Assembly: GCA_031261325.1 (NCBI GenBank)
Contig: JAISKH010000063.1
Coordinates: 1-64,000 of the forward strand
Direction of reading: 5' to 3'
Origin: Oscillospiraceae bacterium
GTDB taxonomy: Bacteria > Bacillota > Clostridia > Oscillospirales > Oscillospiraceae
Length of the DNA stretch: 64,000 nt
This document shows, one piece after another, positions 1 through 64,000 of the stretch; within the stretch, counting starts at the first letter, position 1; every line of letters starts with the position of its first letter. The notes beneath the pieces are model-generated. The model saw only the letters and a list, made by a program, of their open reading frames with translations. It searched no databases and was not told the origin of the DNA. A program made the position numbers and the translations under genes.

Positions 1-146
1 AATCTTTGTGTCGGTTATCCCTCCTTTCTTTAGGGTTAGGTTTCGGAACGTCCTTTCCTCGCTCCGATTATTTGTCCCTCTATATATACGGAGAAAAACA
101 GGGTGCTTTTCGGAACTCGAAAACTCAAGGGAACTAATCTTTGGAG

Positions 147-192
147 TGTTGCACAATAAATAGCCTGTTTGGAAGTTTGTTATTGTGCAACA
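147..192. repeat. 13-bp perfect inverted repeat beside tnpV
   Basis: Arms at 147-159 (TGTTGCACAATAA) and 180-192 are exact reverse complements separated by 20 nt. The repeat ends 8 nt beyond the stop codon of the TnpV-like gene. It could be the transcript end of that gene or the end of a mobile element. No clear T-run follows on either strand, so a simple terminator is not certain. Positions 1-146 show no supportable gene. Confidence 0.6.
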
Positions 193-199
193 TTACCCG

Positions 200-490
200 C
201 TAAACGTAGACCAACTCCGCAAGTATGATTTCGTGAGCGATTTCGCGGTCGTTGATTTCGTCAAGCCGTGTTTGCGCCGCGATGTCGATTTCACGACAAA
301 GTGGATACAGCCGTTCCGACAGCAACAGCGCGGAATAGAGCGCGGATTTTTCTTTCCGCAGGTACTCCTTGTGCATACGCCCATACTTGCCGAGGGGCGG
401 TGCGTCGGGCGCCAGACCGTCTGGTGCGAGGTCTGACAGCCTTACAGCTGGGAGCAGATAATCGCCAACTTCGATGTAATCAATATTCAT
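200..490 (-). CDS. TnpV-like transposon-encoded protein, internally shortened
   Basis: A 96-residue protein resembling TnpV, the small protein carried by Tn4451-type clostridial mobilizable elements. Visible family features are an N-terminal MNIDYIEVGDYLLP, a central PLGKYGRMHKEYLRKEK, and a C-terminal EIILAELVY. TnpV proteins are usually about 120 residues; here the stretch between RLDEI and NDREIAHEII looks shorter by roughly 25 residues, so an in-frame deletion is likely. The ATG is preceded by AAGGAG. No transposase or recombinase lies in the window, so this is probably a remnant or the edge of an element lying to the left. TnpV has no firmly established function. Confidence 0.7.
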   Translation of the reverse strand: MNIDYIEVGDYLLPAVRLSDLAPDGLAPDAPPLGKYGRMHKEYLRKEKSALYSALLLSERLYPLCREIDIAAQTRLDEINDREIAHEIILAELVYV

Positions 491-552
491 TGTAGCAAAC
501 TCCTTTCTTGTCTGTATTTTTGGTGAATGTCCGTGGTCTGTGCCGCAAATGC

Positions 553-604
553 TAAGACCGCTATGGTTTTAATTGAGTGGTAACCACTCTCCATAGCAGT
601 CTAA
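553..604. repeat. Nested inverted repeat upstream of tnpV-like gene
   Basis: An outer stem pairs 553-566 with 591-604 (GACCGCTATGG against CCATAGCAGTC, one mismatch that would be G-U in RNA). Inside it sits a perfect palindrome at 575-589, GAGTGG-TAA-CCACTC. The two-tier structure lies between the divergent ends of the TnpV-like gene (upstream side) and guaB (downstream side). It may be a terminator for guaB, an operator, or an element end. Confidence 0.55.
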
Positions 605-649
605 CACTTTCGGCGGCACCTCAATACGTGTTGTGTTGCTACGCGTAAT

Positions 650-2152
650 TTAATTGTTAATCGGGCTGTCCTTTAGCACGACGTCGTGCGCGCCGCCCTC
701 TACGATTGAGGTGGAGGACACGGGCGTAATCTTCGCCTTATCCTGAAGCTCGGGAATTGATATTGCGCCGCAGTTGCACATCGTTGAGCGCACCTTGCTG
801 AGCGTGAGCGTGACGTTATCTTTCAGGCTCCCCGCGTAGGGCACGTAGCTGTCAACGCCCTCCTCAAACGAGAGCTTGCCCGCGCCGCCCATGTCGTACC
901 GCTGCCAGTTGCGCGCGCGCGCCGAACCCTCGCCCCAGTACTCTTTCATGTAGCTCCCGCTGACGGAAACCTTGTTCGTCGGCGATTCGTCGAACCGCGC
1001 GAAGTAACGCCCCAGCATGAGGAAGTCCGCGCCCATCGCGAGAGCAAGCGTGAAGTGATAGTCGTGGACAATGCCGCCGTCGGAGCAAATCGGTATGTAA
1101 ACGCCCGTTTCTTTATAGTAATTGTCGCGCTCGTGCGCAACGTCTATTACAGCCGTTGCCTGACCGCGACCTATGCCCTTTTGCTCGCGCGTTATGCAGA
1201 TTGAGCCGCCGCCGATGCCGACCTTTATGAAGTCCGCGCCGCACTCGGCAAGGTAGCGGAAGCCTTCGCCGTCAACGACGTTGCCCGCGCCGATTTTAAC
1301 GCGGTCGCCATAGTTCTCGCGCGCCCATTGCAGCGTGAATTTCTGCCACTCGGTGTAACCCTCGGACGAGTCTATGCAGAGAATGTCCGCGCCGGCTTCG
1401 AGCAGCGCGGGAATACGCTCCTTATAATCACGCGTGTTGATGCCCGCGCCGACGACGTATTTTTTCTCGCTGTCGAGCAATTCTAGCGGGTTTTCCTTGT
1501 GCGAGTCGTAGTCCTTGCGGAACACCATGTAGACGAGGTTTCCCTTGCCGTCGATAATCGGCAGGGCGTTCAGCTTGTTGTCCCAGATGATGTCGTTCGC
1601 TTCACTAAGCGTCGTGTTGGACGGCGCGGTTACGAGCTTGTCAATCGGCGTCATGAAGTTCGACACAGGCTCGTCGCCGTTCAGGCGCGACACGCGGTAG
1701 TCGCGGCTTGTCACCAGTCCGAGCAGCTTGCCGTAGCTTGTTCCGTCCTCCGTAACGGCGACGGTGGAGTGCCCCGTGCGGCTCTTGAGCTCGAGAATGT
1801 CGCGCAGCGTCGCGTCCGGGCGCAGGTTCGAGTCCGAGGTTACGAACCCGGCCTTGTAGGACTTAACGCGCGAAACCATTGCCGCTTGCGACTCAATGGA
1901 TTGCGACCCGTAAATAAACGACACGCCCCCCTCTTTTGCGAGCGCGACGGCCATTTTGTCGTCTGAAACCGCTTGCATTATGGCGGACGTGAGCGGGATA
2001 TTCATGTGCAGGGCGGGCGCTTCCCCGCGGCGGAACTTGACGAGCGGGCAGGCGAGACTTACGTTGTCTGGCGTGCACTCCGCGCTTGAGTAACCGGGGA
2101 CAAGAAGATACTCTGAAAAGGTACGCGACGGCTCCGGATAAATATATGCCAT
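650..2152 (-). CDS. guaB: Inosine-5'-monophosphate dehydrogenase
   Basis: Oxidises IMP to XMP with NAD+, the committed step of GMP synthesis in the cytoplasm. The 500-residue protein has the IMPDH barrel split by a pair of CBS domains at about residues 100-215. The active-site loop [17 protein letters not shown] carries catalytic Cys319, and the phosphate/flap regions SDGGI and [11 protein letters not shown] are visible. The ATG follows GAGAGGGG. A consensus promoter lies upstream and the gene appears monocistronic. Its length is slightly above the usual 485-490 residues. The divergent neighbour is an RNA methyltransferase with no obvious functional link. Confidence 0.95.
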
Positions 2153-2184
2153 AAAATACTACCCCTCTCGTAAATATTCCGTTA

Positions 2185-2213
2185 AGAATACCACACTTGC
2201 GCCCGCGTGTCAA
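2185..2213 (-). promoter_or_regulatory. Sigma-A-type promoter of guaB
   Basis: On the minus strand, TTGACA (2208-2213), a 17-nt spacer, then TATTCT (2185-2190). It ends about 32 nt upstream of the guaB ATG. Confidence 0.75.
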
Positions 2214-2254
2214 CACCGATTACGACAATTACCGAAAGGATTGGTCACAACTTT

Positions 2255-3610
2255 ATGGCGGAACTCACAAAAAACGCGATAATTTCACTCTGTACGGAGG
2301 GTTATTCGTCCTCCGGCGACGCGGTTGCGCGGTTTGAGGGGCAGACTGTGTTTGTCAAGGGCGCGCTCGCGGGTGAAAACGTCGCGGCGCGAATATTAAA
2401 AGTTACGAAAAACGTTGCGTTTGCAAAGGTTGAGAGCGTGATTGACGCTTCGCCGCACCGCGTTGTGCCGAGTTGCCCGCTGTTCGGGCGGTGCGGCGGG
2501 TGCGACTTTTTGCACATGGATTACGCAGAGGAATTGACCGCAAAGCGGCAGCGGGTTGAGGACGCGTTGCGACGAATCGGCGGGCTTGACGTCGCGGTGC
2601 CGCCCGTGGTCGGCGCGGAGCGCATTGCGCGGTATCGCAACAAGGCGATTTATGCCGTCGGCGGCACTCGCGGCGAACCTGTGACGGGCTTTTATCGCGA
2701 GCGTAGTCACGACATTTTGCCTGTTGACGCGTGCGCGATTCAGGCGGATTACTCCGAGCGCGCGGCGCGTGCTGTGCGGTTGTGGATTGAGCGGCGCGGG
2801 GTTGAGCCTTACGACGAGATGACGGGTAAAGGCTTGGTGCGTCGCGTTTATAACCGATTCGGTTTTGGCGCGGGGCAAGGAATGACCGTGCTCGTGACGG
2901 GTGCGGGCAAGCTGCCCGACGTGCCGTTCCTGCTTGACGCGCTGCGGGAGGCTTGCCCCGAGACTGTGAGTGTTGTGCGCAACGTCAACACGACGCGCGG
3001 CAACACGGTGCTCGCGGGGAAATTTGTAACGCTTTACGGTGAGGACGCGATTGAGGACGAGCTGTGCGGGCTGAAATTTCGGCTGTCGCCGCGCTCGTTT
3101 TATCAGGTGAACCGCGACCAAGCGGAGCGGCTTTACGCGCGTGTCATCGCGCTCGCGGGGCTTACGGCGCAGGACTTTGCGCTGGATTTGTATTGCGGCG
3201 TGGGCACTATCACGCTCGCTCTAGCGCAATCAGCGGGGCGCGTTATCGGCGCGGAGGTCGTGCCCGAGGCGGTTGAAAACGCGCGGGAGAACGCGAAGCT
3301 GAACGGTATCGCGAACGCGGAGTTTATCCTCGCGGACGCGGCGGAGGTTGCGGCGAAACTCGCGAAGTCGGGCGAACGCCCTGCCGTCGTCGTCGTTGAC
3401 CCGCCACGCAAGGGGCTTGCGCCGGAAGTGACCGAGTCGGTTATTTCTATTGCACCCGAGCGTATTGTTTACGTCTCATGCGACCCCGCGACGCTCGCGC
3501 GTGACCTGAAGCTGTTCGCGGAGGGCGGTTATCGCACCGTCAGCGCGGAGCCGTTCGACATGTTCCCGCGTTGCGCGCACATTGAGACTGTCGCGCTGCT
3601 CGTTCGCTAA
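2255..3610 (+). CDS. RNA (uracil-C5)-methyltransferase, RumA/TrmA family
   Basis: SAM-dependent m5U methyltransferase acting on 23S rRNA or tRNA. From the ATG at 2255 it is 451 residues: N-terminal TRAM-like region, a four-Cys iron-sulfur ligand set (Cys74, Cys80, Cys83, Cys160), a SAM fold with DLYCGVGTITL and VVDPPRKGL, the catalytic Cys409 in YVSCDPATL, and the C-terminal HIETV base. The frame is open back to a GTG at 2207, but that has no ribosome site and lies in the guaB promoter; GAAAGGA 14 nt before the ATG supports 2255. RlmC, RlmD, RlmCD and TrmA cannot be separated by eye. Confidence 0.9.
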   Translation: MAELTKNAIISLCTEGYSSSGDAVARFEGQTVFVKGALAGENVAARILKVTKNVAFAKVESVIDASPHRVVPSCPLFGRCGGCDFLHMDYAEELTAKRQRVEDALRRIGGLDVAVPPVVGAERIARYRNKAIYAVGGTRGEPVTGFYRERSHDILPVDACAIQADYSERAARAVRLWIERRGVEPYDEMTGKGLVRRVYNRFGFGAGQGMTVLVTGAGKLPDVPFLLDALREACPETVSVVRNVNTTRGNTVLAGKFVTLYGEDAIEDELCGLKFRLSPRSFYQVNRDQAERLYARVIALAGLTAQDFALDLYCGVGTITLALAQSAGRVIGAEVVPEAVENARENAKLNGIANAEFILADAAEVAAKLAKSGERPAVVVVDPPRKGLAPEVTESVISIAPERIVYVSCDPATLARDLKLFAEGGYRTVSAEPFDMFPRCAHIETVALLVR

Positions 3611-3620
3611 CCGATTCGGT
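3610..3620. repeat. 11-bp palindromic repeat ACCGATTCGGT (intergenic copy)
   Basis: An odd palindrome with a central T. It begins on the last base of the preceding stop codon. Exact copies also occur at 2853-2863, 19503-19513, 22872-22882 and 27223-27233; one-mismatch copies occur at 5309-5319, 27578-27588 and near 52370. Confidence 0.6.
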
Positions 3621-3657
3621 TAATTGTGTTGTCATATTTAGATTTGGAGGTATAGCA

Positions 3658-5286
3658 TTGAAAAAGTCGGTTGTCCTTTTACTGCTTATCGCGACGCTCG
3701 CGAGTTGCACTACGCGAGTTCCGACGCCGTCCGACGCGCCCGTCACGGCGCCGCCCACAGTTTCGGCTTCGCCTGAAGTCGCGCCGTCGCCGACGCTCGA
3801 ACCGTTCACGCTCGGCGAGAAATTCACGCGCCGCTACGATGAGCCTGTGTTTGAGTTGATTCCGAGCGACGATTACGGCGAGCTTTACCCGTATGTCGGC
3901 AAGCTCGGCAGTTCGCATTGGAACGTGCGGCTGTACGGGCTTTGCACCGCCGAGGGCGAGATTGTCTGCGACCCCGTGTTCGGCAATTTTGAGCGGCTCG
4001 AATACGAGGGCGACGTGATTTATCTGTTGCGCGTGCCCGACGGTTCCACAGTCGTCGCGGCGGTTGACGGCAGCTTTGCGCTGACGTTTGGCAAAGCGAA
4101 CGACGTGGGCGAGGGGCGCGTCGCGGTGTTCGACGGCGAGCGGTGGGGTGCGCTGGACTATCGCGGGAACCTTGCGCTGCCGCTGATTTACGAGAATCGT
4201 ATGTGGTTTTCGGAGGGGCTGGCTTCCGTGACGGAGGATTTCGCGGCGGGCTACCGCTATGTGGACGGGCGGAACAACACGGTGATTGCCGACATGCCGC
4301 CGTTCCCTAAGGCGATGATTGAGCCGATTTTCATGAATTACGATTTCTATTACGAGTACTATGAGAATAAAACGATTGATTATGAAACGTTTTTGGCGCG
4401 GGTTCGGGAGACTGTTATGAGCGAGTTCGCGTTTAGCGACGGCATGTCGCCCTACATCGACGGCGACAAGCTCGGGTACATCGACCGCACGGGCGCGATT
4501 GCGATACCCGCGCGCTTCGACGTTGCGAACAACTTTTACGAGCGATTTCAGGACGGCACGGCTATCCTGCGAACGAAAGAGGGCAACACGCTGATTGACA
4601 AGACGGGCGCTGAGTTAATTCCGCCCGAAAACAGTTACATTTACCAGACATATGAGCTGATTACGGTTATTTCGGACGACAACAGCCGCGTGCGGTTCTA
4701 CGACAATGCGGGTAATCTCGTGCGCGACTTTCCGAACCTCGGTTACGACCAGCATGTTAGTTACGTCGGCGACGGGTGGTTTGAAATTTATACGCCGACA
4801 GAGGATTACTACAGCAGCGAGATTCAGATGGATAAGGACGGCGTGATTCACGACTTTGCCGACAGCGACGGGCGTAAGCCGCGCTATGTTACAATGTTCC
4901 ACGATTATAACCGCATTGTACTTGAATATGTAAACAGCGATTATAACACCACGGCGGTGCTCGCCGACTTTGACGGCAATGTGTATTACACGGCGTATGA
5001 TAATTACATCTACGTTCAGGGAATACAGGACGACGCGCCGTATTTCACTATTTTCACCTACACCGACATTACCGATTACAACTCCGCCGTCACCCAGTAT
5101 TTCGACTTCGACGGCAACGAAATCCCGAATCCCGAGGAAATTCCCGGCATTGACCGCTCCAAATTTACGGAGCTGTACCCCATCGGCGACTTGTATCAAG
5201 CGCGGACGCGGCGGCATATAGGACTTATAAATGCCGAGGGCGAGTGGGCAATCAAAATCTCGACGCTCGCGGCATATCCCGATTAG
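3658..5286 (+). CDS. WG-repeat lipoprotein
   Basis: A 542-residue exported lipoprotein. It has a lipobox LASC with Cys17 after a hydrophobic signal, then a Thr/Pro-rich linker to about residue 50. The rest is built of WG/KWG-type beta repeats, visible as YGLCTAEGEIVCDPVF, WGALDYRGNLALPLIYE, LGYIDRTGAIAIPARFD and NTLIDKTGAELIPP, and a last copy IGLINAEGEWAIKIS. The start is TTG: GGAGG at 3646-3650 sits 7 nt before it and no ATG fits. WG repeats usually mediate binding; no catalytic motif is seen. It follows the methyltransferase gene by 47 nt and ends at a strong terminator. Confidence 0.8.
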   Translation: MKKSVVLLLLIATLASCTTRVPTPSDAPVTAPPTVSASPEVAPSPTLEPFTLGEKFTRRYDEPVFELIPSDDYGELYPYVGKLGSSHWNVRLYGLCTAEGEIVCDPVFGNFERLEYEGDVIYLLRVPDGSTVVAAVDGSFALTFGKANDVGEGRVAVFDGERWGALDYRGNLALPLIYENRMWFSEGLASVTEDFAAGYRYVDGRNNTVIADMPPFPKAMIEPIFMNYDFYYEYYENKTIDYETFLARVRETVMSEFAFSDGMSPYIDGDKLGYIDRTGAIAIPARFDVANNFYERFQDGTAILRTKEGNTLIDKTGAELIPPENSYIYQTYELITVISDDNSRVRFYDNAGNLVRDFPNLGYDQHVSYVGDGWFEIYTPTEDYYSSEIQMDKDGVIHDFADSDGRKPRYVTMFHDYNRIVLEYVNSDYNTTAVLADFDGNVYYTAYDNYIYVQGIQDDAPYFTIFTYTDITDYNSAVTQYFDFDGNEIPNPEEIPGIDRSKFTELYPIGDLYQARTRRHIGLINAEGEWAIKISTLAAYPD

Positions 5287-5334
5287 TGCTTGGTGGAACG
5301 CGCTTTTGACCGTTTCGGTTTTTGAGTGAATGCA

Positions 5335-5365
5335 AGGAACCCCGACTTTCGTCGGGGTTCCTTTT
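5335..5365 (+). terminator. Rho-independent terminator
   Basis: Perfect 12-bp stem (5335-5346 with 5351-5362), loop TTTC, then TTTT. It ends the WG lipoprotein transcript and separates it from the convergent acs operon. Confidence 0.9.
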
Positions 5366-5375
5366 GTTACGGAGG

Positions 5376-6161
5376 TTATATTTCGAGGTAGGAATCCGCG
5401 TACAGCGTGTTGTTCTTGATAACGTCGGCGGAGCGGATTGTCTCCATGAGACGCAGGTCGCTCGGGTTCGCGATTGCGGAGGTCAGTCCGCAGAACATCG
5501 CCATTGCAACCATCGTGCTGTCGATAATCGGGCGGATATTCTTGGGCATCATGTTGGAGCAGTTGGACAGACCGCCCGAGGAGTTCAGCCCCATGTCCGC
5601 GAGGTCCTTGATGAACGACAGGACTTCCATTTGCTTGTCCTGCATACCCTTGATGACGAGGAACAGCGGGTCGAACCACAAATCTTCGGGCTCCATGCCG
5701 AGTCCCATGCCGCGCTCGAGCATCTCCTGGCAGTAACCCATGCGCTCGTCGTTGTCGGACGAAATGCCCGCCTTGGAGCACAGCGCGAGGACAATCGCGT
5801 CGTTCGCGGCGGCGAGGTCGATGTTCTCGATGCGGTCGCCCGCGTCGGCGGAGTTGACAATCGGCTTGCCCTTGCTACGGTTGTAGACGGAGATGCCGGC
5901 TTCGATTGCCTTTTTGTTCGCGGTGTCAAGGCAGAGCGGAATGTTGTCGAACTCGCTCTGAATCGTCTGCACCGCCCACTTCATCAGGTCCTCCCCGCCC
6001 TTTTCGGCGGGTCCTATGTTAACGTCGAGGTATGTTGCGCCCGCGTCAATCTGCTCCTTGGCGCGCTTGAGAATCGGCGCGGGGTCGCGGGTGTCCATTG
6101 CCTGCTTTATGACCGGGGAAATACAGTGGATTCGTTCGCCGATGACGATAAATTTACCCAT
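5376..6161 (-). CDS. acsE: Methyltetrahydrofolate:corrinoid/iron-sulfur protein methyltransferase
   Basis: Transfers the methyl group of 5-methyltetrahydrofolate to the cobalt of the corrinoid iron-sulfur protein, linking the methyl and carbonyl branches of the Wood-Ljungdahl pathway. The 261-residue protein is a pterin-binding TIM barrel of normal family length. Visible motifs include VIGERIH at the N-terminus, YLDVNIGPAE, PLCLDTAN, IVNSADAGD and the late GLSNCSNMMPK, all typical of AcsE. The ATG is preceded by AGGAGG. It is the last gene of the operon, separated from acsC by a 154-nt spacer that can fold. Confidence 0.95.
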   Translation of the reverse strand: MGKFIVIGERIHCISPVIKQAMDTRDPAPILKRAKEQIDAGATYLDVNIGPAEKGGEDLMKWAVQTIQSEFDNIPLCLDTANKKAIEAGISVYNRSKGKPIVNSADAGDRIENIDLAAANDAIVLALCSKAGISSDNDERMGYCQEMLERGMGLGMEPEDLWFDPLFLVIKGMQDKQMEVLSFIKDLADMGLNSSGGLSNCSNMMPKNIRPIIDSTMVAMAMFCGLTSAIANPSDLRLMETIRSADVIKNNTLYADSYLEI

Positions 6162-6215
6162 TCTTTAATACTCCTCCTATTCTGGTCCGCTAGTCTTTTT
6201 CCGCTGTACTTCGAT

Positions 6216-6255
6216 GCGCGACCTTGCCGTACCCTCGTACTGTCTGCGGTCGCGC
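6216..6255 (-). other. Intercistronic stem-loop between acsC and acsE
   Basis: GCGCGACC (6216-6223) pairs with GGTCGCGC (6248-6255); an inner CGTAC element can extend it. There is no T-run, so it is more likely a processing or stabilising hairpin than a terminator. Confidence 0.45.
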
Positions 6256-6315
6256 GTCTCGTCCGGCGAAAAAAGCCATTGCGGTGCTATGTCTCTGCAG
6301 CTTTCGCCGATTATC

Positions 6316-7647
6316 TTACGCTTTAACGAACTCTTTGAAGAACTTGACTAACTCAACAGCTTCGTTCGGGGCGACGACGACTGTCCAACCGGGGAGCTTT
6401 TCCTCAATCTCGCCCTTTAGCACCGCGACCTTGCCGGGAATAACGAGCGTGCGGGACTTGATTTTGCTCTCAATCTCCTGCTCCTTGAAGAACTTCGCGA
6501 TGGAGTTGGCGGAGAGCTTGCCCGCCGCCCACGCGGTGAGGACGGAGTAACCGCCCGCGTCCGAAATGAGCAGGTTCAGCGGCACGCCGCTGCGCTCCAG
6601 CTCGCCCGAGACGACGAAGTATGTCAGCGCGAAGTCAACCGTTGTAACGCAGACGGAGTTTTCGTCCGCGCCGTTGAGCGTGTAGATGCCCGGCTCGACC
6701 TTCATCGGCTTCTGCGGGTCGGTGTAGATGTTCTGGCGCAGACCGTACAGCGGCAACGCCTGCGCGTAGCTCACGCCGTCCATGACGATGATTGAGCCGT
6801 ACTTGAGCGTGAACAATGCCGCGAGCGCGGTTTGCAGGTGCGCGTCGCCGTGCGCAACCTTGTGGAGATTGACGAGCGACGGATAACCGAACGTGCGGTC
6901 GTTGTCCTTTAGCGCGGCGCGGCGAATCTGCACGGCGTTGGCGAACGTTTCCTTGACGGTTTCGCCCGCAACGTCGAGAATCAGGTTCTTGTTGCCGAGC
7001 TTTTCGAGCGCGGTAACTGTGTCGTACAGCTCGTCAAGGCTCGCGCCCGACACGCCGAGAACCGCCTTTGCGTCTGTCGCGAGTTTGGAAAACGCCGCAT
7101 AGTTGGAAGCGTTCGCGCCGCTTAGGATTACGCGGTCGCCCGCGACGGCGAGAGCGGCTTTTGCCGCTTCCTCGTCCGTGACTTCGAGGATTATGCCGCG
7201 ACCTTCGGCGGCGGCTTTCTGAACGGTTTCGGCGAACTTTGCCGCGTCGCCGCGATACATCACGTACAGGAACTCGACGTACATGCGCTCGCCCAAGCGG
7301 TCATAGTCAACCTTGAGAATCTCGGGCAGCTTCTCGTCAATGCCGTTTTCGCACACCGCGACGGCGTACAGGTTCTTTGAAACGAACGTCTTGTCGTGGC
7401 GGAACAGCACGGTTTCGCCGCCGAGCGTGAACTTATCGTCGCCGCTGCCGACTTCGATTTTCTTCATCGGGGGCGCCGTCGCGTCGCCGAGCTGCGCCTT
7501 AACGTCGTCGGACATGTGCGGGCACTTGTCCAGCGCGACCGCGCCCTGCGCGACTTTCATGGCGAACGCCATGCACGTCGGGTTACCGCAATCCTTGCAG
7601 TTTGTTTTGGGTGTCAGCTTAAAAATATCAAGACCTTTGAGTGCCAT
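6316..7647 (-). CDS. acsC: Corrinoid/iron-sulfur protein, large subunit
   Basis: Gamma subunit of the corrinoid iron-sulfur protein, which carries the methyl group from AcsE to acetyl-CoA synthase. In 443 residues it has the N-terminal 4Fe-4S motif at Cys17, Cys20, Cys25 and Cys42 (NCKDCGNPTC, then CPHM), a TIM barrel, and a C-terminal cobamide-binding region with SDAGGYSVLTAWAAGKL. AGGAGG precedes the ATG. It lies 13 nt after acsD, so the two subunits are probably translated together. Confidence 0.95.
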   Translation of the reverse strand: MALKGLDIFKLTPKTNCKDCGNPTCMAFAMKVAQGAVALDKCPHMSDDVKAQLGDATAPPMKKIEVGSGDDKFTLGGETVLFRHDKTFVSKNLYAVAVCENGIDEKLPEILKVDYDRLGERMYVEFLYVMYRGDAAKFAETVQKAAAEGRGIILEVTDEEAAKAALAVAGDRVILSGANASNYAAFSKLATDAKAVLGVSGASLDELYDTVTALEKLGNKNLILDVAGETVKETFANAVQIRRAALKDNDRTFGYPSLVNLHKVAHGDAHLQTALAALFTLKYGSIIVMDGVSYAQALPLYGLRQNIYTDPQKPMKVEPGIYTLNGADENSVCVTTVDFALTYFVVSGELERSGVPLNLLISDAGGYSVLTAWAAGKLSANSIAKFFKEQEIESKIKSRTLVIPGKVAVLKGEIEEKLPGWTVVVAPNEAVELVKFFKEFVKA

Positions 7648-7660
7648 CTTCCTCTACCTC

Positions 7661-8602
7661 CTATATCAATGCCGCGATGAGCTTTGAAACCGTCGCAACG
7701 GACTCCGGGTGCCGCAAAATGACGGCGTTGGAGCCGGCGGCGAGGCACGCGGCGGCGGTGGCGATTTCCATGTTAATCCCGCGCTCTTCGGAGCTGCCCC
7801 ACTCGGGGAAGTCCTCTTCGGAGACGATGGATTCCTTGACAGTCCACGTTTCGGAGGCGACGGGGGTGACAATCGGCATTTGCAGCATGTTGTCGTTCTG
7901 CGCAAGCGCGGCGGACTTCACGCGGTCAATCGTCGTCGCGACGTACTCAAAGCCGTAACCGGCGGCGGCGGAACCTAGGTTCATCGCCACGCTGTCGGTC
8001 TTGACGCCCATCTGCGAGATGAGCACGTTGAGCTGCTTTGCGAGGTTGATGTCAACCGCGCTCTCCGCGCCGATTTTCTGCGAGTACGCGAGTCCGGCGG
8101 CGGCGGCGATGCTCTTATAGTTCTCCTCACGCGCGGAGAGGAACAGGACGTTCTTGCCCTGCAACGCTTCGGCGAGCTTTTCGAACAGCTTTGCGTCCTT
8201 TTCGACGTTGCGCGAGCCTTCGATTACAATCGGGATATTGACGACGGCGGCAATGTCGGACACGAGCTTTGCGCATTCGTCCACGGGGCGGTCGCCGTTA
8301 TCGGGGTGCGCGCCCTCCATGCTGATTGCGAGAAAGTCAACGCCGGGAGCGGCGGCAGCCTTTTTCGCGATTTCGGGCAGCGTCTCCGCGCCCGCGTAGA
8401 ATTCCGCGATGCCGGGGATATTCGCGGCGTAACCGTTGTCGCTGATTTCGATGCCGATTTTCGGCGCGTTGTCTATCGCCGCGTCAAAGCTGTAGAACGG
8501 GAGCACGTTTTCGCCCCCAAGCGTAATTGCGTCGGCGCCCTCGCCGATGGTGAGCGGGTTAATCTTCGCCGTGAATTTCTGCGGGACTTGTTTGAAAGCC
8601 AT
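7661..8602 (-). CDS. acsD: Corrinoid/iron-sulfur protein, small subunit
   Basis: Delta subunit of the corrinoid iron-sulfur protein, a 313-residue TIM barrel that pairs with AcsC. Recognisable segments are the N-terminal FKQVPQKFTAKINPL, LGGENVLPFYSFD, FLAISMEGAHPD, MNLGSAAAGYGFEY and the C-terminal ERGINMEIATAAACLAAGS. AGGAGG precedes the ATG. It sits between acsB and acsC in the usual order. A 12-bp perfect hairpin lies in the 71-nt gap after acsB. Confidence 0.95.
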   Translation of the reverse strand: MAFKQVPQKFTAKINPLTIGEGADAITLGGENVLPFYSFDAAIDNAPKIGIEISDNGYAANIPGIAEFYAGAETLPEIAKKAAAAPGVDFLAISMEGAHPDNGDRPVDECAKLVSDIAAVVNIPIVIEGSRNVEKDAKLFEKLAEALQGKNVLFLSAREENYKSIAAAAGLAYSQKIGAESAVDINLAKQLNVLISQMGVKTDSVAMNLGSAAAGYGFEYVATTIDRVKSAALAQNDNMLQMPIVTPVASETWTVKESIVSEEDFPEWGSSEERGINMEIATAAACLAAGSNAVILRHPESVATVSKLIAALI

Positions 8603-8633
8603 ATCTTCTTCCTCCTAATTTTGTCATAGCGCG

Positions 8634-8661
8634 ACAGTTAGCCGCTCTTGCGGCTAACTGT
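8634..8661 (-). other. Intercistronic stem-loop between acsB and acsD
   Basis: Perfect 12-bp stem (8634-8645 with 8650-8661) and a 4-nt loop. No U-tract follows on the minus strand. It could set 3' stability of the acsB segment or act as a weak terminator. Confidence 0.55.
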
Positions 8662-8673
8662 GTAAGATATTTA

Positions 8674-10806
8674 TTAAAGCAGCGGCTCCATCGCGAGAAC
8701 GGGGTGCTCCTTTTCCGTCAGGAACGCGAGCAACGCTTCGGGGTCGTCCGTTACCGAATCCTCGTCCGCAATGCGGTCGCAGAAGTCGTCAATGCCGTAA
8801 AGCTCCTTTGCCGATTCGTTAAGACGCTCGCGCACAGTCTCCTTAAGCGCCTTGGGCATCCACACGATACGCGCGACGCCGCCCTCCGCCTTGAGGAACT
8901 TCTTTGACGCGATGAAGTGCTTGCCATGACCCATGAAGCCGGGGGTTTGAACGCCGCCGCCCGTCATGGACGCCATTTCGGAGAACGTCATGCCCAGCGG
9001 TGTAACGCCCGTGTGTTCGCGGTTGACTATGGAAACGCCGTTGGAAATAGGCTCGATGCCGCATATGCACTCGAAGCAGCCGCATGAGGTCATCGGGTCC
9101 TCAAGGATTGAATACAGCGTAACCTGCTGCAACGCGCCGTGCGAGTACTTCTGCACAGCCTCGTTAACGTCCTCAAACGCGCCGACGCGCTCGTCAATGA
9201 CGCGCTTCTTGGTGACGACCTGGCACGGACCGTTGGGGTCAAGCTCGTTCGTCGCCTTTGCGTCCAGCCATGACACCGCGCCGCAAAGCCCGAGACGCTC
9301 CGGCGTGACTATGCAGACGTGCGCGGGTGAAAAGCTCTGGCACAGGATACAGTTATAGAAAACCTCGACATTTTCGTCGGTCATGGCGCGCAGACGCAGG
9401 TCGCGCTTGTCATATGTCTTGTTCGCTTCGGCGCGCAGCTCTTTGAGCTTCGCCTTGTCGGTTACGAGCGTCACCTGACACTTGTCAACGACGGTGTCGT
9501 ACTCGCTCTTAACCTTTGCGTACAGCACCTCGCCGATGTGGCGGATTGAGAAGCCCGCCTCGAACGCCGTGTTGGAAATACGTATGCGAATCATGTCGCG
9601 CTGACCCGTGTGCATAACGCCCTCGATACAGTTGAGGAAGTTATGGAACTTGCGCTCAAACACAGGCTCAAAGTCGGGCTGCATGTTCTTGCCCGCAACG
9701 TCAACAATTACGCCGAGTGACATTGAACCTCCCGGCTCAATGTCCGCTATGTCGGGACCGTCCACGATGATTTGGTGGTCCTCAATATCCTTCGCTTCCT
9801 GCGAGCGCACCCACTCAAAGCAGTCGAACCGCGCGCCGTTGATGTCAACGCGCATGTCGGCTTTGCGGATAATCTCGCCCTCAAACGCGGTTGAGAAAGC
9901 GACGGGTATGTCTATGTTCGTTATCTTAATCTTAATGTCGCGCGCTTCCAGAGAGGTTTCGATGAAGTCCTCGGTGTCCTCCTGAATAATCAGGCTCTTG
10001 GGCACGCGCCACATGTCGTCTGTGTCGTTTGTGATAACCGGGAAGCCCATGGCAATCGCGCCGCCACCGCAGGCGACAACGATGTCCGCCACGGGCTTGT
10101 ACGCGTTGACAAACGCGAAAATGCGCGCCATTGAGTATTCGTTAAACGCTTCCCAATCGCCGGGCTGAACCGCGCCGAAAATCATCGCCGCGCGCTCAAC
10201 GAGCGATATAATATGTCCGACCGACCAAATCTCCTGCCCGACGGGCACGACGCGCACGGGGAAGCCCATTGACAAGCCCGCTTCAACCGCTTGGTCGATT
10301 ACTCCGCCGATGAGGAACACGAAAATGCCGCGCGTCTGATAGCCCTTAATGAGGTTGACGGCTTCCTCCGTGCTCGGCGCGGGACCGATTACGACGACGA
10401 AGCCCGGAATGTCCTGCGTGACGAGCGGAACGCCAAGCTCACGAACCTCCGCGTCCGAGAAGTGACCGTGATACACGGTGCCTTCATACGGCGTGGGCGT
10501 GCGGGCGTACTTCGTCGCCTCGATAACCTCCGCCGCCATTGCCGTGCCGATACCGGACGAGAATACGTCCGTCGTGCGATAATTTGTCGTCATCTTGCCC
10601 TTGATTTCGGCGAGAGCGTCGCGCAGCTCCGATAGCTTCGTGACCTTCTTTCCGAGATACGCGTAAATACACGACAGGAAGTATGCCGTGTCGGGCATCT
10701 GCATTTGAGCGTCCTCACCAAGTTCGGCGATTACCTTAGCGAGTTCTTCCTCCGCCTTTTGGTACATTTCCGCCGAACCTCTGAACACTCTGTCAAAAAG
10801 ACCCAT
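8674..10806 (-). CDS. acsB: Acetyl-CoA synthase, CO-methylating subunit
   Basis: Condenses CO, a methyl group from the corrinoid protein, and CoA into acetyl-CoA at the nickel-iron-sulfur A-cluster. The 710-residue protein has all six A-cluster cysteines: Cys486, Cys489, Cys498, Cys508 and the Cys575-Gly-Cys577 pair that bridges the distal nickel. The spacing is exactly that of the Moorella enzyme (506, 509, 518, 528, 595, 597). It is of near-normal length, so the N-terminal CODH-docking domain is present. Its ATG directly follows the stop codon of cooC with no spacer, suggesting translational coupling. Confidence 0.97.
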   Translation of the reverse strand: MGLFDRVFRGSAEMYQKAEEELAKVIAELGEDAQMQMPDTAYFLSCIYAYLGKKVTKLSELRDALAEIKGKMTTNYRTTDVFSSGIGTAMAAEVIEATKYARTPTPYEGTVYHGHFSDAEVRELGVPLVTQDIPGFVVVIGPAPSTEEAVNLIKGYQTRGIFVFLIGGVIDQAVEAGLSMGFPVRVVPVGQEIWSVGHIISLVERAAMIFGAVQPGDWEAFNEYSMARIFAFVNAYKPVADIVVACGGGAIAMGFPVITNDTDDMWRVPKSLIIQEDTEDFIETSLEARDIKIKITNIDIPVAFSTAFEGEIIRKADMRVDINGARFDCFEWVRSQEAKDIEDHQIIVDGPDIADIEPGGSMSLGVIVDVAGKNMQPDFEPVFERKFHNFLNCIEGVMHTGQRDMIRIRISNTAFEAGFSIRHIGEVLYAKVKSEYDTVVDKCQVTLVTDKAKLKELRAEANKTYDKRDLRLRAMTDENVEVFYNCILCQSFSPAHVCIVTPERLGLCGAVSWLDAKATNELDPNGPCQVVTKKRVIDERVGAFEDVNEAVQKYSHGALQQVTLYSILEDPMTSCGCFECICGIEPISNGVSIVNREHTGVTPLGMTFSEMASMTGGGVQTPGFMGHGKHFIASKKFLKAEGGVARIVWMPKALKETVRERLNESAKELYGIDDFCDRIADEDSVTDDPEALLAFLTEKEHPVLAMEPLL

Positions 10807-11589
10807 TTAATTTTCCCCTTTCATGCTGTCAATTCGCTGTTTAATCTCGCGAATTTCACGAACCGTATCAGCGCTTGTCTCATACGGCGAAATTCCGAGT
10901 CTGTCGGCGTCAATCACTTCAGCGTTATAGTGAATCACGCCCAATAGTTCTTCACTCGGGATTCGTTCCCGAAGATACGCCTCGTCCTCGTCAGAGCGCA
11001 CTTTATTCGCAACTACGTTGATGTTGCGCACGCCGATGTCAAACGCAAGCCGCTTGATTTTTTTGTATGTCTGGACGCTTCTCGCGCCCGGTTCTATAAC
11101 GACGACGAACATGTCCACAAAGTCCGCGGTGCCGCGCCCCAAGTGCTCCAGTCCCGCCTCCATGTCAAGGATAACAACCTCGTCGCGCGCGATTACCAGA
11201 TTGGAGATTACGCGCTTTAGCATGACGTTTTCGGGGCAGACGCAACCGCTTCCGCCGGACTCGACCGTGCCCATGACGAGCAGCTTTACGCCGTTTTTCT
11301 CCGCCGCGAATCGGTCGGGAATGTCGTCAACTTTGGGGTTAATCTTGAAGAACTTGCCGTAGTTTTCTTTCGTCGTGCCTGTGCGCTCGGCAATCAGCTC
11401 GTTCATCTGCGCGACGGGTACGATGTCGTCAATCTCTTCCTCCGTGAAGCCGAGCGCAAGACCGAGATTCGCGTCAGGGTCCGCGTCCGCGCACAGAACG
11501 GTTCTGCCCTCCGCGGCGTATAACCGCGCGAGCACCGCCGCAAACGTAGTCTTGCCGACTCCGCCCTTACCCGAGACTGCAATTTTCAT
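10807..11589 (-). CDS. cooC: CODH/ACS nickel-insertion ATPase CooC/AcsF
   Basis: P-loop ATPase of the MinD/SIMIBI class that matures the nickel sites of CODH or ACS. In 260 residues it shows the deviant Walker A GKGGVGKTT (residues 7-15), DADPDANL, the metal-binding Cys116-Val-Cys118 pair in GCVCPENVM, and a Walker B-like VVILDMEAGLEHLGRG. AGGAG precedes the ATG. It lies between cooS and acsB, so it probably serves one or both of its neighbours. Confidence 0.95.
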   Translation of the reverse strand: MKIAVSGKGGVGKTTFAAVLARLYAAEGRTVLCADADPDANLGLALGFTEEEIDDIVPVAQMNELIAERTGTTKENYGKFFKINPKVDDIPDRFAAEKNGVKLLVMGTVESGGSGCVCPENVMLKRVISNLVIARDEVVILDMEAGLEHLGRGTADFVDMFVVVIEPGARSVQTYKKIKRLAFDIGVRNINVVANKVRSDEDEAYLRERIPSEELLGVIHYNAEVIDADRLGISPYETSADTVREIREIKQRIDSMKGEN

Positions 11590-11640
11590 GTGTACTCCTA
11601 TCCAGTCAGCCTTTGATTCTGCGCGGCTGACTTCGCGAGG

Positions 11641-11670
11641 GGAACGGGGAGTTTTTAGTTCCCCGTTTCC
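11641..11670 (-). other. Intercistronic stem-loop between cooS and cooC
   Basis: GGAACGGGGA (11641-11650) pairs with TCCCCGTTTCC (11660-11670) with one bulged T. No T-run follows on the minus strand. It lies in the 103-nt gap after cooS. Confidence 0.45.
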
Positions 11671-11692
11671 CTAACTGTTACCTGTTAATTGT

Positions 11693-13588
11693 CTATATTC
11701 CTAACGCCGCGCGCTTCTCTTCGATGCCCTCGATGATGGACTTGACGAGCTGATGCGGGTCGGTGTTTATGATATAGCCCGCGCCCGTAATCTTGCGTGT
11801 GCCCTGCGTGATGATTTCCATCATTTGGTCGCTGCCGTTGACCTGCGGCTCAATACCGAGATACACGTCCAGACCTGTGGAGACGACGTAGTTGGCGATT
11901 GAAACCGCCTTTTCGCTCATCCACTCCGGCGCGCAACCGACGACGGGGATTTGCGTGATGTCAACGCCCCAGTCCTTTGCGATGCCAGTCGCGAGCAGCA
12001 TCATGCGCGAAATGTCAACGCACGCGCCCATGTGCAGTATCGGCGGAATGTCAACAAGCTCGCACACGCGGCGCAGACCCGCTCCGCACAGGTACTTCGC
12101 GTCCTTGTTCAGCAGACCCGCCTTGGTGGCGAGCTGCGCGGCGCAACCTGTCGCGACGATAAGAATATCGTTCGCGATAAGCTCTTTCATAATCTCAAAA
12201 TGCGAGTAGTCGGGGCGCACGCGCGGGTTGTTGCAGCCGACAATCGCGACCGCACCGCGCAGGACGCCGGAACGAATCGTGTCGATGACGGGCTTGTACG
12301 TTCCGATAATCTCGACGTGGCTGTTCGTAACGTTATCGAGGTGCTTGATAATCTGCTCCGTCGGATAGCCGACGGTCGCGGTCTGCTTCGTGGGCGGGAT
12401 ATACACCTTGGATTCGTCGCGGTTCTGGAAGTTGTCAATCGCTTCGCGCACGAGCTGCTTCGCTTGGTCGAACGCCGTTTCCGGCTTGAACTCGACATAC
12501 GTGCTGCCCGGGATACGCGCTATCGGCGAGCTTGTGATGAACTTCGTGTGGAAGCACTGCGACAGCTGCGCGAGCGCGGGGAAAATGCACTGAATGTCAA
12601 CGCACATCATCTCGACGGCGCCCGTGAGAATGACGTTCTCCTGCTGCAGGAAGTTGCCCGCCATGCGAACGCCGTGACGCATTGCGACTTCGTTCGCCGT
12701 GCAGCACAGACCGACGACGTTGATGCCCTTCGCGCCCTTGGTTTTCGCGTAGTCAACAAGCTCCCTGACCTCGCACGCGGTGACTAGCATTTCGGAAAAC
12801 GCGGGGTCGTGCCCGTGTACTATGATGTTCACCATGTCGCTTTCGAGAACGCCGAGGTTGCCCTCCGTCGTCCAAACCGTCGGCGTGCCGAACAGAATGT
12901 CCGTAATTTCCGTGCCGAGCATGGAACCTCCCCAACCGTTGGCGAGACTCATGCGCAGTCCCTGCCGCACGAGTGCCTCCGCGTCTGCGGAGTTGCCCAT
13001 GTGGGTCATGTGCATCGCGGTTACGACCTCGCGGTCGATGGCGCGCGGCTCAATGTCCTGCTCTTTCCAGACCTTTTGGCGCTCTTCCGTCGCGCGGGTC
13101 AGGAAGCGCTGGGTGCCCTCGGGCTTGCCGAATTCCAACAAGCCAACGTCGGCAACGTCGTGCGCGATGTCGTAGATGTCGCGTCCCTCCGTCTCAACGT
13201 CCCACTCTTTCGCGAGATTTATGAGCTTCAGTTCGTCGCGAACCTGATAGTTTCCGTCGCGGCTCGCGGATTTCAGCACGTGCAGAATCTCGCGCGCGTG
13301 GTCGGAGTGCGACGAGGTGCCCGCCGCGATTGAGCGCAGGTAGTTGCGCGCGGCGATTGCGTCCGCGTTCGCGCCGCATATTCCGCGCGGGGATTTCGGC
13401 GTGATGCGGCACGGACCCATGGAGCAGTTGCGACAGCAAATGCCGCCTTCGCCGAATTTACAATGCGGCGTTTGCGCCTTTGCGCGGTCCTCCCATGTTT
13501 CAGCGCAGACGTTGCAAGCGGTCTCGCGCAATTTGGCGGTGTCCGCCTCCATCTGCTCTATCGTTGTGAAATGATTTGTCCTACTCAT
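11693..13588 (-). CDS. cooS: Anaerobic carbon monoxide dehydrogenase catalytic subunit
   Basis: Interconverts CO2 and CO at the Ni-Fe-S C-cluster and feeds CO to acetyl-CoA synthase; also called acsA. In 631 residues the N-terminus has the D-cluster (Cys43, Cys51) and B-cluster (Cys52, Cys55, Cys60, Cys71) ligands. C-cluster elements are present: the HGHDPAFSEM histidine, GLCCTANE, MMCVDIQC, VGCNNP, ATGCAAQ and HMGACVD. The ATG follows GGGGG. It is first in the operon, behind its own promoter and a leader that can form a stem-loop. Confidence 0.97.
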   Translation of the reverse strand: MSRTNHFTTIEQMEADTAKLRETACNVCAETWEDRAKAQTPHCKFGEGGICCRNCSMGPCRITPKSPRGICGANADAIAARNYLRSIAAGTSSHSDHAREILHVLKSASRDGNYQVRDELKLINLAKEWDVETEGRDIYDIAHDVADVGLLEFGKPEGTQRFLTRATEERQKVWKEQDIEPRAIDREVVTAMHMTHMGNSADAEALVRQGLRMSLANGWGGSMLGTEITDILFGTPTVWTTEGNLGVLESDMVNIIVHGHDPAFSEMLVTACEVRELVDYAKTKGAKGINVVGLCCTANEVAMRHGVRMAGNFLQQENVILTGAVEMMCVDIQCIFPALAQLSQCFHTKFITSSPIARIPGSTYVEFKPETAFDQAKQLVREAIDNFQNRDESKVYIPPTKQTATVGYPTEQIIKHLDNVTNSHVEIIGTYKPVIDTIRSGVLRGAVAIVGCNNPRVRPDYSHFEIMKELIANDILIVATGCAAQLATKAGLLNKDAKYLCGAGLRRVCELVDIPPILHMGACVDISRMMLLATGIAKDWGVDITQIPVVGCAPEWMSEKAVSIANYVVSTGLDVYLGIEPQVNGSDQMMEIITQGTRKITGAGYIINTDPHQLVKSIIEGIEEKRAALGI

Positions 13589-13642
13589 TTCAGTCCCCCT
13601 TTATGTTTTTACGCGCTATACGCGAATTTTGGTTTGCACAGC

Positions 13643-13671
13643 ACAAGACGACGTTACAGCCGTCACCTTGT
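13643..13671 (-). promoter_or_regulatory. Stem-loop in the cooS operon leader
   Basis: On the minus strand the arms ACAAG-GT-GACG and CGTC-GT-CTTGT close a 7-nt loop, 9 pairs with one symmetric internal loop. It begins about 10 nt after the predicted transcript start and lies about 55 nt before the cooS ATG. Confidence 0.45.
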
Positions 13672-13688
13672 CCGTCCCTAACCGCTCT

Positions 13689-13718
13689 ATTTTATCAAGT
13701 GTCATACCGCCCTGTCAA
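13689..13718 (-). promoter_or_regulatory. Sigma-A-type promoter of the cooS-acs operon
   Basis: On the minus strand, TTGACA (13713-13718), an 18-nt spacer, then TAAAAT (13689-13694). It gives a leader of roughly 95 nt before cooS. Confidence 0.75.
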
Positions 13719-13897
13719 CACACATTTTATCAATAATTATTTAATTACAAAAAGAAAAGCAGTTTTCACAAAACGGTGCGCTATATATAGTGTCAATCTA
13801 CATGTTTTCGGGTATATTACCGCAATTTGGCGGTAGGTTGTTCCGCCGCGCACGCGGAAATGTTACACGTTATTATGTCCCGAACGGCGAAATTCTC
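13719..13897. other. Non-coding gap between the activase and the cooS promoter
   Basis: The whole 309-nt gap (13589-13897) carries no ORF I can support. Besides the cooS promoter and leader it has an AT-rich stretch at 13720-13760, a CTATATATAG palindrome near 13783, and a short hairpin TACCGC/GCGGTA at 13817-13834, possibly the weak end of the activase transcript. Confidence 0.4.
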
Positions 13898-14905
13898 TCA
13901 AAGTTCCAGTCTTTTGCCCGAACCGGCGACGGCGGGAACGCCGCACTCGCTCGTAAGCACGTCGGCAAGCCGCAGTAGCTCCGGCTCCCATTTGTCACGC
14001 TCGGGCGCGACGTAATCGCCCATCGGATACTCCTCGCCGAGCGACGCGTACTTCTCCGTTCCCATCTTGCGATACGGCAAGAGCTGATACTGCACAAGCC
14101 TTTCGCCGAGCGCGTCGCGCAAAAATTCGGCGGTGGCGCGCAGGTTTTCCTCGTCGGCGTTGTAGCCGTGCACGACGGGAGTTCTTGCGACGACGGGTTT
14201 GTTCAGCTCCGCGAGCTTACGTATATTCGCGAGAATCAGCTCGTTGCCCGCGCCCGTAATCTCGCGGTGCCGCGCGGAGTTCATGTGCTTAACGTCCGTG
14301 ATGATGAGGTCGGCGAGCCGCAGGACAGGCTCCGCGCGCTCCCACGGAACGTGCAGCGCAGTCTCGACGCACGTATGGATTCCCGCCTTTTTGCACGCTG
14401 TCAACAGCAGCTCCGCGAACTCCGCCTGCACGAGCGGGTCGCCGCCGGAGAGCGTAACTCCGCCGCCCGTGCGGTCATAGAAGCTGCGGTCCTCCTCGAT
14501 GATTTTCATGAGCCGCGGCACGGTGTAGCGTTCGCCCCAGATGCGGAGCGCGCGCGACGGGCACGCGTTTTCGCACTCCTTGACCATCTCGCATTGTTCC
14601 GAGTTGCAGCGTTCGTTCTCGTGCCACGCGGCAAGTCTGCCGTCGCCGTCAAACTTGAGCGGCGCACCGTCCAGCGGGCACGCCTTGACGCACCAACCGC
14701 AAATATCGCGCGTCAGGCACTTGTCCGGGTAAACGCCCAGTCGCGGGCGCGGCGAAATAGTCTCGGGATTGGAGCACCACAGGCAGCGCAGCGTGCAACC
14801 CGTGAAGAAAATCTCGGTGCGAATCCCGGGTCCGTCGTGGATTGTGTATTTTTGAATGTTCGAGACAAGCCCATAGAGATTGCCGATACGCGGTTTTTTT
14901 AGCAC
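13898..14905 (-). CDS. Glycyl radical enzyme activase (radical SAM)
   Basis: Generates the glycyl radical on a partner enzyme using SAM and a 4Fe-4S cluster. The protein is 335 residues from the GTG at 14905. The frame is open to a TTG at 14920, but that codon overlaps the GGAGG ribosome site, which is correctly placed for the GTG. The radical SAM motif is Cys37-x3-Cys41-x2-Cys44. Two further four-Cys sets follow (63, 69, 72, 76 and 100, 105, 111, 115), the ferredoxin-like insert found in activases of lyase/dehydratase-type enzymes and absent from classic PflA. TGGGVTLSGGDPL is present. Likely clients are the two glycyl radical enzymes at 17.8-23.7 kb, although it is not adjacent to them. Confidence 0.9.
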   Translation of the reverse strand: MLKKPRIGNLYGLVSNIQKYTIHDGPGIRTEIFFTGCTLRCLWCSNPETISPRPRLGVYPDKCLTRDICGWCVKACPLDGAPLKFDGDGRLAAWHENERCNSEQCEMVKECENACPSRALRIWGERYTVPRLMKIIEEDRSFYDRTGGGVTLSGGDPLVQAEFAELLLTACKKAGIHTCVETALHVPWERAEPVLRLADLIITDVKHMNSARHREITGAGNELILANIRKLAELNKPVVARTPVVHGYNADEENLRATAEFLRDALGERLVQYQLLPYRKMGTEKYASLGEEYPMGDYVAPERDKWEPELLRLADVLTSECGVPAVAGSGKRLEL

Positions 14906-14987
14906 GGGTGGTACCTCCAATAAAACAAGGATACAGTACTATTATACCATATCCTTGCTGTTTTTCATAGAGTTATTATTGAGCGGC

Positions 14988-15536
14988 TTATTTTTCCGCA
15001 AATACTACTCGCGTCACCGCGAAGCTAGTCAGCTCTTTGTCAAGCTCATCGAAATAGCCGTTTATGTTTCTTTGATATGCTAAGTATACTGTTTCACCGG
15101 GCATGATAACATCAAGTGAATTTGAATCAGGAAATTCGAACAAAAACAATTTATTATACGCGGCGTCCTCATGTGTTAGATAGAAATATTCAACCTTAAA
15201 TTTCCCATTCCCGGAGACATCCATGCTTGTCTTAATATCTCCAAACTTATCTCTGAATATAACATTATAAGTTATTTCTACCGCATCAATAGCATATGCC
15301 GCATTATTCGTTATCTCAAATAGATAATATAGGATAGGTTCACCATCATTCGCTACAAAGAAGGTTTTTAAGGTTGCATCCGGTATGGGCGCTGATGTAG
15401 GCGTTGGCACAGGCGTTGGCACAGGCTTTGACACAGGCGTTGGCGAGACTAACCACACATCATATCCATCAACCCTACATGCCGATACGGACAGCACAAG
15501 CGCAACAGTCAGAAAAATTGATACAATTTTTTTCAT
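14988..15536 (-). CDS. Lipoprotein of unknown function, AT-rich gene
   Basis: A 182-residue predicted lipoprotein: hydrophobic signal, lipobox SVSAC (Cys20), a Pro/Thr/Val linker (PVPTPVPTPT) to about residue 50, then a beta-rich domain of about 130 residues resembling a small Ig-like or FxLYD-type fold (LYYLFEITNNAAYAIDAVEI). I do not recognise a family with confidence. GGGGGAGA precedes the ATG and a good promoter lies upstream. Its codons are visibly richer in A/T than those of its neighbours, suggesting acquisition from a different source. Confidence 0.7.
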   Translation of the reverse strand: MKKIVSIFLTVALVLSVSACRVDGYDVWLVSPTPVSKPVPTPVPTPTSAPIPDATLKTFFVANDGEPILYYLFEITNNAAYAIDAVEITYNVIFRDKFGDIKTSMDVSGNGKFKVEYFYLTHEDAAYNKLFLFEFPDSNSLDVIMPGETVYLAYQRNINGYFDELDKELTSFAVTRVVFAEK

Positions 15537-15575
15537 TTATTCTCCCCCTAATTAAATTGGACTAGTTTCAGTCCC

Positions 15576-15604
15576 GTTATAATCCGCGCTCGCCGTATAG
15601 TCAA
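15576..15604 (-). promoter_or_regulatory. Promoter of the AT-rich lipoprotein gene
   Basis: On the minus strand, TTGACT (15599-15604), a 17-nt spacer, then TATAAC (15576-15581). Confidence 0.7.
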
Positions 15605-15650
15605 GATAAATTTGGACTTGTATTAGTTCATACATTAATAATCCCATGCC

Positions 15651-15690
15651 GCAACAGCAACTCCACGCTCCGTGGAGTTGCTGTTGCTTT
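15651..15690 (+). terminator. Orphan terminator-like hairpin
   Basis: Perfect 17-bp stem (15651-15667 with 15671-15687), 3-nt loop, then TTTT. It is terminator-shaped for the plus strand, but no plus-strand gene lies upstream. It sits 9 nt before the -35 box of the XRE gene, between divergent promoters. Confidence 0.65.
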
Positions 15691-15698
15691 TGCGGCGG

Positions 15699-15727
15699 TT
15701 CACAGGGCGCGTACCGTGTGTTAGAAT
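15699..15727 (+). promoter_or_regulatory. Promoter of the XRE regulator gene
   Basis: TTCACA (15699-15704), 17-nt spacer, TAGAAT (15722-15727), about 36 nt before the ATG. Confidence 0.65.
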
Positions 15728-15763
15728 ATGGTTACGGTACCGAATCGAACGGGAGGTTACACG

Positions 15764-16816
15764 ATGAACAATTCATCAGGCAATTCAATGGGGCAAACCA
15801 TCAAGCGTTTACGGCGCGAGCGCGACTGGACGCAGGAGCAACTCGCGGAGCTTATCGGCGTGTCCGACAAGGCGATTTCCAAGTGGGAGAGCGGCGCGGG
15901 TATGCCCGACATCTCGCAGGTCATGCCGCTCGCGAGCGTGTTCGGCGTGAGCACGGACACGCTGTTTGGCAAGGCAGGGACGAACGATGATGCGGAGGTG
16001 GAGAAATTCATTGAGGCGAACACTTACGTCGGCATTGCGGAGCGTTTTGCCGACGGTCTTGCCGCGCTTAAACGCTACCCGACGAACTCGAAGCTGCTGA
16101 CTTACGCATGGACAATGGGTCTGGTGTTGTTCTATGAGTATTATTACGCGGGCGACACGCGGCTCGGCGAGGTCGCAAAGGAAGTGGAGCGCGTATCGAA
16201 ACTCGCGATTGAGTATTGCGACGACTCGCAAACACCCGTCTTGCGTATGCAGCTCGTCAATTTGTACAGCCGAATAGACGAGCGTGAGAAAGCCATGGAG
16301 ATTGCGGAGACGTTCCCGACGGAACTTCACTTGTATCGCGGCGCGGCACTCGCCAGTATACACAACGGATTCGGCGAAATTGATGCTGAGCTTGTGCAGC
16401 GAGCCGCGAATGTCACAATGCTGACACGGGAACTGACGACGGAGTTATCGGGCATTGCCGACGCTTACACGCGCGGCGGGCGGTACGCGGACGCAATCGC
16501 GGAGTTAAAACCGCTTATCGCGCTACACGATTCGTTGGGTATTGTCTCAACCGACATAGATATATATACTCTATTTGCGTGTTACAGCTCGCTCGCGAAA
16601 AACTACGTATTGCTCGGTGACGCGGACGGCGCGTTTGATTGGCTGACTAAAATGACGGACTTCGCGTTTGACGCGGAAAAGGCGAATGCCGCCGACAGTT
16701 CGGGGGCGGTTCCGTTCTACGCCCACACGCACTTGTTAACGGTGTTTCAGAGCGAGTGGTTCGACTCGCTCCGCGACGACGCGCGATTCGCGGTGCTGCT
16801 CGCTCGTGTGGAATAA
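15764..16816 (+). CDS. XRE-family transcriptional regulator with C-terminal helical repeat domain
   Basis: A 350-residue DNA-binding protein. The N-terminal HTH spans about residues 9-65 (QTIKRLRRERDWTQEQLAEL, then SDKAISKWESG). The remaining 280 residues are helical and TPR-like, with no enzymatic motif; this layout is common in clostridial regulators that sense a small molecule or peptide. The ATG at 15764 is chosen because GGGAGG at 15751-15756 lies 7 nt before it, although the frame is open further upstream. It is co-oriented with the SDR gene, but that gene has its own promoter. The target is unknown. Confidence 0.85.
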   Translation: MNNSSGNSMGQTIKRLRRERDWTQEQLAELIGVSDKAISKWESGAGMPDISQVMPLASVFGVSTDTLFGKAGTNDDAEVEKFIEANTYVGIAERFADGLAALKRYPTNSKLLTYAWTMGLVLFYEYYYAGDTRLGEVAKEVERVSKLAIEYCDDSQTPVLRMQLVNLYSRIDEREKAMEIAETFPTELHLYRGAALASIHNGFGEIDAELVQRAANVTMLTRELTTELSGIADAYTRGGRYADAIAELKPLIALHDSLGIVSTDIDIYTLFACYSSLAKNYVLLGDADGAFDWLTKMTDFAFDAEKANAADSSGAVPFYAHTHLLTVFQSEWFDSLRDDARFAVLLARVE

Positions 16817-16832
16817 CATATTTCCCGCTATT

Positions 16833-16861
16833 GCAAACCTCGCGGTGATGTGTTACAATGT
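16833..16861 (+). promoter_or_regulatory. Promoter of the SDR oxidoreductase gene
   Basis: TTGCAA (16833-16838), 17-nt spacer, TACAAT (16856-16861). It gives a short leader with GGGAGG 7-8 nt before the ATG. Confidence 0.75.
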
Positions 16862-16900
16862 ACCAATGCAACAAAAAACACTATATCGGGAGGTAATTTT

Positions 16901-17695
16901 ATGGCTATTACATCAATCGCAGAGGCTTTTTCACTCAAGGGCAAGAACGCAATCGTCACCGGCGGCAGCAAGGGCATCGGTCTGGGCATCGCGACGGCGT
17001 TCGCCGAGTCTGGCGCGAACCTCGCAATCTTCGCGCGCGACGAGAAGTCGGGCAACGCGGCGGCGGCGGACCTCGCGGCAAAGTACGGCGTGACCGCGAA
17101 GTTCTACAAGGCGGACATGGCAAGCACGGCGAGCTGTACGGAAGCCGTCGGCAAGGCTATCGCGGACTTCGGCGAGATTAACATTCTCGTCAACAACTCC
17201 GGCAACATGCCGAACGGCGGTTTGCTCGACATGGACGCCGAGCTGTCGGGGTACTTTGAGTGCATCGACGTTGACCTGAACGGCGTTGTGCGCATGACAT
17301 ACCTTGTCGGCAAGCACATGCGCGACGTGGGTAAGGGCGGCAAGATTGTCAACATCAGCTCCAACGCGGGCGATATGGCAAGCCGCACCGTGTTCATGGC
17401 GACATACTGCACCGCAAAGGCGGGCGTTAACCAGTTCACGCGCGCGATGGCTCTTGAGCTTGCGGGCAACGGCATCACCGTCAACGCGATTGCCCCGGGT
17501 TACACGCACACGGCGAACTTCGACTTCTTCCCGAAGGAAATGCTGGACAGCATTTCGCGGACGATTCCGACGGGTCGTCTCGGCAAGCCGCTGGAAGTCG
17601 GCGCGCTCGCGGTTTATCTCGCGTCGCCCGCTTCCGACCAAGTGACGGGCACGATTGTCACAATCGACGGCGGTCACACGCTCGGTATTTATTAA
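16901..17695 (+). CDS. SDR-family NAD(P)-dependent oxidoreductase
   Basis: A classical short-chain dehydrogenase/reductase of 264 residues from the ATG at 16901; upstream in-frame codons lie in the promoter. The Rossmann nucleotide motif TGGSKGIG is at residues 20-27, NNSG near residue 98, and the catalytic set is Ser154, Tyr169 and Lys173 (YCTAK). The C-terminus DQVTGTIVTIDGGHTLGIY is typical of 3-oxoacyl reductase or gluconate/sugar-alcohol dehydrogenase relatives. The substrate cannot be assigned. It converges with glycyl radical enzyme 1 across a terminator, so a role in processing that enzyme's product is possible but unproven. Confidence 0.9.
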   Translation: MAITSIAEAFSLKGKNAIVTGGSKGIGLGIATAFAESGANLAIFARDEKSGNAAAADLAAKYGVTAKFYKADMASTASCTEAVGKAIADFGEINILVNNSGNMPNGGLLDMDAELSGYFECIDVDLNGVVRMTYLVGKHMRDVGKGGKIVNISSNAGDMASRTVFMATYCTAKAGVNQFTRAMALELAGNGITVNAIAPGYTHTANFDFFPKEMLDSISRTIPTGRLGKPLEVGALAVYLASPASDQVTGTIVTIDGGHTLGIY

Positions 17696-17718
17696 GATTG
17701 ATTTTCGGATAACATAAT

Positions 17719-17759
17719 AAGGAACGGGGACGCTTAACGCGTTCCCGTTCCTTTGTTTT
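17719..17759 (+). terminator. Rho-independent terminator after the SDR gene
   Basis: 15-bp stem with one G-T wobble (17719-17733 with 17739-17753), followed by TTGTTTT. It lies between convergent genes. Confidence 0.85.
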
Positions 17760-17770
17760 GTGCGAATCGG

Positions 17771-20344
17771 TCAGTCGAAGCTAAGGCTCGTTCGCCCGAT
17801 TATGTCGTCCTGCAACGCGCGGTTCAGCTCGACGAAGTACGCCGAGTAACCCGCGACGCGCACGAGCAAGTCCTTGTAATCCTCGGGGCTTTTCTGCGCG
17901 GCAAGCAGCGTTTCCTGATTCGCAACCGTGAACTGGCTGTGCATACCCTTGCGCTGCAAGTACTCGTCAATCAGCGCGAGGAACGCGTCACGTCCCGTCT
18001 CGCCCGCGAGTGCGCTCGGCGAGAACTTCCAGTTTAGCAGCGTTCCGTTCGTGGCGCGCGCGTGGTCGAGCTTCGTTACGGAACGGCAAATCGCCGTCGG
18101 TCCCTTAACGTCGTGCGAGCCGCCGCGCGTGTGCACCGCGCCCATGCAGTCCGAAACAGGCTCAAACGCGTGCCGCCCCTCAACGCTCGCCCATTGGTTC
18201 TGCCCGTGCGCGACGTTGACGGTCACGGAGTACGCGCCCGGTTGGAAGAAGCCGCCGCGCGCGTTCGGGCGGTGCTCAATGTGCTTGCACCACGTGTCCA
18301 TCGCGAATTTCGCAAGCTCGTCGGCGTAGTCGTCGTCGTTGCCGTAGTGGTGCACGCGGTCGGAATTGACGTAGGCGTACAGCCCCTCGTGCCCCGCCCA
18401 ATCTGCCGTCACCGCGTCGAGCAATTCGCGACCTGTGACACGCTTTTCGTCGAACACGAGCTGCTTTATCGTCGCAAGTCCGTCGCCCGCCGTGCCGATG
18501 CCGACGCCCTGCGGACCCGTGAAGTTGTATTTTGTGCCGCCCGCCGTTACGTCCGTGCCGCTCTCGATGCAGCCCTCCATGAACGCAGACAGTAGTGGCA
18601 GCGGGAAAAGCTGTTGGTGTACAAGGTCAACCGTGTTCAGCAGCGCGACCTGCCTGTCGCACCAGTATTCCATCTGCTTGTCGTAAGCCGCGAGCACCTC
18701 GTCAAAGCTCTTAAAATCGGCGAGACTTCCCGTCGCCGCGCCGAGACGACCGCCGTCGTGCGCGCATTTCTCGTAACGCTCGCACTCGGCGGAGCAGTTG
18801 TAGCACCGCCCGTCGTTAATCGCAAGCTCAAGCACGCGCGCGATGTTCATGTGCCCGCAGTCCTTCCAGCCGTAAGCCTTGCCCGACGGGTCGGGTTCGA
18901 CGCAACCGACGACCTGATAGTTCCGCGCGTCGGCAAGTGCGACGCTTGACGACAGCATGGACGGAATCGCCACGTCGTCGTTGAAGATTTTCGGCTCGCC
19001 CGTGCCCAAGCGGATTAGGTTCACGGTCTTAATCTTCAGCTCGCGCGGGGAACCGGAGTGCAACCGCACGGCGAGCCACGGGCACGGTATACGCACATGC
19101 GCGTGCGCGTCGAGCGCCATGAACGTCAGTTCGTTCGTCCCGTCGGAGCCGTCTTGCCGTATGCCGCCGACGGTGAGCGACGGGCCGCCTATGCCGCCGT
19201 TGCCGAATGTCTTTATTAAGATGTGGTTGCGCAGCTTGTTGAGGTCCCAAATCTTGATGAAAAAGCTCTCAATCAGCTCCTGAACCGCTTCGCGCGTCGT
19301 TGTGCCCGCGTCTATGTCGTTGCGGTAGAACGGGTACATGTATTGGTCGAACCGCCCGTAGGAAATTGAGTGTCCGTTGCACTCGATGAGCGCAAAGTCG
19401 GTCGCGAGCGTCACGAGCTGCAACGCCTCTCGGAACGAGCGCGGCGGGTTGACGGCGACCCATGAGCAAACGTCCGCAATCTCTTGCAATTCCGCAACTC
19501 GAACCGAATCGGTTTCCGCCGCGGCAAGCTCGAGCGCGCGCTCCGCGTAACGCCGAACGTGCTCAATCGCGGCATTCAGTACGATGCGCTCCGCCTTGTA
19601 GAACGTGCGCTTTTCAATGTCGCGCGGGCTTGCGAGAGTAAGCTTTGCTTCGCTTTCGTCAATCGTCGCGAGTATGCCGCCGAGTCCCAGCTTCAGCAGT
19701 CGGTCGTACTCCAAGCCGAGATGTCCCGCGCCGCAGAAGATGTAAGCGTCGGCGAAAAACACGCCCTTGCCGTCATGCGAACCCTTTAACATTTCTTCCG
19801 TCGCAATGCTTCTGACCATATCGGACACCGTATTTCCCGCCCAGAAGTCGCGCAGCTTTTCAAGCCGCTCCCGCGTGTCCTCGGTGTAGGTGAAGTAATC
19901 GTGCGTGCGCTCGTCGGAGTAGTCCATCAGCCCGTCGCGCATTTCGTCCACAACCCAGTCAAACCCAAATTCGGGGAACACGGGCGCGCCCTTTTTGTCG
20001 CAGCACAGGCACCCGACAAGCAGCTCGTGCGGGAAAATGTAAATTGGCGCGCGCGTCAGGACGTTCTCCATTGCGTAAGCGCGCTTGAGGAGCGCGGGTT
20101 CGCCGGAGTGCGCGCGGTACGCCTCGGTAATCAGCTCCGCCGCCTCGGGCGCGACGAAACCGTTCGTGGTTTTCGCGGTAATCGCCAAAATGTCGTTGAT
20201 GCGCTTGAACGGCGACGGGTTCGGCGTGTTGCCCGAAATGCCCACGCCCCATTCGCGGTCGTAAGGCTCAACGGCGAGCGGCGTGACCGTAACGTCACGC
20301 GCGGTCTTGTAGATGTCGCCCGTTAGGGCGCGTGTTGTTGACAT
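17771..20344 (-). CDS. Glycyl radical enzyme 1 (lyase/dehydratase type)
   Basis: An 857-residue anaerobic radical enzyme. The glycyl radical loop RVAGYSAYF places the radical at Gly832. The active-site loop GCVEP has a single Cys481 with Glu483 two residues on, the pattern of eliminases/decarboxylases such as diol, choline and 4-hydroxyphenylacetate enzymes. It is not the Cys-Cys pair of pyruvate formate-lyase. After the active site it has Cys514, Cys517, Cys521 and Cys527 (CX2CX3CX5C) where I would expect a cysteine-free loop. AGGAGG precedes the ATG. It is the last gene of a three-gene set with the metallophosphoesterase and its paralogue. The substrate is unknown. Confidence 0.9.
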   Translation of the reverse strand: MSTTRALTGDIYKTARDVTVTPLAVEPYDREWGVGISGNTPNPSPFKRINDILAITAKTTNGFVAPEAAELITEAYRAHSGEPALLKRAYAMENVLTRAPIYIFPHELLVGCLCCDKKGAPVFPEFGFDWVVDEMRDGLMDYSDERTHDYFTYTEDTRERLEKLRDFWAGNTVSDMVRSIATEEMLKGSHDGKGVFFADAYIFCGAGHLGLEYDRLLKLGLGGILATIDESEAKLTLASPRDIEKRTFYKAERIVLNAAIEHVRRYAERALELAAAETDSVRVAELQEIADVCSWVAVNPPRSFREALQLVTLATDFALIECNGHSISYGRFDQYMYPFYRNDIDAGTTTREAVQELIESFFIKIWDLNKLRNHILIKTFGNGGIGGPSLTVGGIRQDGSDGTNELTFMALDAHAHVRIPCPWLAVRLHSGSPRELKIKTVNLIRLGTGEPKIFNDDVAIPSMLSSSVALADARNYQVVGCVEPDPSGKAYGWKDCGHMNIARVLELAINDGRCYNCSAECERYEKCAHDGGRLGAATGSLADFKSFDEVLAAYDKQMEYWCDRQVALLNTVDLVHQQLFPLPLLSAFMEGCIESGTDVTAGGTKYNFTGPQGVGIGTAGDGLATIKQLVFDEKRVTGRELLDAVTADWAGHEGLYAYVNSDRVHHYGNDDDYADELAKFAMDTWCKHIEHRPNARGGFFQPGAYSVTVNVAHGQNQWASVEGRHAFEPVSDCMGAVHTRGGSHDVKGPTAICRSVTKLDHARATNGTLLNWKFSPSALAGETGRDAFLALIDEYLQRKGMHSQFTVANQETLLAAQKSPEDYKDLLVRVAGYSAYFVELNRALQDDIIGRTSLSFD

Positions 20345-20377
20345 ATGTGTACCCTCCTATTTATTTCAGCGTAACGA

Positions 20378-21115
20378 CTAACCCCGACGGAAATATTTCG
20401 CCGTTCGCAGTTCTGTGATATATCCTTCAAGGTCGGGAGTTTGGCATTGCCACGCAAGCTCAACCGCGCGGTCAATGTCGTAATCGACACGCACGAGCTG
20501 TATGTCCGTTTCCTCGCCGCCATCTTCAACGACAACATACGACGCGCGCGGAATGTCAAGCGGATTCCCGACGCTGCCAATGTTGACTAAGCGGCGCTCG
20601 GACAGCGTTTGTATATACGGCGTGTGAATATCGGCGTAAACGGCGACGTCCGCCGCGCGCTTTTCCTCCGAGCTTTCGGCGGAGCCGAACAGTTCCATGC
20701 GCTGTTCGAGCGGGCTGTTTGGGAAATAGCGATTGAAATTCAGCGGGTGCGCGTGAAACAGCCTGACGAGCTTGCCGCCAAACGCAAATTCCGTGCTGTG
20801 CGGCAGCGCGCCGACGTATTCCATGCGCTCTTCTCCGATTTCCCGCATGAACCAACGCGCTCGCTCGCTAATATCGCGCGTATCGCCGCCCGTTAACCGA
20901 GCAAAATCGCGGAACAGACCGTGTTCCCAGTTGCCAATCACAATCTCGTCGCAGTTTTGTCGGCACAGGTCGATTGCGGCTCTTGATTTCGGACCTTTGC
21001 CCACCATGTCGCCAAGACAGATAATGCGGTTAACACCTTGCGTCTCAATATCGCGCAGAACGGCTTCCATCGCCGGTAGGTTGCCGTGAATATCCGCAAT
21101 AAGCGCAATTTTCAT
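20378..21115 (-). CDS. Calcineurin-like metallophosphoesterase (YfcE/MJ0936-type)
   Basis: A 245-residue phosphodiesterase/phosphatase. Metal ligands are seen in ADIHGN (residues 8-12), LGDMVGKGP, GNWEHG (with Trp where most families have His), FHAHP, and YADIHTPY in place of the usual GHTH. The C-terminal NIGSVGNP is typical. An AAGGAA ribosome site precedes the ATG. It sits 25 nt after glycyl radical enzyme 2 and 33 nt before enzyme 1, so it is co-transcribed. Its role in that pathway, such as dephosphorylating a product, is inference only. Confidence 0.85.
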   Translation of the reverse strand: MKIALIADIHGNLPAMEAVLRDIETQGVNRIICLGDMVGKGPKSRAAIDLCRQNCDEIVIGNWEHGLFRDFARLTGGDTRDISERARWFMREIGEERMEYVGALPHSTEFAFGGKLVRLFHAHPLNFNRYFPNSPLEQRMELFGSAESSEEKRAADVAVYADIHTPYIQTLSERRLVNIGSVGNPLDIPRASYVVVEDGGEETDIQLVRVDYDIDRAVELAWQCQTPDLEGYITELRTAKYFRRG

Positions 21116-21139
21116 TCGTTGTATTCCTTAATCTAAGCC

Positions 21140-23653
21140 CTAATCAAAGCTCAACTCCGTTCGCCCGATTAGGTCGTTTTGCAGCTCGGTGGACAGCTCC
21201 ACGAAGTACGCGGAGTAGCCCGCGATACGCACTACCAAATCCCTGTACTTCGTCGGTTCCTGCTGCGCCGCAAGCATTGTCTCGCGCCCGACGATTGAGA
21301 ACTGGCTCTGCATTCCGTGGTGCTCGAAGTATGTGTCCATGAGGGCAATCAGGCTGTCGCGCCCGCTCTCGCCCGATACCGCCGTCGGCGCGAACTTCCA
21401 GTTGAGGATAATCCCGTTGCCTATGCGCTGGTGGTCGAGCTTTGCGACAGACTTCGCGACCGCGGTGGGACCGCGCCTGTCGTGACTGCCGAGCGCGGTG
21501 TGCGCGGGTCCTATGCAGTCCGAAACAGGTTCGCCTGACTTGCGCCCGTCGGGAGTTGCGGTTAAGACGCTGCCGTGCATTACGTTATTCGTCACCGAGA
21601 ACACGCCGGGCATAAACTCGCCGCCGTGCGCCGTCGGGCGGTGCTCGATGTGCTTGCAATACGTCGCCATGACGAACCGCGCAATATCGTCGGCGTAGTC
21701 GTCGTCGTTGCCGTAGTGGTGCATTCTGTCGGAGTTCACGAGCGCGTAGAGCGGCTCATGCCCCACCCAGTTTGCTTCAAGCGCGGTTAGCAACTCCGCG
21801 CCCGTTACGCGCTTCTCGTCGAACACGAGCTGCTTAATCACCGTCAGGGAATCCGCCGTCGTGCCGATACCCACGCCCTGCGGTCCCGAGCCGTTGTACG
21901 TCGCGGAACCGGTTGAAATGTCCGCGCCGCGCTCAATCGCGCCCTCAATGAGCAGCGACAGGTACGGCAGCGGTTTCAGCCGTTGGTGCGTGAGGTCGTT
22001 TTTGTTTATCAGCGTCACCAGAATGTCGCACCAATGCTTCATTTGCTTGTCGTAGCTCTCAAGCACCTCGTCAAAGCTCGTAAACGTCGCGAGACTGCCC
22101 GTGTCGGGCGAGAGCGGTTTGCCCGCGCCGACGCACCGCGCCCATTGCTTACACGTTGCGCCGCAACCGATACAGCGCCCGCCGTTAATCGCGAGCTGCA
22201 TTATTTTCGTGAGATTCACCGAACCCGAGTCGTGCCAGCCGTAGGTTTTGCCGGGAACCGACGGCTCCACGCAGCCGACGCCGACGTAGTTTCGCGCGTC
22301 CTCAAGCGTGCGCCCGTAGTTAAGCAGGGATTGAATCATCGGCTCGTCGTTGAAGATTTTCGGCTCGCCCGTGCCGATACGAATGACGTTGAACACTTTG
22401 ATTTTGAACTCGGGCGGCGAATTTTCGTGCAGGCGCACGCCCATCCACGGGTTCGGGATACGCGTGTGCGCGTGCGCGTCGAGCACCATGTAGGACAGGT
22501 CGTTCGTCATGTCGTCGCCGTTTTCGTCCACGCCGCCGACGTCCAGCGCGGTTCCGCCCATGATTGTGCCGCTGGAAAAGAAGATTGCGTTCTTGTCGCG
22601 AATCTTGCGCAATTCGTGCATTTTGACGAACGAGTGCTCAATCAGCTCCTGCATAAATTCGCGCGTCAGCGTGCCGCGCTCGGTGTCGCGTTTGTAGAAC
22701 GGATAGAAGATTTTGTCGAACCGCCCGTAGGTTACGGAGTGCCCGCTTGTCTCGATTATTATCATATTCGTCGCGATGTGCCAGAGCTGGATTGCCTCCC
22801 AGAAGTCGCGCGGCACGCCCTCCGCCACTTGGCGGCAGTTTGAGGCAATGCGCTCCAGTTCCGCGCACCTGACCGAATCGGTTTCCGCGTTCGCAAGCTC
22901 GTTTGCGCGCTCGGCGTAGCGCGTTATGTACGCTTTTACGCCCTCAAGCATGATTAGCTCGGCGGTGTAAAACTCGTCCTTTTTTACGCTCTCGGGCAGC
23001 GTCATGTCAAGCGACGATTTGCGGCGCAGTATATCGTCGCGTATGCCGCCGAACCCGACCTTCAGCAGCTTTTCATAGTCCGCGGTGACGTGCCCCACGC
23101 CCGCGTAAATGAACAAATCCTCCAAAATCACCGCCGCGCCGAGGTGCGAGCCGCGCGCTTCGTCCTCGGTATAAAGCGCGGTCGTCGCTTCGGAAACTGT
23201 GCGCCCGCGCCACGCGTCCTGTATGCCGAGAATCGCGTCGCGCGTCGCGTCGTCGATGACGTAACGGTCGTTTTTGCGTTGGTCGAGCGGACGGTTTTCC
23301 AGCTCGTCGCACAGCCAGTCGATTGAAAACTCGGGGTAAACGGGCGCGGAGTTCGGCGGCGCGGCGAGTTCGCCGACAATAAGCTCGCCCTCGTGTATCT
23401 CAACGGGCACGCGCTTCAGCACCTCCCGCAGAGCGAGCGCCCACTTGATGTTCTGCGGGTACATCGCGTATTTTTCAAAGCTCTCGGTCACGATAACGGC
23501 GCGGTTCGCGTCGGCGGTGGACGGCGTTTCCTTGTTGCGCCGCAGCATATTATTAATGCGCGGGAACGGCGACGGGTTCTCCACGAGTCCCGAAACGCCG
23601 ACGCCCCATTCGCGGTCAAACGGCTCGATTGCGAGCGGCAAATTGTTGTCCAT
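21140..23653 (-). CDS. Glycyl radical enzyme 2 (paralogue of enzyme 1)
   Basis: An 837-residue glycyl radical enzyme with the radical at Gly812 (RIAGYSAYF) and active-site Cys461/Glu463 in GCVEP. It shares long stretches with enzyme 1: DREWGVG near the N-terminus, LDAHAH, GTGEPKIFND, GPQGVGIGT, FDEKRVTG and HHYGNDDDYADD. It carries the same CX2CX3CX5C set at Cys494, Cys497, Cys501 and Cys507. GGAGG precedes the ATG, and a near-perfect promoter makes it the first gene of the unit. The enzymes have diverged in the active-site neighbourhood (GWHDSG against GWKDCG), so they probably use different substrates. Confidence 0.9.
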   Translation of the reverse strand: MDNNLPLAIEPFDREWGVGVSGLVENPSPFPRINNMLRRNKETPSTADANRAVIVTESFEKYAMYPQNIKWALALREVLKRVPVEIHEGELIVGELAAPPNSAPVYPEFSIDWLCDELENRPLDQRKNDRYVIDDATRDAILGIQDAWRGRTVSEATTALYTEDEARGSHLGAAVILEDLFIYAGVGHVTADYEKLLKVGFGGIRDDILRRKSSLDMTLPESVKKDEFYTAELIMLEGVKAYITRYAERANELANAETDSVRCAELERIASNCRQVAEGVPRDFWEAIQLWHIATNMIIIETSGHSVTYGRFDKIFYPFYKRDTERGTLTREFMQELIEHSFVKMHELRKIRDKNAIFFSSGTIMGGTALDVGGVDENGDDMTNDLSYMVLDAHAHTRIPNPWMGVRLHENSPPEFKIKVFNVIRIGTGEPKIFNDEPMIQSLLNYGRTLEDARNYVGVGCVEPSVPGKTYGWHDSGSVNLTKIMQLAINGGRCIGCGATCKQWARCVGAGKPLSPDTGSLATFTSFDEVLESYDKQMKHWCDILVTLINKNDLTHQRLKPLPYLSLLIEGAIERGADISTGSATYNGSGPQGVGIGTTADSLTVIKQLVFDEKRVTGAELLTALEANWVGHEPLYALVNSDRMHHYGNDDDYADDIARFVMATYCKHIEHRPTAHGGEFMPGVFSVTNNVMHGSVLTATPDGRKSGEPVSDCIGPAHTALGSHDRRGPTAVAKSVAKLDHQRIGNGIILNWKFAPTAVSGESGRDSLIALMDTYFEHHGMQSQFSIVGRETMLAAQQEPTKYRDLVVRIAGYSAYFVELSTELQNDLIGRTELSFD

Positions 23654-23699
23654 TGTGCTGCCTCCAAACTTCGGTAAAATTATATTGATAATTATTACT

Positions 23700-23728
23700 A
23701 TTATACTCTTACTATATTATAATGTCAA
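23700..23728 (-). promoter_or_regulatory. Consensus promoter of the glycyl radical enzyme operon
   Basis: On the minus strand, TTGACA (23723-23728), 17-nt spacer, TATAAT (23700-23705), an exact consensus match on both boxes. It lies in the 83-nt gap after dnaE, about 47 nt from the ATG. No obvious operator palindrome overlaps it. Confidence 0.85.
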
Positions 23729-23736
23729 CGCTTGCG

Positions 23737-26700
23737 TCATTTCACGACCACATTGTCCCCGCCGAACATGTCGCCAAGCTCCGTGATAAGCGCGTCGTGA
23801 ATTACGCACTTGCCGCCGAGCTTTTTCTTCGTGTCCGCGTAGTACAGCACGAGCGGGTCGCGCCCGGGGAACATTTGCAGCAGCTTGCGCAGTCGTTCCA
23901 TGCGCGGGTCCGCGTCGCTCGGCAGCTTGAGGTAGAGCTTGCGCTCCGTCTCGGGCTTCGGCACAGGCGTGAGGTCGGTTATCGGGCGCAGAGTGTTCAC
24001 GACGAGCTGCGGCGGCTTGTCGTCCCGCACGGAAATCTTTCCCGAAAGGAGCACCGCGCTCCCCTCGCGCATGTAACCGCCGCTCTGGTCAATCACGCGC
24101 GCGAACGCCAGAGTTTCCATCTGCCCCGTGCCGTCGTCAAGCGTGAGGTACGCCATTGTCGAGTTGTTGCGCGTCTGCTTCGTGCGCACGGTGGCGACTA
24201 TGCCCGCGAGCGTTACGAGCTGGTCGTCCGTGAACTTCGTGTTGCCCTCTTCCTTTGCGAAGTCCTCCAGTATCGCTCCGATGCCGACGGCTCCCGCCGC
24301 CTTTGCCGCCGCGCGATATTCGTCCATCGGGTGCCCCGAGAGGTATAAGCCCGTGACCTCGCGCTCCATCTCCATCATTTCGCGCGGCGTGTACTCGGGA
24401 ATGTCGGGATACCGCACGCCTGTTGACGGCGAGTCGTCGGACGCGTCGCCAAACAGGTCGAACTGCCCCTCAAGGTTCTTTTTCGAGCTTTCGGCGACGC
24501 CGTTCAGCACGATTTCGCACACGCCCATGAGCTGTGAGCGGCGCAGACCGAAGCTGTCAAATCCGCCGCATTTAATCAGACTTTCGAGCGCGCGGCGGTT
24601 CAGGTCGCCGCCGTGCATACGACGCACGAACTCCTCAAAGTCCGTGAAGCGTCCGTTCGATTCGCGCTCCGCCATGACGCTCTGGATAAAGCCGCGCCCT
24701 ATGTTCTTAACCGCGACAAGCCCGTAACGAATGTTGCCGTCCGAGACGGAGAACATGTCGTTCGACTCGTTAACGTCTGGCGGCAGCAGCTCAATCCCCA
24801 TGTCGCGGCACTCCGCCGTGTACTCGGATACTCGCTCCGGCACGGAGAGGACGGAGCTGAGTAACGCCGCCATGTACTCGCGCGGGTAATGCCGCTTCAG
24901 ATACGCCGTCTGATACGCGATAACCGCGTAACCGACAGCGTGCGCCTTGTTGAACGCGTAGTTGGCAAAGGCGAAGATGTCGTCATAGATTTTCGTCGCA
25001 ACCTCGCGTGACACGCCGTTCGCGAGCGAGCCGACAATGCCGCGCTTCTCGTCGCCCTCGATGAACGCGACGCGCTCCTTTTCAATTTCGCTCTGCTTCT
25101 TTTTGCTCATCGCGCGGCGAATCATGTCCGCCTGCCCGAGCGAAAACCCGCCGAGACGGCGGAATATCTCAATAACCTGCTCCTGATACACAATGCAGCC
25201 GTAGGTGACGGAGAGAATCGGCTCAAGCAGCGGGTGCAGGTATTTAATCTTCTCGGGGTTCTTGCTGTTGCGCAGGAACTCGGGAATGGAATCCATGGGT
25301 CCCGGGCGGTACAGCGCGATTATGGCGGTGATGTCCTCAATACTTTTCGGCTCCAGCCCGACGCACACGCCCGTCATGCCCGCGCTTTCCATCTGGAACA
25401 CGCCCGATGTTTTGCCCGCGGAGAGCATCGCGTATGTCTCCGCGTCGTCGTCAGGTATCGCGTCAAGGTCGAACGTCGGTTCATTCAGGTGGATTGCCTT
25501 AACCGTGTCGTCCAGCGTCGTGAGGTTGCGCAAACCGAGGAAGTCCATCTTCAGCAGTCCCAGCTCTTCAATCGTCGTCATGGTGTATTGCGTCGCGATT
25601 GAGTCGTCCTTTTTGGATAGCGTGAGCGGGACGTATTCGCTGACGGGTCGCTTCGTGATTACGATGCCGGAGGCGTGCGTGCCGGAGTCCTTCGGCATAT
25701 CCTCCAGCGACATGGCGGTGTCGATTACGCGCTTTATGCGCTCGTCGCCGTCGTACAGCTCGCGAACGCGGCGCAGCTCCAGCGCGTCCTTGAGCTTTAC
25801 GCCCATGCTCGGTATTTCGCGCGCAAGCTCGTTCTCCTCCGCGAATGTGAGCGACAGCGTTTTTGCGACGTTGCGGACGGCGTTTTTCGCTTTGAGCGTG
25901 TTGAACGTGACGATTTGCGCGACTTTATCCTCGCCGTATTTTTGCCGCACGTACTTGATAACCTCGCCGCGCCGACGCTCACAAAAGTCGATGTCAATAT
26001 CGGGCATACTCACGCGCTCGGGGTTCAAAAAACGCTCGAAATACAGCCCGTATTTAATGGGGTCAATCGCGATGATGTCAAGGCAATAGCTGACGACGCT
26101 GCCCGCCGCGCTTCCGCGCCCGGGACCGACAGGTATCCCCTGCCCCTTGGCGTAGGCGATGAAGTCGTGCACGATTAAGAAGTAGTCCGTGAACCCCATT
26201 TGCTCAATCATGTCAAGCTCGTAGTCCATCTGCCGCAGGACTTCCGGGCGGTTTTCGCCGTATCGCTTCGCGAATCCCACAAGGCACAGCTCGCGCAGGT
26301 AGCTCTTCGCGGTCACGCCGTCGGGCAGGTGAAATTCTGGCAGATGGTACTTGCCGAACTCGAAGTCAAAGTTGCACAGCTCCGCGATTTTGGCGGTGTT
26401 GTCGGCGGCGTCGGGGTGGTCGGGGAAAAGCTTGCGCATGTCGCCCTCGCCCTTGAAGAACAGCTCTGTCGTGTCGAACCGCAGTCGGTCGGGGTCGGAG
26501 AGCTGCTTGCCCGTCTGCATACACATCAAAACGTCCTGCACATACGCGTCGTCGCGCGTCAGGTAGTGCACGTCGTTCGTGACGACTAGCGGGATTCCTG
26601 TATCTTTATGCAGCTTCAATATGCCGACGTTCACGGGGCGTTGGTCCTCCAACCCGTGGTCTTGCAGCTCGAGATAGAACCCGTCGTCCCCGAAAAGCTC

Positions 26701-27186
26701 GCGCATTTCGAGCGCGTGGGCGCGCGCTTCGTCGTATCTGCCGTCCGCGAGCAGGCGCGGAATCTTGCCCGAAAGGCAAGCCGACAGCGCAATAAGCCCC
26801 TCCGAGTGTTGCCGCAGAAGCTCCATGTCGATTCGCGGCTTGACGTAAAATCCCTCGGTAAACGCGCGAGAAACCATGCGGCACAGGTTGCGGTACCCCG
26901 TCTCATTTCGGCAGAGCAGGACAAGGTGATACCGCTGACCGTCTCGGTCATAATCCATGTCGCGCATACCGCGAGTGGCAACATACACCTCGCAGCCGAT
27001 AATGGGTTTGACACCCGCCGCCTTTGCTTCCTTATAAAAATTCACGGCGCCGTACATGACGCCGTGGTCCGTTATTGCGACAGCGGTCTGCCCGAGCGCG
27101 GCGGCGCGCGCCACTAACTCCTTGACGCGGCACGCCCCGTCGAGCAGGCTGTATTCGCTATGTACGTGCAGATGCACAAACGCCAT
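23737..27186 (-). CDS. dnaE: DNA polymerase III alpha subunit
   Basis: Replicative polymerase of the DnaE1 type, 1149 residues from the ATG at 27186. The preceding in-frame ATG at 27207 lies upstream of AAGGAG, which serves 27186. The PHP domain begins with HLHVHSEYSLLDG. The catalytic core has GPGRGSAAGS and PDIDIDF. HASGIVI, the helix-hairpin-helix region, and a C-terminal OB fold (TLAGIVATVRTKQTRNNSTM) follow. No 3'-5' exonuclease insertion of PolC type is seen. The downstream glycyl radical operon has its own promoter. Confidence 0.95.
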   Translation of the reverse strand: MAFVHLHVHSEYSLLDGACRVKELVARAAALGQTAVAITDHGVMYGAVNFYKEAKAAGVKPIIGCEVYVATRGMRDMDYDRDGQRYHLVLLCRNETGYRNLCRMVSRAFTEGFYVKPRIDMELLRQHSEGLIALSACLSGKIPRLLADGRYDEARAHALEMRELFGDDGFYLELQDHGLEDQRPVNVGILKLHKDTGIPLVVTNDVHYLTRDDAYVQDVLMCMQTGKQLSDPDRLRFDTTELFFKGEGDMRKLFPDHPDAADNTAKIAELCNFDFEFGKYHLPEFHLPDGVTAKSYLRELCLVGFAKRYGENRPEVLRQMDYELDMIEQMGFTDYFLIVHDFIAYAKGQGIPVGPGRGSAAGSVVSYCLDIIAIDPIKYGLYFERFLNPERVSMPDIDIDFCERRRGEVIKYVRQKYGEDKVAQIVTFNTLKAKNAVRNVAKTLSLTFAEENELAREIPSMGVKLKDALELRRVRELYDGDERIKRVIDTAMSLEDMPKDSGTHASGIVITKRPVSEYVPLTLSKKDDSIATQYTMTTIEELGLLKMDFLGLRNLTTLDDTVKAIHLNEPTFDLDAIPDDDAETYAMLSAGKTSGVFQMESAGMTGVCVGLEPKSIEDITAIIALYRPGPMDSIPEFLRNSKNPEKIKYLHPLLEPILSVTYGCIVYQEQVIEIFRRLGGFSLGQADMIRRAMSKKKQSEIEKERVAFIEGDEKRGIVGSLANGVSREVATKIYDDIFAFANYAFNKAHAVGYAVIAYQTAYLKRHYPREYMAALLSSVLSVPERVSEYTAECRDMGIELLPPDVNESNDMFSVSDGNIRYGLVAVKNIGRGFIQSVMAERESNGRFTDFEEFVRRMHGGDLNRRALESLIKCGGFDSFGLRRSQLMGVCEIVLNGVAESSKKNLEGQFDLFGDASDDSPSTGVRYPDIPEYTPREMMEMEREVTGLYLSGHPMDEYRAAAKAAGAVGIGAILEDFAKEEGNTKFTDDQLVTLAGIVATVRTKQTRNNSTMAYLTLDDGTGQMETLAFARVIDQSGGYMREGSAVLLSGKISVRDDKPPQLVVNTLRPITDLTPVPKPETERKLYLKLPSDADPRMERLRKLLQMFPGRDPLVLYYADTKKKLGGKCVIHDALITELGDMFGGDNVVVK

Positions 27187-27222
27187 AATATAGCTCCTTA
27201 TCCCCATGTACCAACCAAATTA

Positions 27223-27249
27223 ACCGATTCGGTCGCGCTAATTCGCGAC
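27223..27249. repeat. ACCGATTCGGT copy plus short hairpin upstream of dnaE
   Basis: An exact 11-bp palindrome at 27223-27233 abuts a hairpin GTCGCG/CGCGAC (27232-27249) in the 71-nt gap between the small membrane protein gene and dnaE. Confidence 0.5.
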
Positions 27250-27257
27250 GCTTTTCT

Positions 27258-27506
27258 CTATTTATCGCGCAGAGTCCGCTTGCCCACAAGGTGCATGACG
27301 AAATCGCAGATGATTACAGCACTGATTATGAGTTGAACCGTCGGTCCAAAGCTCGCGGACAGGTAAACTGTCAGGCAAACCAATGCAATTCCGGTGATAA
27401 CGGCAGCCCAGAAGGCGACGACGTTAAGCGCTCTCGTCTTGCTGAAGGTGGACACAATAATACAGAGAGTATAAATAATAGCAATCATAAAAACCGATAA
27501 TGACAT
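27258..27506 (-). CDS. Small membrane protein of unknown function
   Basis: 82 residues from the ATG at 27506; AAAGGGTG lies about 9 nt before it. Three hydrophobic segments are visible at about residues 3-20, 28-49 and 52-72, with a short basic tail (GKRTLRDK). There is no recognisable family motif. It precedes dnaE in the same direction, with a palindromic spacer between. A 14-bp palindrome GCGGCT-CA-AGCCGC lies at 27539-27552 upstream. Confidence 0.6.
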   Translation of the reverse strand: MSLSVFMIAIIYTLCIIVSTFSKTRALNVVAFWAAVITGIALVCLTVYLSASFGPTVQLIISAVIICDFVMHLVGKRTLRDK

Positions 27507-27599
27507 TTGAAATTCACCCTTTACTTTATAATTTGTTCGCGGCTCAAGCCGCATTTGTCATTGCGCAGTCAATCTAATAACCTATTCGGTCAGCGCGAT

Positions 27600-28718
27600 T
27601 TATCCCACCAAAATCACGGGCACCGTCATCTCCTCCGTTCGCGCGCCCGCGTGCGAAGCCGCGAACTCGCGTCCGTCGCTGCGTCTGCGGTGCTTCACCA
27701 AGACGTTGCCCGTCGCGACCGCAATGTAGTCGCCGATAAATTCCAACGCTCGCGGGTGCGGCACTCCCGCGCCGAAAAGCTCAAGCTCTAACGCTTCGCG
27801 CCTTGACAGCAGCTTGAACGAGTCGCCGAAGCGCGCGTTCCACCGCAGCGCAAATGTGGTTAAATATTCATTTTTCACGAATAATGATACGCAGCGCTGT
27901 TCTACGCTCATCGGCGCGGCGAGGCACTCCGACACCTCGGGATAGTCCTGCAAATACTCCGTGCGCACGTCCGTCAGCCCGTGGTCGGCGGTTACAATCA
28001 CGAGCGTGCCGCGCAATTCAGCGCAAAGCCGCTCAATTTGCCGCTCATATTCGCGTATTGTCGAGCCGACAAGCTCGTGCTTGCAACCATTGTCGTGCGT
28101 CACCGTGTCCGGTTGCGGATTGTAAGCGTATATGAAATGCCTGCCCGACTCCGCGCACAGCTCCGTTACACGCGCGCAAATATCCGTCACGGTGTTTGCC
28201 GCCGGCGCGCTGAACGGCGACGCAATGCTCACCGTCACGTCGGGAGACGCGACGCGAATACGCTCGAAAATTCTGTCATACGGTATCAGGCGGCGCACGT
28301 CCGCGACGCGGGTTTGCGTCCCGCTTTCGTTACCACTGAACATGTCTACGACCTTTTCCATCTCTTTGAAGTAACACGCCCAGCCCAGCCAACCGTGCTC
28401 AATCGGCGACAGACCGCTCTCAAAGCTCGTCAGCGCGGCAACCGTCGTGCTCGGGAGCACCGCCGACACGTCCGCCGCGTTGTGCCGCGCAAAGAATCCG
28501 CTCGGCGAGTGAGTGGTCAGCAGCGCGCTGCCCATACCGTCGAGCACAATTTGCACGACATTGCGATAACCCGCCCGCAACGCGTTGTCGAGAATCGGCA
28601 GCGTCGCGTGGTGCGGCGTTGCGCCGTAATGCGCGAGCAGCGAATTGGGAATGGCGAGCGTACCTCCCGCATAGTCGGGGAAGCGCGTGCCGTGTCCGAA
28701 ATAGTCCGCAAAATCCAC
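27600..28718 (-). CDS. Alkaline phosphatase superfamily phosphodiesterase/nucleotide pyrophosphatase-like protein
   Basis: A 372-residue cytoplasmic hydrolase of the type I phosphodiesterase/alkaline phosphatase superfamily. Zinc-site motifs appear in order: VLDGMGS, the nucleophile loop LPSTTVAALTS with Thr, NPQPDTVTHDNG, VTADHGLTD and a late SHAGARTEEMTVPV. No signal peptide is present. The start is GTG, with GGAGGGGA before it. Substrates in this group range from nucleotides to phosphoglycolipids; none can be chosen here. It follows the thiolase by 42 nt. Confidence 0.85.
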   Translation of the reverse strand: MDFADYFGHGTRFPDYAGGTLAIPNSLLAHYGATPHHATLPILDNALRAGYRNVVQIVLDGMGSALLTTHSPSGFFARHNAADVSAVLPSTTVAALTSFESGLSPIEHGWLGWACYFKEMEKVVDMFSGNESGTQTRVADVRRLIPYDRIFERIRVASPDVTVSIASPFSAPAANTVTDICARVTELCAESGRHFIYAYNPQPDTVTHDNGCKHELVGSTIREYERQIERLCAELRGTLVIVTADHGLTDVRTEYLQDYPEVSECLAAPMSVEQRCVSLFVKNEYLTTFALRWNARFGDSFKLLSRREALELELFGAGVPHPRALEFIGDYIAVATGNVLVKHRRRSDGREFAASHAGARTEEMTVPVILVG

Positions 28719-28760
28719 GCGTCTCCCCTCCTTTTCACTAAGTTACGCTAAAGCGGTTTG

Positions 28761-29942
28761 TTACACCTTTTCCCACACGGTTGCGACACCCATGCCGCCG
28801 CCGATGCACAGCGTGGCAAGACCTGTTTTCACGTCGTCGCGCTTTTGCATCTCGTGCAGCAGCGTCACAATTACGCGCGCGCCCGACGCGCCGACGGGGT
28901 GCCCGAGCGCGAGCGCGCCGCCGTTGACGTTGACCTTACTCATGTCGAACTCAAGGTCACGCGCAACCGCAATCGACTGCGCCGCAAAGGCTTCGTTCGC
29001 TTCAATCAGGTCGATGTCGCCGATTTTGAGGTTCGCTTTTTCAAGCGCGTTGCGCGTCGCGGGAATCGGACCCGTGCCCATAATCTTCGGGTCAACGCCA
29101 CCCTGCCCCCACGAGACGAGCTTTGCGATGGGCTTCAGGTTGTATTTCGCGACGGCTTCCTCGGACGCGAGAATGATTGCCGCCGCGCCGTCGTTGATGC
29201 CGGAGGCGTTGCCCGCCGTGACGCGCCCGCCGTCGGGCTTGAACGCGGGCTTCAACTTCGCGAGAGCTTCCGCAGATGTTGCGCGCGGAAATTCGTCCAC
29301 CTTGAAGTCAACGGTTTCGCGCTTGACCTTGACCGGCACGGGGATAATCTCGTCGTCGAACCGCCCCGAAGCTTGCGCCGCAGCCGTTTTCTCCTGTGAC
29401 GACAGGGCGAAAGCGTCAAGCTCTTCGCGCGTGATGCCCCATTCGTCGCAGATGTTCTCGGCGGTGATGCCCATGTGGTAGCCGTTGAACGCGTCCCACA
29501 GCCCGTCGGAAATCATGGTGTCCACAAGCTTCGCGTCGTTCATGCGCGCGCCGTAACGCGCCGTCGGAATGGCATACGGAGCCGCCGACATGTTTTCGGT
29601 GCCGCCCGCGAGGATAATCTCCGCGTCGCCCGCCGCAATCGCGCGCGCCGCTTCAATCACGGCTTTCATTCCGCTGCCGCACACCATGCCGATTGTATAC
29701 GCCGCAACCTCGTTCGGTACGCCCGCGCCGATTGCAACCTGTCGCGCGGGGTTCTGCCCCAAGCCCGCCGTCAGCACGCAGCCGAACATGACCTCGCTCA
29801 ACGCTTCCGGCGCAATGCCCGCGCGCTCAATCGCGGCTTTGGCGACAATCGCCCCCAACTTTGGCGCGGGTATGTCCTTCAGCGAACCGCCGAAGCTGCC
29901 GATTGCCGTGCGGCAGCTGCTTACAACATAGATGTTCTTCAT
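28761..29942 (-). CDS. Acetyl-CoA acetyltransferase (thiolase)
   Basis: Condenses two acetyl-CoA to acetoacetyl-CoA, or the reverse. The 393-residue length and motifs match biosynthetic clostridial ThlA. The nucleophile is Cys88 in [17 protein letters not shown] is present, as are the catalytic His348 in [12 protein letters not shown] and Cys379 in CIGGGMG. GGAGG lies 8 nt before the ATG and a good promoter lies upstream. It stands without the usual hbd/crt/bcd butyrate genes, so its pathway in this organism is open. Acetyl-CoA from the nearby CODH/ACS operon is an obvious substrate source. Confidence 0.95.
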
Positions 29943-29985
29943 TAGTATTCCTCCATTTTTCCGCCAACGCGGTATAGTTACCTAG

Positions 29986-30014
29986 ATTTTATAACACATG
30001 GGCTTCAAAGTCAA
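29986..30014 (-). promoter_or_regulatory. Promoter of the thiolase gene
   Basis: On the minus strand, TTGACT (30009-30014), 17-nt spacer, TAAAAT (29986-29991). Confidence 0.7.
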
Positions 30015-30024
30015 CGGATAATTA

Positions 30025-30084
30025 AACTGCGCTCGCAGTTGCGGGCACAGTTTCGGCTGTGCTATTCCACCGCGATTTTCGCGG
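30025..30084. repeat. Three tandem short hairpins between divergent genes
   Basis: AACTGC/GCAGTT (30025-30040), GCACAG/CTGTGC (30045-30062) and CCGCGA/TCGCGG (30070-30084) follow one another within 60 nt. They lie just upstream of the thiolase promoter and outside both predicted transcripts. The 466-nt gap 29943-30408 holds no other gene I can support. Confidence 0.5.
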
Positions 30085-30209
30085 AGCAAATTGTGGAAAA
30101 CTCGCGCCCAATCTCACCGCCGCGACGTTGGTTGGGATAGCAGAAATTACAAATTACGTCGTTCGGGGTAGAATTTTCTCGAAAATGTAATAAATACATC
30201 AAATAAAGG

Positions 30210-30238
30210 TTGACTGCAACGCTTCAATGGACTAAAAT
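30210..30238 (+). promoter_or_regulatory. Promoter of the hybrid histidine kinase gene
   Basis: TTGACT (30210-30215), 17-nt spacer, TAAAAT (30233-30238), giving a transcript start near 30245. Confidence 0.7.
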
Positions 30239-30408
30239 AACAGAGACTATACATAGTTAACTTGTCGGAATTTCTTACATATATGTTCGGCAATATTTCC
30301 CGTTATTCGTTCCCGTGAAAGAAGGCGTTAAACACGAAAAAACTGAAAGATTTTGTCTCTCTGCACATACTGTCAGGTTCGTCGCCGATTGAGACGCGCG
30401 TTTTCAAC

Positions 30409-33400
30409 ATGGCGTGCTGTCTCGGCGCGCTTGCCGCGTTCGTCGCGCTTATTGCCCGCATTATTGAGGGCGTGCCGCTCGGCTCAATGCTGATACTCGT
30501 GGCAATGCTCGTGTCCATTATGGCGTTGTTCGCGCTGTCAATAGTGCGTCCCTCCGCCGCAAAGTCTGTGCCCACAATCATTGTCGGCTCCGTCGGCATC
30601 GTGCTGTTCCCGCTGATATTCTTTACAAACGGCGGCGCGGACTCCGGCATGGCGTCATATTTCTCGCTCGCCATTATCCTGTCGTTCTTGGTGCTGCACG
30701 GTAAGCGGCGTATACTTATACTCGCGGCTACCACCGTTGTTACGGTGTTGTGCTATTACTTCACGCTTGTTGACCCGATTTTCCTGCCGTATGTTCACAA
30801 GCTTGAGCCTATGCAGAGGTTTTATGACACGCTGCAATCCATATTCGTAATCGGTTGCTTTGTCGGCGCGGTAATTCTGTTCCAGCGCAACGTTTACAAT
30901 AACGCGAGAACGCAGGCGGAGGAACTTGGCGCGGGCTTTAAGCGCAATGACGAGCTTCTGCGCTTCGTCAATGACGCGGCGACGATACTGCTGACCACGG
31001 AGTCGGAGCAGTTTGAGACTGCGCTAAGTGTGAGCATGGAGAAGATGGCGCATTGCCTTGACATGGACCGCGTGTACATTTGGCGTTCCTCTGTGCGGGA
31101 CGGTCAGCCGTGCTACGAACAGCTCTACGGTTGGCGTTCGGGCGATGAAATTACGGCGGTTACGCTCATTGCGAAAACGGGGCGCAACTATATTGAACGT
31201 ATTCCCGAATGGGACGAGAGGTTCGCGCGGCGCGAATATGTCGCGGGTCCGCTGACGTGGTTCTCCCCCATGGTTGTGGAAATGCTCTCCCAATTCAACA
31301 TAAGGTCGGTCATGGCGTTTCCCGTGTATTTACAGGACGCGTTCTGGGGCTTCGTAACGTTTGACAACTGCCATAGTGAGCGCGTCTGCAACGAGCTTGA
31401 GGCGAATATCCTGCAATCGGGCAGTCTGCTGCTCGCAAACGCCGTGGAGCGCGACGCGAGCACACGTATGCTGCGCGACAGGCTTGAGCAGCAGCAGCTG
31501 ATGTCTGCCATATCGAAGAGCTTTATTTCCAAGGATTCGATGTCGGTTCTGATTGAAAACGCGCTGAAGCGCGTCGGTGAGTTCCTCGGCGTGACGCGCG
31601 TGCTTGTCGCGTTCGCGGAGAAGGATTCAGAGGACAGTCACCCCGCTTACTTCTGGTTCTGTGACGAGAAGTGGATTCCCGACCCGACGCAGGACGGGTT
31701 TAACGACATAATCAACTCAACTTTCTCGCGTGAGGTGCCCGACGACGTTGATATTCCGAGCGTCTACTGCGAGAACACCGCGACATACGGCAACGGCGAG
31801 TACAAGGTTTTTGAAAAGGTCGGTCTTAAGTCGTTCATTTGGGCGCCGCTGTATGTTGAGAACGAGTACTGGGGAATGCTCAGTATTGAGGAATGCCGCG
31901 ACTACCGCGTGTGGACGGAGAGCGACACGCAGCTTGTCAGCACGGTTTCCAGCGCGATTTCCAACGCCATAGCCCGCGACCTGATGGACAAGGAGCGCGC
32001 CGCCGCGCTTTCGGGCGCGATTCAGGCTTCGCGCGCAAAGGGTGACTTCCTGTCAAACATGTCGCACGAGATGCGCACGCCGATGAACGCGATAATCGGC
32101 ATGACCGCAATCGGCAAAAGCTCGACTACTCTGGATAAAAAGGACTACGCGTTCCTGAAAATCGGCGACGCTTCCAAGCATTTGCTCGGCGTTATCAACG
32201 ACATTCTCGATATGTCGAAGATTGAGGCGAACAAGCTGGAGCTTTCGCCCGTCACTTTCGATTTTGAGAAGATGCTGCAAAAGGTCGTTAACGTAATCAA
32301 CTTCCGCGTTGACGAGCGGCGGCAGTCGTTTTACGTGACGGTGGACCGCAACATACCGAAAATGCTGCTTGGCGACGACCAGCGGCTGTCGCAGGTCATA
32401 ACGAACCTGCTGTCCAACGCCGTCAAGTTCACGCCCGAGGAGGGCACGATTCGCCTTGACACGCACCTTATCAGCGAGGAAAACGGCGTTTGCACCCTGC
32501 AAATTGAGGTTACGGACACGGGCATCGGCATCACGAACGAGCAAAAGACGCGCCTGTTCCACTCGTTTGAGCAAGCCGAGAGCGGCACCTCACGCAAGTT
32601 CGGCGGAACGGGGTTGGGGCTTGCAATCTCAAAGCGCATCGTCGAAATGATGGACGGCGTGATTTGGGCGGACTCAATACCGAACGAGGGTTCGACGTTT
32701 GCGTTTACTGTTAAGGTTCAGCGCGCGGCGGCGAAGGACTTCCGCTCCCTGCTGTCGCCCGGCGTGAACTGGGGCAATATCCGCATATTCGCCGTTGACG
32801 ACGAGCCGGAGGTGCGGGAGTTTTTCAACGAAATCGCCCTGCGGTTCGGTATCCAATGCGACGTTGCAGAGAGCGGCGAGGAAGCGCGGCGTATGCTTGA
32901 GGTTAACGACAACTACGATATTTACTTCTTAGACTGGCGGTTGCCCGGTATTAGCGGCATTGAGCTTGCGCGGCAGATTCGCGAGAAGAGCCACCGCCGC
33001 TCGATAGTCACGATGTTCTCCTCTGTCGATTGGAGCATAATCGAGGACGAGGCAAAGTCCGCGGGCGTTGACAAATTCCTGCCGAAGCCGCTGTTCCCGT
33101 CCGCAATCGCCGACCTGATAAGCGACTGTCTCGGCTCCGACGCAACGATTAAGCAGGAGGACGACCCCGAAAAGCTGGACGACTTCTCGCGGTTTACGGT
33201 GCTGCTCGCGGAGGACGTTGAGATTAACCGCGAAATCGTTTTGACGCTTCTTGAGCCGACACACGTTACCGTGGACTGCGCCGAAAACGGTGAGGTCGCG
33301 CTGCGCCTGTTCGCGGAGAATCCCGACCGCTACAGTATGATTTTCATGGACGTGCAGATGCCCGAAATGGACGGCTACGAAGCGACGCGCCGTATTCGGC

Positions 33401-33564
33401 AGCTTGATTTACCGCGCGCGCGTAAAATCCCGATTGTCGCGATGACCGCGAACGTGTTCCGTGAGGATATTGACCGCTGTCTCGCCGCGGGAATGGACGC
33501 GCACGTCGGCAAGCCGCTCGACTTCGAGGAAGTGCTTGAGCGTATGCGGAAGTATTTGAAATAG
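30409..33564 (+). CDS. Membrane hybrid histidine kinase with two GAF-like and two receiver domains
   Basis: Sensor kinase of at least 1051 residues. Order: about five membrane helices (residues 1-160), a helical linker, two GAF-like domains (about 180-350 and 370-530), HisKA with phospho-acceptor His553 in [11 protein letters not shown], HATPase, then receivers with Asp842 (FLDWRLPG) and Asp981 ([11 protein letters not shown]). There is no output domain, so signalling passes to an unseen partner. The ATG at 30409 has no good ribosome site, and coding-like sequence runs upstream to an in-frame TGA at 30316, so the true N-terminus is uncertain. A terminator follows the gene. Confidence 0.9.
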
Positions 33565-33567
33565 GTT

Positions 33568-33605
33568 AAGCGCGGGCGAAAATATTGCCCGCGCTTGTTT
33601 GTTTG
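33568..33605 (+). terminator. Rho-independent terminator after the hybrid kinase
   Basis: 10-bp stem AAGCGCGGGC/GCCCGCGCTT (33568-33577 with 33587-33596), followed by GTTTGTTTGTT. Confidence 0.85.
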
Positions 33606-33623
33606 TTCGATAAAATTTCCTAG

Positions 33624-33678
33624 TTGACAAGGCGTGTCTAAAGTTGGAGACTGTAGTTAGTCTACAACTTTAGACACG
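33624..33678 (+). promoter_or_regulatory. Promoter and BlaI-type operator
   Basis: The -35 TTGACA (33624-33629) is followed 17 nt later by a weak GAGACT. A perfect 14-bp inverted repeat (33633-33646 with 33665-33678, CGTGTCTAAAGTTG arms) surrounds an inner TGTAG-TTAGT-CTACA dyad. BlaI/MecI/CopY repressors bind TACA/TGTA-type dyads, so this is the likely autoregulatory operator of the blaI-like gene just downstream. Confidence 0.75.
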
Positions 33679-33705
33679 TCTTTTATTTTTTGGGAGGTAC
33701 ATAAT

Positions 33706-34074
33706 ATGGACGCAATAAAACTGCCTGACGCGGAGCTGCGCCTGATGAATATCATCTGGGAGCGCGAACCCGTCAGCTCGACGGAGCTTGTGCGGCTCGC
33801 CGCCGACGCGCTCGGTTGGAAGCGCACGACGACTTACACGATTCTCAAGCGACTGTCACAGCGCGGCGCGGCGCAAAACGACAGCTCGACGGTTACGGCG
33901 CTCGTGCCTAAATCGTCGGTGCAGCAGAGCGAGAGCCGCGAGCTGCTGGAAAAGATGTACGGCGGCTCGCTGAAGATGTTCCTCGTCAGCTTTTTGGACG
34001 GCGGCAAGCTGTCCGAAGCGGAAGCCGACGAGCTGAAGCGCATCATCGACGAAAAGACGGGCGGTGTCAAATGA
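33706..34074 (+). CDS. BlaI/MecI/CopY-family transcriptional repressor
   Basis: A 122-residue winged-helix repressor. The N-terminal PDAELRLMNIIWEREPVSST and WKRTTTYTILKRLSQRGA segments are the family's DNA-binding core. The C-terminal LLEKMYGGSLKMFLVSFLDG helices provide dimerisation and the usual cleavage region. GGGAGG precedes the ATG. The stop codon overlaps the start of the M56 gene (ATGA), the typical repressor-protease pair. No beta-lactamase or PBP gene is present, so the regulated function is not necessarily beta-lactam resistance. Confidence 0.93.
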   Translation: MDAIKLPDAELRLMNIIWEREPVSSTELVRLAADALGWKRTTTYTILKRLSQRGAAQNDSSTVTALVPKSSVQQSESRELLEKMYGGSLKMFLVSFLDGGKLSEAEADELKRIIDEKTGGVK

Positions 34075-36551
34075 GCGCGGCATTTGCGGCGATTTTCAAC
34101 ATGAGCGTAACCGCGTCCGTAATCGCGGCGGCGGTGTTCCTCGTGCGGTTGCCGTTGCGGCGGCGAATGCCAAAGCTGTTTTCTTACGCGCTGTGGCTGC
34201 TCGTGTTCATTCGGCTCGTCCTGCCGGTTACAATTCCCTCGCCGTTTTCGCTGTTCAACGCGGTGGAAGCTCCGCCTACCCCGTCTCGGCTTGTCGGCGA
34301 AAACGTATCGTTCGGCTCCGCCATCGGCGCGGCGTTCAATACAATCGGCGACGCGCTTGACGGCGGCATCGGCACCGTTACCGTGTACCTCGACCCCGCG
34401 CCCGATACTCCCGCGGGGTATACGCCGACGACGGAAGCTTACCACTCGGAGGCGTGGCTGCTGCTGCTCGGTCACATCTGGGTGTGGGGCGTGTCCGCGC
34501 TCGTGCTGTATGTGCTTGTTTCCTATGCCCTCGTCGCGCTGAAGCTACGCACGGCGGTGTTGTACAGGGGCTATGGCGAGAATGTCTACACGTCCGACGG
34601 CGTACAAAGCCCAATCGTGTTCGGGCTGTTCAAGCCGAGAATTTACCTGCCGAGCGACATTGACGCCGTGTGCACGGAGCGCGAAATCGCGCACATCGTC
34701 TCGCATGAGCGCGTGCATATACGGCGGTTCGACCACGTTACAAAGCTGCTGTCAATGCTCGTTCTCGCGGTGCATTGGTTCAACCCCGTTATTTGGGCGG
34801 CGTTCCTGCTGTCGAACCGCGACCGCGAAATCGCTTGCGACGAGCGCGTTATGCAGCTCGCGGGGGGCGACATTCGCGCCGAATACGCGCGTTCGCTCGT
34901 CAGTATCGGCACTTATAAGGGCAACGCCTTTGGCGCGCTCGCGTTCGGTGAGAGCGGCATTAAGACGCGCGTCAAGTCTATTGTGAGCTTCAAAAAGCGC
35001 GCGTTGTGGTTGAGCGTTATCGCCGTTGTGCTCCTTGCGGTCGTCGGCGTGGTGTGCCTTACGGGCGCGAACAGTCGCGGGGTTCCCGTCGGCGACTATA
35101 TCTTGTCGGACGCGGAATATTCGCCGTATATAACCGTGCTTGGCGACGCGGAGTTGCGGCTGAACAACTTCGACATGGCGCGGCTGCTTGAGCTTTACGT
35201 CATTGAGAGCACCGACGAGACGGGCGCGGACCTCCGCGCCGCGCTGCAAAGCGTCCTGCCGTACAGCGCGCAAAAGGACAAGGACGGTCAGACATGGCTG
35301 TACGCACAGGTCACGCCCCTGTCGGGATTGCGTATTCGGTACAGCAAAAATCAGCTTGAGCTGTTCGGCGAAACGTACACGCTCGGCGGCGAAACTCCCG
35401 CGCGGTTGCCGCTCGCCGCGCCGCGTGTCGCGCTCTATAACGTCGAGCAGACCGCGCCGCTCAATCAGGTTGACGGTTGGTATCAGCTCGAACCCGTAAC
35501 CGCGATAACGGTTGCGGTTCCTGACGGCACAAACGTTCTGGACATCTACTGCGCCGAGGCGGGTACGGAAGCCGAGCCTATACTGCTGTGCTACACGCAG
35601 GGAGTTTTGGCGAGTTCGTTTACTTACGCGTGGAGCGTCAGCGACTACTTCCCGAACGGTTTTCTCGGTCATATCTGGGCGGTTGAGACGGATTTGGACG
35701 GCACGGAGTTCATCGGCGAACCCGTCAACGCGTCGTACACGCCTTATGACAACACGTTCGCGGACAAGAACGGCTTGTTCTATGTCACGCTGCCTGAATC
35801 GTGGCGCGGCAAGTTCCGCGTTGAAGAAACTGACACGTCGGTGCGCTTCATCAATCTCGCGAACGAGAACGCGGGTTACGGCGGCGTGCTGTGTTACATT
35901 CAGATACTCGACGTCGCCGAATGGAACGCCATGACGGAGGGCGACCGCACTTGGGCGCCGTACACGGAGCTTGGGAGCGCGGGCGGCAAGACCTTTATTC
36001 TGCGTCCCGCGACTGATATTGAGTTCAAGTGGGACGACGACGCGCTTGCCGCCGAGTATAACGAGATGGCTGACGCGCGAATTGTCGAGGGTGGGTTCCG
36101 TCTGCTCGTGAGCGACGCGGCGCAGGCACCGAACTACAATCTGCCGAACCACATTCAAAGGTACTACTTGAGCGACGTTGAGTTTTTCCCGTCCGAAACC
36201 TTTGCGTATTACGGGTATGACGAGCTTGCCGACAATACGCACATGTACTTCGCGGTGGACGAGCTGCTCGCCGCGCTGCGCGACGCGGATTACGCGGAGC
36301 TTGCGGACAGGATTGCGAGCATGAAGGTTCCTTTCGGGTTCTACGCGACGATTGACGGCAAGAACTATATATCCGACGATAAGTTTGCGCTGTCCTTCCC
36401 GCAGGAGGAGGACGGCGGCGAGAGCGCGATTTCGGTCAAAATCGGCTGGGAATACAGCTCGCACACGCCCGTGTGGTTTACCGTCAGTACGCATATACTG
36501 CCCGGCTTCGTTATTGACGACACGGAGCCGATTGACGACGGCGCAACATAA
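34071..36551 (+). CDS. M56-family (BlaR1-like) metallopeptidase with large unknown C-terminal domain
   Basis: An 826-residue membrane signal transducer. Membrane helices lie at about residues 10-27, 36-55, 128-158 and 308-332. The zinc protease motif is HERVH at 212-216, with DREIACDE (251-258) supplying the third ligand. It would cleave or trigger cleavage of the BlaI-like repressor. The extracellular part, about 490 residues after the last helix, does not look like the penicillin-binding domain of BlaR1 and carries no SxxK/SxN/KTG set I can identify. It may sense a different surface or envelope signal. The gene ends at a strong terminator. Confidence 0.88.
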   Translation: MSAAFAAIFNMSVTASVIAAAVFLVRLPLRRRMPKLFSYALWLLVFIRLVLPVTIPSPFSLFNAVEAPPTPSRLVGENVSFGSAIGAAFNTIGDALDGGIGTVTVYLDPAPDTPAGYTPTTEAYHSEAWLLLLGHIWVWGVSALVLYVLVSYALVALKLRTAVLYRGYGENVYTSDGVQSPIVFGLFKPRIYLPSDIDAVCTEREIAHIVSHERVHIRRFDHVTKLLSMLVLAVHWFNPVIWAAFLLSNRDREIACDERVMQLAGGDIRAEYARSLVSIGTYKGNAFGALAFGESGIKTRVKSIVSFKKRALWLSVIAVVLLAVVGVVCLTGANSRGVPVGDYILSDAEYSPYITVLGDAELRLNNFDMARLLELYVIESTDETGADLRAALQSVLPYSAQKDKDGQTWLYAQVTPLSGLRIRYSKNQLELFGETYTLGGETPARLPLAAPRVALYNVEQTAPLNQVDGWYQLEPVTAITVAVPDGTNVLDIYCAEAGTEAEPILLCYTQGVLASSFTYAWSVSDYFPNGFLGHIWAVETDLDGTEFIGEPVNASYTPYDNTFADKNGLFYVTLPESWRGKFRVEETDTSVRFINLANENAGYGGVLCYIQILDVAEWNAMTEGDRTWAPYTELGSAGGKTFILRPATDIEFKWDDDALAAEYNEMADARIVEGGFRLLVSDAAQAPNYNLPNHIQRYYLSDVEFFPSETFAYYGYDELADNTHMYFAVDELLAALRDADYAELADRIASMKVPFGFYATIDGKNYISDDKFALSFPQEEDGGESAISVKIGWEYSSHTPVWFTVSTHILPGFVIDDTEPIDDGAT

Positions 36552-36560
36552 ACGCAAAGG

Positions 36561-36586
36561 CGCGGAGGATATTTCCTCCGCGTCTT
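36561..36586 (+). terminator. Terminator between convergent M56 and surface-protein genes
   Basis: 9-bp stem CGCGGAGGA/TCCTCCGCG (36561-36569 with 36574-36582) with a 4-nt loop, then TCTTT. Confidence 0.8.
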
Positions 36587-36604
36587 TAATATGTATTGCT
36601 CAGA

Positions 36605-37609
36605 CTATGCCTTGATTGCCGCTTCCAGCGCCGCCTTTACAGACGCGGGAATACTCGTCCATGTCGGTAGCTCATCGGGGGAGATGGCTTCCATGTCAAC
36701 GTGGATTGCGTAGTAGAACGTGCCGTCCGGCTGCTTGATAAGACCGACCGACTCAAACGCGTCGGCTGTCGTCTGACCGGGGCGGAGCAGTCCGACCCAG
36801 TAAACGTATGTGTCGGATACGTCGGTGTCGTTGTAAACCCACACGCCCGTCTGTCCCTCTTGCAGCGCGCTGAGCGGGATGACGGCGGCTCCGTTGTCCC
36901 ATGTCACGAACTCGCGAATCGGCAACGTCAGGTCGCCGGTCATGCTCGCGAGGTTGTGCGCGGGATAGTTGCACTCGTCATTGGAGCCCGCGATATGCGC
37001 GGCGGTGGACGTAACGTCCGCTCTGACACTACCCTGTATGACAGGCTGCGCGCCCGCGGGAACGCCCGTGTCGGTTACGATGTACTTGCCGTACTGACCG
37101 TTGATGTCTCCGGCTTTCGTCTTGATGAAGTATGCGGTTACGCCGGATATTGCGTCCTTAATCTGCGCGTATTCGTGGTTGGGATAGCCCTGATTTGCGA
37201 GCCATTGCTCCGTCGGCTCCGTAAGCGAGCCTATGAACGCGCCGTCCTCGCCAACCGCGTAACGGTCTGGCGTATATACGTAACCGGTCTGCGCCGCTAT
37301 TTCCATATACTCTTTGAACGTTAAACGCACAAGGACGGGACCGGATTTCGCGTCATCGGGGTTTAGCATATTCTTAACGCGGACTTCTTTTTCAATGCAG
37401 GCATCGGTGACCTTCCAGTCGTCTTTCGGAATAAATTCTTCAATCAACGTAACGTCATAAATTTTGCCCGTTGCCTTAAATTCGTTTGTCTTGTGCTGCC
37501 TGTAATCTGTCCAGGCGAAGGTTCCGCCGATAACCGTAACGGTGAGGATTACCGCTGCCATTCCGAGCGCAATGATTTTCTTGTAACCCGAAGTCATTTT
37601 CTTACTCAT
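36605..37609 (-). CDS. SipW-dependent secreted protein
   Basis: 334 residues from the ATG at 37609; GGGG precedes it, and the longer frame start lacks a ribosome site. The signal is of the SipW/camelysin/TasA type: a basic start, a hydrophobic core ending VIGGTFAWTD, then RQHKTNEF. The mature part has alternating beta-rich segments (YDVTLIEEF, VLVRLTFKEYMEIA, DINGQYGKYIV, YVYWVGLLRPGQT, YYAIHVDMEAIS). It is clearly paralogous to the N-terminal 300 residues of the protein at 43958-45901. It is probably a matrix or surface-fibre subunit, by analogy with TasA/camelysin. It is the last gene of the operon. Confidence 0.8.
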   Translation of the reverse strand: MSKKMTSGYKKIIALGMAAVILTVTVIGGTFAWTDYRQHKTNEFKATGKIYDVTLIEEFIPKDDWKVTDACIEKEVRVKNMLNPDDAKSGPVLVRLTFKEYMEIAAQTGYVYTPDRYAVGEDGAFIGSLTEPTEQWLANQGYPNHEYAQIKDAISGVTAYFIKTKAGDINGQYGKYIVTDTGVPAGAQPVIQGSVRADVTSTAAHIAGSNDECNYPAHNLASMTGDLTLPIREFVTWDNGAAVIPLSALQEGQTGVWVYNDTDVSDTYVYWVGLLRPGQTTADAFESVGLIKQPDGTFYYAIHVDMEAISPDELPTWTSIPASVKAALEAAIKA

Positions 37610-37678
37610 TATAATACCCCTTTTCTGTCTCATATCTTAAATCCCATACTATCCCTTTATTTATATCTTTTTTGTGCC

Positions 37679-37720
37679 GCGCTTGAGCCGCGCGTTTTAT
37701 TTCTTCGGCGGCTCAAGCGC
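37679..37720 (-). other. Intercistronic stem-loop in the surface-protein operon
   Basis: Perfect 12-bp arms GCGCTTGAGCCG (37679-37690) and CGGCTCAAGCGC (37709-37720) with an 18-nt loop. It lies between the Pro-rich protein gene and the last gene of the operon. No minus-strand T-run follows. Confidence 0.5.
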
Positions 37721-37741
37721 ATGTGTGGTTGCCTCGTCGTA

Positions 37742-40378
37742 TTACCCTTTGCTTCTTTTGCGCTTTGATTGAAGCGTTACCGCGCCGACTGTCAGAGCAA
37801 TGCCCAGCACAATCGCCCAACCGATTGTGCTTGCGTCGCCTGTCTTAGGCGTTTCGTCGGGGTTATACGGCACGAATACCCAAACCTCGTCGTCGGGGTC
37901 CCAATGCCATTCGCCCGTCGGCGTGCCGTTGTCGTCGAACTCGTAGTACGTGTCGTCGCTCGGTACAATGATTCCACCTGTTACATGTGGCGTCGGGGGC
38001 GGCGCCATTGTCGGCGGCAATGACTGCGGCGGTGCCGTTGGCGTTACAGGCGGCGGCGTCGTCGGTGACGTCGGCGTCGGTGTTGCCGGGGGCGTTGCCG
38101 TAGGTGTTGCCGTTGGCGGTGAAGTCGGTGTTGCCGATGGCGGTATCGTCGGGCTTGCCGTCGGCGGCGTCGTCGGGGGTGGCGGCATCGTCGGTGGCTG
38201 CGTCGGCGGTATCGTGGGCGGATTCGTCGGCGGGTTCGTCGGTGGATTCGTCGTAGGTGGCGGCAATGTCGGCGGTGTTACCGTCGGTGTCGGGGAAACC
38301 GTCGGTGTAACCGTTGGCGTTGTCGATGGCGTTGTCGTCGGCGTTGTCGTCGGCGTTGTCGATGGCGTTGTCGATGGGGTCGGGGTTGCTGTCGGCGGCG
38401 CAGTCGGAGTCGGAGTCGGTGTCCCCGGCGGCGGCGTAACCGATGGCGTGGTCTCAGGTGTCGGAGACGGCGTTGGCGTCGGCGGTGGCTCGGGCGAATA
38501 TCTGTTCGTCACAGCCACGCAGTAGTAGCCGGCCACGTCCGTGTACGGCGCGGAGATTGCGACAAGCTCAAACTTGTCGGGCAGCTTATCGCTGCGCTCA
38601 ATCACCATAACGCTCGCGCCTTGCGGCACTATGAGCGGTCCGTACTGCTCGTCAGCCTTGAGTGTGAACTCACGCGACTTGCCGTTAATTATCACTTCGA
38701 TTGTGAACTCAACGTCGCGCGTTTCACCGTTTGCGTCATTCGTGACGCGTTTTACGATGTACAGTTCCTTGTAAGTGCCCGGCGGCGGGTCTTTGGTGTA
38801 TGTGTTGGTGTATTGCTCCAACGCGCCGTTCGGGTCCTCGCTGTAGGTCGGTATTTTGCCGACCCTGTTAACAACTCCGGGCGAGTAGCCCTCGGGTACA
38901 TCGACTTCCCATATCTGATACGTAACGCCGACGGGAACGGTGTTGAACACCGCCTGTTCCCCGTGACGCAGCGTAAACTCGACATAGTTCGTCGGCATAT
39001 CCGTCGGGTATGGCGTGACTGTGGGAACGCTCTGATTCTCAAGTCCGCCCTCATCGTCAGCCGTCATTTCGGGCTGCGGAGTCGGAGGTAGTGGTATCGG
39101 CTGCTCCTCGGGTGGAACCTCCGACTGTTGATTCTCCGACTGTTGCTCGTCTGTCGGCTGCGCCGATGGTTGCTCTTCGGGCTGCTCAATAGGCTGCTCC
39201 TCTGAGTTCTCTTCGGATTGCTCTTCCGATTGCTCCTCGGGCTGCCGCTCGGGTTGCTGCTCGGGTTGACCGTCATCGGGTTGTTGCTCGGATTCGTCCG
39301 TTTCCTCCGATTGACTGCCGCTGTTTTCGGGTTGCCGTTCCGATTCCTCGGGTTGCTCGGGTATTTGCTGTTCCGGTACTTGCGGCTCTTCCGATTCCTC
39401 GGGTTGTGCGGGTTGTTGCTGTTCCGTTGCCTCTTCCGTGGGCTGCTCCGACGGGTTTTCACCCGTTTCGGGCGGCTCAACCGCTTCCTGCGGCTGCTCC
39501 GTCATCGGCGGCTCTCCCGCTTCGGGCTGCTCGCCGTCAACAGTCGGCGGCACCTGCGCGGGTTCGGTCGCTTCGGGCGGCTCAACCGATTCGGGTTGTT
39601 CGCCCGCCTCGGGCGGCTGCTCCGTCGGCTCACCGCCGTTAACTGGCGGTTCGCCATCGGTCGGCGGCTCTGCAAACGGCGGTTCCTCCGCGGGCAGTAC
39701 AATCGGCGCAGGCGTCGGCGCAACTCCGCCAATGTACGATACCGCGTAAGGATAAACCTTACCGTCCGAGAACCAAACCCTGAAGCGGAACTCCTTATCC
39801 AGCTGCTCTTGCGTCAGACCCGTTCCGTCCTCGTTCACCACAGTTTTTTCTATCGTCAGCTTACCCCTGCGGTTATATGCGGAAACGAGGATTACGGTTC
39901 CGTTCGCAATGTCCTGCTCGGTAATCTCAAAGTAATACCGAGTGGTCAGCGCGCCCTGCTCGTCGCGGTCATAATCAAACCCGTCCGGCGGCGCGGTTTC
40001 GCTGAAATAGTACGTTCCGATTTCAAGGTGCAGCGGTACGAGCAACTCTCCCTGTTCGTTCGTCCTTGCCGTGTAGAGCTTCGCCCCGTCGCTTGCGCGG
40101 TACAAGTCGAAGCTCGCACCCGGCACGGTTGCGAACAACGGCGGGTCAAAGCTGACCATCGCCGCGCCGCTTATGTCAAGCGGGTTACCGTCCGCGTCCT
40201 TGGCGTATTTCACCAAAATCGCGGTGGTCGTTTCGTGCCCCCCGCGCAGCACGTTAGTCCTGTGCTGTGAGTTGTCGAGCCAGCCGAACGCGTAGCTCGC
40301 AATCAGGGTCAAGACAACGAGCAGAACTACTATGCGCCGTCGCATTACTCTGAATTTTATTGAGTTATTATGGCTCAT
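37742..40378 (-). CDS. Large Pro-rich surface protein with Cna-B-like domains and sortase-like tail
   Basis: 878 residues from the ATG at 40378; GGTGGG precedes it, and the upstream GTG at 40390 overlaps that site. A SipW-like signal ends AFGWLDNSQHRTN. A SpaA/Cna-B-type beta domain follows (ASFDLYRASDGAKLYTARTN, then YYFSETAPPDGFDYD), then a second one starting LTIEKTVVNEDGTG. A Pro/Glu/Gln-rich stalk of about 230 residues comes next, then another beta domain (LYIVKRVTNDANGETRDVEF) and a Pro/Thr-rich stalk of about 170 residues. The C-terminus has TPKTGD, a hydrophobic helix and KRKRSKG, the layout of an LPXTG-type wall anchor. No sortase gene is in the window. Confidence 0.8.
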   Translation of the reverse strand: MSHNNSIKFRVMRRRIVVLLVVLTLIASYAFGWLDNSQHRTNVLRGGHETTTAILVKYAKDADGNPLDISGAAMVSFDPPLFATVPGASFDLYRASDGAKLYTARTNEQGELLVPLHLEIGTYYFSETAPPDGFDYDRDEQGALTTRYYFEITEQDIANGTVILVSAYNRRGKLTIEKTVVNEDGTGLTQEQLDKEFRFRVWFSDGKVYPYAVSYIGGVAPTPAPIVLPAEEPPFAEPPTDGEPPVNGGEPTEQPPEAGEQPESVEPPEATEPAQVPPTVDGEQPEAGEPPMTEQPQEAVEPPETGENPSEQPTEEATEQQQPAQPEESEEPQVPEQQIPEQPEESERQPENSGSQSEETDESEQQPDDGQPEQQPERQPEEQSEEQSEENSEEQPIEQPEEQPSAQPTDEQQSENQQSEVPPEEQPIPLPPTPQPEMTADDEGGLENQSVPTVTPYPTDMPTNYVEFTLRHGEQAVFNTVPVGVTYQIWEVDVPEGYSPGVVNRVGKIPTYSEDPNGALEQYTNTYTKDPPPGTYKELYIVKRVTNDANGETRDVEFTIEVIINGKSREFTLKADEQYGPLIVPQGASVMVIERSDKLPDKFELVAISAPYTDVAGYYCVAVTNRYSPEPPPTPTPSPTPETTPSVTPPPGTPTPTPTAPPTATPTPSTTPSTTPTTTPTTTPSTTPTVTPTVSPTPTVTPPTLPPPTTNPPTNPPTNPPTIPPTQPPTMPPPPTTPPTASPTIPPSATPTSPPTATPTATPPATPTPTSPTTPPPVTPTAPPQSLPPTMAPPPTPHVTGGIIVPSDDTYYEFDDNGTPTGEWHWDPDDEVWVFVPYNPDETPKTGDASTIGWAIVLGIALTVGAVTLQSKRKRSKG
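37990..38510 (-). repeat. Low-complexity Pro/Thr-coding tract
   Basis: Irregular short repeats coding for PT, TPT, NPPT and PPT units in the C-terminal stalk of the Pro-rich surface protein. The units are not identical at the DNA level. Confidence 0.75.
39060..39720 (-). repeat. Low-complexity Pro/Glu/Gln-coding tract
   Basis: Irregular repeats coding for EQP, PEE and QPE units in the central stalk of the same protein. Confidence 0.75.
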
Positions 40379-40408
40379 ACGCAATCCCACCTTGTCGTTT
40401 TATTTTTC

Positions 40409-40448
40409 CCGCGCTCTCCCGTGAGGTGCTCCCCGCGAGGGAGCGCGG
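40409..40448 (-). other. Intercistronic stem-loop in the surface-protein operon
   Basis: CCGCGCTC (40409-40416) pairs with GAGCGCGG (40441-40448), with a further CC/GG pair inside. It lies between the 1133-residue protein gene and the Pro-rich protein gene. Confidence 0.45.
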
Positions 40449-40460
40449 TGCTGTGTTTAG

Positions 40461-40503
40461 TTATTGCTTGGTTATTGCTTGGTTATTGCTTGGTTATTGC
40501 CTG
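40461..40503. repeat. Four tandem 11-bp repeats
   Basis: TTATTGCTTGG is repeated three times exactly (40461-40493), followed by a degenerate fourth copy. It lies 5 nt beyond the stop codon of the 1133-residue protein gene. Confidence 0.8.
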
Positions 40504-40507
40504 TGGT

Positions 40508-43500
40508 TTACTTGCCCAGCGTGTCAAACGCGGAGGACAGTATCCACATCGCGGGGTGTACGGTGCACGGCGACTCGTTGAGCTTTCCGTCCACCGCGCC
40601 GTTCAACATGTAGCCGCAGTTGAGCGTCGTGCCCGGTGTGTAGGTCGAGGACCATTGCGCCTCTTTGGTCACGAGGTCGGCGTTTGCCTGCGCGGCGGCG
40701 GGTGAAGTTTTCGGTTTCGTGCTGACGTCCACCGCCGTCTTGCTGCAATACTGCGCGAACTCGCCGTAGCTGAGCAGGAAGCAGGTTGTGGTGTCGCTCG
40801 TGGTTGCCAGAACACCTGTCGGTTTGCTCCTGCCGGCTGTCAGGCTGTTGATGTCGCCGCTGTTCCAGCCGCCGTCGTTCTTGCTGATGTACGGACGAAG
40901 AGCGGAAGCTGCGGGCAGCGAAGTTTTGTACCATGTTATCGGCTTTGACAACGCGTTCTCGTAATACACGGTTCCTGACAACGCGCCTTTGCGGATAATC
41001 AGCGAGTAGTCGCCCATTGTCGCGATTTCCAGCCAGTCGGAGGTGCTGTCGCCAATCTTTGTGCCGTCAATGAGACGACCCGTGTTCGCGACTGTGGGAG
41101 TGCCGCTGCCCGGCACGGAGGGGAATGTGATGTCGAAGATGTCCGACTTAATCCACATTGCAGGGCGCGCGTTCATCGACAGGGTTACGTGTGAGCGTTG
41201 CAATGTGCCGCTCGCCATTAAGTTGTTCGCCGCCGTGTATTGGTCAACGTTGATGTCAGGCGAACGCAACCACCACTGACCGTTGCGGTCTGAGAGCAGC
41301 GCCCAGTTTGCCTTTGCCGTCGCCGTGCTCAAAGTCGAGTCGTTGCTGCAGAAGCGCATTGCCTCTTGGAAGCTCAACGCGAACACGATGTCGTTGTCCG
41401 TCAACCCCGCGGGCATCGCGGAGGGAACGCTGTAGCCGTTCAGGTAGTTGATGTCCTGCGAGCCGTGCCCCAGACGGCACAGTACGTTGTTGTAAACCGC
41501 GTAGGACTTCAGCTTTCCGGCTGCGCTTGTCAGGGTGTTCTTGTACCAGTTGTTAAGCTGGTTACGCAGATTTGAGTCGCTGTACGTGTTCTTCTCAAAC
41601 GGCGTATGGAATGCAACGCCGCTTGCTACTGATGAATCACGCACGATTAGCGAGTATCCGCCGTTTGTGGCAATCTCATACCAGTTTACGCTGTCGCCGG
41701 ACATTGCGGGAGTTACCACGCGACCTGTCGCCGGTGTTCCGATGCCTTCAACCGCTTGCGACGGCTTGTCGGTCGTCATTGTACCGTCAACGAGATAGTA
41801 CTTGTCGTCGGTGCTGTGCTTCGTGTCGGCTGTGCTTTCCACTAAGTTGTCGCCGCCGATTTTCTTGTCGCCGTAGTAGTAGTTGTTGCCGTCTGCGTCG
41901 GGTCCGAGAGGTCCGACATAGTACTTGCCGTTGTTCTCATCTATCGGGGTTACGGGACCCGTCGCGGGGTTCAGGTCGGGTCCGCCGCCGACTTTCGTCG
42001 GGTCGAGCTGCGTCGGGTTCGACTTGTCAACCTTTTGGAAAATGTTCTGTCCGAGGTCAACGTAATAGTCGTCGCCGTACTTCACGACGGGCTTGTCGTC
42101 CGTGCCGCCGAGCTTACCGTCGCCGCCGCCCCAAATTGCGGGCGTGTCGATGAGGTCGCCGTCGGAGTCAACTTTTTTGTAGATGTTGCTGCCCTCGGGG
42201 TCCTCAACATAGTAGTTGCCGTCCTTCGGGTAAGCGGGTGTGTTGTCGTCCGCTCCGCCGACGGGGTCGCCGTCAGGCGCGTAGACGTAATCGGGAGGTT
42301 GCTTCGTCGGGTTGCCGTTTCCGTCTACGACTTCAAAGACGTTCTCGGGGTCGCCGACGGGCTTGTAGTAGTTGCCGTTGTCGTCGGGTCCGAGGATTGT
42401 GCCGCCCTCGGGAACCATCACGCCGTTAACGAGGTGATACTTCTCGTCGGTGCCGTCGAGCGTTGACGCGGTGCTGTTCACCTTGCCGTCGCCGCCGACC
42501 TGCTTGTCTCCGTAGTAGTAGATGTCGCTGCCGTCTGTCAGCGGTCCGATGTAGTACTTATCGCCGTTCTTGACAATCGGCACCACGGGGTTCGTCGCGG
42601 GGTTCAGGTCGGGTCCGCCGCCGACTATGGGTCCGAGCGTCGTCGGAGGAGTGACTTTCTGCCAGATGTTCTGTCCGAGGTCGATGTAATAACCGTCGTC
42701 GAACTTCACAACGGGCTTATCGTCGCCCGTGCCGAGTATCTTGTCCTCTCCGCCCCAGATTGCGGGGGATTCGATGATTGACCCGTCATGGTCTACCTTT
42801 TTGAAGATATTTTCGGGGTCCTGAATGTAGTAGTTATTGCCGTCCGTGTGGTACGCGGGACCGTCAACGCCGTTCTTCGGGTTGCCGTCCGCATCGTACA
42901 CGTATTCGGGCGGTTGCTTGGAGTTGCCGTCCTTGTCAACGACTTCGTAGACGTTCTTCGGGTCGCCGACGGGCTTGTAGTAGTTGCCGTTCGCGTCGGG
43001 TCCGATGATGCCGCCGACGTTGCGCAGGTCGAGGTCGTCAAGCGCGTCCTTCAGGTCGTCGATTGCGGCAAGGATTTCTTCCTCTGTGCCGCCGACTGCT
43101 GCGATACCCGCGTCCTTAGCTTCTTCGAGGTTGCTGATGCTGTCGTCGGTGTACGGGTTCGGCTCAAGGGCAATGATACCCTCTGCGCGCTCAATCAGGT
43201 CGAGCAACTCGCCGAGACTGCTGTCGTTGATGCTTACGCCGACCGCAATGAGGAAGTGAATGTCCTGCTGACGTCCCCATTTATCGGTGAACTGACCGAG
43301 AATAATGGTTACGCCCTTTGCCTTTGCGGTGATTTCACCGCTTGCGCTGACTTCCGCAACGGGGTCATACGGGCGGAAAGTTGACCATGTTATGGTGCTT
43401 TTCGCCGCTGTGCTCTCAACGGGAGTCACTTGTCCGTGCGGGGTTACAAACGCTCGCACCGGGATTGTGAGCGTGCCGCCCGGCTTGCCTATAATGCCCT

Positions 43501-43909
43501 CGCCGCCGCCGGCGAGTATGTACTTCGTGATGTTGTTCGAGTCTGTGACTTGATAAGCCTGCGACCGAACCGCGCCGCCTTCCGCGCCGTAAGCCGTCGT
43601 CATTGTTCCGGCTTTTACGCCCAGCGTGTGCAGATTGCGCAAATCGCTGCCCGGCGTGTAGGTTACAACCGCGATTGTCTGGTCGCTGCTCGTTGCTTCA
43701 AAGAGGTTACCAACAGTCATGTTGGCTATCTGACCGACTTCCAACGCCAAATATCCGTTTGTCGGTGGGTCAATAGTCACCTCCAGGTCGCTCTTTGCAG
43801 CCAGCGTGGTCGCGATTACGCCCGCGATGCTCCCGAGGAGCAGCACTACCGCGAGTATAATCGCCAGGAGTTTGCGGCTTTTAGTGCCGTTTGCAAGTGA
43901 AGCGTTCAT
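40508..43909 (-). CDS. Large secreted repeat protein with two DUF6273-like domains
   Basis: 1133 residues; GGGAG precedes the ATG. A hydrophobic signal lies at about residues 12-38. An Ig-like region (40-225) follows, then a helical FIVAR-like segment (230-295), then two copies of a repeat of about 200 residues (303-500 and 507-712). The repeats are rich in Asp, Gly and Tyr (NGNYYKPVGDP, SPAIWGG, DLGQNIWQKV, GGGPDLNPAT). The C-terminus has two related domains (743-920, 958-1126), each ending ARPAMWI or VHPAMWI, which I read as DUF6273. No wall anchor is seen. The repeats resemble Ca-binding adhesin stalks, but no function is assigned. Confidence 0.75.
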   Translation of the reverse strand: MNASLANGTKSRKLLAIILAVVLLLGSIAGVIATTLAAKSDLEVTIDPPTNGYLALEVGQIANMTVGNLFEATSSDQTIAVVTYTPGSDLRNLHTLGVKAGTMTTAYGAEGGAVRSQAYQVTDSNNITKYILAGGGEGIIGKPGGTLTIPVRAFVTPHGQVTPVESTAAKSTITWSTFRPYDPVAEVSASGEITAKAKGVTIILGQFTDKWGRQQDIHFLIAVGVSINDSSLGELLDLIERAEGIIALEPNPYTDDSISNLEEAKDAGIAAVGGTEEEILAAIDDLKDALDDLDLRNVGGIIGPDANGNYYKPVGDPKNVYEVVDKDGNSKQPPEYVYDADGNPKNGVDGPAYHTDGNNYYIQDPENIFKKVDHDGSIIESPAIWGGEDKILGTGDDKPVVKFDDGYYIDLGQNIWQKVTPPTTLGPIVGGGPDLNPATNPVVPIVKNGDKYYIGPLTDGSDIYYYGDKQVGGDGKVNSTASTLDGTDEKYHLVNGVMVPEGGTILGPDDNGNYYKPVGDPENVFEVVDGNGNPTKQPPDYVYAPDGDPVGGADDNTPAYPKDGNYYVEDPEGSNIYKKVDSDGDLIDTPAIWGGGDGKLGGTDDKPVVKYGDDYYVDLGQNIFQKVDKSNPTQLDPTKVGGGPDLNPATGPVTPIDENNGKYYVGPLGPDADGNNYYYGDKKIGGDNLVESTADTKHSTDDKYYLVDGTMTTDKPSQAVEGIGTPATGRVVTPAMSGDSVNWYEIATNGGYSLIVRDSSVASGVAFHTPFEKNTYSDSNLRNQLNNWYKNTLTSAAGKLKSYAVYNNVLCRLGHGSQDINYLNGYSVPSAMPAGLTDNDIVFALSFQEAMRFCSNDSTLSTATAKANWALLSDRNGQWWLRSPDINVDQYTAANNLMASGTLQRSHVTLSMNARPAMWIKSDIFDITFPSVPGSGTPTVANTGRLIDGTKIGDSTSDWLEIATMGDYSLIIRKGALSGTVYYENALSKPITWYKTSLPAASALRPYISKNDGGWNSGDINSLTAGRSKPTGVLATTSDTTTCFLLSYGEFAQYCSKTAVDVSTKPKTSPAAAQANADLVTKEAQWSSTYTPGTTLNCGYMLNGAVDGKLNESPCTVHPAMWILSSAFDTLGK
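41774..42391 (-). repeat. Intragenic direct repeat, copy 2
   Basis: Codes residues 507-712 of the 1133-residue protein. It is homologous to copy 1 over its whole length, with scattered substitutions. Confidence 0.75.
42410..43003 (-). repeat. Intragenic direct repeat, copy 1
   Basis: Codes residues 303-500 of the 1133-residue protein. Both copies begin GPD-NGNYYKPVGDP and end with a YHLVNG/YYLVDG segment. Confidence 0.75.
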
Positions 43910-43957
43910 TATAATCTCCCTTTCATGTTATTATTCTGCTGCGATGTCGTTAAGAGC

Positions 43958-45901
43958 TTAGTATCCGGCTTTATCCGGGTCTGCTGTCCACAGAGTTTTT
44001 GCGCTGTAGGTTACTGTGACCTTTACATCAACGGTCTTGCCGTCGCTCGCGCGGGTCAATCTCACCATTGTGGTGAATTGCGGTTGCGCCAGATGCAGAC
44101 CATACTTCTGGTCGCAATACTCTTTGTTCGTCGGGATAGCCGTACAAAGGATTACGGGCTTTCCGTCCTTGCCTGTGCCGACTGTGAACGTGCCGGCAAA
44201 GCGAGCTTCAAGCGCATCAACCGTGATACCTGCATAATTACCGTCGCTTATGATGTCCTCAAGGTGAATTTCCGCCTCGTTGTACATTATTGTATCGCCG
44301 GTTTCACTACCGCGATAGTCCACGTTCCCGTAGAGTTCGTCGCCGTTGCGGGGTTTGTAGCCTGTCGTCTCGTCGTCGGGAGCCTTAGTCGGCAGGTTCA
44401 GGTCGGGAGTCGGAGTAGGTGTGGGAGTCGGGGACGGGGTCGGCTCCTGTGTAGGTTCCTGTGTAGGTTCCTGCGTAGGTTCCTGCGTGGGTTCCTGCGT
44501 CGGCTCCTGCGTTGGTTCCTGCGTCGGCTCCTGTGTAGGCTCCTGTGTTGGTTCCTGCGTCGGTTCCTGCGTTGGTTCCTGCGTTGGCTCCTGTGTCGGC
44601 TCCTGCGTTGGTTCCTGCGTCGGTTCCTGCGTCGGTTCCGGAGTCGGCGTTGCGTTCGGGTCTGCAATGACCGTTACGGTATAGCCGTTCTTTTGCCCGT
44701 CCTCACCCGTCGCGATAATCAATGCGGTGCCGGGCTTAAGCCCCGTTACTTCGCCCGTTGTCTCGTCAACGCTCACGGTACCGGGCTTGTTGGTGGACCA
44801 CGTTACCTCTTGGCTTGAGCCTTTGGGATAGACGGTAACGTCAGGCGCGTTGATGGTTTCGCCGACCATTATTGTGGTGTTCGGCATGTTGCTGAATACA
44901 ATCGACTTGTTGTTGTCAACGATGGATTCGATAATCTCGGGGGGAGCGTCGTTCCATTCGTTGCCGCCTGCCAGCTCGTCAAGCGACAGGGCTTCCATTT
45001 CGACGTGAATCGCGTAGTAGAAGCTGCCGTCCGGCTGGTTAATCAGTTTGATTGATTCAAGCAGGTTGCTGGTGTGGGTTTCGGGCTGGAGTGCTTCGCC
45101 CCAGTAAACATACGGGTTGGCAACGTCTCTGTCGTCATATATCCACTTCGGCTGTTGGCGCGCGCCGTCCGCAATCCAGTCGGAAAGGCTGATTACGTCG
45201 GGACCGAGCAGCCACTCGATGTAGGCGTGGAATGGTGCGCCGTCGTCCCCGGGATATGCGCCGTCCCACTTGTGGATAGTGTAGAGGCACTCGCCGTTAC
45301 TCGTGTCGTGGTGGTGGTCTGTCGCCGCGTTCTCCGCCCGAACAACGCCGGGCACGAGGGATTTCGCCTCTCCCGGGGTGAAGCCGAGAATCACATACGC
45401 GCCGTACTGACCGTTCGGGTCGCCCGCTTGCGTCATGACGAGGTAGCCGTCTTTGCCAATCTGGTCCGCGGTGAAGAACGTGTACTCATGGTCGGGGTAC
45501 GCCGCACGCGCGTCATCTTCGGATGCGTACCAGCGGAAATGCCCGTCGGTGTCAATCATGTACCGCTCGTCGGAATAGGTGTAAGACTGCGGCGCAACTT
45601 CCATGTATTCTTTCAGTTGCAAACGCACATACGCCGCTCCGTAGCCGTCCGCCGCGACGCCTATGTTGTGAACGCGAACTTCTTTCTTGACGTTGGGGTC
45701 GTTCGGTGTCCAGTCGTCTTTTTCTTCAAAGTCTTCGACGAGCGTGACATCGTACTTGGGCGGACCACCTCGCCCTTCGTTGGTCTTATGCTGGTTCCGT
45801 GTTACAAACGCATAGGTTCCCGACATTAAGAGGGATACTATGCACAGTAACGACACGACAGCAGAGACCTTCTTCTTAGTAATGATGCTTTTCATGTTCA
45901 T
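43958..45901 (-). CDS. SipW-dependent secreted protein with Big2 domain and PTQE repeat stalk
   Basis: 647 residues; AAAGGAG lies 9 nt before the ATG at 45901. The signal ends SGTYAFVTRNQHKTNEGRGG. Residues 45-310 are paralogous to the protein at 36605-37609 (YDVTLVEDFEEKDDW, EVRVHNIG, YVRLQLKEYMEVAPQ, YYAIHVEMEALS). A bacterial Ig-like group 2 domain follows (about 325-410: DVTVYPKGSSQEVTWS, GEVTGLKPGTALIIATG). Then come 16 PTQE units, a PTPTP run and a 130-residue C-terminal beta domain. No anchor is present. It is the first client gene after sipW. Confidence 0.82.
   Translation of the reverse strand: MNMKSIITKKKVSAVVSLLCIVSLLMSGTYAFVTRNQHKTNEGRGGPPKYDVTLVEDFEEKDDWTPNDPNVKKEVRVHNIGVAADGYGAAYVRLQLKEYMEVAPQSYTYSDERYMIDTDGHFRWYASEDDARAAYPDHEYTFFTADQIGKDGYLVMTQAGDPNGQYGAYVILGFTPGEAKSLVPGVVRAENAATDHHHDTSNGECLYTIHKWDGAYPGDDGAPFHAYIEWLLGPDVISLSDWIADGARQQPKWIYDDRDVANPYVYWGEALQPETHTSNLLESIKLINQPDGSFYYAIHVEMEALSLDELAGGNEWNDAPPEIIESIVDNNKSIVFSNMPNTTIMVGETINAPDVTVYPKGSSQEVTWSTNKPGTVSVDETTGEVTGLKPGTALIIATGEDGQKNGYTVTVIADPNATPTPEPTQEPTQEPTQEPTQEPTQEPTQEPTQEPTQEPTQEPTQEPTQEPTQEPTQEPTQEPTQEPTQEPTPSPTPTPTPTPDLNLPTKAPDDETTGYKPRNGDELYGNVDYRGSETGDTIMYNEAEIHLEDIISDGNYAGITVDALEARFAGTFTVGTGKDGKPVILCTAIPTNKEYCDQKYGLHLAQPQFTTMVRLTRASDGKTVDVKVTVTYSAKTLWTADPDKAGY
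44442..44645 (-). repeat. 12-bp minisatellite coding PTQE units
   Basis: Sixteen 12-bp units plus one variant (PTPE) in frame. The units differ at synonymous third positions (GGTTCCTGCGTC, GGCTCCTGTGTA and others, read on the plus strand). Confidence 0.9.
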
Positions 45902-45934
45902 TGCTGATAACTCCTTTACTTAAAATTTATTTAT

Positions 45935-45974
45935 ACAAGAGCCGGGGCGTGGCGGCATCGCCCTCGGTTCTTGT
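45935..45974 (-). other. Intercistronic stem-loop between sipW and its first client gene
   Basis: ACAAGA (45935-45940) pairs with TCTTGT (45969-45974), and CCG/GGCG inner arms extend it. The minus strand continues ATAAATAAATTTT, so it could partly terminate transcription. Confidence 0.5.
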
Positions 45975-45979
45975 GTAAA

Positions 45980-46651
45980 TCATGGTTGAGTCGTCGTTTC
46001 CGACTTCTCTTTCTCCCGCTTCTTCTCCGAGAAGAAGGTGTTCAGCGACACGCGCAGAATCAGCAGCACGCCGAGAACCGCGAGTACTGAAACGACGTTC
46101 TCCGCTATCCAAAACAGCGCCGTGCCGATATGCGGTATGCTGACCCTGACTATGCCCACGACATTCGCGGAGAAAACCGTCTTAAGGTCGGGCATCTCGT
46201 TTTCAATGCCCTGCGTTGTGAATCCGCGTTCGCCCGTGTCTTCGTAGTTCTCGATGATGCCGACGACGCGGTGCGTTATGGTGCTGTTGTCCTCGCGCAG
46301 ATACGTCACGTCGTCGCCGAGCTGAATCGTGTTCGGGTCAACCCTCTCGCTTATCACTAGCGAGCCTTGCGGTATTTCCGACTGCATACTCTTCGTCAAA
46401 ACCGTATAGAACGAGTACCCGCCGACCGTGCGGAAGAAGAACGCCCCCGCAATCACGAGCACGAGCGTGAGATAGAACATCACATTGCCCAGCCGCTTGA
46501 CCTTCGCGGGCTTCGGCTTGTCCGATTGCGCCGCGCCCGCAACGGGTATGCCCGTGTCGCGCCGCGACATGTACTCTTTTTCGGTTCGCTCAAACTCTCG
46601 GGCGGCTTCATTGACGTCTATCATTTTCACGCCGTTTGTAGTGTTATCCAT
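45980..46651 (-). CDS. sipW: SipW-type signal peptidase I
   Basis: A 223-residue membrane protease of the ER/archaeal type used by Gram-positive bacteria for TasA/camelysin-like precursors. Catalytic Ser88 is in LTKSMQSEIPQGSLV. The general base is His127 in STITHRVVGI instead of the Lys of bacterial LepB, the hallmark of SipW. Two membrane helices lie at about 55-75 and 178-200. An N-terminal cytoplasmic extension of about 50 residues precedes the first. AGGGAG lies 11 nt before the ATG. It is first in an apparent operon of four secreted proteins, three of which carry SipW-like signals. Confidence 0.9.
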   Translation of the reverse strand: MDNTTNGVKMIDVNEAAREFERTEKEYMSRRDTGIPVAGAAQSDKPKPAKVKRLGNVMFYLTLVLVIAGAFFFRTVGGYSFYTVLTKSMQSEIPQGSLVISERVDPNTIQLGDDVTYLREDNSTITHRVVGIIENYEDTGERGFTTQGIENEMPDLKTVFSANVVGIVRVSIPHIGTALFWIAENVVSVLAVLGVLLILRVSLNTFFSEKKREKEKSETTTQP

Positions 46652-46698
46652 GATGTCTCACGCTCCCTTAAAATAGATTCAAATTGCACGAAATTCAA

Positions 46699-46727
46699 TT
46701 GACTCTAACGTTTCGTCGTGGTATAAT
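46699..46727 (+). promoter_or_regulatory. Consensus promoter with long non-coding leader
   Basis: TTGACT (46699-46704), 17-nt spacer, TATAAT (46722-46727). The next plus-strand gene starts at 47116, leaving about 380 nt of untranslated transcript or a separate small RNA. Confidence 0.75.
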
Positions 46728-46734
46728 GAATACG

Positions 46735-46965
46735 TTTTAATGTCGATTCATGTCGCTTTTTCGCGCATCTGTTACAGACTTTTTATTTCGGCTTCATTTT
46801 CATGCTCGTTCTGTACCACGTGTTTAGTTTAACTGTTCATGGAACCGGAATGTCAATACCTTTATCAAAACGGCAAAAAGTTTTTTATTGTCACTTTATT
46901 TGGCGCGTTGTAAATAAGATGTAACCATTCCTATCCCAAATAAAGCCCGTAATATCAGGCTTTTG
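46735..46965 (+). ncRNA. Candidate small RNA or 5' leader
   Basis: Bounded by the consensus promoter upstream and the hairpin AAAGCC-10 nt-GGCTTTT at 46942-46964. No known RNA family is recognised. The hairpin is short, so the transcript may instead read through to the MerR gene. Confidence 0.3.
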
Positions 46966-47115
46966 AAGCAAATGTCCGCAAAAGCGTTTTCTCCCATTTG
47001 GTTTCAAATAGAAAAATCCGATTACAAAAATCCAACATTTTCTCCAAAAATATCGGGCAAAAATCTTTAAGCCAACTTGAAGGTTTTACCTGAAGGTTAG
47101 AAAGGCGGCATATCA

Positions 47116-47937
47116 ATGAACGGAACGGACCTATTAACAATCAAGCAATTCTCGGAATTTACGGGCATGAAGCAATCTGTTTTGCGGTATTACGACGAAA
47201 TCGGGCTGTTTGCCCCCGTCAAGCGCGGGGAGAACGGCTATCGCTATTATTCGCCGCAGCAGATTATTACGGTCAAGCTCATCAACGTGCTGAACGACCT
47301 GCAAACGACGCTGAAAGAAATCAGCGAGCTTGAGTCGCACCGCACGCCGGAGAGCATTTTGGATTTGCTGATTCGTCAGGAAACCAAATTCGACATTGAA
47401 ATGCGCCGCCTGCAAGCGTCGTATTCAATTACGCACGTGTTCCGCGGCTTGATTCAAACCGGCATTTCCGCCAACGAATTTGAAATCGTTGACACAGAGG
47501 CTGATGAAATTCCGATTATTCTCGGACCCGTCAACGACTTTGCCGAGAACCATGTCTTTTACGAGACGTTCATTCGGTTTTGCCAGGACGCGCAAAGCTC
47601 GCGCGTCAACCCCAGTTATCCCGTCGGCGGGTATTTCGAGACTATTGACGACTTCGTCGCCATACCGTCGCAGCCGACGCGCTTCTTCTCAATGGACCCC
47701 ACGGGTCACGAAAGAAAAGCCGCCGGGCGGCAGCTCTTCGCCTATACCCGCGGCTATTACGGCGAGATGGGCGACTCGCCCCAGCGTCTGCTCGCCTATG
47801 CGGAGGAGCACGACCTCGTGTTCACGGGTCCGCTGTACGTAATCTACGTGCTCGACGAAATCAGCGTCAAGGACCCCCAGCAATACCTCTCCCAAGTCTC
47901 CGTCCCCGTCGCCCCGAAAAAGAAGCTGTCGGTGTAG
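47116..47937 (+). CDS. MerR-family transcriptional regulator with effector-binding domain
   Basis: A 273-residue regulator. The MerR winged helix spans residues 7-75 (LTIKQFSEFTGMKQSVLRYY, then DEIGLFAPVKR and GYRYYSPQQI), followed by a helical linker. The C-terminal domain of about 150 residues has the layout of BmrR/GyrI-like ligand-binding folds (PVGGYFETIDDF, RKAAGRQLFAYTRGYYGEMG). This suggests a multidrug or small-molecule sensor. AGAAAGG precedes the ATG. The direct repeats upstream are a candidate operator. No efflux pump or other target is adjacent. Confidence 0.88.
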   Translation: MNGTDLLTIKQFSEFTGMKQSVLRYYDEIGLFAPVKRGENGYRYYSPQQIITVKLINVLNDLQTTLKEISELESHRTPESILDLLIRQETKFDIEMRRLQASYSITHVFRGLIQTGISANEFEIVDTEADEIPIILGPVNDFAENHVFYETFIRFCQDAQSSRVNPSYPVGGYFETIDDFVAIPSQPTRFFSMDPTGHERKAAGRQLFAYTRGYYGEMGDSPQRLLAYAEEHDLVFTGPLYVIYVLDEISVKDPQQYLSQVSVPVAPKKKLSV

Positions 47938-47956
47938 CGGCGCAATTTCAACTGAA

Positions 47957-48000
47957 AATAAGGCTGTCAAAATGCAACATTTTGACAGCCTTATTTATTT
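47957..48000 (+). terminator. Strong terminator after the MerR gene
   Basis: Perfect 18-bp stem (47957-47974 with 47978-47995), 3-nt loop, followed by TATTT. Confidence 0.9.
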
Positions 48001-48105
48001 CTTCCAACCCGCGGTTGGAAAACCCGCACTACAGTCCAAGCAACGCGCCATTGCTTTCGCCGCGATGCGGCATTATAATAACGCCATAAAAAGGAGGTCG
48101 CGCCC

Positions 48106-48342
48106 ATGTCAAACATCAATTTCAACGAACAGCTTACCCGTCTGCGCAAGCAGCGCGGACTGTTCGTCGGCATGGACGCAATCCGCGAAAAGTGCGGCTT
48201 CGGCGAGGATAAGATTCGCGAAGCTTTCAACCGGCTGCCCGTCCGGCACAAGCAGCTCGACGGCGGCGGCTTCGGTAACAGAATTGAGGGCAGCAACATG
48301 CATATTCCGTCGCTGCTCGCCCTGTTTATCCACCCGCTGTAA
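48106..48342 (+). CDS. Small protein of unknown function
   Basis: 78 residues with a strong ribosome site (AAAGGAGG, 8 nt before the ATG). The N-terminus NINFNEQLTRLRKQRGLF is amphipathic, and GMDAIREKCGFGEDKIREAF could form a helix-turn-helix. The tail is HKQLDGGGFGNRIEGSNMHI then PSLLALFIHPL. It could be a small DNA-binding protein, but I do not recognise the family. It is isolated between two strong terminators, so it must have its own promoter; none is obvious. Confidence 0.6.
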   Translation: MSNINFNEQLTRLRKQRGLFVGMDAIREKCGFGEDKIREAFNRLPVRHKQLDGGGFGNRIEGSNMHIPSLLALFIHPL

Positions 48343-48350
48343 ACGCGAAA

Positions 48351-48394
48351 AGGCGCGGGCGTGAACCTCTCGGTTTCACGCCCGCGCCTGATTT
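48351..48394. terminator. Bidirectional terminator
   Basis: Perfect 15-bp stem (48351-48365 with 48375-48389), then ATTTT on the plus strand and CTTTTCG on the minus strand. It serves the small gene and the convergent kinase. Confidence 0.85.
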
Positions 48395-48416
48395 TAGTCG
48401 TATTTCACAGCCGCGT

Positions 48417-50609
48417 TCAGTCGGGCTTCACCAAATACTTGCGCAGCTTTTCCAGCACTTCCTTGAAGTCAATCGGCTTGCCCACGTGGTCGTTCATGCC
48501 CGATTCAAGGCAACGCTCAATGTCCTCGCGGAACACGTTTGCGGTCATCGCGATAATCGGCACGCGCTTCGCGTTCGGCGCGTCAAACGCGCGTATGCGC
48601 CGCGTCGCCTCATAGCCGTCCATTTCCGGCATCTGCACGTCCATGAATATCACGTCGTACTTGTCGGGATTAGCGGTGAACATGTCCACCGCGACGGTGC
48701 CGTTTTCCGCGCAGTCAATGCCGATACCCGCCGGCTCAAGCAACACCTGAACAATCTCGCGGTTAATTTCCACGTCCTCAACGAGCAGCAGACGATAATC
48801 CTCAAAGCGGTCCTCAATGTCCGTCTCCGTGTCCTCAACCTCCGAACCGCCAAGTCCGAGACATTCGGAAATGCAGTCGGCAATGTCGGACGGGAACAGC
48901 GGCTTTGACAGGAATTTATCAACGCCCGCCTGTTTCGCTTCGTCCTCGATAAGGCTCCATTCCGTAGAGGAAATCATGATAACGACGCTATTTCCCGCGC
49001 CAACCGCCTTGATGCGGCGCGACAACTCAATGCCGTTCATTCCCGACATGCGCCAGTCCACAAAGTAAACGTCATACGCGCCGCCCGATTCAATCATGCC
49101 GAGAGCTTGCTCGCCGCTCAACGCAACGTCACACGCGACCTCCATGCGCCGCAGTATTTCCTCGAAATACTCAAGCACGTCGGGCGCGTCGTCCACCACG
49201 AGCACGCGACTGTTCCGCCAATTAACCTCGGGGTCAAGCATACTCTGCGGCAGGGCGGAGCCGCGCTCCACCTGTACCGTAAACGCGAATGTGGAGCCAT
49301 GCCCAAGCTTGGACTCCAGCCATATCCTGCCGCCCATCAGCTCGACAATGTTCTTCGATATGGCAAGCCCCAAGCCCGTGCCGCCGAACTTGCGCGATAT
49401 ACCGCTGTCCGCCTGCTCAAACGACGTGAACAGTCTCGACTTCTGCTCGTCGCTCACGCCGATACCCGTATCCGTAACCTCAACCTGTATCGTGCAAATA
49501 TTGCCCTCTTCCTTGACGAGCCGCGCTTTCAGGTGAATAGCCCCGTGCTCGGGCGTGAATTTCACGGCGTTGGACAGCAGATTGGTGATAACCTGCGCCA
49601 GACGCTGGTCGTCGCTTATAACCTTGCGCGGGATTCGCGCGTCTATATGTACGGTAAAGTTCTGGTGCTTTTCGTCCACGCGGAAGCTGCTGACATGGAC
49701 GACGCGTTGCAGCATCTTCTCGAAATTGAACTCCGTGAACGACAAATCGAACTTGTTCGCCTCAATCTTGGACATATCCAGAATGTCGTTGATAACGCCG
49801 AGCAAGTGCGTGGAAGCCTCTTCAATTTTCTCAAAGCAATAGTCCTTGCGGTCAATGTCGGACGCGGCTTCGCCAATCGTCGTCATGCCGATAATCGCGT
49901 TCATCGGCGTGCGCATCTCGTGGCTCATGTTGGAAAGGAACGTGCTCTTCGCGGCGTTCGCGCGTTCCGCTTCCTCGCGCGCCTGTTCAATCTCCGTCGT
50001 ATCGTGGAAGATTATCATAACGCCCTCGTTGCCGCCGTCCGCGCTCAACATCGGCGTGAAGTGCGCGATATACTTGCGTATGTCGCCGTCTCCGCCCAAG
50101 TCGCCCGTGTCCTCAAGCGTCAGCGTATCGTCCGACGACATGGCGCGCTGCAAGGTGTCAACCAATCTGCCAACCCTCGCGCGCGACTCGGACGACGTGA
50201 ACCGCCCGAAAACCTCCTGAAACGTCATGCCGTTAATCGCGCCCGTTTCAGAAGTGTGCATTTTCTTCATAAAAACGTCGGTGCAGTACACAATCCGCAA
50301 CGACTTGTCCACGAACATAATGATGTTCGGGCTGTTCATCAGCAGCAGGTTCATGTACTTTTCAAGCTTTGCCTGTTCAACCGTGCGTATCGACAGCTGA
50401 TTCTCTTTCACAAACGTGTTGAACTCGTTGTACGACACAGCGTCGCGCAGCTGCTGAATCTCGCGGGCGTTTTTGCGGTTGAGCTTTTTCAGCTCCGCCT
50501 CGCTTTCTTCCAGCTCGATTACACGCCGTCGCAATCGCTCCGACTCGTTGAGGTCTATTTCGTTTTCGGCGTTCGCGCCGTTACCGGTAATGTTGTCTGT
50601 GTCAGCCAA
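48417..50609 (-). CDS. Soluble hybrid histidine kinase (PAS, HisKA, HATPase, two receivers)
   Basis: 730 residues from a TTG at 50609. GGAGG lies 9 nt upstream, while the further TTG at 50618 abuts that site. No membrane helix is present. A coiled coil (about 25-60) leads to a PAS domain (about 90-210). HisKA follows with [16 protein letters not shown] (His about 230), then HATPase, a receiver with DWRMSGMNG, and a second with [17 protein letters not shown]. The catalytic part closely resembles that of the membrane kinase at 30409. It lies 18 nt after the FIST gene, so FIST is the likely partner or input. Confidence 0.92.
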
Positions 50610-50627
50610 AATGAGCAACCTCCTCGA

Positions 50628-51788
50628 CTAAAAAACACATGCGACGCAAGAGTAATTGTGCATTTTATTGTAAGTTTTTCCGTCCTCGCCGTAAATCGGG
50701 CACAGCTCCCCCGCCACGTATGCCACCGAATACGGGGTTTTGTCGCCGACGGTCGCGGTAATCTCTCGAATTTCCTCTTCCCTGTCGGGCGAAAGCATCA
50801 AAAAGCGGCTCACGCATGTGAATATCAGAACGCCGTCGTCGCCGCTGACAGCCGAAATGCGCTCAAGCGCTTCGCGCGACGTACCCATAATGCCGTCGTG
50901 GTCAATCTGCCCAATTGAGATTGTCGCGCCCACGGGTATCGCGCCGCCGATAAGCGCGTCGCCATTCTCAAAGACGTTGTACACCCGCAACGCGACGGGG
51001 CGCGAGCCGTTGCCGTAATCCACCACAAGCGGCACGTTAACCGCGGAAATTCCCGAATCCGCGCGGGTAAGCACTCCGCGCTCCTTCAAATATTCCATAA
51101 GCGGCACGCCGTTGACCTTTTTCAGCACGCAACCCTCCGCCTCCGTAACCGTGGCTTTCTGCTTGCTGACGTTCCTGTCCGGCAGAGAGGACACGATGAA
51201 TTGCGGCTTAACCTCGCCGTGCATCAGGAGGAATGCCGCCGCGCGCTTGTCGCCGTCGCCGTTTTTGAACGTGAAGCAATTCTCCTGCGTCAGCAACACG
51301 TCGCTGGAAAGTCCGCCGAATATCGGCGCGCCGCCGCACAGCGTGTTCAGCCGCTCCAGAAGTACCGCGCCGCTCAAGTCCGCACTGAGCGGGAAAAACG
51401 AAATGACAAGCGACGGTTCCCCCGCGAGCTTTTGCCGAGCCGCGTCGTATGCGTCGGTCATCGTTTTCTCGTAATCGCTCATATAAAGCGGCGCGGACAC
51501 CGCCGTTTCAAACGTCACGTCGTCGCTCGTTAAAACCGTAAGGCTCAAGCTGTACATGCCGTAACCCGCGGCGGTCGCGCAGGACATCGTCGTCGCGCCA
51601 ATCACGTCGAAGGGCAGCTTCTCGCTCAATTCGCGCAGAATGCCCGTTGCGATAAATTCGGAATGACAGCTCACAATCCCGACGGAATTTTTCCTCAAGC
51701 CGTTGAGGTCAATCTGCTCAAGAATTTCAGCCAGCGCGCCCTCCGCCTCATCAATCTCCGCCGTATACGCGGTTAGTATTTTAACCAT
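50628..51788 (-). CDS. FIST-domain sensor protein
   Basis: 386 residues from the ATG at 51788. GGGAGG lies 7 nt before it, and the ATG at 51803 overlaps that site. It has the FIST_N and FIST_C layout: VGIVSCHSEFIATGILREL, VIGATTMSCATAAGYGMY, PIFGGLSSDV with the FKNGDGDKRAAAFLLMHGEV strand, then YNVFENGDALIGGAIPVGAT. The C-terminal CPIYGEDGKTYNKMHNYSCV contains paired cysteines. FIST proteins are thought to bind small ligands such as amino acids. It forms a two-gene operon with the kinase. Confidence 0.88.
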   Translation of the reverse strand: MVKILTAYTAEIDEAEGALAEILEQIDLNGLRKNSVGIVSCHSEFIATGILRELSEKLPFDVIGATTMSCATAAGYGMYSLSLTVLTSDDVTFETAVSAPLYMSDYEKTMTDAYDAARQKLAGEPSLVISFFPLSADLSGAVLLERLNTLCGGAPIFGGLSSDVLLTQENCFTFKNGDGDKRAAAFLLMHGEVKPQFIVSSLPDRNVSKQKATVTEAEGCVLKKVNGVPLMEYLKERGVLTRADSGISAVNVPLVVDYGNGSRPVALRVYNVFENGDALIGGAIPVGATISIGQIDHDGIMGTSREALERISAVSGDDGVLIFTCVSRFLMLSPDREEEIREITATVGDKTPYSVAYVAGELCPIYGEDGKTYNKMHNYSCVACVF

Positions 51789-51909
51789 GTTCGAGCCTCC
51801 CATAATTCGGGCATATCAATTTCAATGCCCGTTTTCCCTATTTTTTATTATAACACAAGTAATGCCAAAGGAAAAGCCCGATTACAAAATATTGTTTCCC
51901 GCATACATT

Positions 51910-51942
51910 GCAAAACCGTCGGCATTTGTCATGCCGACGGTT
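51910..51942 (-). terminator. Terminator of the liv-azl operon
   Basis: Perfect 12-bp stem (51914-51925 with 51931-51942). On the minus strand it is followed by TTTTG. It lies 21 nt beyond the azlD stop. Confidence 0.85.
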
Positions 51943-51962
51943 CTTATAGCCGCAAATCGCAA

Positions 51963-52292
51963 TCACGCAAACAATACCTGCACCATCAGCATGTAGGCGA
52001 CGGTGCCCACCGCAATGGCGAGTAGCGAGTTCTTAAACGCGAGAAACAACGCCGCCACAAGCAAAATCGCCAGTAACTCCGGCGCGCCGTGCGGGTTCTC
52101 CAAGATAACCGTGTTTTTCAGGCAGTAGACGACAAGCATCGCCGTAATCGCGAACGGCAATACGCGCCCCAGGTAAACCACAAACTTCGGCGTGGGCTTC
52201 CCCGCGGGGAACAGCGCGAACGCCAACGCGCGCGTTATAAACGTCGCGGCGGCAAAGACCGCCACCATGATAATCGCTTCGAGCGTCGTCAT
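51963..52292 (-). CDS. azlD: AzlD-family branched-chain amino acid transport protein
   Basis: A 109-residue hydrophobic protein with about four membrane segments and the family motif TFITRALAFALFP near the N-terminus. It forms the small subunit of the AzlCD exporter. The start overlaps the azlC stop by 4 nt (ATGA), so the two are coupled. It is the last gene before the terminator. Confidence 0.9.
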   Translation of the reverse strand: MTTLEAIIMVAVFAAATFITRALAFALFPAGKPTPKFVVYLGRVLPFAITAMLVVYCLKNTVILENPHGAPELLAILLVAALFLAFKNSLLAIAVGTVAYMLMVQVLFA

Positions 52293-52999
52293 TCCCGCAC
52301 CTCCCTGTCAAGCGGTTTTTTGAACAGGCTGAACAGTATAACGAGCGCAGCCATGCACGCGAGAATAAACCAATTCGGTCCGAACACCAGTCGGCACACG
52401 ATTGACGCGCCCAGTCCGATTAGCGCGGGCGTGCGGTTCTGCTTCTTCTTCCATTGGTCAAGGAAGATAACCACAAACAACGCCGTCATTACGAAGTCAA
52501 TGCCGAGCGTGTTGATACTCATCGCGCCGCCGATTAGCCCACCGACCGTGCAACCGACAATCCAGTACAGATGGTCAAGCACGCTGATTGCGAGGTAAAA
52601 TCGCTCCTCGCTCATGCCCTTCGGCGGCTTGGCGGAGCAATGCAGCGCGAACGTCTCGTCAGTCAGCGCGAAAATCATGTACAGCTTCGCCTTGCCGTAG
52701 CTCTTGAACCGCTCCAGCATTGACACGCCGTAAAACACGTGCCGCGCGTTCACCATCAGCGTCACAAGAAACGCGCCGAGCGGGTCGAACCCCGCCGCCA
52801 TAAGCCCCACGGCGACGAACTGCGCCGAGCCTGCGTAAATCGTGACCGCCATCGCGAAAGCCCACAGCGCGCCGTAACCCTTGCTTGCCAGCAAAATGCC
52901 AAAGGCCATGCCCATAAAGACATAGCCCGTAAGTACGGGGATAGTGTGCGGGAATGCCGCCGCGACTATCCCCTTTTTACGCTTATTACGTTTGTCCAC
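52289..52999 (-). CDS. azlC: AzlC-family branched-chain amino acid exporter large subunit
   Basis: A 236-residue membrane protein with several helices and AzlC motifs: GYVFMGMAFGILL, YAGSAQFVAVGLM, VNARHVFYGVSMLERF and FALTDETFAL. The start is GTG with AAGGGG 8 nt before it. It follows livF by 20 nt, placing an exporter in the same transcript as a branched-chain importer. Confidence 0.92.
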   Translation of the reverse strand: MDKRNKRKKGIVAAAFPHTIPVLTGYVFMGMAFGILLASKGYGALWAFAMAVTIYAGSAQFVAVGLMAAGFDPLGAFLVTLMVNARHVFYGVSMLERFKSYGKAKLYMIFALTDETFALHCSAKPPKGMSEERFYLAISVLDHLYWIVGCTVGGLIGGAMSINTLGIDFVMTALFVVIFLDQWKKKQNRTPALIGLGASIVCRLVFGPNWFILACMAALVILFSLFKKPLDREVRE

Positions 53000-53019
53000 T
53001 TGATTAGCCCCTTAAACGC

Positions 53020-53721
53020 CTACCCGCCGAGGTACGCTTTTTTTACGTCTTCGTTGCCCGCAAGCTCGTGCGCGTCGCCCTGCATGACGATGTGCCCCGT
53101 CTCAAGAACATACGCGCGGCTCGCGACCGATAACGCCATTTGCGCGTTCTGCTCAACGAGCAGGATAGTCGTGCCCTCGCGGTTCATCTCCGTGATTGTT
53201 GAAAATATCTGCTCCACCAAAATCGGCGCAAGCCCCATGGACGGCTCGTCCAGCATTAGCAGCTTCGGGTGGCTCATGAGTGCTCTGCCCATCGCGAGCA
53301 TCTGTTGCTCTCCGCCCGAAAGCGTGCCCGCAACCTGCTTGCGCCGCTCCGCAAGGCGGGGGAACAACGCGTAAGCGCGCTCCAAGTCGTCCGGCACGCC
53401 GCTCGCTTTCTGCGTGTACGCGCCCATTTCAAGGTTTTCCTTAACCGTCATGCGCAGGAACACGCGCCGTCCCTCCGGCACCTGCGCAAGTCCGCGCTCG
53501 ACAATCTTGTGCGGAGCCATCGCGCCTATATTCTCGTCCATAAAGCTTATACCGCCCGTGCGCGAGCGCAGCAAGCCCGAAATGGTTTGCAGGATTGTGC
53601 TCTTCCCCGCGCCGTTCGCGCCAATCAGCGTAACAATCTCGCCCTCGTTAACCTCAAGCGAAACCTCTTTAACCGCGTGAATCGCGTCATAATAGACGTT
53701 GATGTCATTGACCTTCAGCAT
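53020..53721 (-). CDS. livF: Branched-chain amino acid ABC transporter ATPase LivF
   Basis: 233 residues from the ATG at 53721, which shares one base with the livG stop (TAATG); GGAGG precedes it. The longer open frame runs inside livG and is not used. Walker A GANGAGKST, ABC signature LSGGEQQML, Walker B LLMLDEPSMGL and the switch His region are intact. Confidence 0.95.
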   Translation of the reverse strand: MLKVNDINVYYDAIHAVKEVSLEVNEGEIVTLIGANGAGKSTILQTISGLLRSRTGGISFMDENIGAMAPHKIVERGLAQVPEGRRVFLRMTVKENLEMGAYTQKASGVPDDLERAYALFPRLAERRKQVAGTLSGGEQQMLAMGRALMSHPKLLMLDEPSMGLAPILVEQIFSTITEMNREGTTILLVEQNAQMALSVASRAYVLETGHIVMQGDAHELAGNEDVKKAYLGG

Positions 53722-54572
53722 TACCCGTCCTCCTTCTGCCTGCCGAGATACGCCTCGATAACGACGGGATTGTTCTGTATCTCGCTCGGCGTGCCCTTGG
53801 CGATAATCTTGCCGAAGTTCAGCACGCAAATGCCCTCGCATATGCCCATGACAAGGTTCATGTCGTGCTCAATCAGCATAACGGCAACACCGAACGTGTC
53901 CCGCACCTTAACGATGTTCTCCATAAGCTCGCCCGTTTCGGAGGGGTTCATGCCCGCCGCCGGCTCGTCGAGCAGCAGCAGCTTCGGCGCGGTCGCAAGA
54001 GCGCGGATAATCTCAAGCCGCCTCTGCGCGCCGTATGGCAGCGCGCCCGCGCGGTCATGCACCATGTGCTCCATATTGAATATGGACAGCAGCTCCCGCA
54101 CGCGCTCGTTCGCTTGCTTCTCCTGCTTCCAATAATTCGGCAGACGCAGAACGCCGCTGAACATGCCGTATTTAATGTGGTTGTGCAAACCCAACTTAAC
54201 GTTGTCCTCCACAGAGAGGTTGCTGAAAAGCCGAATGTTCTGGAACGTGCGCGCAACGCCCGCGCGATTCACCTGAACCGTGCTCATGCCCATCGTGTCG
54301 TTCCCGTTGAGCAGGATTGTTCCGCGCGTAGGTTGATACACCTTTGACAGCAGGTTGAACACCGTCGTCTTTCCCGCGCCGTTCGGACCGATTAGCCCCA
54401 CAATCTCCGTCGGGCTTATGGCGAGGTTAAACCCCTCCAGCGCGGTCAGTCCGCCGAAGTCTATGCCGAGATTGCGCGCCTCAAGTATCGGCGGCTTGTC
54501 AACGTCGCGCTCCGGCACATAGTTCGTCGCCGGTACGGGCACAAGCTTTGTCTCTTTTCTCGGTTCACTCAT
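53721..54572 (-). CDS. livG: Branched-chain amino acid ABC transporter ATPase LivG
   Basis: 283 residues. Walker A is GPNGAGKTT. The long LivG-specific insert includes ARTFQNIRLF. The signature is LPYGAQRRLEI, a Ser-to-Pro change relative to the common LSYG; Walker B is LLLLDEPAAGMNP. An extra 25-30 residue N-terminal stretch precedes the nucleotide-binding domain. The start overlaps livM by 4 nt. Confidence 0.95.
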   Translation of the reverse strand: MSEPRKETKLVPVPATNYVPERDVDKPPILEARNLGIDFGGLTALEGFNLAISPTEIVGLIGPNGAGKTTVFNLLSKVYQPTRGTILLNGNDTMGMSTVQVNRAGVARTFQNIRLFSNLSVEDNVKLGLHNHIKYGMFSGVLRLPNYWKQEKQANERVRELLSIFNMEHMVHDRAGALPYGAQRRLEIIRALATAPKLLLLDEPAAGMNPSETGELMENIVKVRDTFGVAVMLIEHDMNLVMGICEGICVLNFGKIIAKGTPSEIQNNPVVIEAYLGRQKEDG

Positions 54573-55627
54573 GGTTGACGTCCCTCCCCCGTTGCTTTCT
54601 TTGAGGGTATAAGCCGCGACAAAATCGTCTTAAACCGCGCGTTATTCGTCGTGAGCATCACGATAATCAGCACGATTGCGTATACCAACATGCGGTAGTC
54701 GTTAAACCCGCGCAGCATCTCCGGCAGGATTGTAATCACGGTCGCCGCAATAACCGAGCCGCGAATGTTTCCCAGTCCGCCGAGCACCACGTAAACCAGA
54801 ATCAAAATTGACGTGTTAAAGTTGAACTTTGTCGCGACAATAGTTGAGAAATTCATCGCGTACAGCGTCCCCGCGGCGCCCGCGAGCGCGGCTGACGTTA
54901 CAAACGCCATGAGCTTGTACTTCGTAATCGGGATACCCACGCTCTCTGCGGCAATGCGGTTGTCGCGTATCGCCATTATCGCCCGCCCCGAGCGGCTTTT
55001 CACGAGGTTCATCACGATGAACAGCGTGACCAATACGAGCACAAAGCCCGTCGTAAACGTGGACAGCTTCGGTATGCCCGCAATACCCATCGGACCGTTG
55101 ATTATAACGCGCCCGCCCTCTTCAAGCTTCAGCGCGTCGGCGGAGGTCAGGAAGCTGAACCGCAGTCCGCGGCTGTCAACGCCGACGCACAGGCAGGTAA
55201 TCAGGTTCTTGATAATCTCGCCGAACGCCAGCGTTACAATCGCGAGATAGTCGCCGTTCAGCCGCAGGACGGGCACCCCGATAAGGAACCCCGCGATACC
55301 CGCGCACAGCGCGCCGATGACCATACCCACAACGAGCCGAACGGGTCCGAACGCAATCATGTTCTGTAGGCTTATGCACGCGACGACGCCCGAAAACGCG
55401 CCGACACTCATAAAGCTCGCGTGCCCGAGCGAAAGCTCGCCCAGTACGCCGACCGTGAGGTTAAGCGAAATTGCCATTACAACATAAGCGCAAATGGGCA
55501 CAAGCTGACCACGCAGCGTCGCGCTTATATTCCCGCTCATCGCAAGCCCCTGAACCACGACGAACGCGACTATAACAAGCGCGTAAGTGGAAACGGTCTT
55601 GCGCGTGGATTTCTGCATTTTAAGCAT
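54569..55627 (-). CDS. livM: Branched-chain amino acid ABC transporter permease LivM
   Basis: A 352-residue membrane permease with about ten helices. Family motifs are SLNLTVGVLGELSLGHASFM, LAIVTLAFGEI and the cytoplasmic EAA-like loop GRAIMAIRDNRIAAESVGI. GAGG precedes the ATG. It lies 9 nt after livH. Confidence 0.95.
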   Translation of the reverse strand: MLKMQKSTRKTVSTYALVIVAFVVVQGLAMSGNISATLRGQLVPICAYVVMAISLNLTVGVLGELSLGHASFMSVGAFSGVVACISLQNMIAFGPVRLVVGMVIGALCAGIAGFLIGVPVLRLNGDYLAIVTLAFGEIIKNLITCLCVGVDSRGLRFSFLTSADALKLEEGGRVIINGPMGIAGIPKLSTFTTGFVLVLVTLFIVMNLVKSRSGRAIMAIRDNRIAAESVGIPITKYKLMAFVTSAALAGAAGTLYAMNFSTIVATKFNFNTSILILVYVVLGGLGNIRGSVIAATVITILPEMLRGFNDYRMLVYAIVLIIVMLTTNNARFKTILSRLIPSKKATGEGRQP

Positions 55628-55636
55628 GACGCAACC

Positions 55637-56518
55637 TCATACTTTCTCTTGTACCTGCTTGCCTAATAACCCCGCGGGCTTGACAAGCAGGATAACGATG
55701 AGCACGACAAAGACAATAGCGTCGGATAACTGCGTGGACACATACGCCTTGCCGAATATCTCGATTATGCCGAGCAAAATTCCGCCGAGCATCGCCCCGG
55801 GAATTGACCCGATACCGCCGAATACCGCCGCCGTAAACGCCTTTATGCCGGGCATCGAGCCCGTCGTCGGCATCAGCGTCGGATACATGGAACACAGCAG
55901 AACGCCCGCAATCGCCGCGAGCGCGGAACCAATCGCAAAGGTCATTGAAATAGTGGCGTTCACGTTTATGCCCATCAGCTGCGCCGCGCCCTTATCCTCG
56001 CTGCAAGCGCGCATCGCCTTGCCCATCTTTGTGCGCCCCGTGAACCACGTTAAGCCGAGCATGATGACGATACACGTCGCAACTGTGACAATCGCGATTG
56101 CGGAAATTGAGAGCTGTCCGCCGAACAGCTTCAGCGACTTGTCTCCCACAACGGAGCGAAACACCTTGGGGTTAGACGTCCACATTAGCTGCGCCGCGTT
56201 CTGTAAAAAATAGCTCATGCCGATAGCCGTAATGAGCACCGCGAGCGACGAAGCCGAGCGCAGCGGCTTGTAAGCAAGCCGTTCAATAATAACCCCGAGC
56301 AGCGTGCATACGAGCATCGCGACAAGAACGCCCAAAACGACGGGCAGCTCATACCGCGAGGCGATGAAGAAGCAAGCATACGCGCCCACCATGATAACGT
56401 CTCCGTGGGCAAAGTTCAACATTTTCGCAATACCGTAAACCATAGTGTAGCCCAGGGCGATGATGGCGTAAATACTGCCCAAGCTGATACCGCTGATAAG
56501 ATGAGATAAAAAGGACAT
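55637..56518 (-). CDS. livH: Branched-chain amino acid ABC transporter permease LivH
   Basis: 293 residues from the ATG at 56518. GGGAGG lies 7-8 nt before it; the GTG at 56527 is too close to that site. Motifs include GSIYAIIALGYTMVYGI, LNFAHGDVIMVGAY and MRACSEDKGAAQLMGI. Confidence 0.95.
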   Translation of the reverse strand: MSFLSHLISGISLGSIYAIIALGYTMVYGIAKMLNFAHGDVIMVGAYACFFIASRYELPVVLGVLVAMLVCTLLGVIIERLAYKPLRSASSLAVLITAIGMSYFLQNAAQLMWTSNPKVFRSVVGDKSLKLFGGQLSISAIAIVTVATCIVIMLGLTWFTGRTKMGKAMRACSEDKGAAQLMGINVNATISMTFAIGSALAAIAGVLLCSMYPTLMPTTGSMPGIKAFTAAVFGGIGSIPGAMLGGILLGIIEIFGKAYVSTQLSDAIVFVVLIVILLVKPAGLLGKQVQEKV

Positions 56519-56560
56519 ACCGAACACCTCCCTGTTAAAAATATCGCGCGAAAATCAAAG

Positions 56561-56600
56561 CGGGGAGGGTTGCCAATACACATGACAGCCCTCCCTTTTT
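56561..56600. other. Stem-loop between livK and livH
   Basis: GGGAGGGTT (56563-56571) pairs with AGCCCTCCC (56587-56595). On the minus strand it is followed by CGCTTTGATTTT. A partial terminator here would keep the binding protein more abundant than the membrane parts. A T5 run follows on the plus strand. Confidence 0.5.
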
Positions 56601-56626
56601 CAGATGCAAGGGCGGAAAGCTATCGC

Positions 56627-57844
56627 TTAGTCCAGACCCACATAGCTGCCGTTTTCGATGACCGTGCCCTTAGGTCCCTTGGTAACTTGTCCGTTCGCGC
56701 TCCAAGTCATGTCGTCGCCGGTGATACCGTCAAAGCTCATGCTCGTAAACTGCGCAACCAGAATGTCGTTGATGTCGGACGCGCTGAGGTCGCTCGTCGC
56801 GCCGCCGGACTTAATCGCCTGATAAATCGCGTAAATGCAGTCGTAGCCGTCGGCGGCGAACTGATTCGGAACCTCGCCGTATACCGACTTATACTTCTCA
56901 ACAAAGCTCACGGTGCGCTCGTCGGTCGAGTCCGCGTTGAACGGGGTCAATAGGATAACGCCCTCGGCAAGCTCCTTGTTAAAGCCCTCAAGCGTCAGGA
57001 TACCGTCCATGCCGTCAACGCCGAAATACTTCGTGACGTAGTCCATCGACTTCGCCTGTTGGAAAATCAACGAAGCGGGCGTGTAATACATCGGCAGGAA
57101 TATCAAATCCGCGCCGTTGTTCTTCGCGTCCGCGAGTTGAACGGAGAAGTCCTGCTGGCTGTCCTCGGTGAACGTCGTCGAGGACACGATGTCAAGTCCA
57201 AGCTCGGCGGCTTTGATTCTGAAGGTGTCATAAATGCCCGTGGAATATACGTCGTCATTCTTGTAGATAACGGCAATCTTCGTGCCGAGCTGTTGGTCGC
57301 TGATATACTGCGCGGAAGCGGAGCCTTGGTTCGGGTCCGCGAAGCACATCTGGAACACGTTATTCTTGCCCTCCGTAACCGCGACGGCGGAAGCCGACGG
57401 CGTTATGGCAAAGATGCGGTCCGCGTCGTTCTCAACGCTCGTCGCAACGCCGGGCGTACTCGTAACGGAGCCGAGCGAGATTTGCATACCCCAGTCCTTG
57501 AGTGTGTTGTAGGCGTTGACCGCCTTTTCCGCGTCGTGCTCGTCGTCCTGATAGTTCAGCTCAAACTGCACGTCGCCGAGCGCGTTAATCTCTTCCACCG
57601 CGATTTGCGCGCCGTTGCGTGCCGCCTGACCGTAGATTGCCGCGCCGCCCGTCAGCGGACCCGTGCCGCCGATTTTGAATGCTGCGGCTGCGGGAGCTTC
57701 CGGCGCCGCGCTCGCTTCACCCGCGGGTGCGGCGGACGGTTCGCCGGCGGGTGCGCTGCTCGGGTTTGCGGAGCCGCTGTCGCCGCAAGCCGCCAGTGCC
57801 GCTAACATCATAACGGCGAGTAGAATACACAGTAACTTTTTCAT
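56627..57844 (-). CDS. livK: Branched-chain amino acid ABC transporter substrate-binding lipoprotein
   Basis: A 405-residue lipoprotein with lipobox ALAAC (Cys20). An Ala/Pro/Ser-rich linker extends to about residue 58, then a type I periplasmic-binding fold starts FKIGGTGPLTGGAAIYGQ. The order livK, livH, livM, livG, livF is the standard one. AAGGAGG precedes the ATG. Ligand range (Leu/Ile/Val or other amides) cannot be told by eye. Confidence 0.93.
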   Translation of the reverse strand: MKKLLCILLAVMMLAALAACGDSGSANPSSAPAGEPSAAPAGEASAAPEAPAAAAFKIGGTGPLTGGAAIYGQAARNGAQIAVEEINALGDVQFELNYQDDEHDAEKAVNAYNTLKDWGMQISLGSVTSTPGVATSVENDADRIFAITPSASAVAVTEGKNNVFQMCFADPNQGSASAQYISDQQLGTKIAVIYKNDDVYSTGIYDTFRIKAAELGLDIVSSTTFTEDSQQDFSVQLADAKNNGADLIFLPMYYTPASLIFQQAKSMDYVTKYFGVDGMDGILTLEGFNKELAEGVILLTPFNADSTDERTVSFVEKYKSVYGEVPNQFAADGYDCIYAIYQAIKSGGATSDLSASDINDILVAQFTSMSFDGITGDDMTWSANGQVTKGPKGTVIENGSYVGLD

Positions 57845-57896
57845 AAATTGCCTCCTTGTAATTATATAATGACACTAAGTCACGTAATAAATACAT

Positions 57897-57925
57897 ATTA
57901 TATAGTGTGCGCGCCAAAGTTACAA
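57897..57925 (-). promoter_or_regulatory. Promoter of the liv operon
   Basis: On the minus strand, TTGTAA (57920-57925), 17-nt spacer, TATAAT (57897-57902). A small dyad TGAC-ACTAA-GTCA lies downstream of it at 57870-57882 and could be an operator. Confidence 0.65.
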
Positions 57926-58053
57926 GTCATTACCTACTAATATTTTGCAATAATTTCGCCCGCGCGTCAATCCGTTTTCCGTCATTAAGCACAAAATACG
58001 ACGCTCCGCGCGCCGCCAAACCCGCTGTTTAAGGGCAAAATCCGCATAAAACG

Positions 58054-58085
58054 AAACCGCTCACGGGTTAACCCGTGAGCGGTTT
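58054..58085 (-). terminator. 32-bp perfect palindrome, terminator
   Basis: A perfect palindrome centred on TTAA, with T-runs on both sides. It ends the 140-residue protein gene transcript and separates it from the liv promoter. Confidence 0.8.
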
Positions 58086-58112
58086 TCATCTCGCGTTTCG
58101 CTCCGCCGACCG

Positions 58113-58535
58113 TTACTGCGCGTCGGGGGGACGGCGGCAGCTCTCCAGTAATTGCCGCACCTCGTCGGGCGTTGCGTCTATTGAGCTGTCAAGCTCCTCG
58201 CCCAGCTCGAACACCACGACGAATTTGTCCAGACAGTCGTTCATCGTCACTTTTTTGAGAATACCGTCCGACACGTAACGCGCTTTGTTCAGCTCTCTCA
58301 GCTTGTCGCTCAGTTGGGCGAAGCCGTAAATAACGCGGAGTGACGTGCTCGTGAAGCTAAGGCTCCTTGCGAACTTTTCCCGCATGTTTATCACAACCCC
58401 GACCTCGGATATTCCGCCCCCCGCGAAGATTCCGTCCTCCCGCACAATCCTGAAGCGCGTGGGGTCGAAATAGTCGCCGAGCTTCGGTATAGTCGCGCCC
58501 GCCGCGACCTCGTCGTTTGCGTTATCCCGCGCCAT
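58113..58535 (-). CDS. Hypothetical protein, 140 residues
   Basis: The start is the ATG at 58535, which lies 7 nt after GGGAGG; an earlier ATG and GTG crowd that site. The protein is soluble, with no signal or membrane helix. It has a mixed alpha/beta character (PTRFRIVREDGIFAGGG, VSDGILKKVTMNDCLDKFVV, FELGEELDSSIDATPDEVRQ). No family is recognised. It follows oppA by 64 nt in the same direction and ends at a strong terminator, so it may be the last gene of the opp transcript. Confidence 0.6.
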   Translation of the reverse strand: MARDNANDEVAAGATIPKLGDYFDPTRFRIVREDGIFAGGGISEVGVVINMREKFARSLSFTSTSLRVIYGFAQLSDKLRELNKARYVSDGILKKVTMNDCLDKFVVVFELGEELDSSIDATPDEVRQLLESCRRPPDAQ

Positions 58536-58599
58536 CGTCATACCTCCCGTCACTACTATAATAATGTATCGCTATCTCACTACATTACGCGCTTCCCGA

Positions 58600-60279
58600 C
58601 TATTTATCAATGTCGCCAGTCTTGAAGTCGAAGCCGCCCATTGTCGCCGGTTTGTAGCCCGAAATCGCGGGGTTAATCAGGTAAATGCTCTCCGTTATGA
58701 ACAGCGGGCAGATAACCGTGTCGTCCGTGACGAGTATTCGCTCCGCCGCTTTGAGAATGTCCTCGCGCTTCTGCGGGTCAAGCTCGCCCGCGGACTGCGC
58801 CATGAGCGCGTTGTACTCGTCATTGCTCCACTCAACGTCGTTCTGCGAGTTGCCGAGACGGTACATGTCGAGCCATGTTGCGGGGTCGTTGTAGTCGCCC
58901 GTCCATTGGTGGCGCGAGAGTTGCAATTCGCCGTTGCGTCTTGAGTTGACGTAAACCTCATACTCCATTGCGTTCAGCGACACGTCCACGCCGAGATTCG
59001 TTTTCCATTGCGCCTGCAACGCCTGCGCAACGTCCGCCTCGTAGCTCATCGAGGGATATGTATACGTTATCGGCGGCAGACCCGCGCCGTCGGGATAACC
59101 CGCTTCCGCGAGCAGAGCCTTTGCCGCTTCGACGTTCTCTTCCAGCAGCGTGTCCTGAACGTCCGCCCAGCGTCTGCCGTCCACCTTACTCTTGTACCCG
59201 CTCGCAACAAACGTCGTGCTCGGAATCTTCGAGTTGCCGAGAATGTCGCATATGCCCTGACGGTCCACGGCGAGGGCGAACGCCTGACGCACGCGCACGT
59301 CGTCAAACGGTGCCTGGTTGATGTTGAACAGGATATAGTTCGTCACAAGAACCTCCGCCTTGTCCAAATCGGGCTTGCCCGCGTATTGGTCCTGCACGTA
59401 GTACGGCGCGCCGGGGAATACGTCAATCTCGCCCGTGCTGTATGCCGACGTTTTGGACTGGTCGTCGTTCATAAACTTGTATATAACCGTGTCGTAATGC
59501 ACATTTTCTTTCTTTGAATAGTACTCGTTCGGAATAAATGTAATCGACTGCCCCGGGACGCGCTCGGACAGGTGGAACGGACCGTTGCCGAGGTTTTTCG
59601 CGGGGTCGAGGTCCCAAGCTTCGTCCTCCTTCGTCGCGTACTTGACGCTGGACGGTCTGTAAACGGGCAGTATTACATAGTCCAAGAAGTTCGCGTATGG
59701 GCTGTCGAGATAGAACTTAATTGTATAGTCGTCCGTCAACTCAACGCCGATGTCGTCAATCGAGCCTTCGCCGAAGAACGCTTCCTCCGCGCCCTTAATC
59801 ATGAAGAGCGAGTCCACGTACCACGAGCCTGTCTCGGGGTCAAGCGCGCGCGTAATCGTGTTCAGGAAGTCCGCCGACGTGACGGGGCTTCCGTCCGACC
59901 ACTTGCCGTCGGGATTGAGGTTGAACGTCCACTCCGTGCCGTCCTCATTCGTCTCCCACGATAATGCCGCCGCCGGAATCGTCGTGCCCGTCGGGTCGTA
60001 ATCGACAAGTCCCTCAAGGCAATAGGACTGCAAACCGAAGTATACGTAAGCCGTCGCGCCCGCGGGGTCATACTCGCCGTTTTCCGGTTGCTCCGCAATG
60101 ATTATGGACTTGTTGCCGCTTACCGCCGCGCTCGGTTCGCTCGGCGAGCTTGGGCTTCCCGCGCTGCTTGGCTGAACGGGCGCGCTGGGACTATTCGTCG
60201 TACCGCCGCCGCACGCGGCTATGCCGACAATCAACACAATACACAAAATAATGGATACCGCACCTTTTAACTTGCTCAT
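58600..60279 (-). CDS. oppA: Peptide ABC transporter substrate-binding lipoprotein
   Basis: 559 residues from the ATG at 60279; AAGGGG precedes it and the longer frame is unlikely. Lipobox VGIAAC (Cys23), then a Ser/Pro-rich linker, then an extracellular solute-binding family 5 domain (SWETNEDGTEWTFNLNPDGK, VRQAFALAVDRQGICDIL, NWTGDY-like HQWTGDYNDP). It binds oligopeptides, dipeptides or nickel-like ligands in this family; oligopeptide is most likely from the lipoprotein form. It is placed after oppF. Confidence 0.9.
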   Translation of the reverse strand: MSKLKGAVSIILCIVLIVGIAACGGGTTNSPSAPVQPSSAGSPSSPSEPSAAVSGNKSIIIAEQPENGEYDPAGATAYVYFGLQSYCLEGLVDYDPTGTTIPAAALSWETNEDGTEWTFNLNPDGKWSDGSPVTSADFLNTITRALDPETGSWYVDSLFMIKGAEEAFFGEGSIDDIGVELTDDYTIKFYLDSPYANFLDYVILPVYRPSSVKYATKEDEAWDLDPAKNLGNGPFHLSERVPGQSITFIPNEYYSKKENVHYDTVIYKFMNDDQSKTSAYSTGEIDVFPGAPYYVQDQYAGKPDLDKAEVLVTNYILFNINQAPFDDVRVRQAFALAVDRQGICDILGNSKIPSTTFVASGYKSKVDGRRWADVQDTLLEENVEAAKALLAEAGYPDGAGLPPITYTYPSMSYEADVAQALQAQWKTNLGVDVSLNAMEYEVYVNSRRNGELQLSRHQWTGDYNDPATWLDMYRLGNSQNDVEWSNDEYNALMAQSAGELDPQKREDILKAAERILVTDDTVICPLFITESIYLINPAISGYKPATMGGFDFKTGDIDK

Positions 60280-60374
60280 AAATATCCCCTTTCTTTCCGC
60301 CGCCCTTTCGCGGCAATGTGTCCCCGTCATTTTCATTCTCGCTTCCTCCTTTGACCTACCGTTTGCGTGTGGTT

Positions 60375-61394
60375 TTATGAAAAAATAGCTTCCTCGGGGG
60401 TTTTCCCCGCGCGGCTATATTCCATCATTTTGCTCGGCGCGTACAATCCGCAGGCAATTTTCCTGCCCTCGTAGTCGTAAGCCTCGGGCTTCTTTTGCGT
60501 ACATTCGGGCATAGCATACGCGCATCTGCCCGCGAACGGGCACCCCGTCGGTAAACTAATCGGACTCGGAATCTCGCCCTCGAGTATCACGCGCTTTTTC
60601 AGCTTTGAAAGCTTCGGGTCTGGTATCGGCGCGGCGGACACGAGTGCCCGCGTGTATGGGTGAAGCGGTCGCCCGTACACGTCGTCGGACGCGCCGTATT
60701 CAACCAAGCTGCCGAGATACAGCACGCCGATTCTGTGGCTGATGTGGTGCACCATGCCCAAGTCGTGGGCGATAAACAGATAGCTTATGCCGTTCTCGCG
60801 CTGAATTTTCTCCAGCAGGTTCACAATCTGCGCCTGAATCGACACGTCAAGCGCCGAAATCGGCTCGTCGCAAACAATAAAGTCGGGTTGCAGCGCGAGT
60901 GTCCGCGCAATGCCGATTCTCTGCCGCTGTCCGCCGGAGAACTCATGCGGGTACCGCCGCACGTGGTCGGGCTTCAACCCCACAGTCTCAATCAGGTCGC
61001 GAACCTTAGCCTTGCGCTCGTTCGGCGTGCCGAGCTTGTGGATAATCATCGGCTCCTCAATAATGTCGCCGATTGTCAGGCGCGGATTCAGCGACGCGTA
61101 TGGGTCCTGAAATATCATCTGCATTCTGCGCCGCATCGGCAGCATCGCCCGCCGCGACAGCTTCGTAATGTCCTCGCCGTCGAATATGATGTTGCCCGCC
61201 GTCGGCTCGTATATTTTCAGCATTGTGCGCCCCATCGTGCTTTTGCCGCACCCCGACTCGCCGACGATGCCGAGCGTTTCACCGCGAGCGACGGACAGCG
61301 TTACACCGTTCACCGCGTAGACCTTTTTTCCGCCACTAAGCGGGAAATACTTTGACATACTGTTCAGCTCGACAAGCGGTTTCCCCGTCATCAT
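60375..61394 (-). CDS. oppF: Peptide ABC transporter ATPase OppF
   Basis: 339 residues from the first ATG of an ATGATG pair that overlaps the oppD stop. Walker A is GESGCGKST, signature FSGGQRQRIGIA, Walker B VCDEPISALDVS. The C-terminal oligopeptide/dipeptide extension has four cysteines (CPFAGRCAYAMPEC and IACGLY), which in this family can bind an iron-sulfur cluster. Confidence 0.94.
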   Translation of the reverse strand: MMTGKPLVELNSMSKYFPLSGGKKVYAVNGVTLSVARGETLGIVGESGCGKSTMGRTMLKIYEPTAGNIIFDGEDITKLSRRAMLPMRRRMQMIFQDPYASLNPRLTIGDIIEEPMIIHKLGTPNERKAKVRDLIETVGLKPDHVRRYPHEFSGGQRQRIGIARTLALQPDFIVCDEPISALDVSIQAQIVNLLEKIQRENGISYLFIAHDLGMVHHISHRIGVLYLGSLVEYGASDDVYGRPLHPYTRALVSAAPIPDPKLSKLKKRVILEGEIPSPISLPTGCPFAGRCAYAMPECTQKKPEAYDYEGRKIACGLYAPSKMMEYSRAGKTPEEAIFS

Positions 61395-62422
61395 AAATCC
61401 CCCTTTCCCAAAACCTCTTCGTACCTGTCCGCGCAGTACTGCCAGCAGCGGCACTTGTGCGTGTCCGAAAGCCGCGTCGTCAGCGGGTCATACAGTGTGC
61501 AAATCTCCATCGTCTCGGTGCACCGCGGCGCGAACGGACAGCCCGACTTCCACGTCAGCAAATCCGGCGGCGTGCCCGGGATAGGCTTCAGCGGCTCTTT
61601 CCTGTCGCTGTCGGAGTTCGATATGCTGTTCAGCAAGCCCTTTGTGTAAGGGTGCGCCGCGCTATAGAATATCTCGTCCGTGCCGCCCTCCTCAACGATG
61701 TTCCCGCCGTACATAATGCTGATTCGGTCGCACATCGAAGCGACGACGCCGAGGTCATGCGTTATCAGTATGACGCCCGTTTCCGACGTTTTGGTGCAAT
61801 CCTTAATTAAGTCGAGTATCTGCGCCTGAACCGTAACGTCAAGCGCCGTCGTCGGCTCGTCCGCAATTACAAGCTTGGGGTTACAGGCGAGCGCGATTGC
61901 GATAATAATCCTCTGCCGCATTCCGCCGGAGAACTCGAACGGATACTGCTTAAGTCGGCTCTCGGGCGACGGTATGCCCACCATGTCCATAAGCTTAATC
62001 GCCCGCTCGTTTACCTCTTTCCTGCCGCATTTTTCGTGGCACAGAATCGCTTCCGTTATCTGCCTGCCGATTGTGAGCACGGGGTTGAGGTATGACATGG
62101 GGTCCTGAAATATCATGCCGATGTCCTTGCCGCGAATGGCGCGCATCTTCGCGTCGTATGCTTTCTTCTTTCCGCGCGTGTCCAAGCCCGAGGGCGTAAT
62201 GTCGCGGTCGTCGAAATTGATTGTCCCGCTGACGACGCGCCCGTTGTCCGCAAGCAGTCCCATGAGCGACAGCATACCGACGCTTTTGCCCGAGCCTGAT
62301 TCGCCGACGATACCGAGAATCTCGCCCTTTTCGACCGTGTAGTCAATGCCGCGAACGGCTTTAACGGTGCCCTGCTCCGTCTTAAATTCCGTCGTCAACC
62401 CTCTTATTTCAAGTAAGCTCAT
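61391..62422 (-). CDS. oppD: Peptide ABC transporter ATPase OppD
   Basis: 343 residues. Walker A is GESGSGKSV, signature FSGGMRQRIII, Walker B VIADEPTTALDVT. The C-terminal extension carries the cysteine set CPFAPRCTETMEIC and HKCRC. It lies 12 nt after oppC and overlaps oppF. Confidence 0.95.
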   Translation of the reverse strand: MSLLEIRGLTTEFKTEQGTVKAVRGIDYTVEKGEILGIVGESGSGKSVGMLSLMGLLADNGRVVSGTINFDDRDITPSGLDTRGKKKAYDAKMRAIRGKDIGMIFQDPMSYLNPVLTIGRQITEAILCHEKCGRKEVNERAIKLMDMVGIPSPESRLKQYPFEFSGGMRQRIIIAIALACNPKLVIADEPTTALDVTVQAQILDLIKDCTKTSETGVILITHDLGVVASMCDRISIMYGGNIVEEGGTDEIFYSAAHPYTKGLLNSISNSDSDRKEPLKPIPGTPPDLLTWKSGCPFAPRCTETMEICTLYDPLTTRLSDTHKCRCWQYCADRYEEVLGKGDL

Positions 62423-62434
62423 GGCGCGTCCCCC

Positions 62435-63352
62435 TTATCGTTTGGATTTAGGGTCCAAAGCCCTGCCGAGACCCTCTCCGACGAAGTTGAAAGCGAAAAT
62501 CGTTATGCAAATCGCGAGCATGGGGTAAACCGTCTGCATCGGGTAAACCTCAATGAGCGCACGCGCGTCCTGCGCGAGAGTGCCCCAACTCGCCAGCGGA
62601 GCCGATATGCCGATTCCGAGGAAGCTCAACCACGCCTCCGTGAATATCGCCTGTGGCACCATGAACGTAACCGTGACGATAATCGGACCCATCGCGTTCA
62701 GTATCAGGTGCTTCAGCAGTATCCGCTTGCCGCTCGCGCCGAGAACGAACGCCGCCATCGTGAACTCCTGCTCTTTAAGGCTAAGCACCTCCTGCCGCAC
62801 GATACGCGCCATCTCAATCCAGCTCGAAATGGATATACCAATCATCACGCTCGTAACGCTCGCGCCGAACAGCAGCATAATCAGCACCACATACAGCATC
62901 GACGGCACGGAATAAATTATATCGACGACGCGCATCATCATCATATCGACCTTGCCGCCCGCGTAACCCGAGATACCGCCGTAAATTGTGCCGAACGCCA
63001 GATTGATAACCGCCGCGACAAGACCGACCATCAAGCTGATTCGCGCTCCGTACAGGATTCGGACGAATATGTCCCTGCCGAACTTGTCGGTGCCGAACCA
63101 ATGCTGCGCGCTCGCGCTCATGTTCCGCGCCGAGGGGTCCTGCGTCTCGTATGAGTAACGAACCATCATCGGTCCGAATATCGCGAGCGCGATAACCACG
63201 AGAAGCACAATGCCGCTGACAAGCGCGCGCTTGTTCTTCTTGAAGTTCTTCCAAGCCGCCTGCAAAAACGTCTGACTTTCAACCGCAATCATCTCATCGT
63301 TCTTTTCCTCGCGGCTTAACTTCCTGAAAAGTCTCTCCCGTTCCTCATTCAT
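62435..63352 (-). CDS. oppC: Peptide ABC transporter permease OppC
   Basis: 305 residues from the ATG at 63352; AGGAGG lies 8 nt before it. An N-terminal cytoplasmic region precedes the first helix (ALVSGIVLLVVIALAIFGP). The family motif HWFGTDKFGRDIFVRILYGA and the EAA loop EFTMAAFVLGASGKRIL are present. The oppB stop overlaps its ribosome site. Confidence 0.95.
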   Translation of the reverse strand: MNEERERLFRKLSREEKNDEMIAVESQTFLQAAWKNFKKNKRALVSGIVLLVVIALAIFGPMMVRYSYETQDPSARNMSASAQHWFGTDKFGRDIFVRILYGARISLMVGLVAAVINLAFGTIYGGISGYAGGKVDMMMMRVVDIIYSVPSMLYVVLIMLLFGASVTSVMIGISISSWIEMARIVRQEVLSLKEQEFTMAAFVLGASGKRILLKHLILNAMGPIIVTVTFMVPQAIFTEAWLSFLGIGISAPLASWGTLAQDARALIEVYPMQTVYPMLAICITIFAFNFVGEGLGRALDPKSKR

Positions 63353-63365
63353 CAATGCGCCCTCC

Positions 63366-64000
63366 TTATCTCGAATTTTTAATTCTCGGGTCCACGAAAG
63401 AGCAAATCAAATCCGCCAAGAGGTTGCAGACTATAATGATTCCTCCGATGAAAATCGTGATGCCCATGACAAGCGTGTAGTCGTGGTTCGTAATCGCGTT
63501 GACAAACTCCTTGCCGATACCGGGTATGGTGTACAGGTTCTCGATAACGACGCTGCCCGTCAGCAGGAACGCCACCATCGGTCCCATATACGTAATCACG
63601 GGGAGCAGCGCGTTCTTCAGTATGTGCCTGAACGTAATGACCCGCGCGCTCAAGCCCTTAGCCCGCGCCATGGTCACGTAATCCTGCTTCATGACCTCCT
63701 CAAAGCTGCTCTGCGTAAGCCGCGCGACGGCGGAAATCGGGTAAAGCCCCTGCGCGATTGCCGGCAAAACAAAGTGCATCGGCGTCGCGAGTCCCAGAAT
63801 CGGGAACCACCGCAGCTGCACGCCGAAGATAATCATTAGCAGCAGCGCGATTATGAAGTTCGGGACGCTGACCCCGAGCGTCAAGCCGGACAGCCATATG
63901 CCCTTGATGAAGTTGCTTCTCGTCCGCGCCATGAGAATCCCGATTCCGACCCCGATAACGAGCGTCATGCAAAACGTCACAAGTCCCAGCCGCATCGTCG
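63366..64000 (-). CDS. oppB: Peptide ABC transporter permease OppB (partial)
   Basis: C-terminal part of OppB; the gene continues past the right edge. About 210 residues are visible, from the second membrane helix onward. Motifs include SVPNFIIALLLMIIFGV, VARLTQSSFEEVMKQDYVTM, ARAKGLSARVITFRHILKNA and VIENLYTIPGIGKEFVNAI. Family members are about 310 residues, so roughly 100 N-terminal residues are missing. The Met at 63995 is probably internal. Confidence 0.92.
   Translation of the reverse strand, partial: TMRLGLVTFCMTLVIGVGIGILMARTRSNFIKGIWLSGLTLGVSVPNFIIALLLMIIFGVQLRWFPILGLATPMHFVLPAIAQGLYPISAVARLTQSSFEEVMKQDYVTMARAKGLSARVITFRHILKNALLPVITYMGPMVAFLLTGSVVIENLYTIPGIGKEFVNAITNHDYTLVMGITIFIGGIIIVCNLLADLICSFVDPRIKNSR

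Follow-up and report, generated by a model that had tools for sequence, protein, structure and literature searches.

Two glycyl radical enzymes (GREs), here termed A and B, are encoded in the window, the whole stretch of 64,000 nucleotides of Oscillospiraceae DNA that was analysed. On balance they are probably dehydratases of the HpfG group, in which a four-cysteine loop of the catalytic chain itself holds an accessory site, most likely a [4Fe-4S] cluster. GRE A (17771..20344, minus strand; 857 aa) and GRE B (21140..23653, minus strand; 837 aa) are HpfG-related, PFL-like enzymes encoded by intact genes and sharing 53% identity. Both contain PF02901 and PF01228, the Cys finger loop and a Gly radical site of the RVAGYSA type, with C481/E483, D495 and radical G832 in A, and C461/E463, D475 and radical G812 in B. 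The CX2CX3CX5C motif is found in A as CYNCSAECERYEKC (18764..18805, minus strand; C514/517/521/527) and in B as CIGCGATCKQWARC (22133..22174, minus strand; C494/497/501/507). As the first-pass annotation had stated, the spacing is the same in both paralogues and the first motif cysteine lies 33 residues past the catalytic cysteine. In shuffled A or B sequences the motif appears at a frequency of at most 0.0002. The genome encodes nine PFL-like GREs; A and B carry the motif and the other seven lack it.

The motif is not peculiar to the A/B pair and is common to a whole group of related dehydratases. A scan of named genomes yielded 80 HpfG-type loci, and with family relatives added 108 sequences were aligned. 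All four cysteines are present in 70 of these sequences, none in 30 and a single one in eight, while no sequence has two or three; the offset of 33 residues from the catalytic cysteine is identical in 70/70 motif-bearing relatives. Such joint gain or loss at fixed spacing marks a four-ligand site, and the four cysteines thus behave as one unit. This is in line with the metal or Fe-S site proposed at first pass: the four cysteines very probably bind some metal, with Fe-S likelier than Zn. Further sampling of HpfGs from Clostridia and Lactobacillales genomes gave few additional members. True HpfGs with the motif occur in Hungatella, Clostridium aminobutyricum, Anaerovorax, Caloramator and Proteiniclasticum. 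HpfGs with a loop 13 residues shorter than the motif loop, a short type exemplified by SLNTGKQLG, occur in Superficieibacter, Escherichia sp., Enterococcus, Lactobacillaceae, Collinsella, Fournierella and Oribacterium, and the HpfGs of Enterococcus raffinosus and of a Fusobacteriota plasmid are motif-less as well. With the loop columns excluded from tree building, the motif state changed at least 9 times (FastTree) or at least 10 times (IQ-TREE). Only the first motif cysteine is left in the Epulopiscium-type HpfGs and in one Lachnospiraceae HpfG group (loci L069, L072, L084, L101, L102, L103 and L105), suggestive of a remnant left when the loop was deleted.

The genes for B and A flank a calcineurin-like phosphoesterase gene (20378..21115, minus strand), and the intergenic gaps of only 24 and 33 bp suggest that the three form one transcription unit. 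The sole GRE activase seen nearby (13898..14920, minus strand) lies 2.9 kb from the pair. It is a radical SAM protein with two auxiliary four-Cys sets, for which HpfH is the best model (333 bits, against a cut-off of 500). Adjoining the activase, positions 8674-13588 harbour genes for a CO dehydrogenase (11693-13588), a CooC-like ATPase and an acetyl-CoA synthase, indicating a Wood-Ljungdahl-type organism. A-type and B-type enzymes form two well-supported clades, together comprising 27 aligned sequences mainly from the window's own taxonomic family, and the motif is kept in all 27. They are two ancient paralogues that repeatedly occur as neighbours near one activase (window 17771-23653; L120-L123, L137); in several genomes both types are adjacent with one activase, and elsewhere each stands alone at other loci. 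An obligate A/B heterodimer is therefore unsupported, because each type occurs without the other nearby. Apart from the activase, no dedicated partner gene recurs beside A/B-type genes, so that an inference of the substrate from gene context failed; the short-chain dehydrogenase/reductase (SDR) encoded at 16850-17695 is not conserved beside these GREs.

A and B belong to a deeply branching clade with kinship to HpfG, which dehydrates (2S)-dihydroxypropanesulfonate (DHPS). Their best NCBIfam model is the HpfG equivalog NF048009, on which A scores 973 bits and B 1017 bits (curated cut-off 1000). True HpfGs score about 1500-1735 bits on this model, far above both, so A and B are placed as a sister group with an uncertain substrate. 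With HpfG they share about 47% full-length identity and the catalytic and radical residues, and the identical four-Cys loop is found in many HpfG members. The HpfG operon comprises the HpfD aldehyde reductase, the HpfH activase and a TauE-type exporter, a setting that A and B do not share. The HpfGs of Enterobacteriaceae and Enterococcus do not have the loop. No HpfD or TauE homologue is encoded within the window, and no close HpfD was found elsewhere in the (incomplete) genome, where the best match has 32% identity. The closest fold is that of the B12-independent glycerol and 1,2-propanediol dehydratases (1r8w, 9rco, 5i2a; best Z 49, rmsd 1.6 over 784 residues); these enzymes share the active-site residue set with A and B at 38% identity over the structural alignment, but have no four-Cys loop. 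Equivalents of glycerol dehydratase H164, H281, S282, C433, E435 and D447, which serve diol binding and activation in that enzyme, are conserved in A and B. The match to a diol-type dehydratase is in line with the earlier assignment as a lyase or dehydratase, and A and B are predicted to be HpfG-group dehydratases that carry out a glycyl radical 1,2-elimination. The radical site reads RVAGYSAYF or RIAGYSAYF in 106 of the 108 aligned sequences and is unreadable in the other two; the glycine at this site in the readable sequences rules out an aminoacyl radical enzyme (TRE/SRE/ARE).

Two other groups of HpfG-type loci differ in gene context. A motif-bearing HpfG-like group of Lachnospiraceae (L104, L108, L109, L112-L116) adjoins divergent SsuABC-type sulfonate ABC transporter genes, with no HpfD/TauE nearby, suggesting a sulfonate substrate and another downstream route. 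In Anaerovorax and Clostridium aminobutyricum (L040, L043 and related loci) the HpfG-type enzymes score in the range of true HpfGs, but a LuxR-type regulator is encoded upstream and the surrounding 8 kb or so contain neither HpfD nor TauE.

In 4-hydroxyphenylacetate decarboxylase (HPAD), benzylsuccinate synthase (BSS) and (1-methylalkyl)succinate synthase (MASS), [4Fe-4S] clusters or mononuclear Fe of accessory role are located on small subunits (PMC12358834). The earlier statement that known Fe-S clusters of the superfamily sit on separate small subunits is thus correct. These subunits carry CX2CXnCXnC sites in HiPIP or rubredoxin folds, whereas in A and B a short CX2CX3CX5C loop is part of the catalytic chain; no separate HiPIP- or rubredoxin-like small subunit was found beside A/B-type GREs. 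An in-chain zinc finger is known from the glycyl radical domain of the class III ribonucleotide reductase NrdD (PMC9669993), and like the A/B motif this finger consists of four cysteines within the glycyl radical chain. Contrary to the first-pass view, an in-chain four-Cys metal site is therefore not entirely new to the wider superfamily; what is distinct is its position and spacing in A and B. The NrdD finger lies in the C-terminal glycyl radical domain, while the A/B motif lies at 494-527 and the radical glycine at 812/832, and NrdD belongs to a different fold branch (Z about 20). The A/B motif matches neither the GRE small-subunit sites nor the NrdD finger in position or spacing. Among GREs in the PDB no four-Cys loop is present, and the two closest structures show a gap at that place. 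A profile of the loop found no GRE chain among PDB sequences even at E = 10 and no known Fe-S protein, giving only chance-level matches (gamma-crystallin, ribosomal eL24). The claim that characterised family members have a cysteine-free loop here is accordingly right for solved structures and wrong for the HpfG family, in which many members carry the motif. Full-text literature searches, whose scope did not extend to the original HpfG paper (PNAS 2020), returned no description of the four-Cys site.

A comparison among HpfGs indicates that the loop is dispensable. The HpfG of Hungatella, with the motif, and that of Superficieibacter, without it, share 84.4% identity and practically the same score on NF048009 (1720.3 and 1720.5 bits, respectively), and both are encoded beside HpfH, TauE and HpfD homologues. 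More generally, the motif is repeatedly missing in HpfGs that are 76-85% identical, several of them with the same operon partners. Conversion of DHPS into 3-hydroxypropanesulfonate by HpfG and then HpfD has been described, including for Enterococcus gilvus (PMC11489063). Motif-less HpfGs are present in six other Enterococcus species and in E. raffinosus; the sample did not include the HpfGs of E. gilvus itself or of Klebsiella. Read directly, enzymes so closely related, with equal scores and equal operon partners, suggest that the dehydratase reaction can run without the loop, the compared enzymes being presumed active from their sequences. On the same presumption, the expectation that the motif would be kept wherever close homologues stay active did not hold. 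Since the motif was lost many times in close relatives, the four-Cys site is probably an accessory feature and not part of the catalytic machinery.

B and the Hungatella HpfG were modelled with AlphaFold from 48 and 52 sequences, respectively, each model having a pLDDT of 88. In both models the motif segment is irregular coil, preceded by the helix after the catalytic strand and followed by a long helix, and a strand and a helix separate the motif from the active-site Asp. Confidence in the loop block is middling, at 52-75 in B and 72-89 in the Hungatella HpfG. The earlier description of the motif as near the active site applies to proximity along the sequence only. In the proposed explanation this excursion loop, longer by 13 residues, would wrap a single [4Fe-4S] cluster at the barrel periphery; one Zn or Fe in its place is less likely. 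The cluster would be a stabilising or regulatory site built into the large chain, with a role comparable to the one that small Fe-S subunits, as chains of their own, have in HPAD, BSS and MASS. Catalysis would proceed by the ordinary mechanism, independently of the four-Cys loop: the activase would make the Gly radical, the Cys thiyl would abstract a hydrogen from the substrate, and the leaving group would be lost with Glu/His assistance. We infer metal binding, cluster type, peripheral position and accessory role alike.

It is rather unlikely that the four cysteines instead bind a single zinc, or a mononuclear Fe, as a structural knuckle, for which the class III ribonucleotide reductase zinc finger and the rubredoxin-like MASS delta subunit would be comparable cases. 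The all-or-none behaviour of the four ligands suits Zn equally well, and both metals have precedents, zinc in the chain of class III ribonucleotide reductase (PMC9669993) and mononuclear Fe in an accessory GRE subunit (PMC12358834). However, four cysteines within 14 residues are unlike the two separated CX2C knuckles familiar from zinc sites, and GREs that have lost the motif tend to be paired with activases that have lost Fe-S cysteines. All auxiliary-cluster cysteines are kept in 53/54 activases near motif-bearing GREs, against loss of some of them in 13/36 near motif-less GREs. Scoring at fixed spacing had given 52/54; the window activase has all four cysteines at a different spacing and was counted in. 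The raw Fisher value, calculated on the table with 52/54, is 8e-5, and independent pairs on the tree gave about 1.8 concordant versus 0.1 discordant of 6, which is not significant. Such tracking is expected if both sites hold O2-labile Fe-S clusters; the trend favours Fe-S over Zn, with the site shed alongside other Fe-S sites as in Enterococcus and Lactobacillaceae, but is not significant once relatedness is counted. Eroded HpfH-type activases, encoded upstream of the GRE and with one or both auxiliary sets hit, occur in Enterococcus, Lactobacillaceae, Collinsella and a Lachnospiraceae group (L056, L057, L059, L061, L063, L079, L083, L086, L087, L100, L101, L103 and L105), mostly in aerotolerant hosts. 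Except for one missing cysteine in L041, an eroded activase was never next to a motif-bearing GRE.

The distribution over hosts bears on a second alternative, in which the cysteines bind no metal and instead sense oxidation, as a redox switch or by forming disulfides in the loop. GREs are oxygen-sensitive, and a cysteine-rich, dispensable, surface-like loop would fit such a function. The motif, however, is commonest in strict anaerobes and absent in every aerotolerant host sampled (Enterobacteriaceae, Enterococcus and Lactobacillaceae, representing only two main lineages), where a protective switch would lead one to expect the reverse, and the invariant spacing of all four cysteines favours a metal; a switch is improbable. 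Motif-less hosts also include the strict anaerobes Oribacterium, Collinsella and Fournierella, which counts against the Fe-S reading. A role of the site in catalysis, or in electron transfer beside the active site, which its fixed offset of only 33 residues from the catalytic Cys might suggest, is very improbable given its repeated absence from close HpfG relatives, several with the same operon partners, and the strand and helix that intervene in both models.

Returning to the accessory Fe-S site, its function may be conjectured further. Tentatively, an in-chain [4Fe-4S] cluster of the enzyme's own could provide oxygen- or redox-responsive control of folding, activation or stability, and could have been shed repeatedly, together with the auxiliary clusters of the activase, on the move into aerotolerant hosts. 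What the small Fe-S subunits of HPAD, BSS and MASS contribute is still a matter of debate (PMC12358834). HpfG offers a natural experiment, since 84% identical enzymes occur with and without the four-Cys loop in the same operon setting, and such pairs could reveal what a site of this kind does in a GRE, free of confounding subunits. Breakdown of sulfoquinovose, a sulfosugar, gives DHPS as a major product, and the four-Cys site may thus also affect gut sulfur metabolism. Both states also occur within a single genome (L182 and L183), which encodes two HpfG-related GREs, with 51% and 48% identity to the Hungatella HpfG, only one of which carries the motif.
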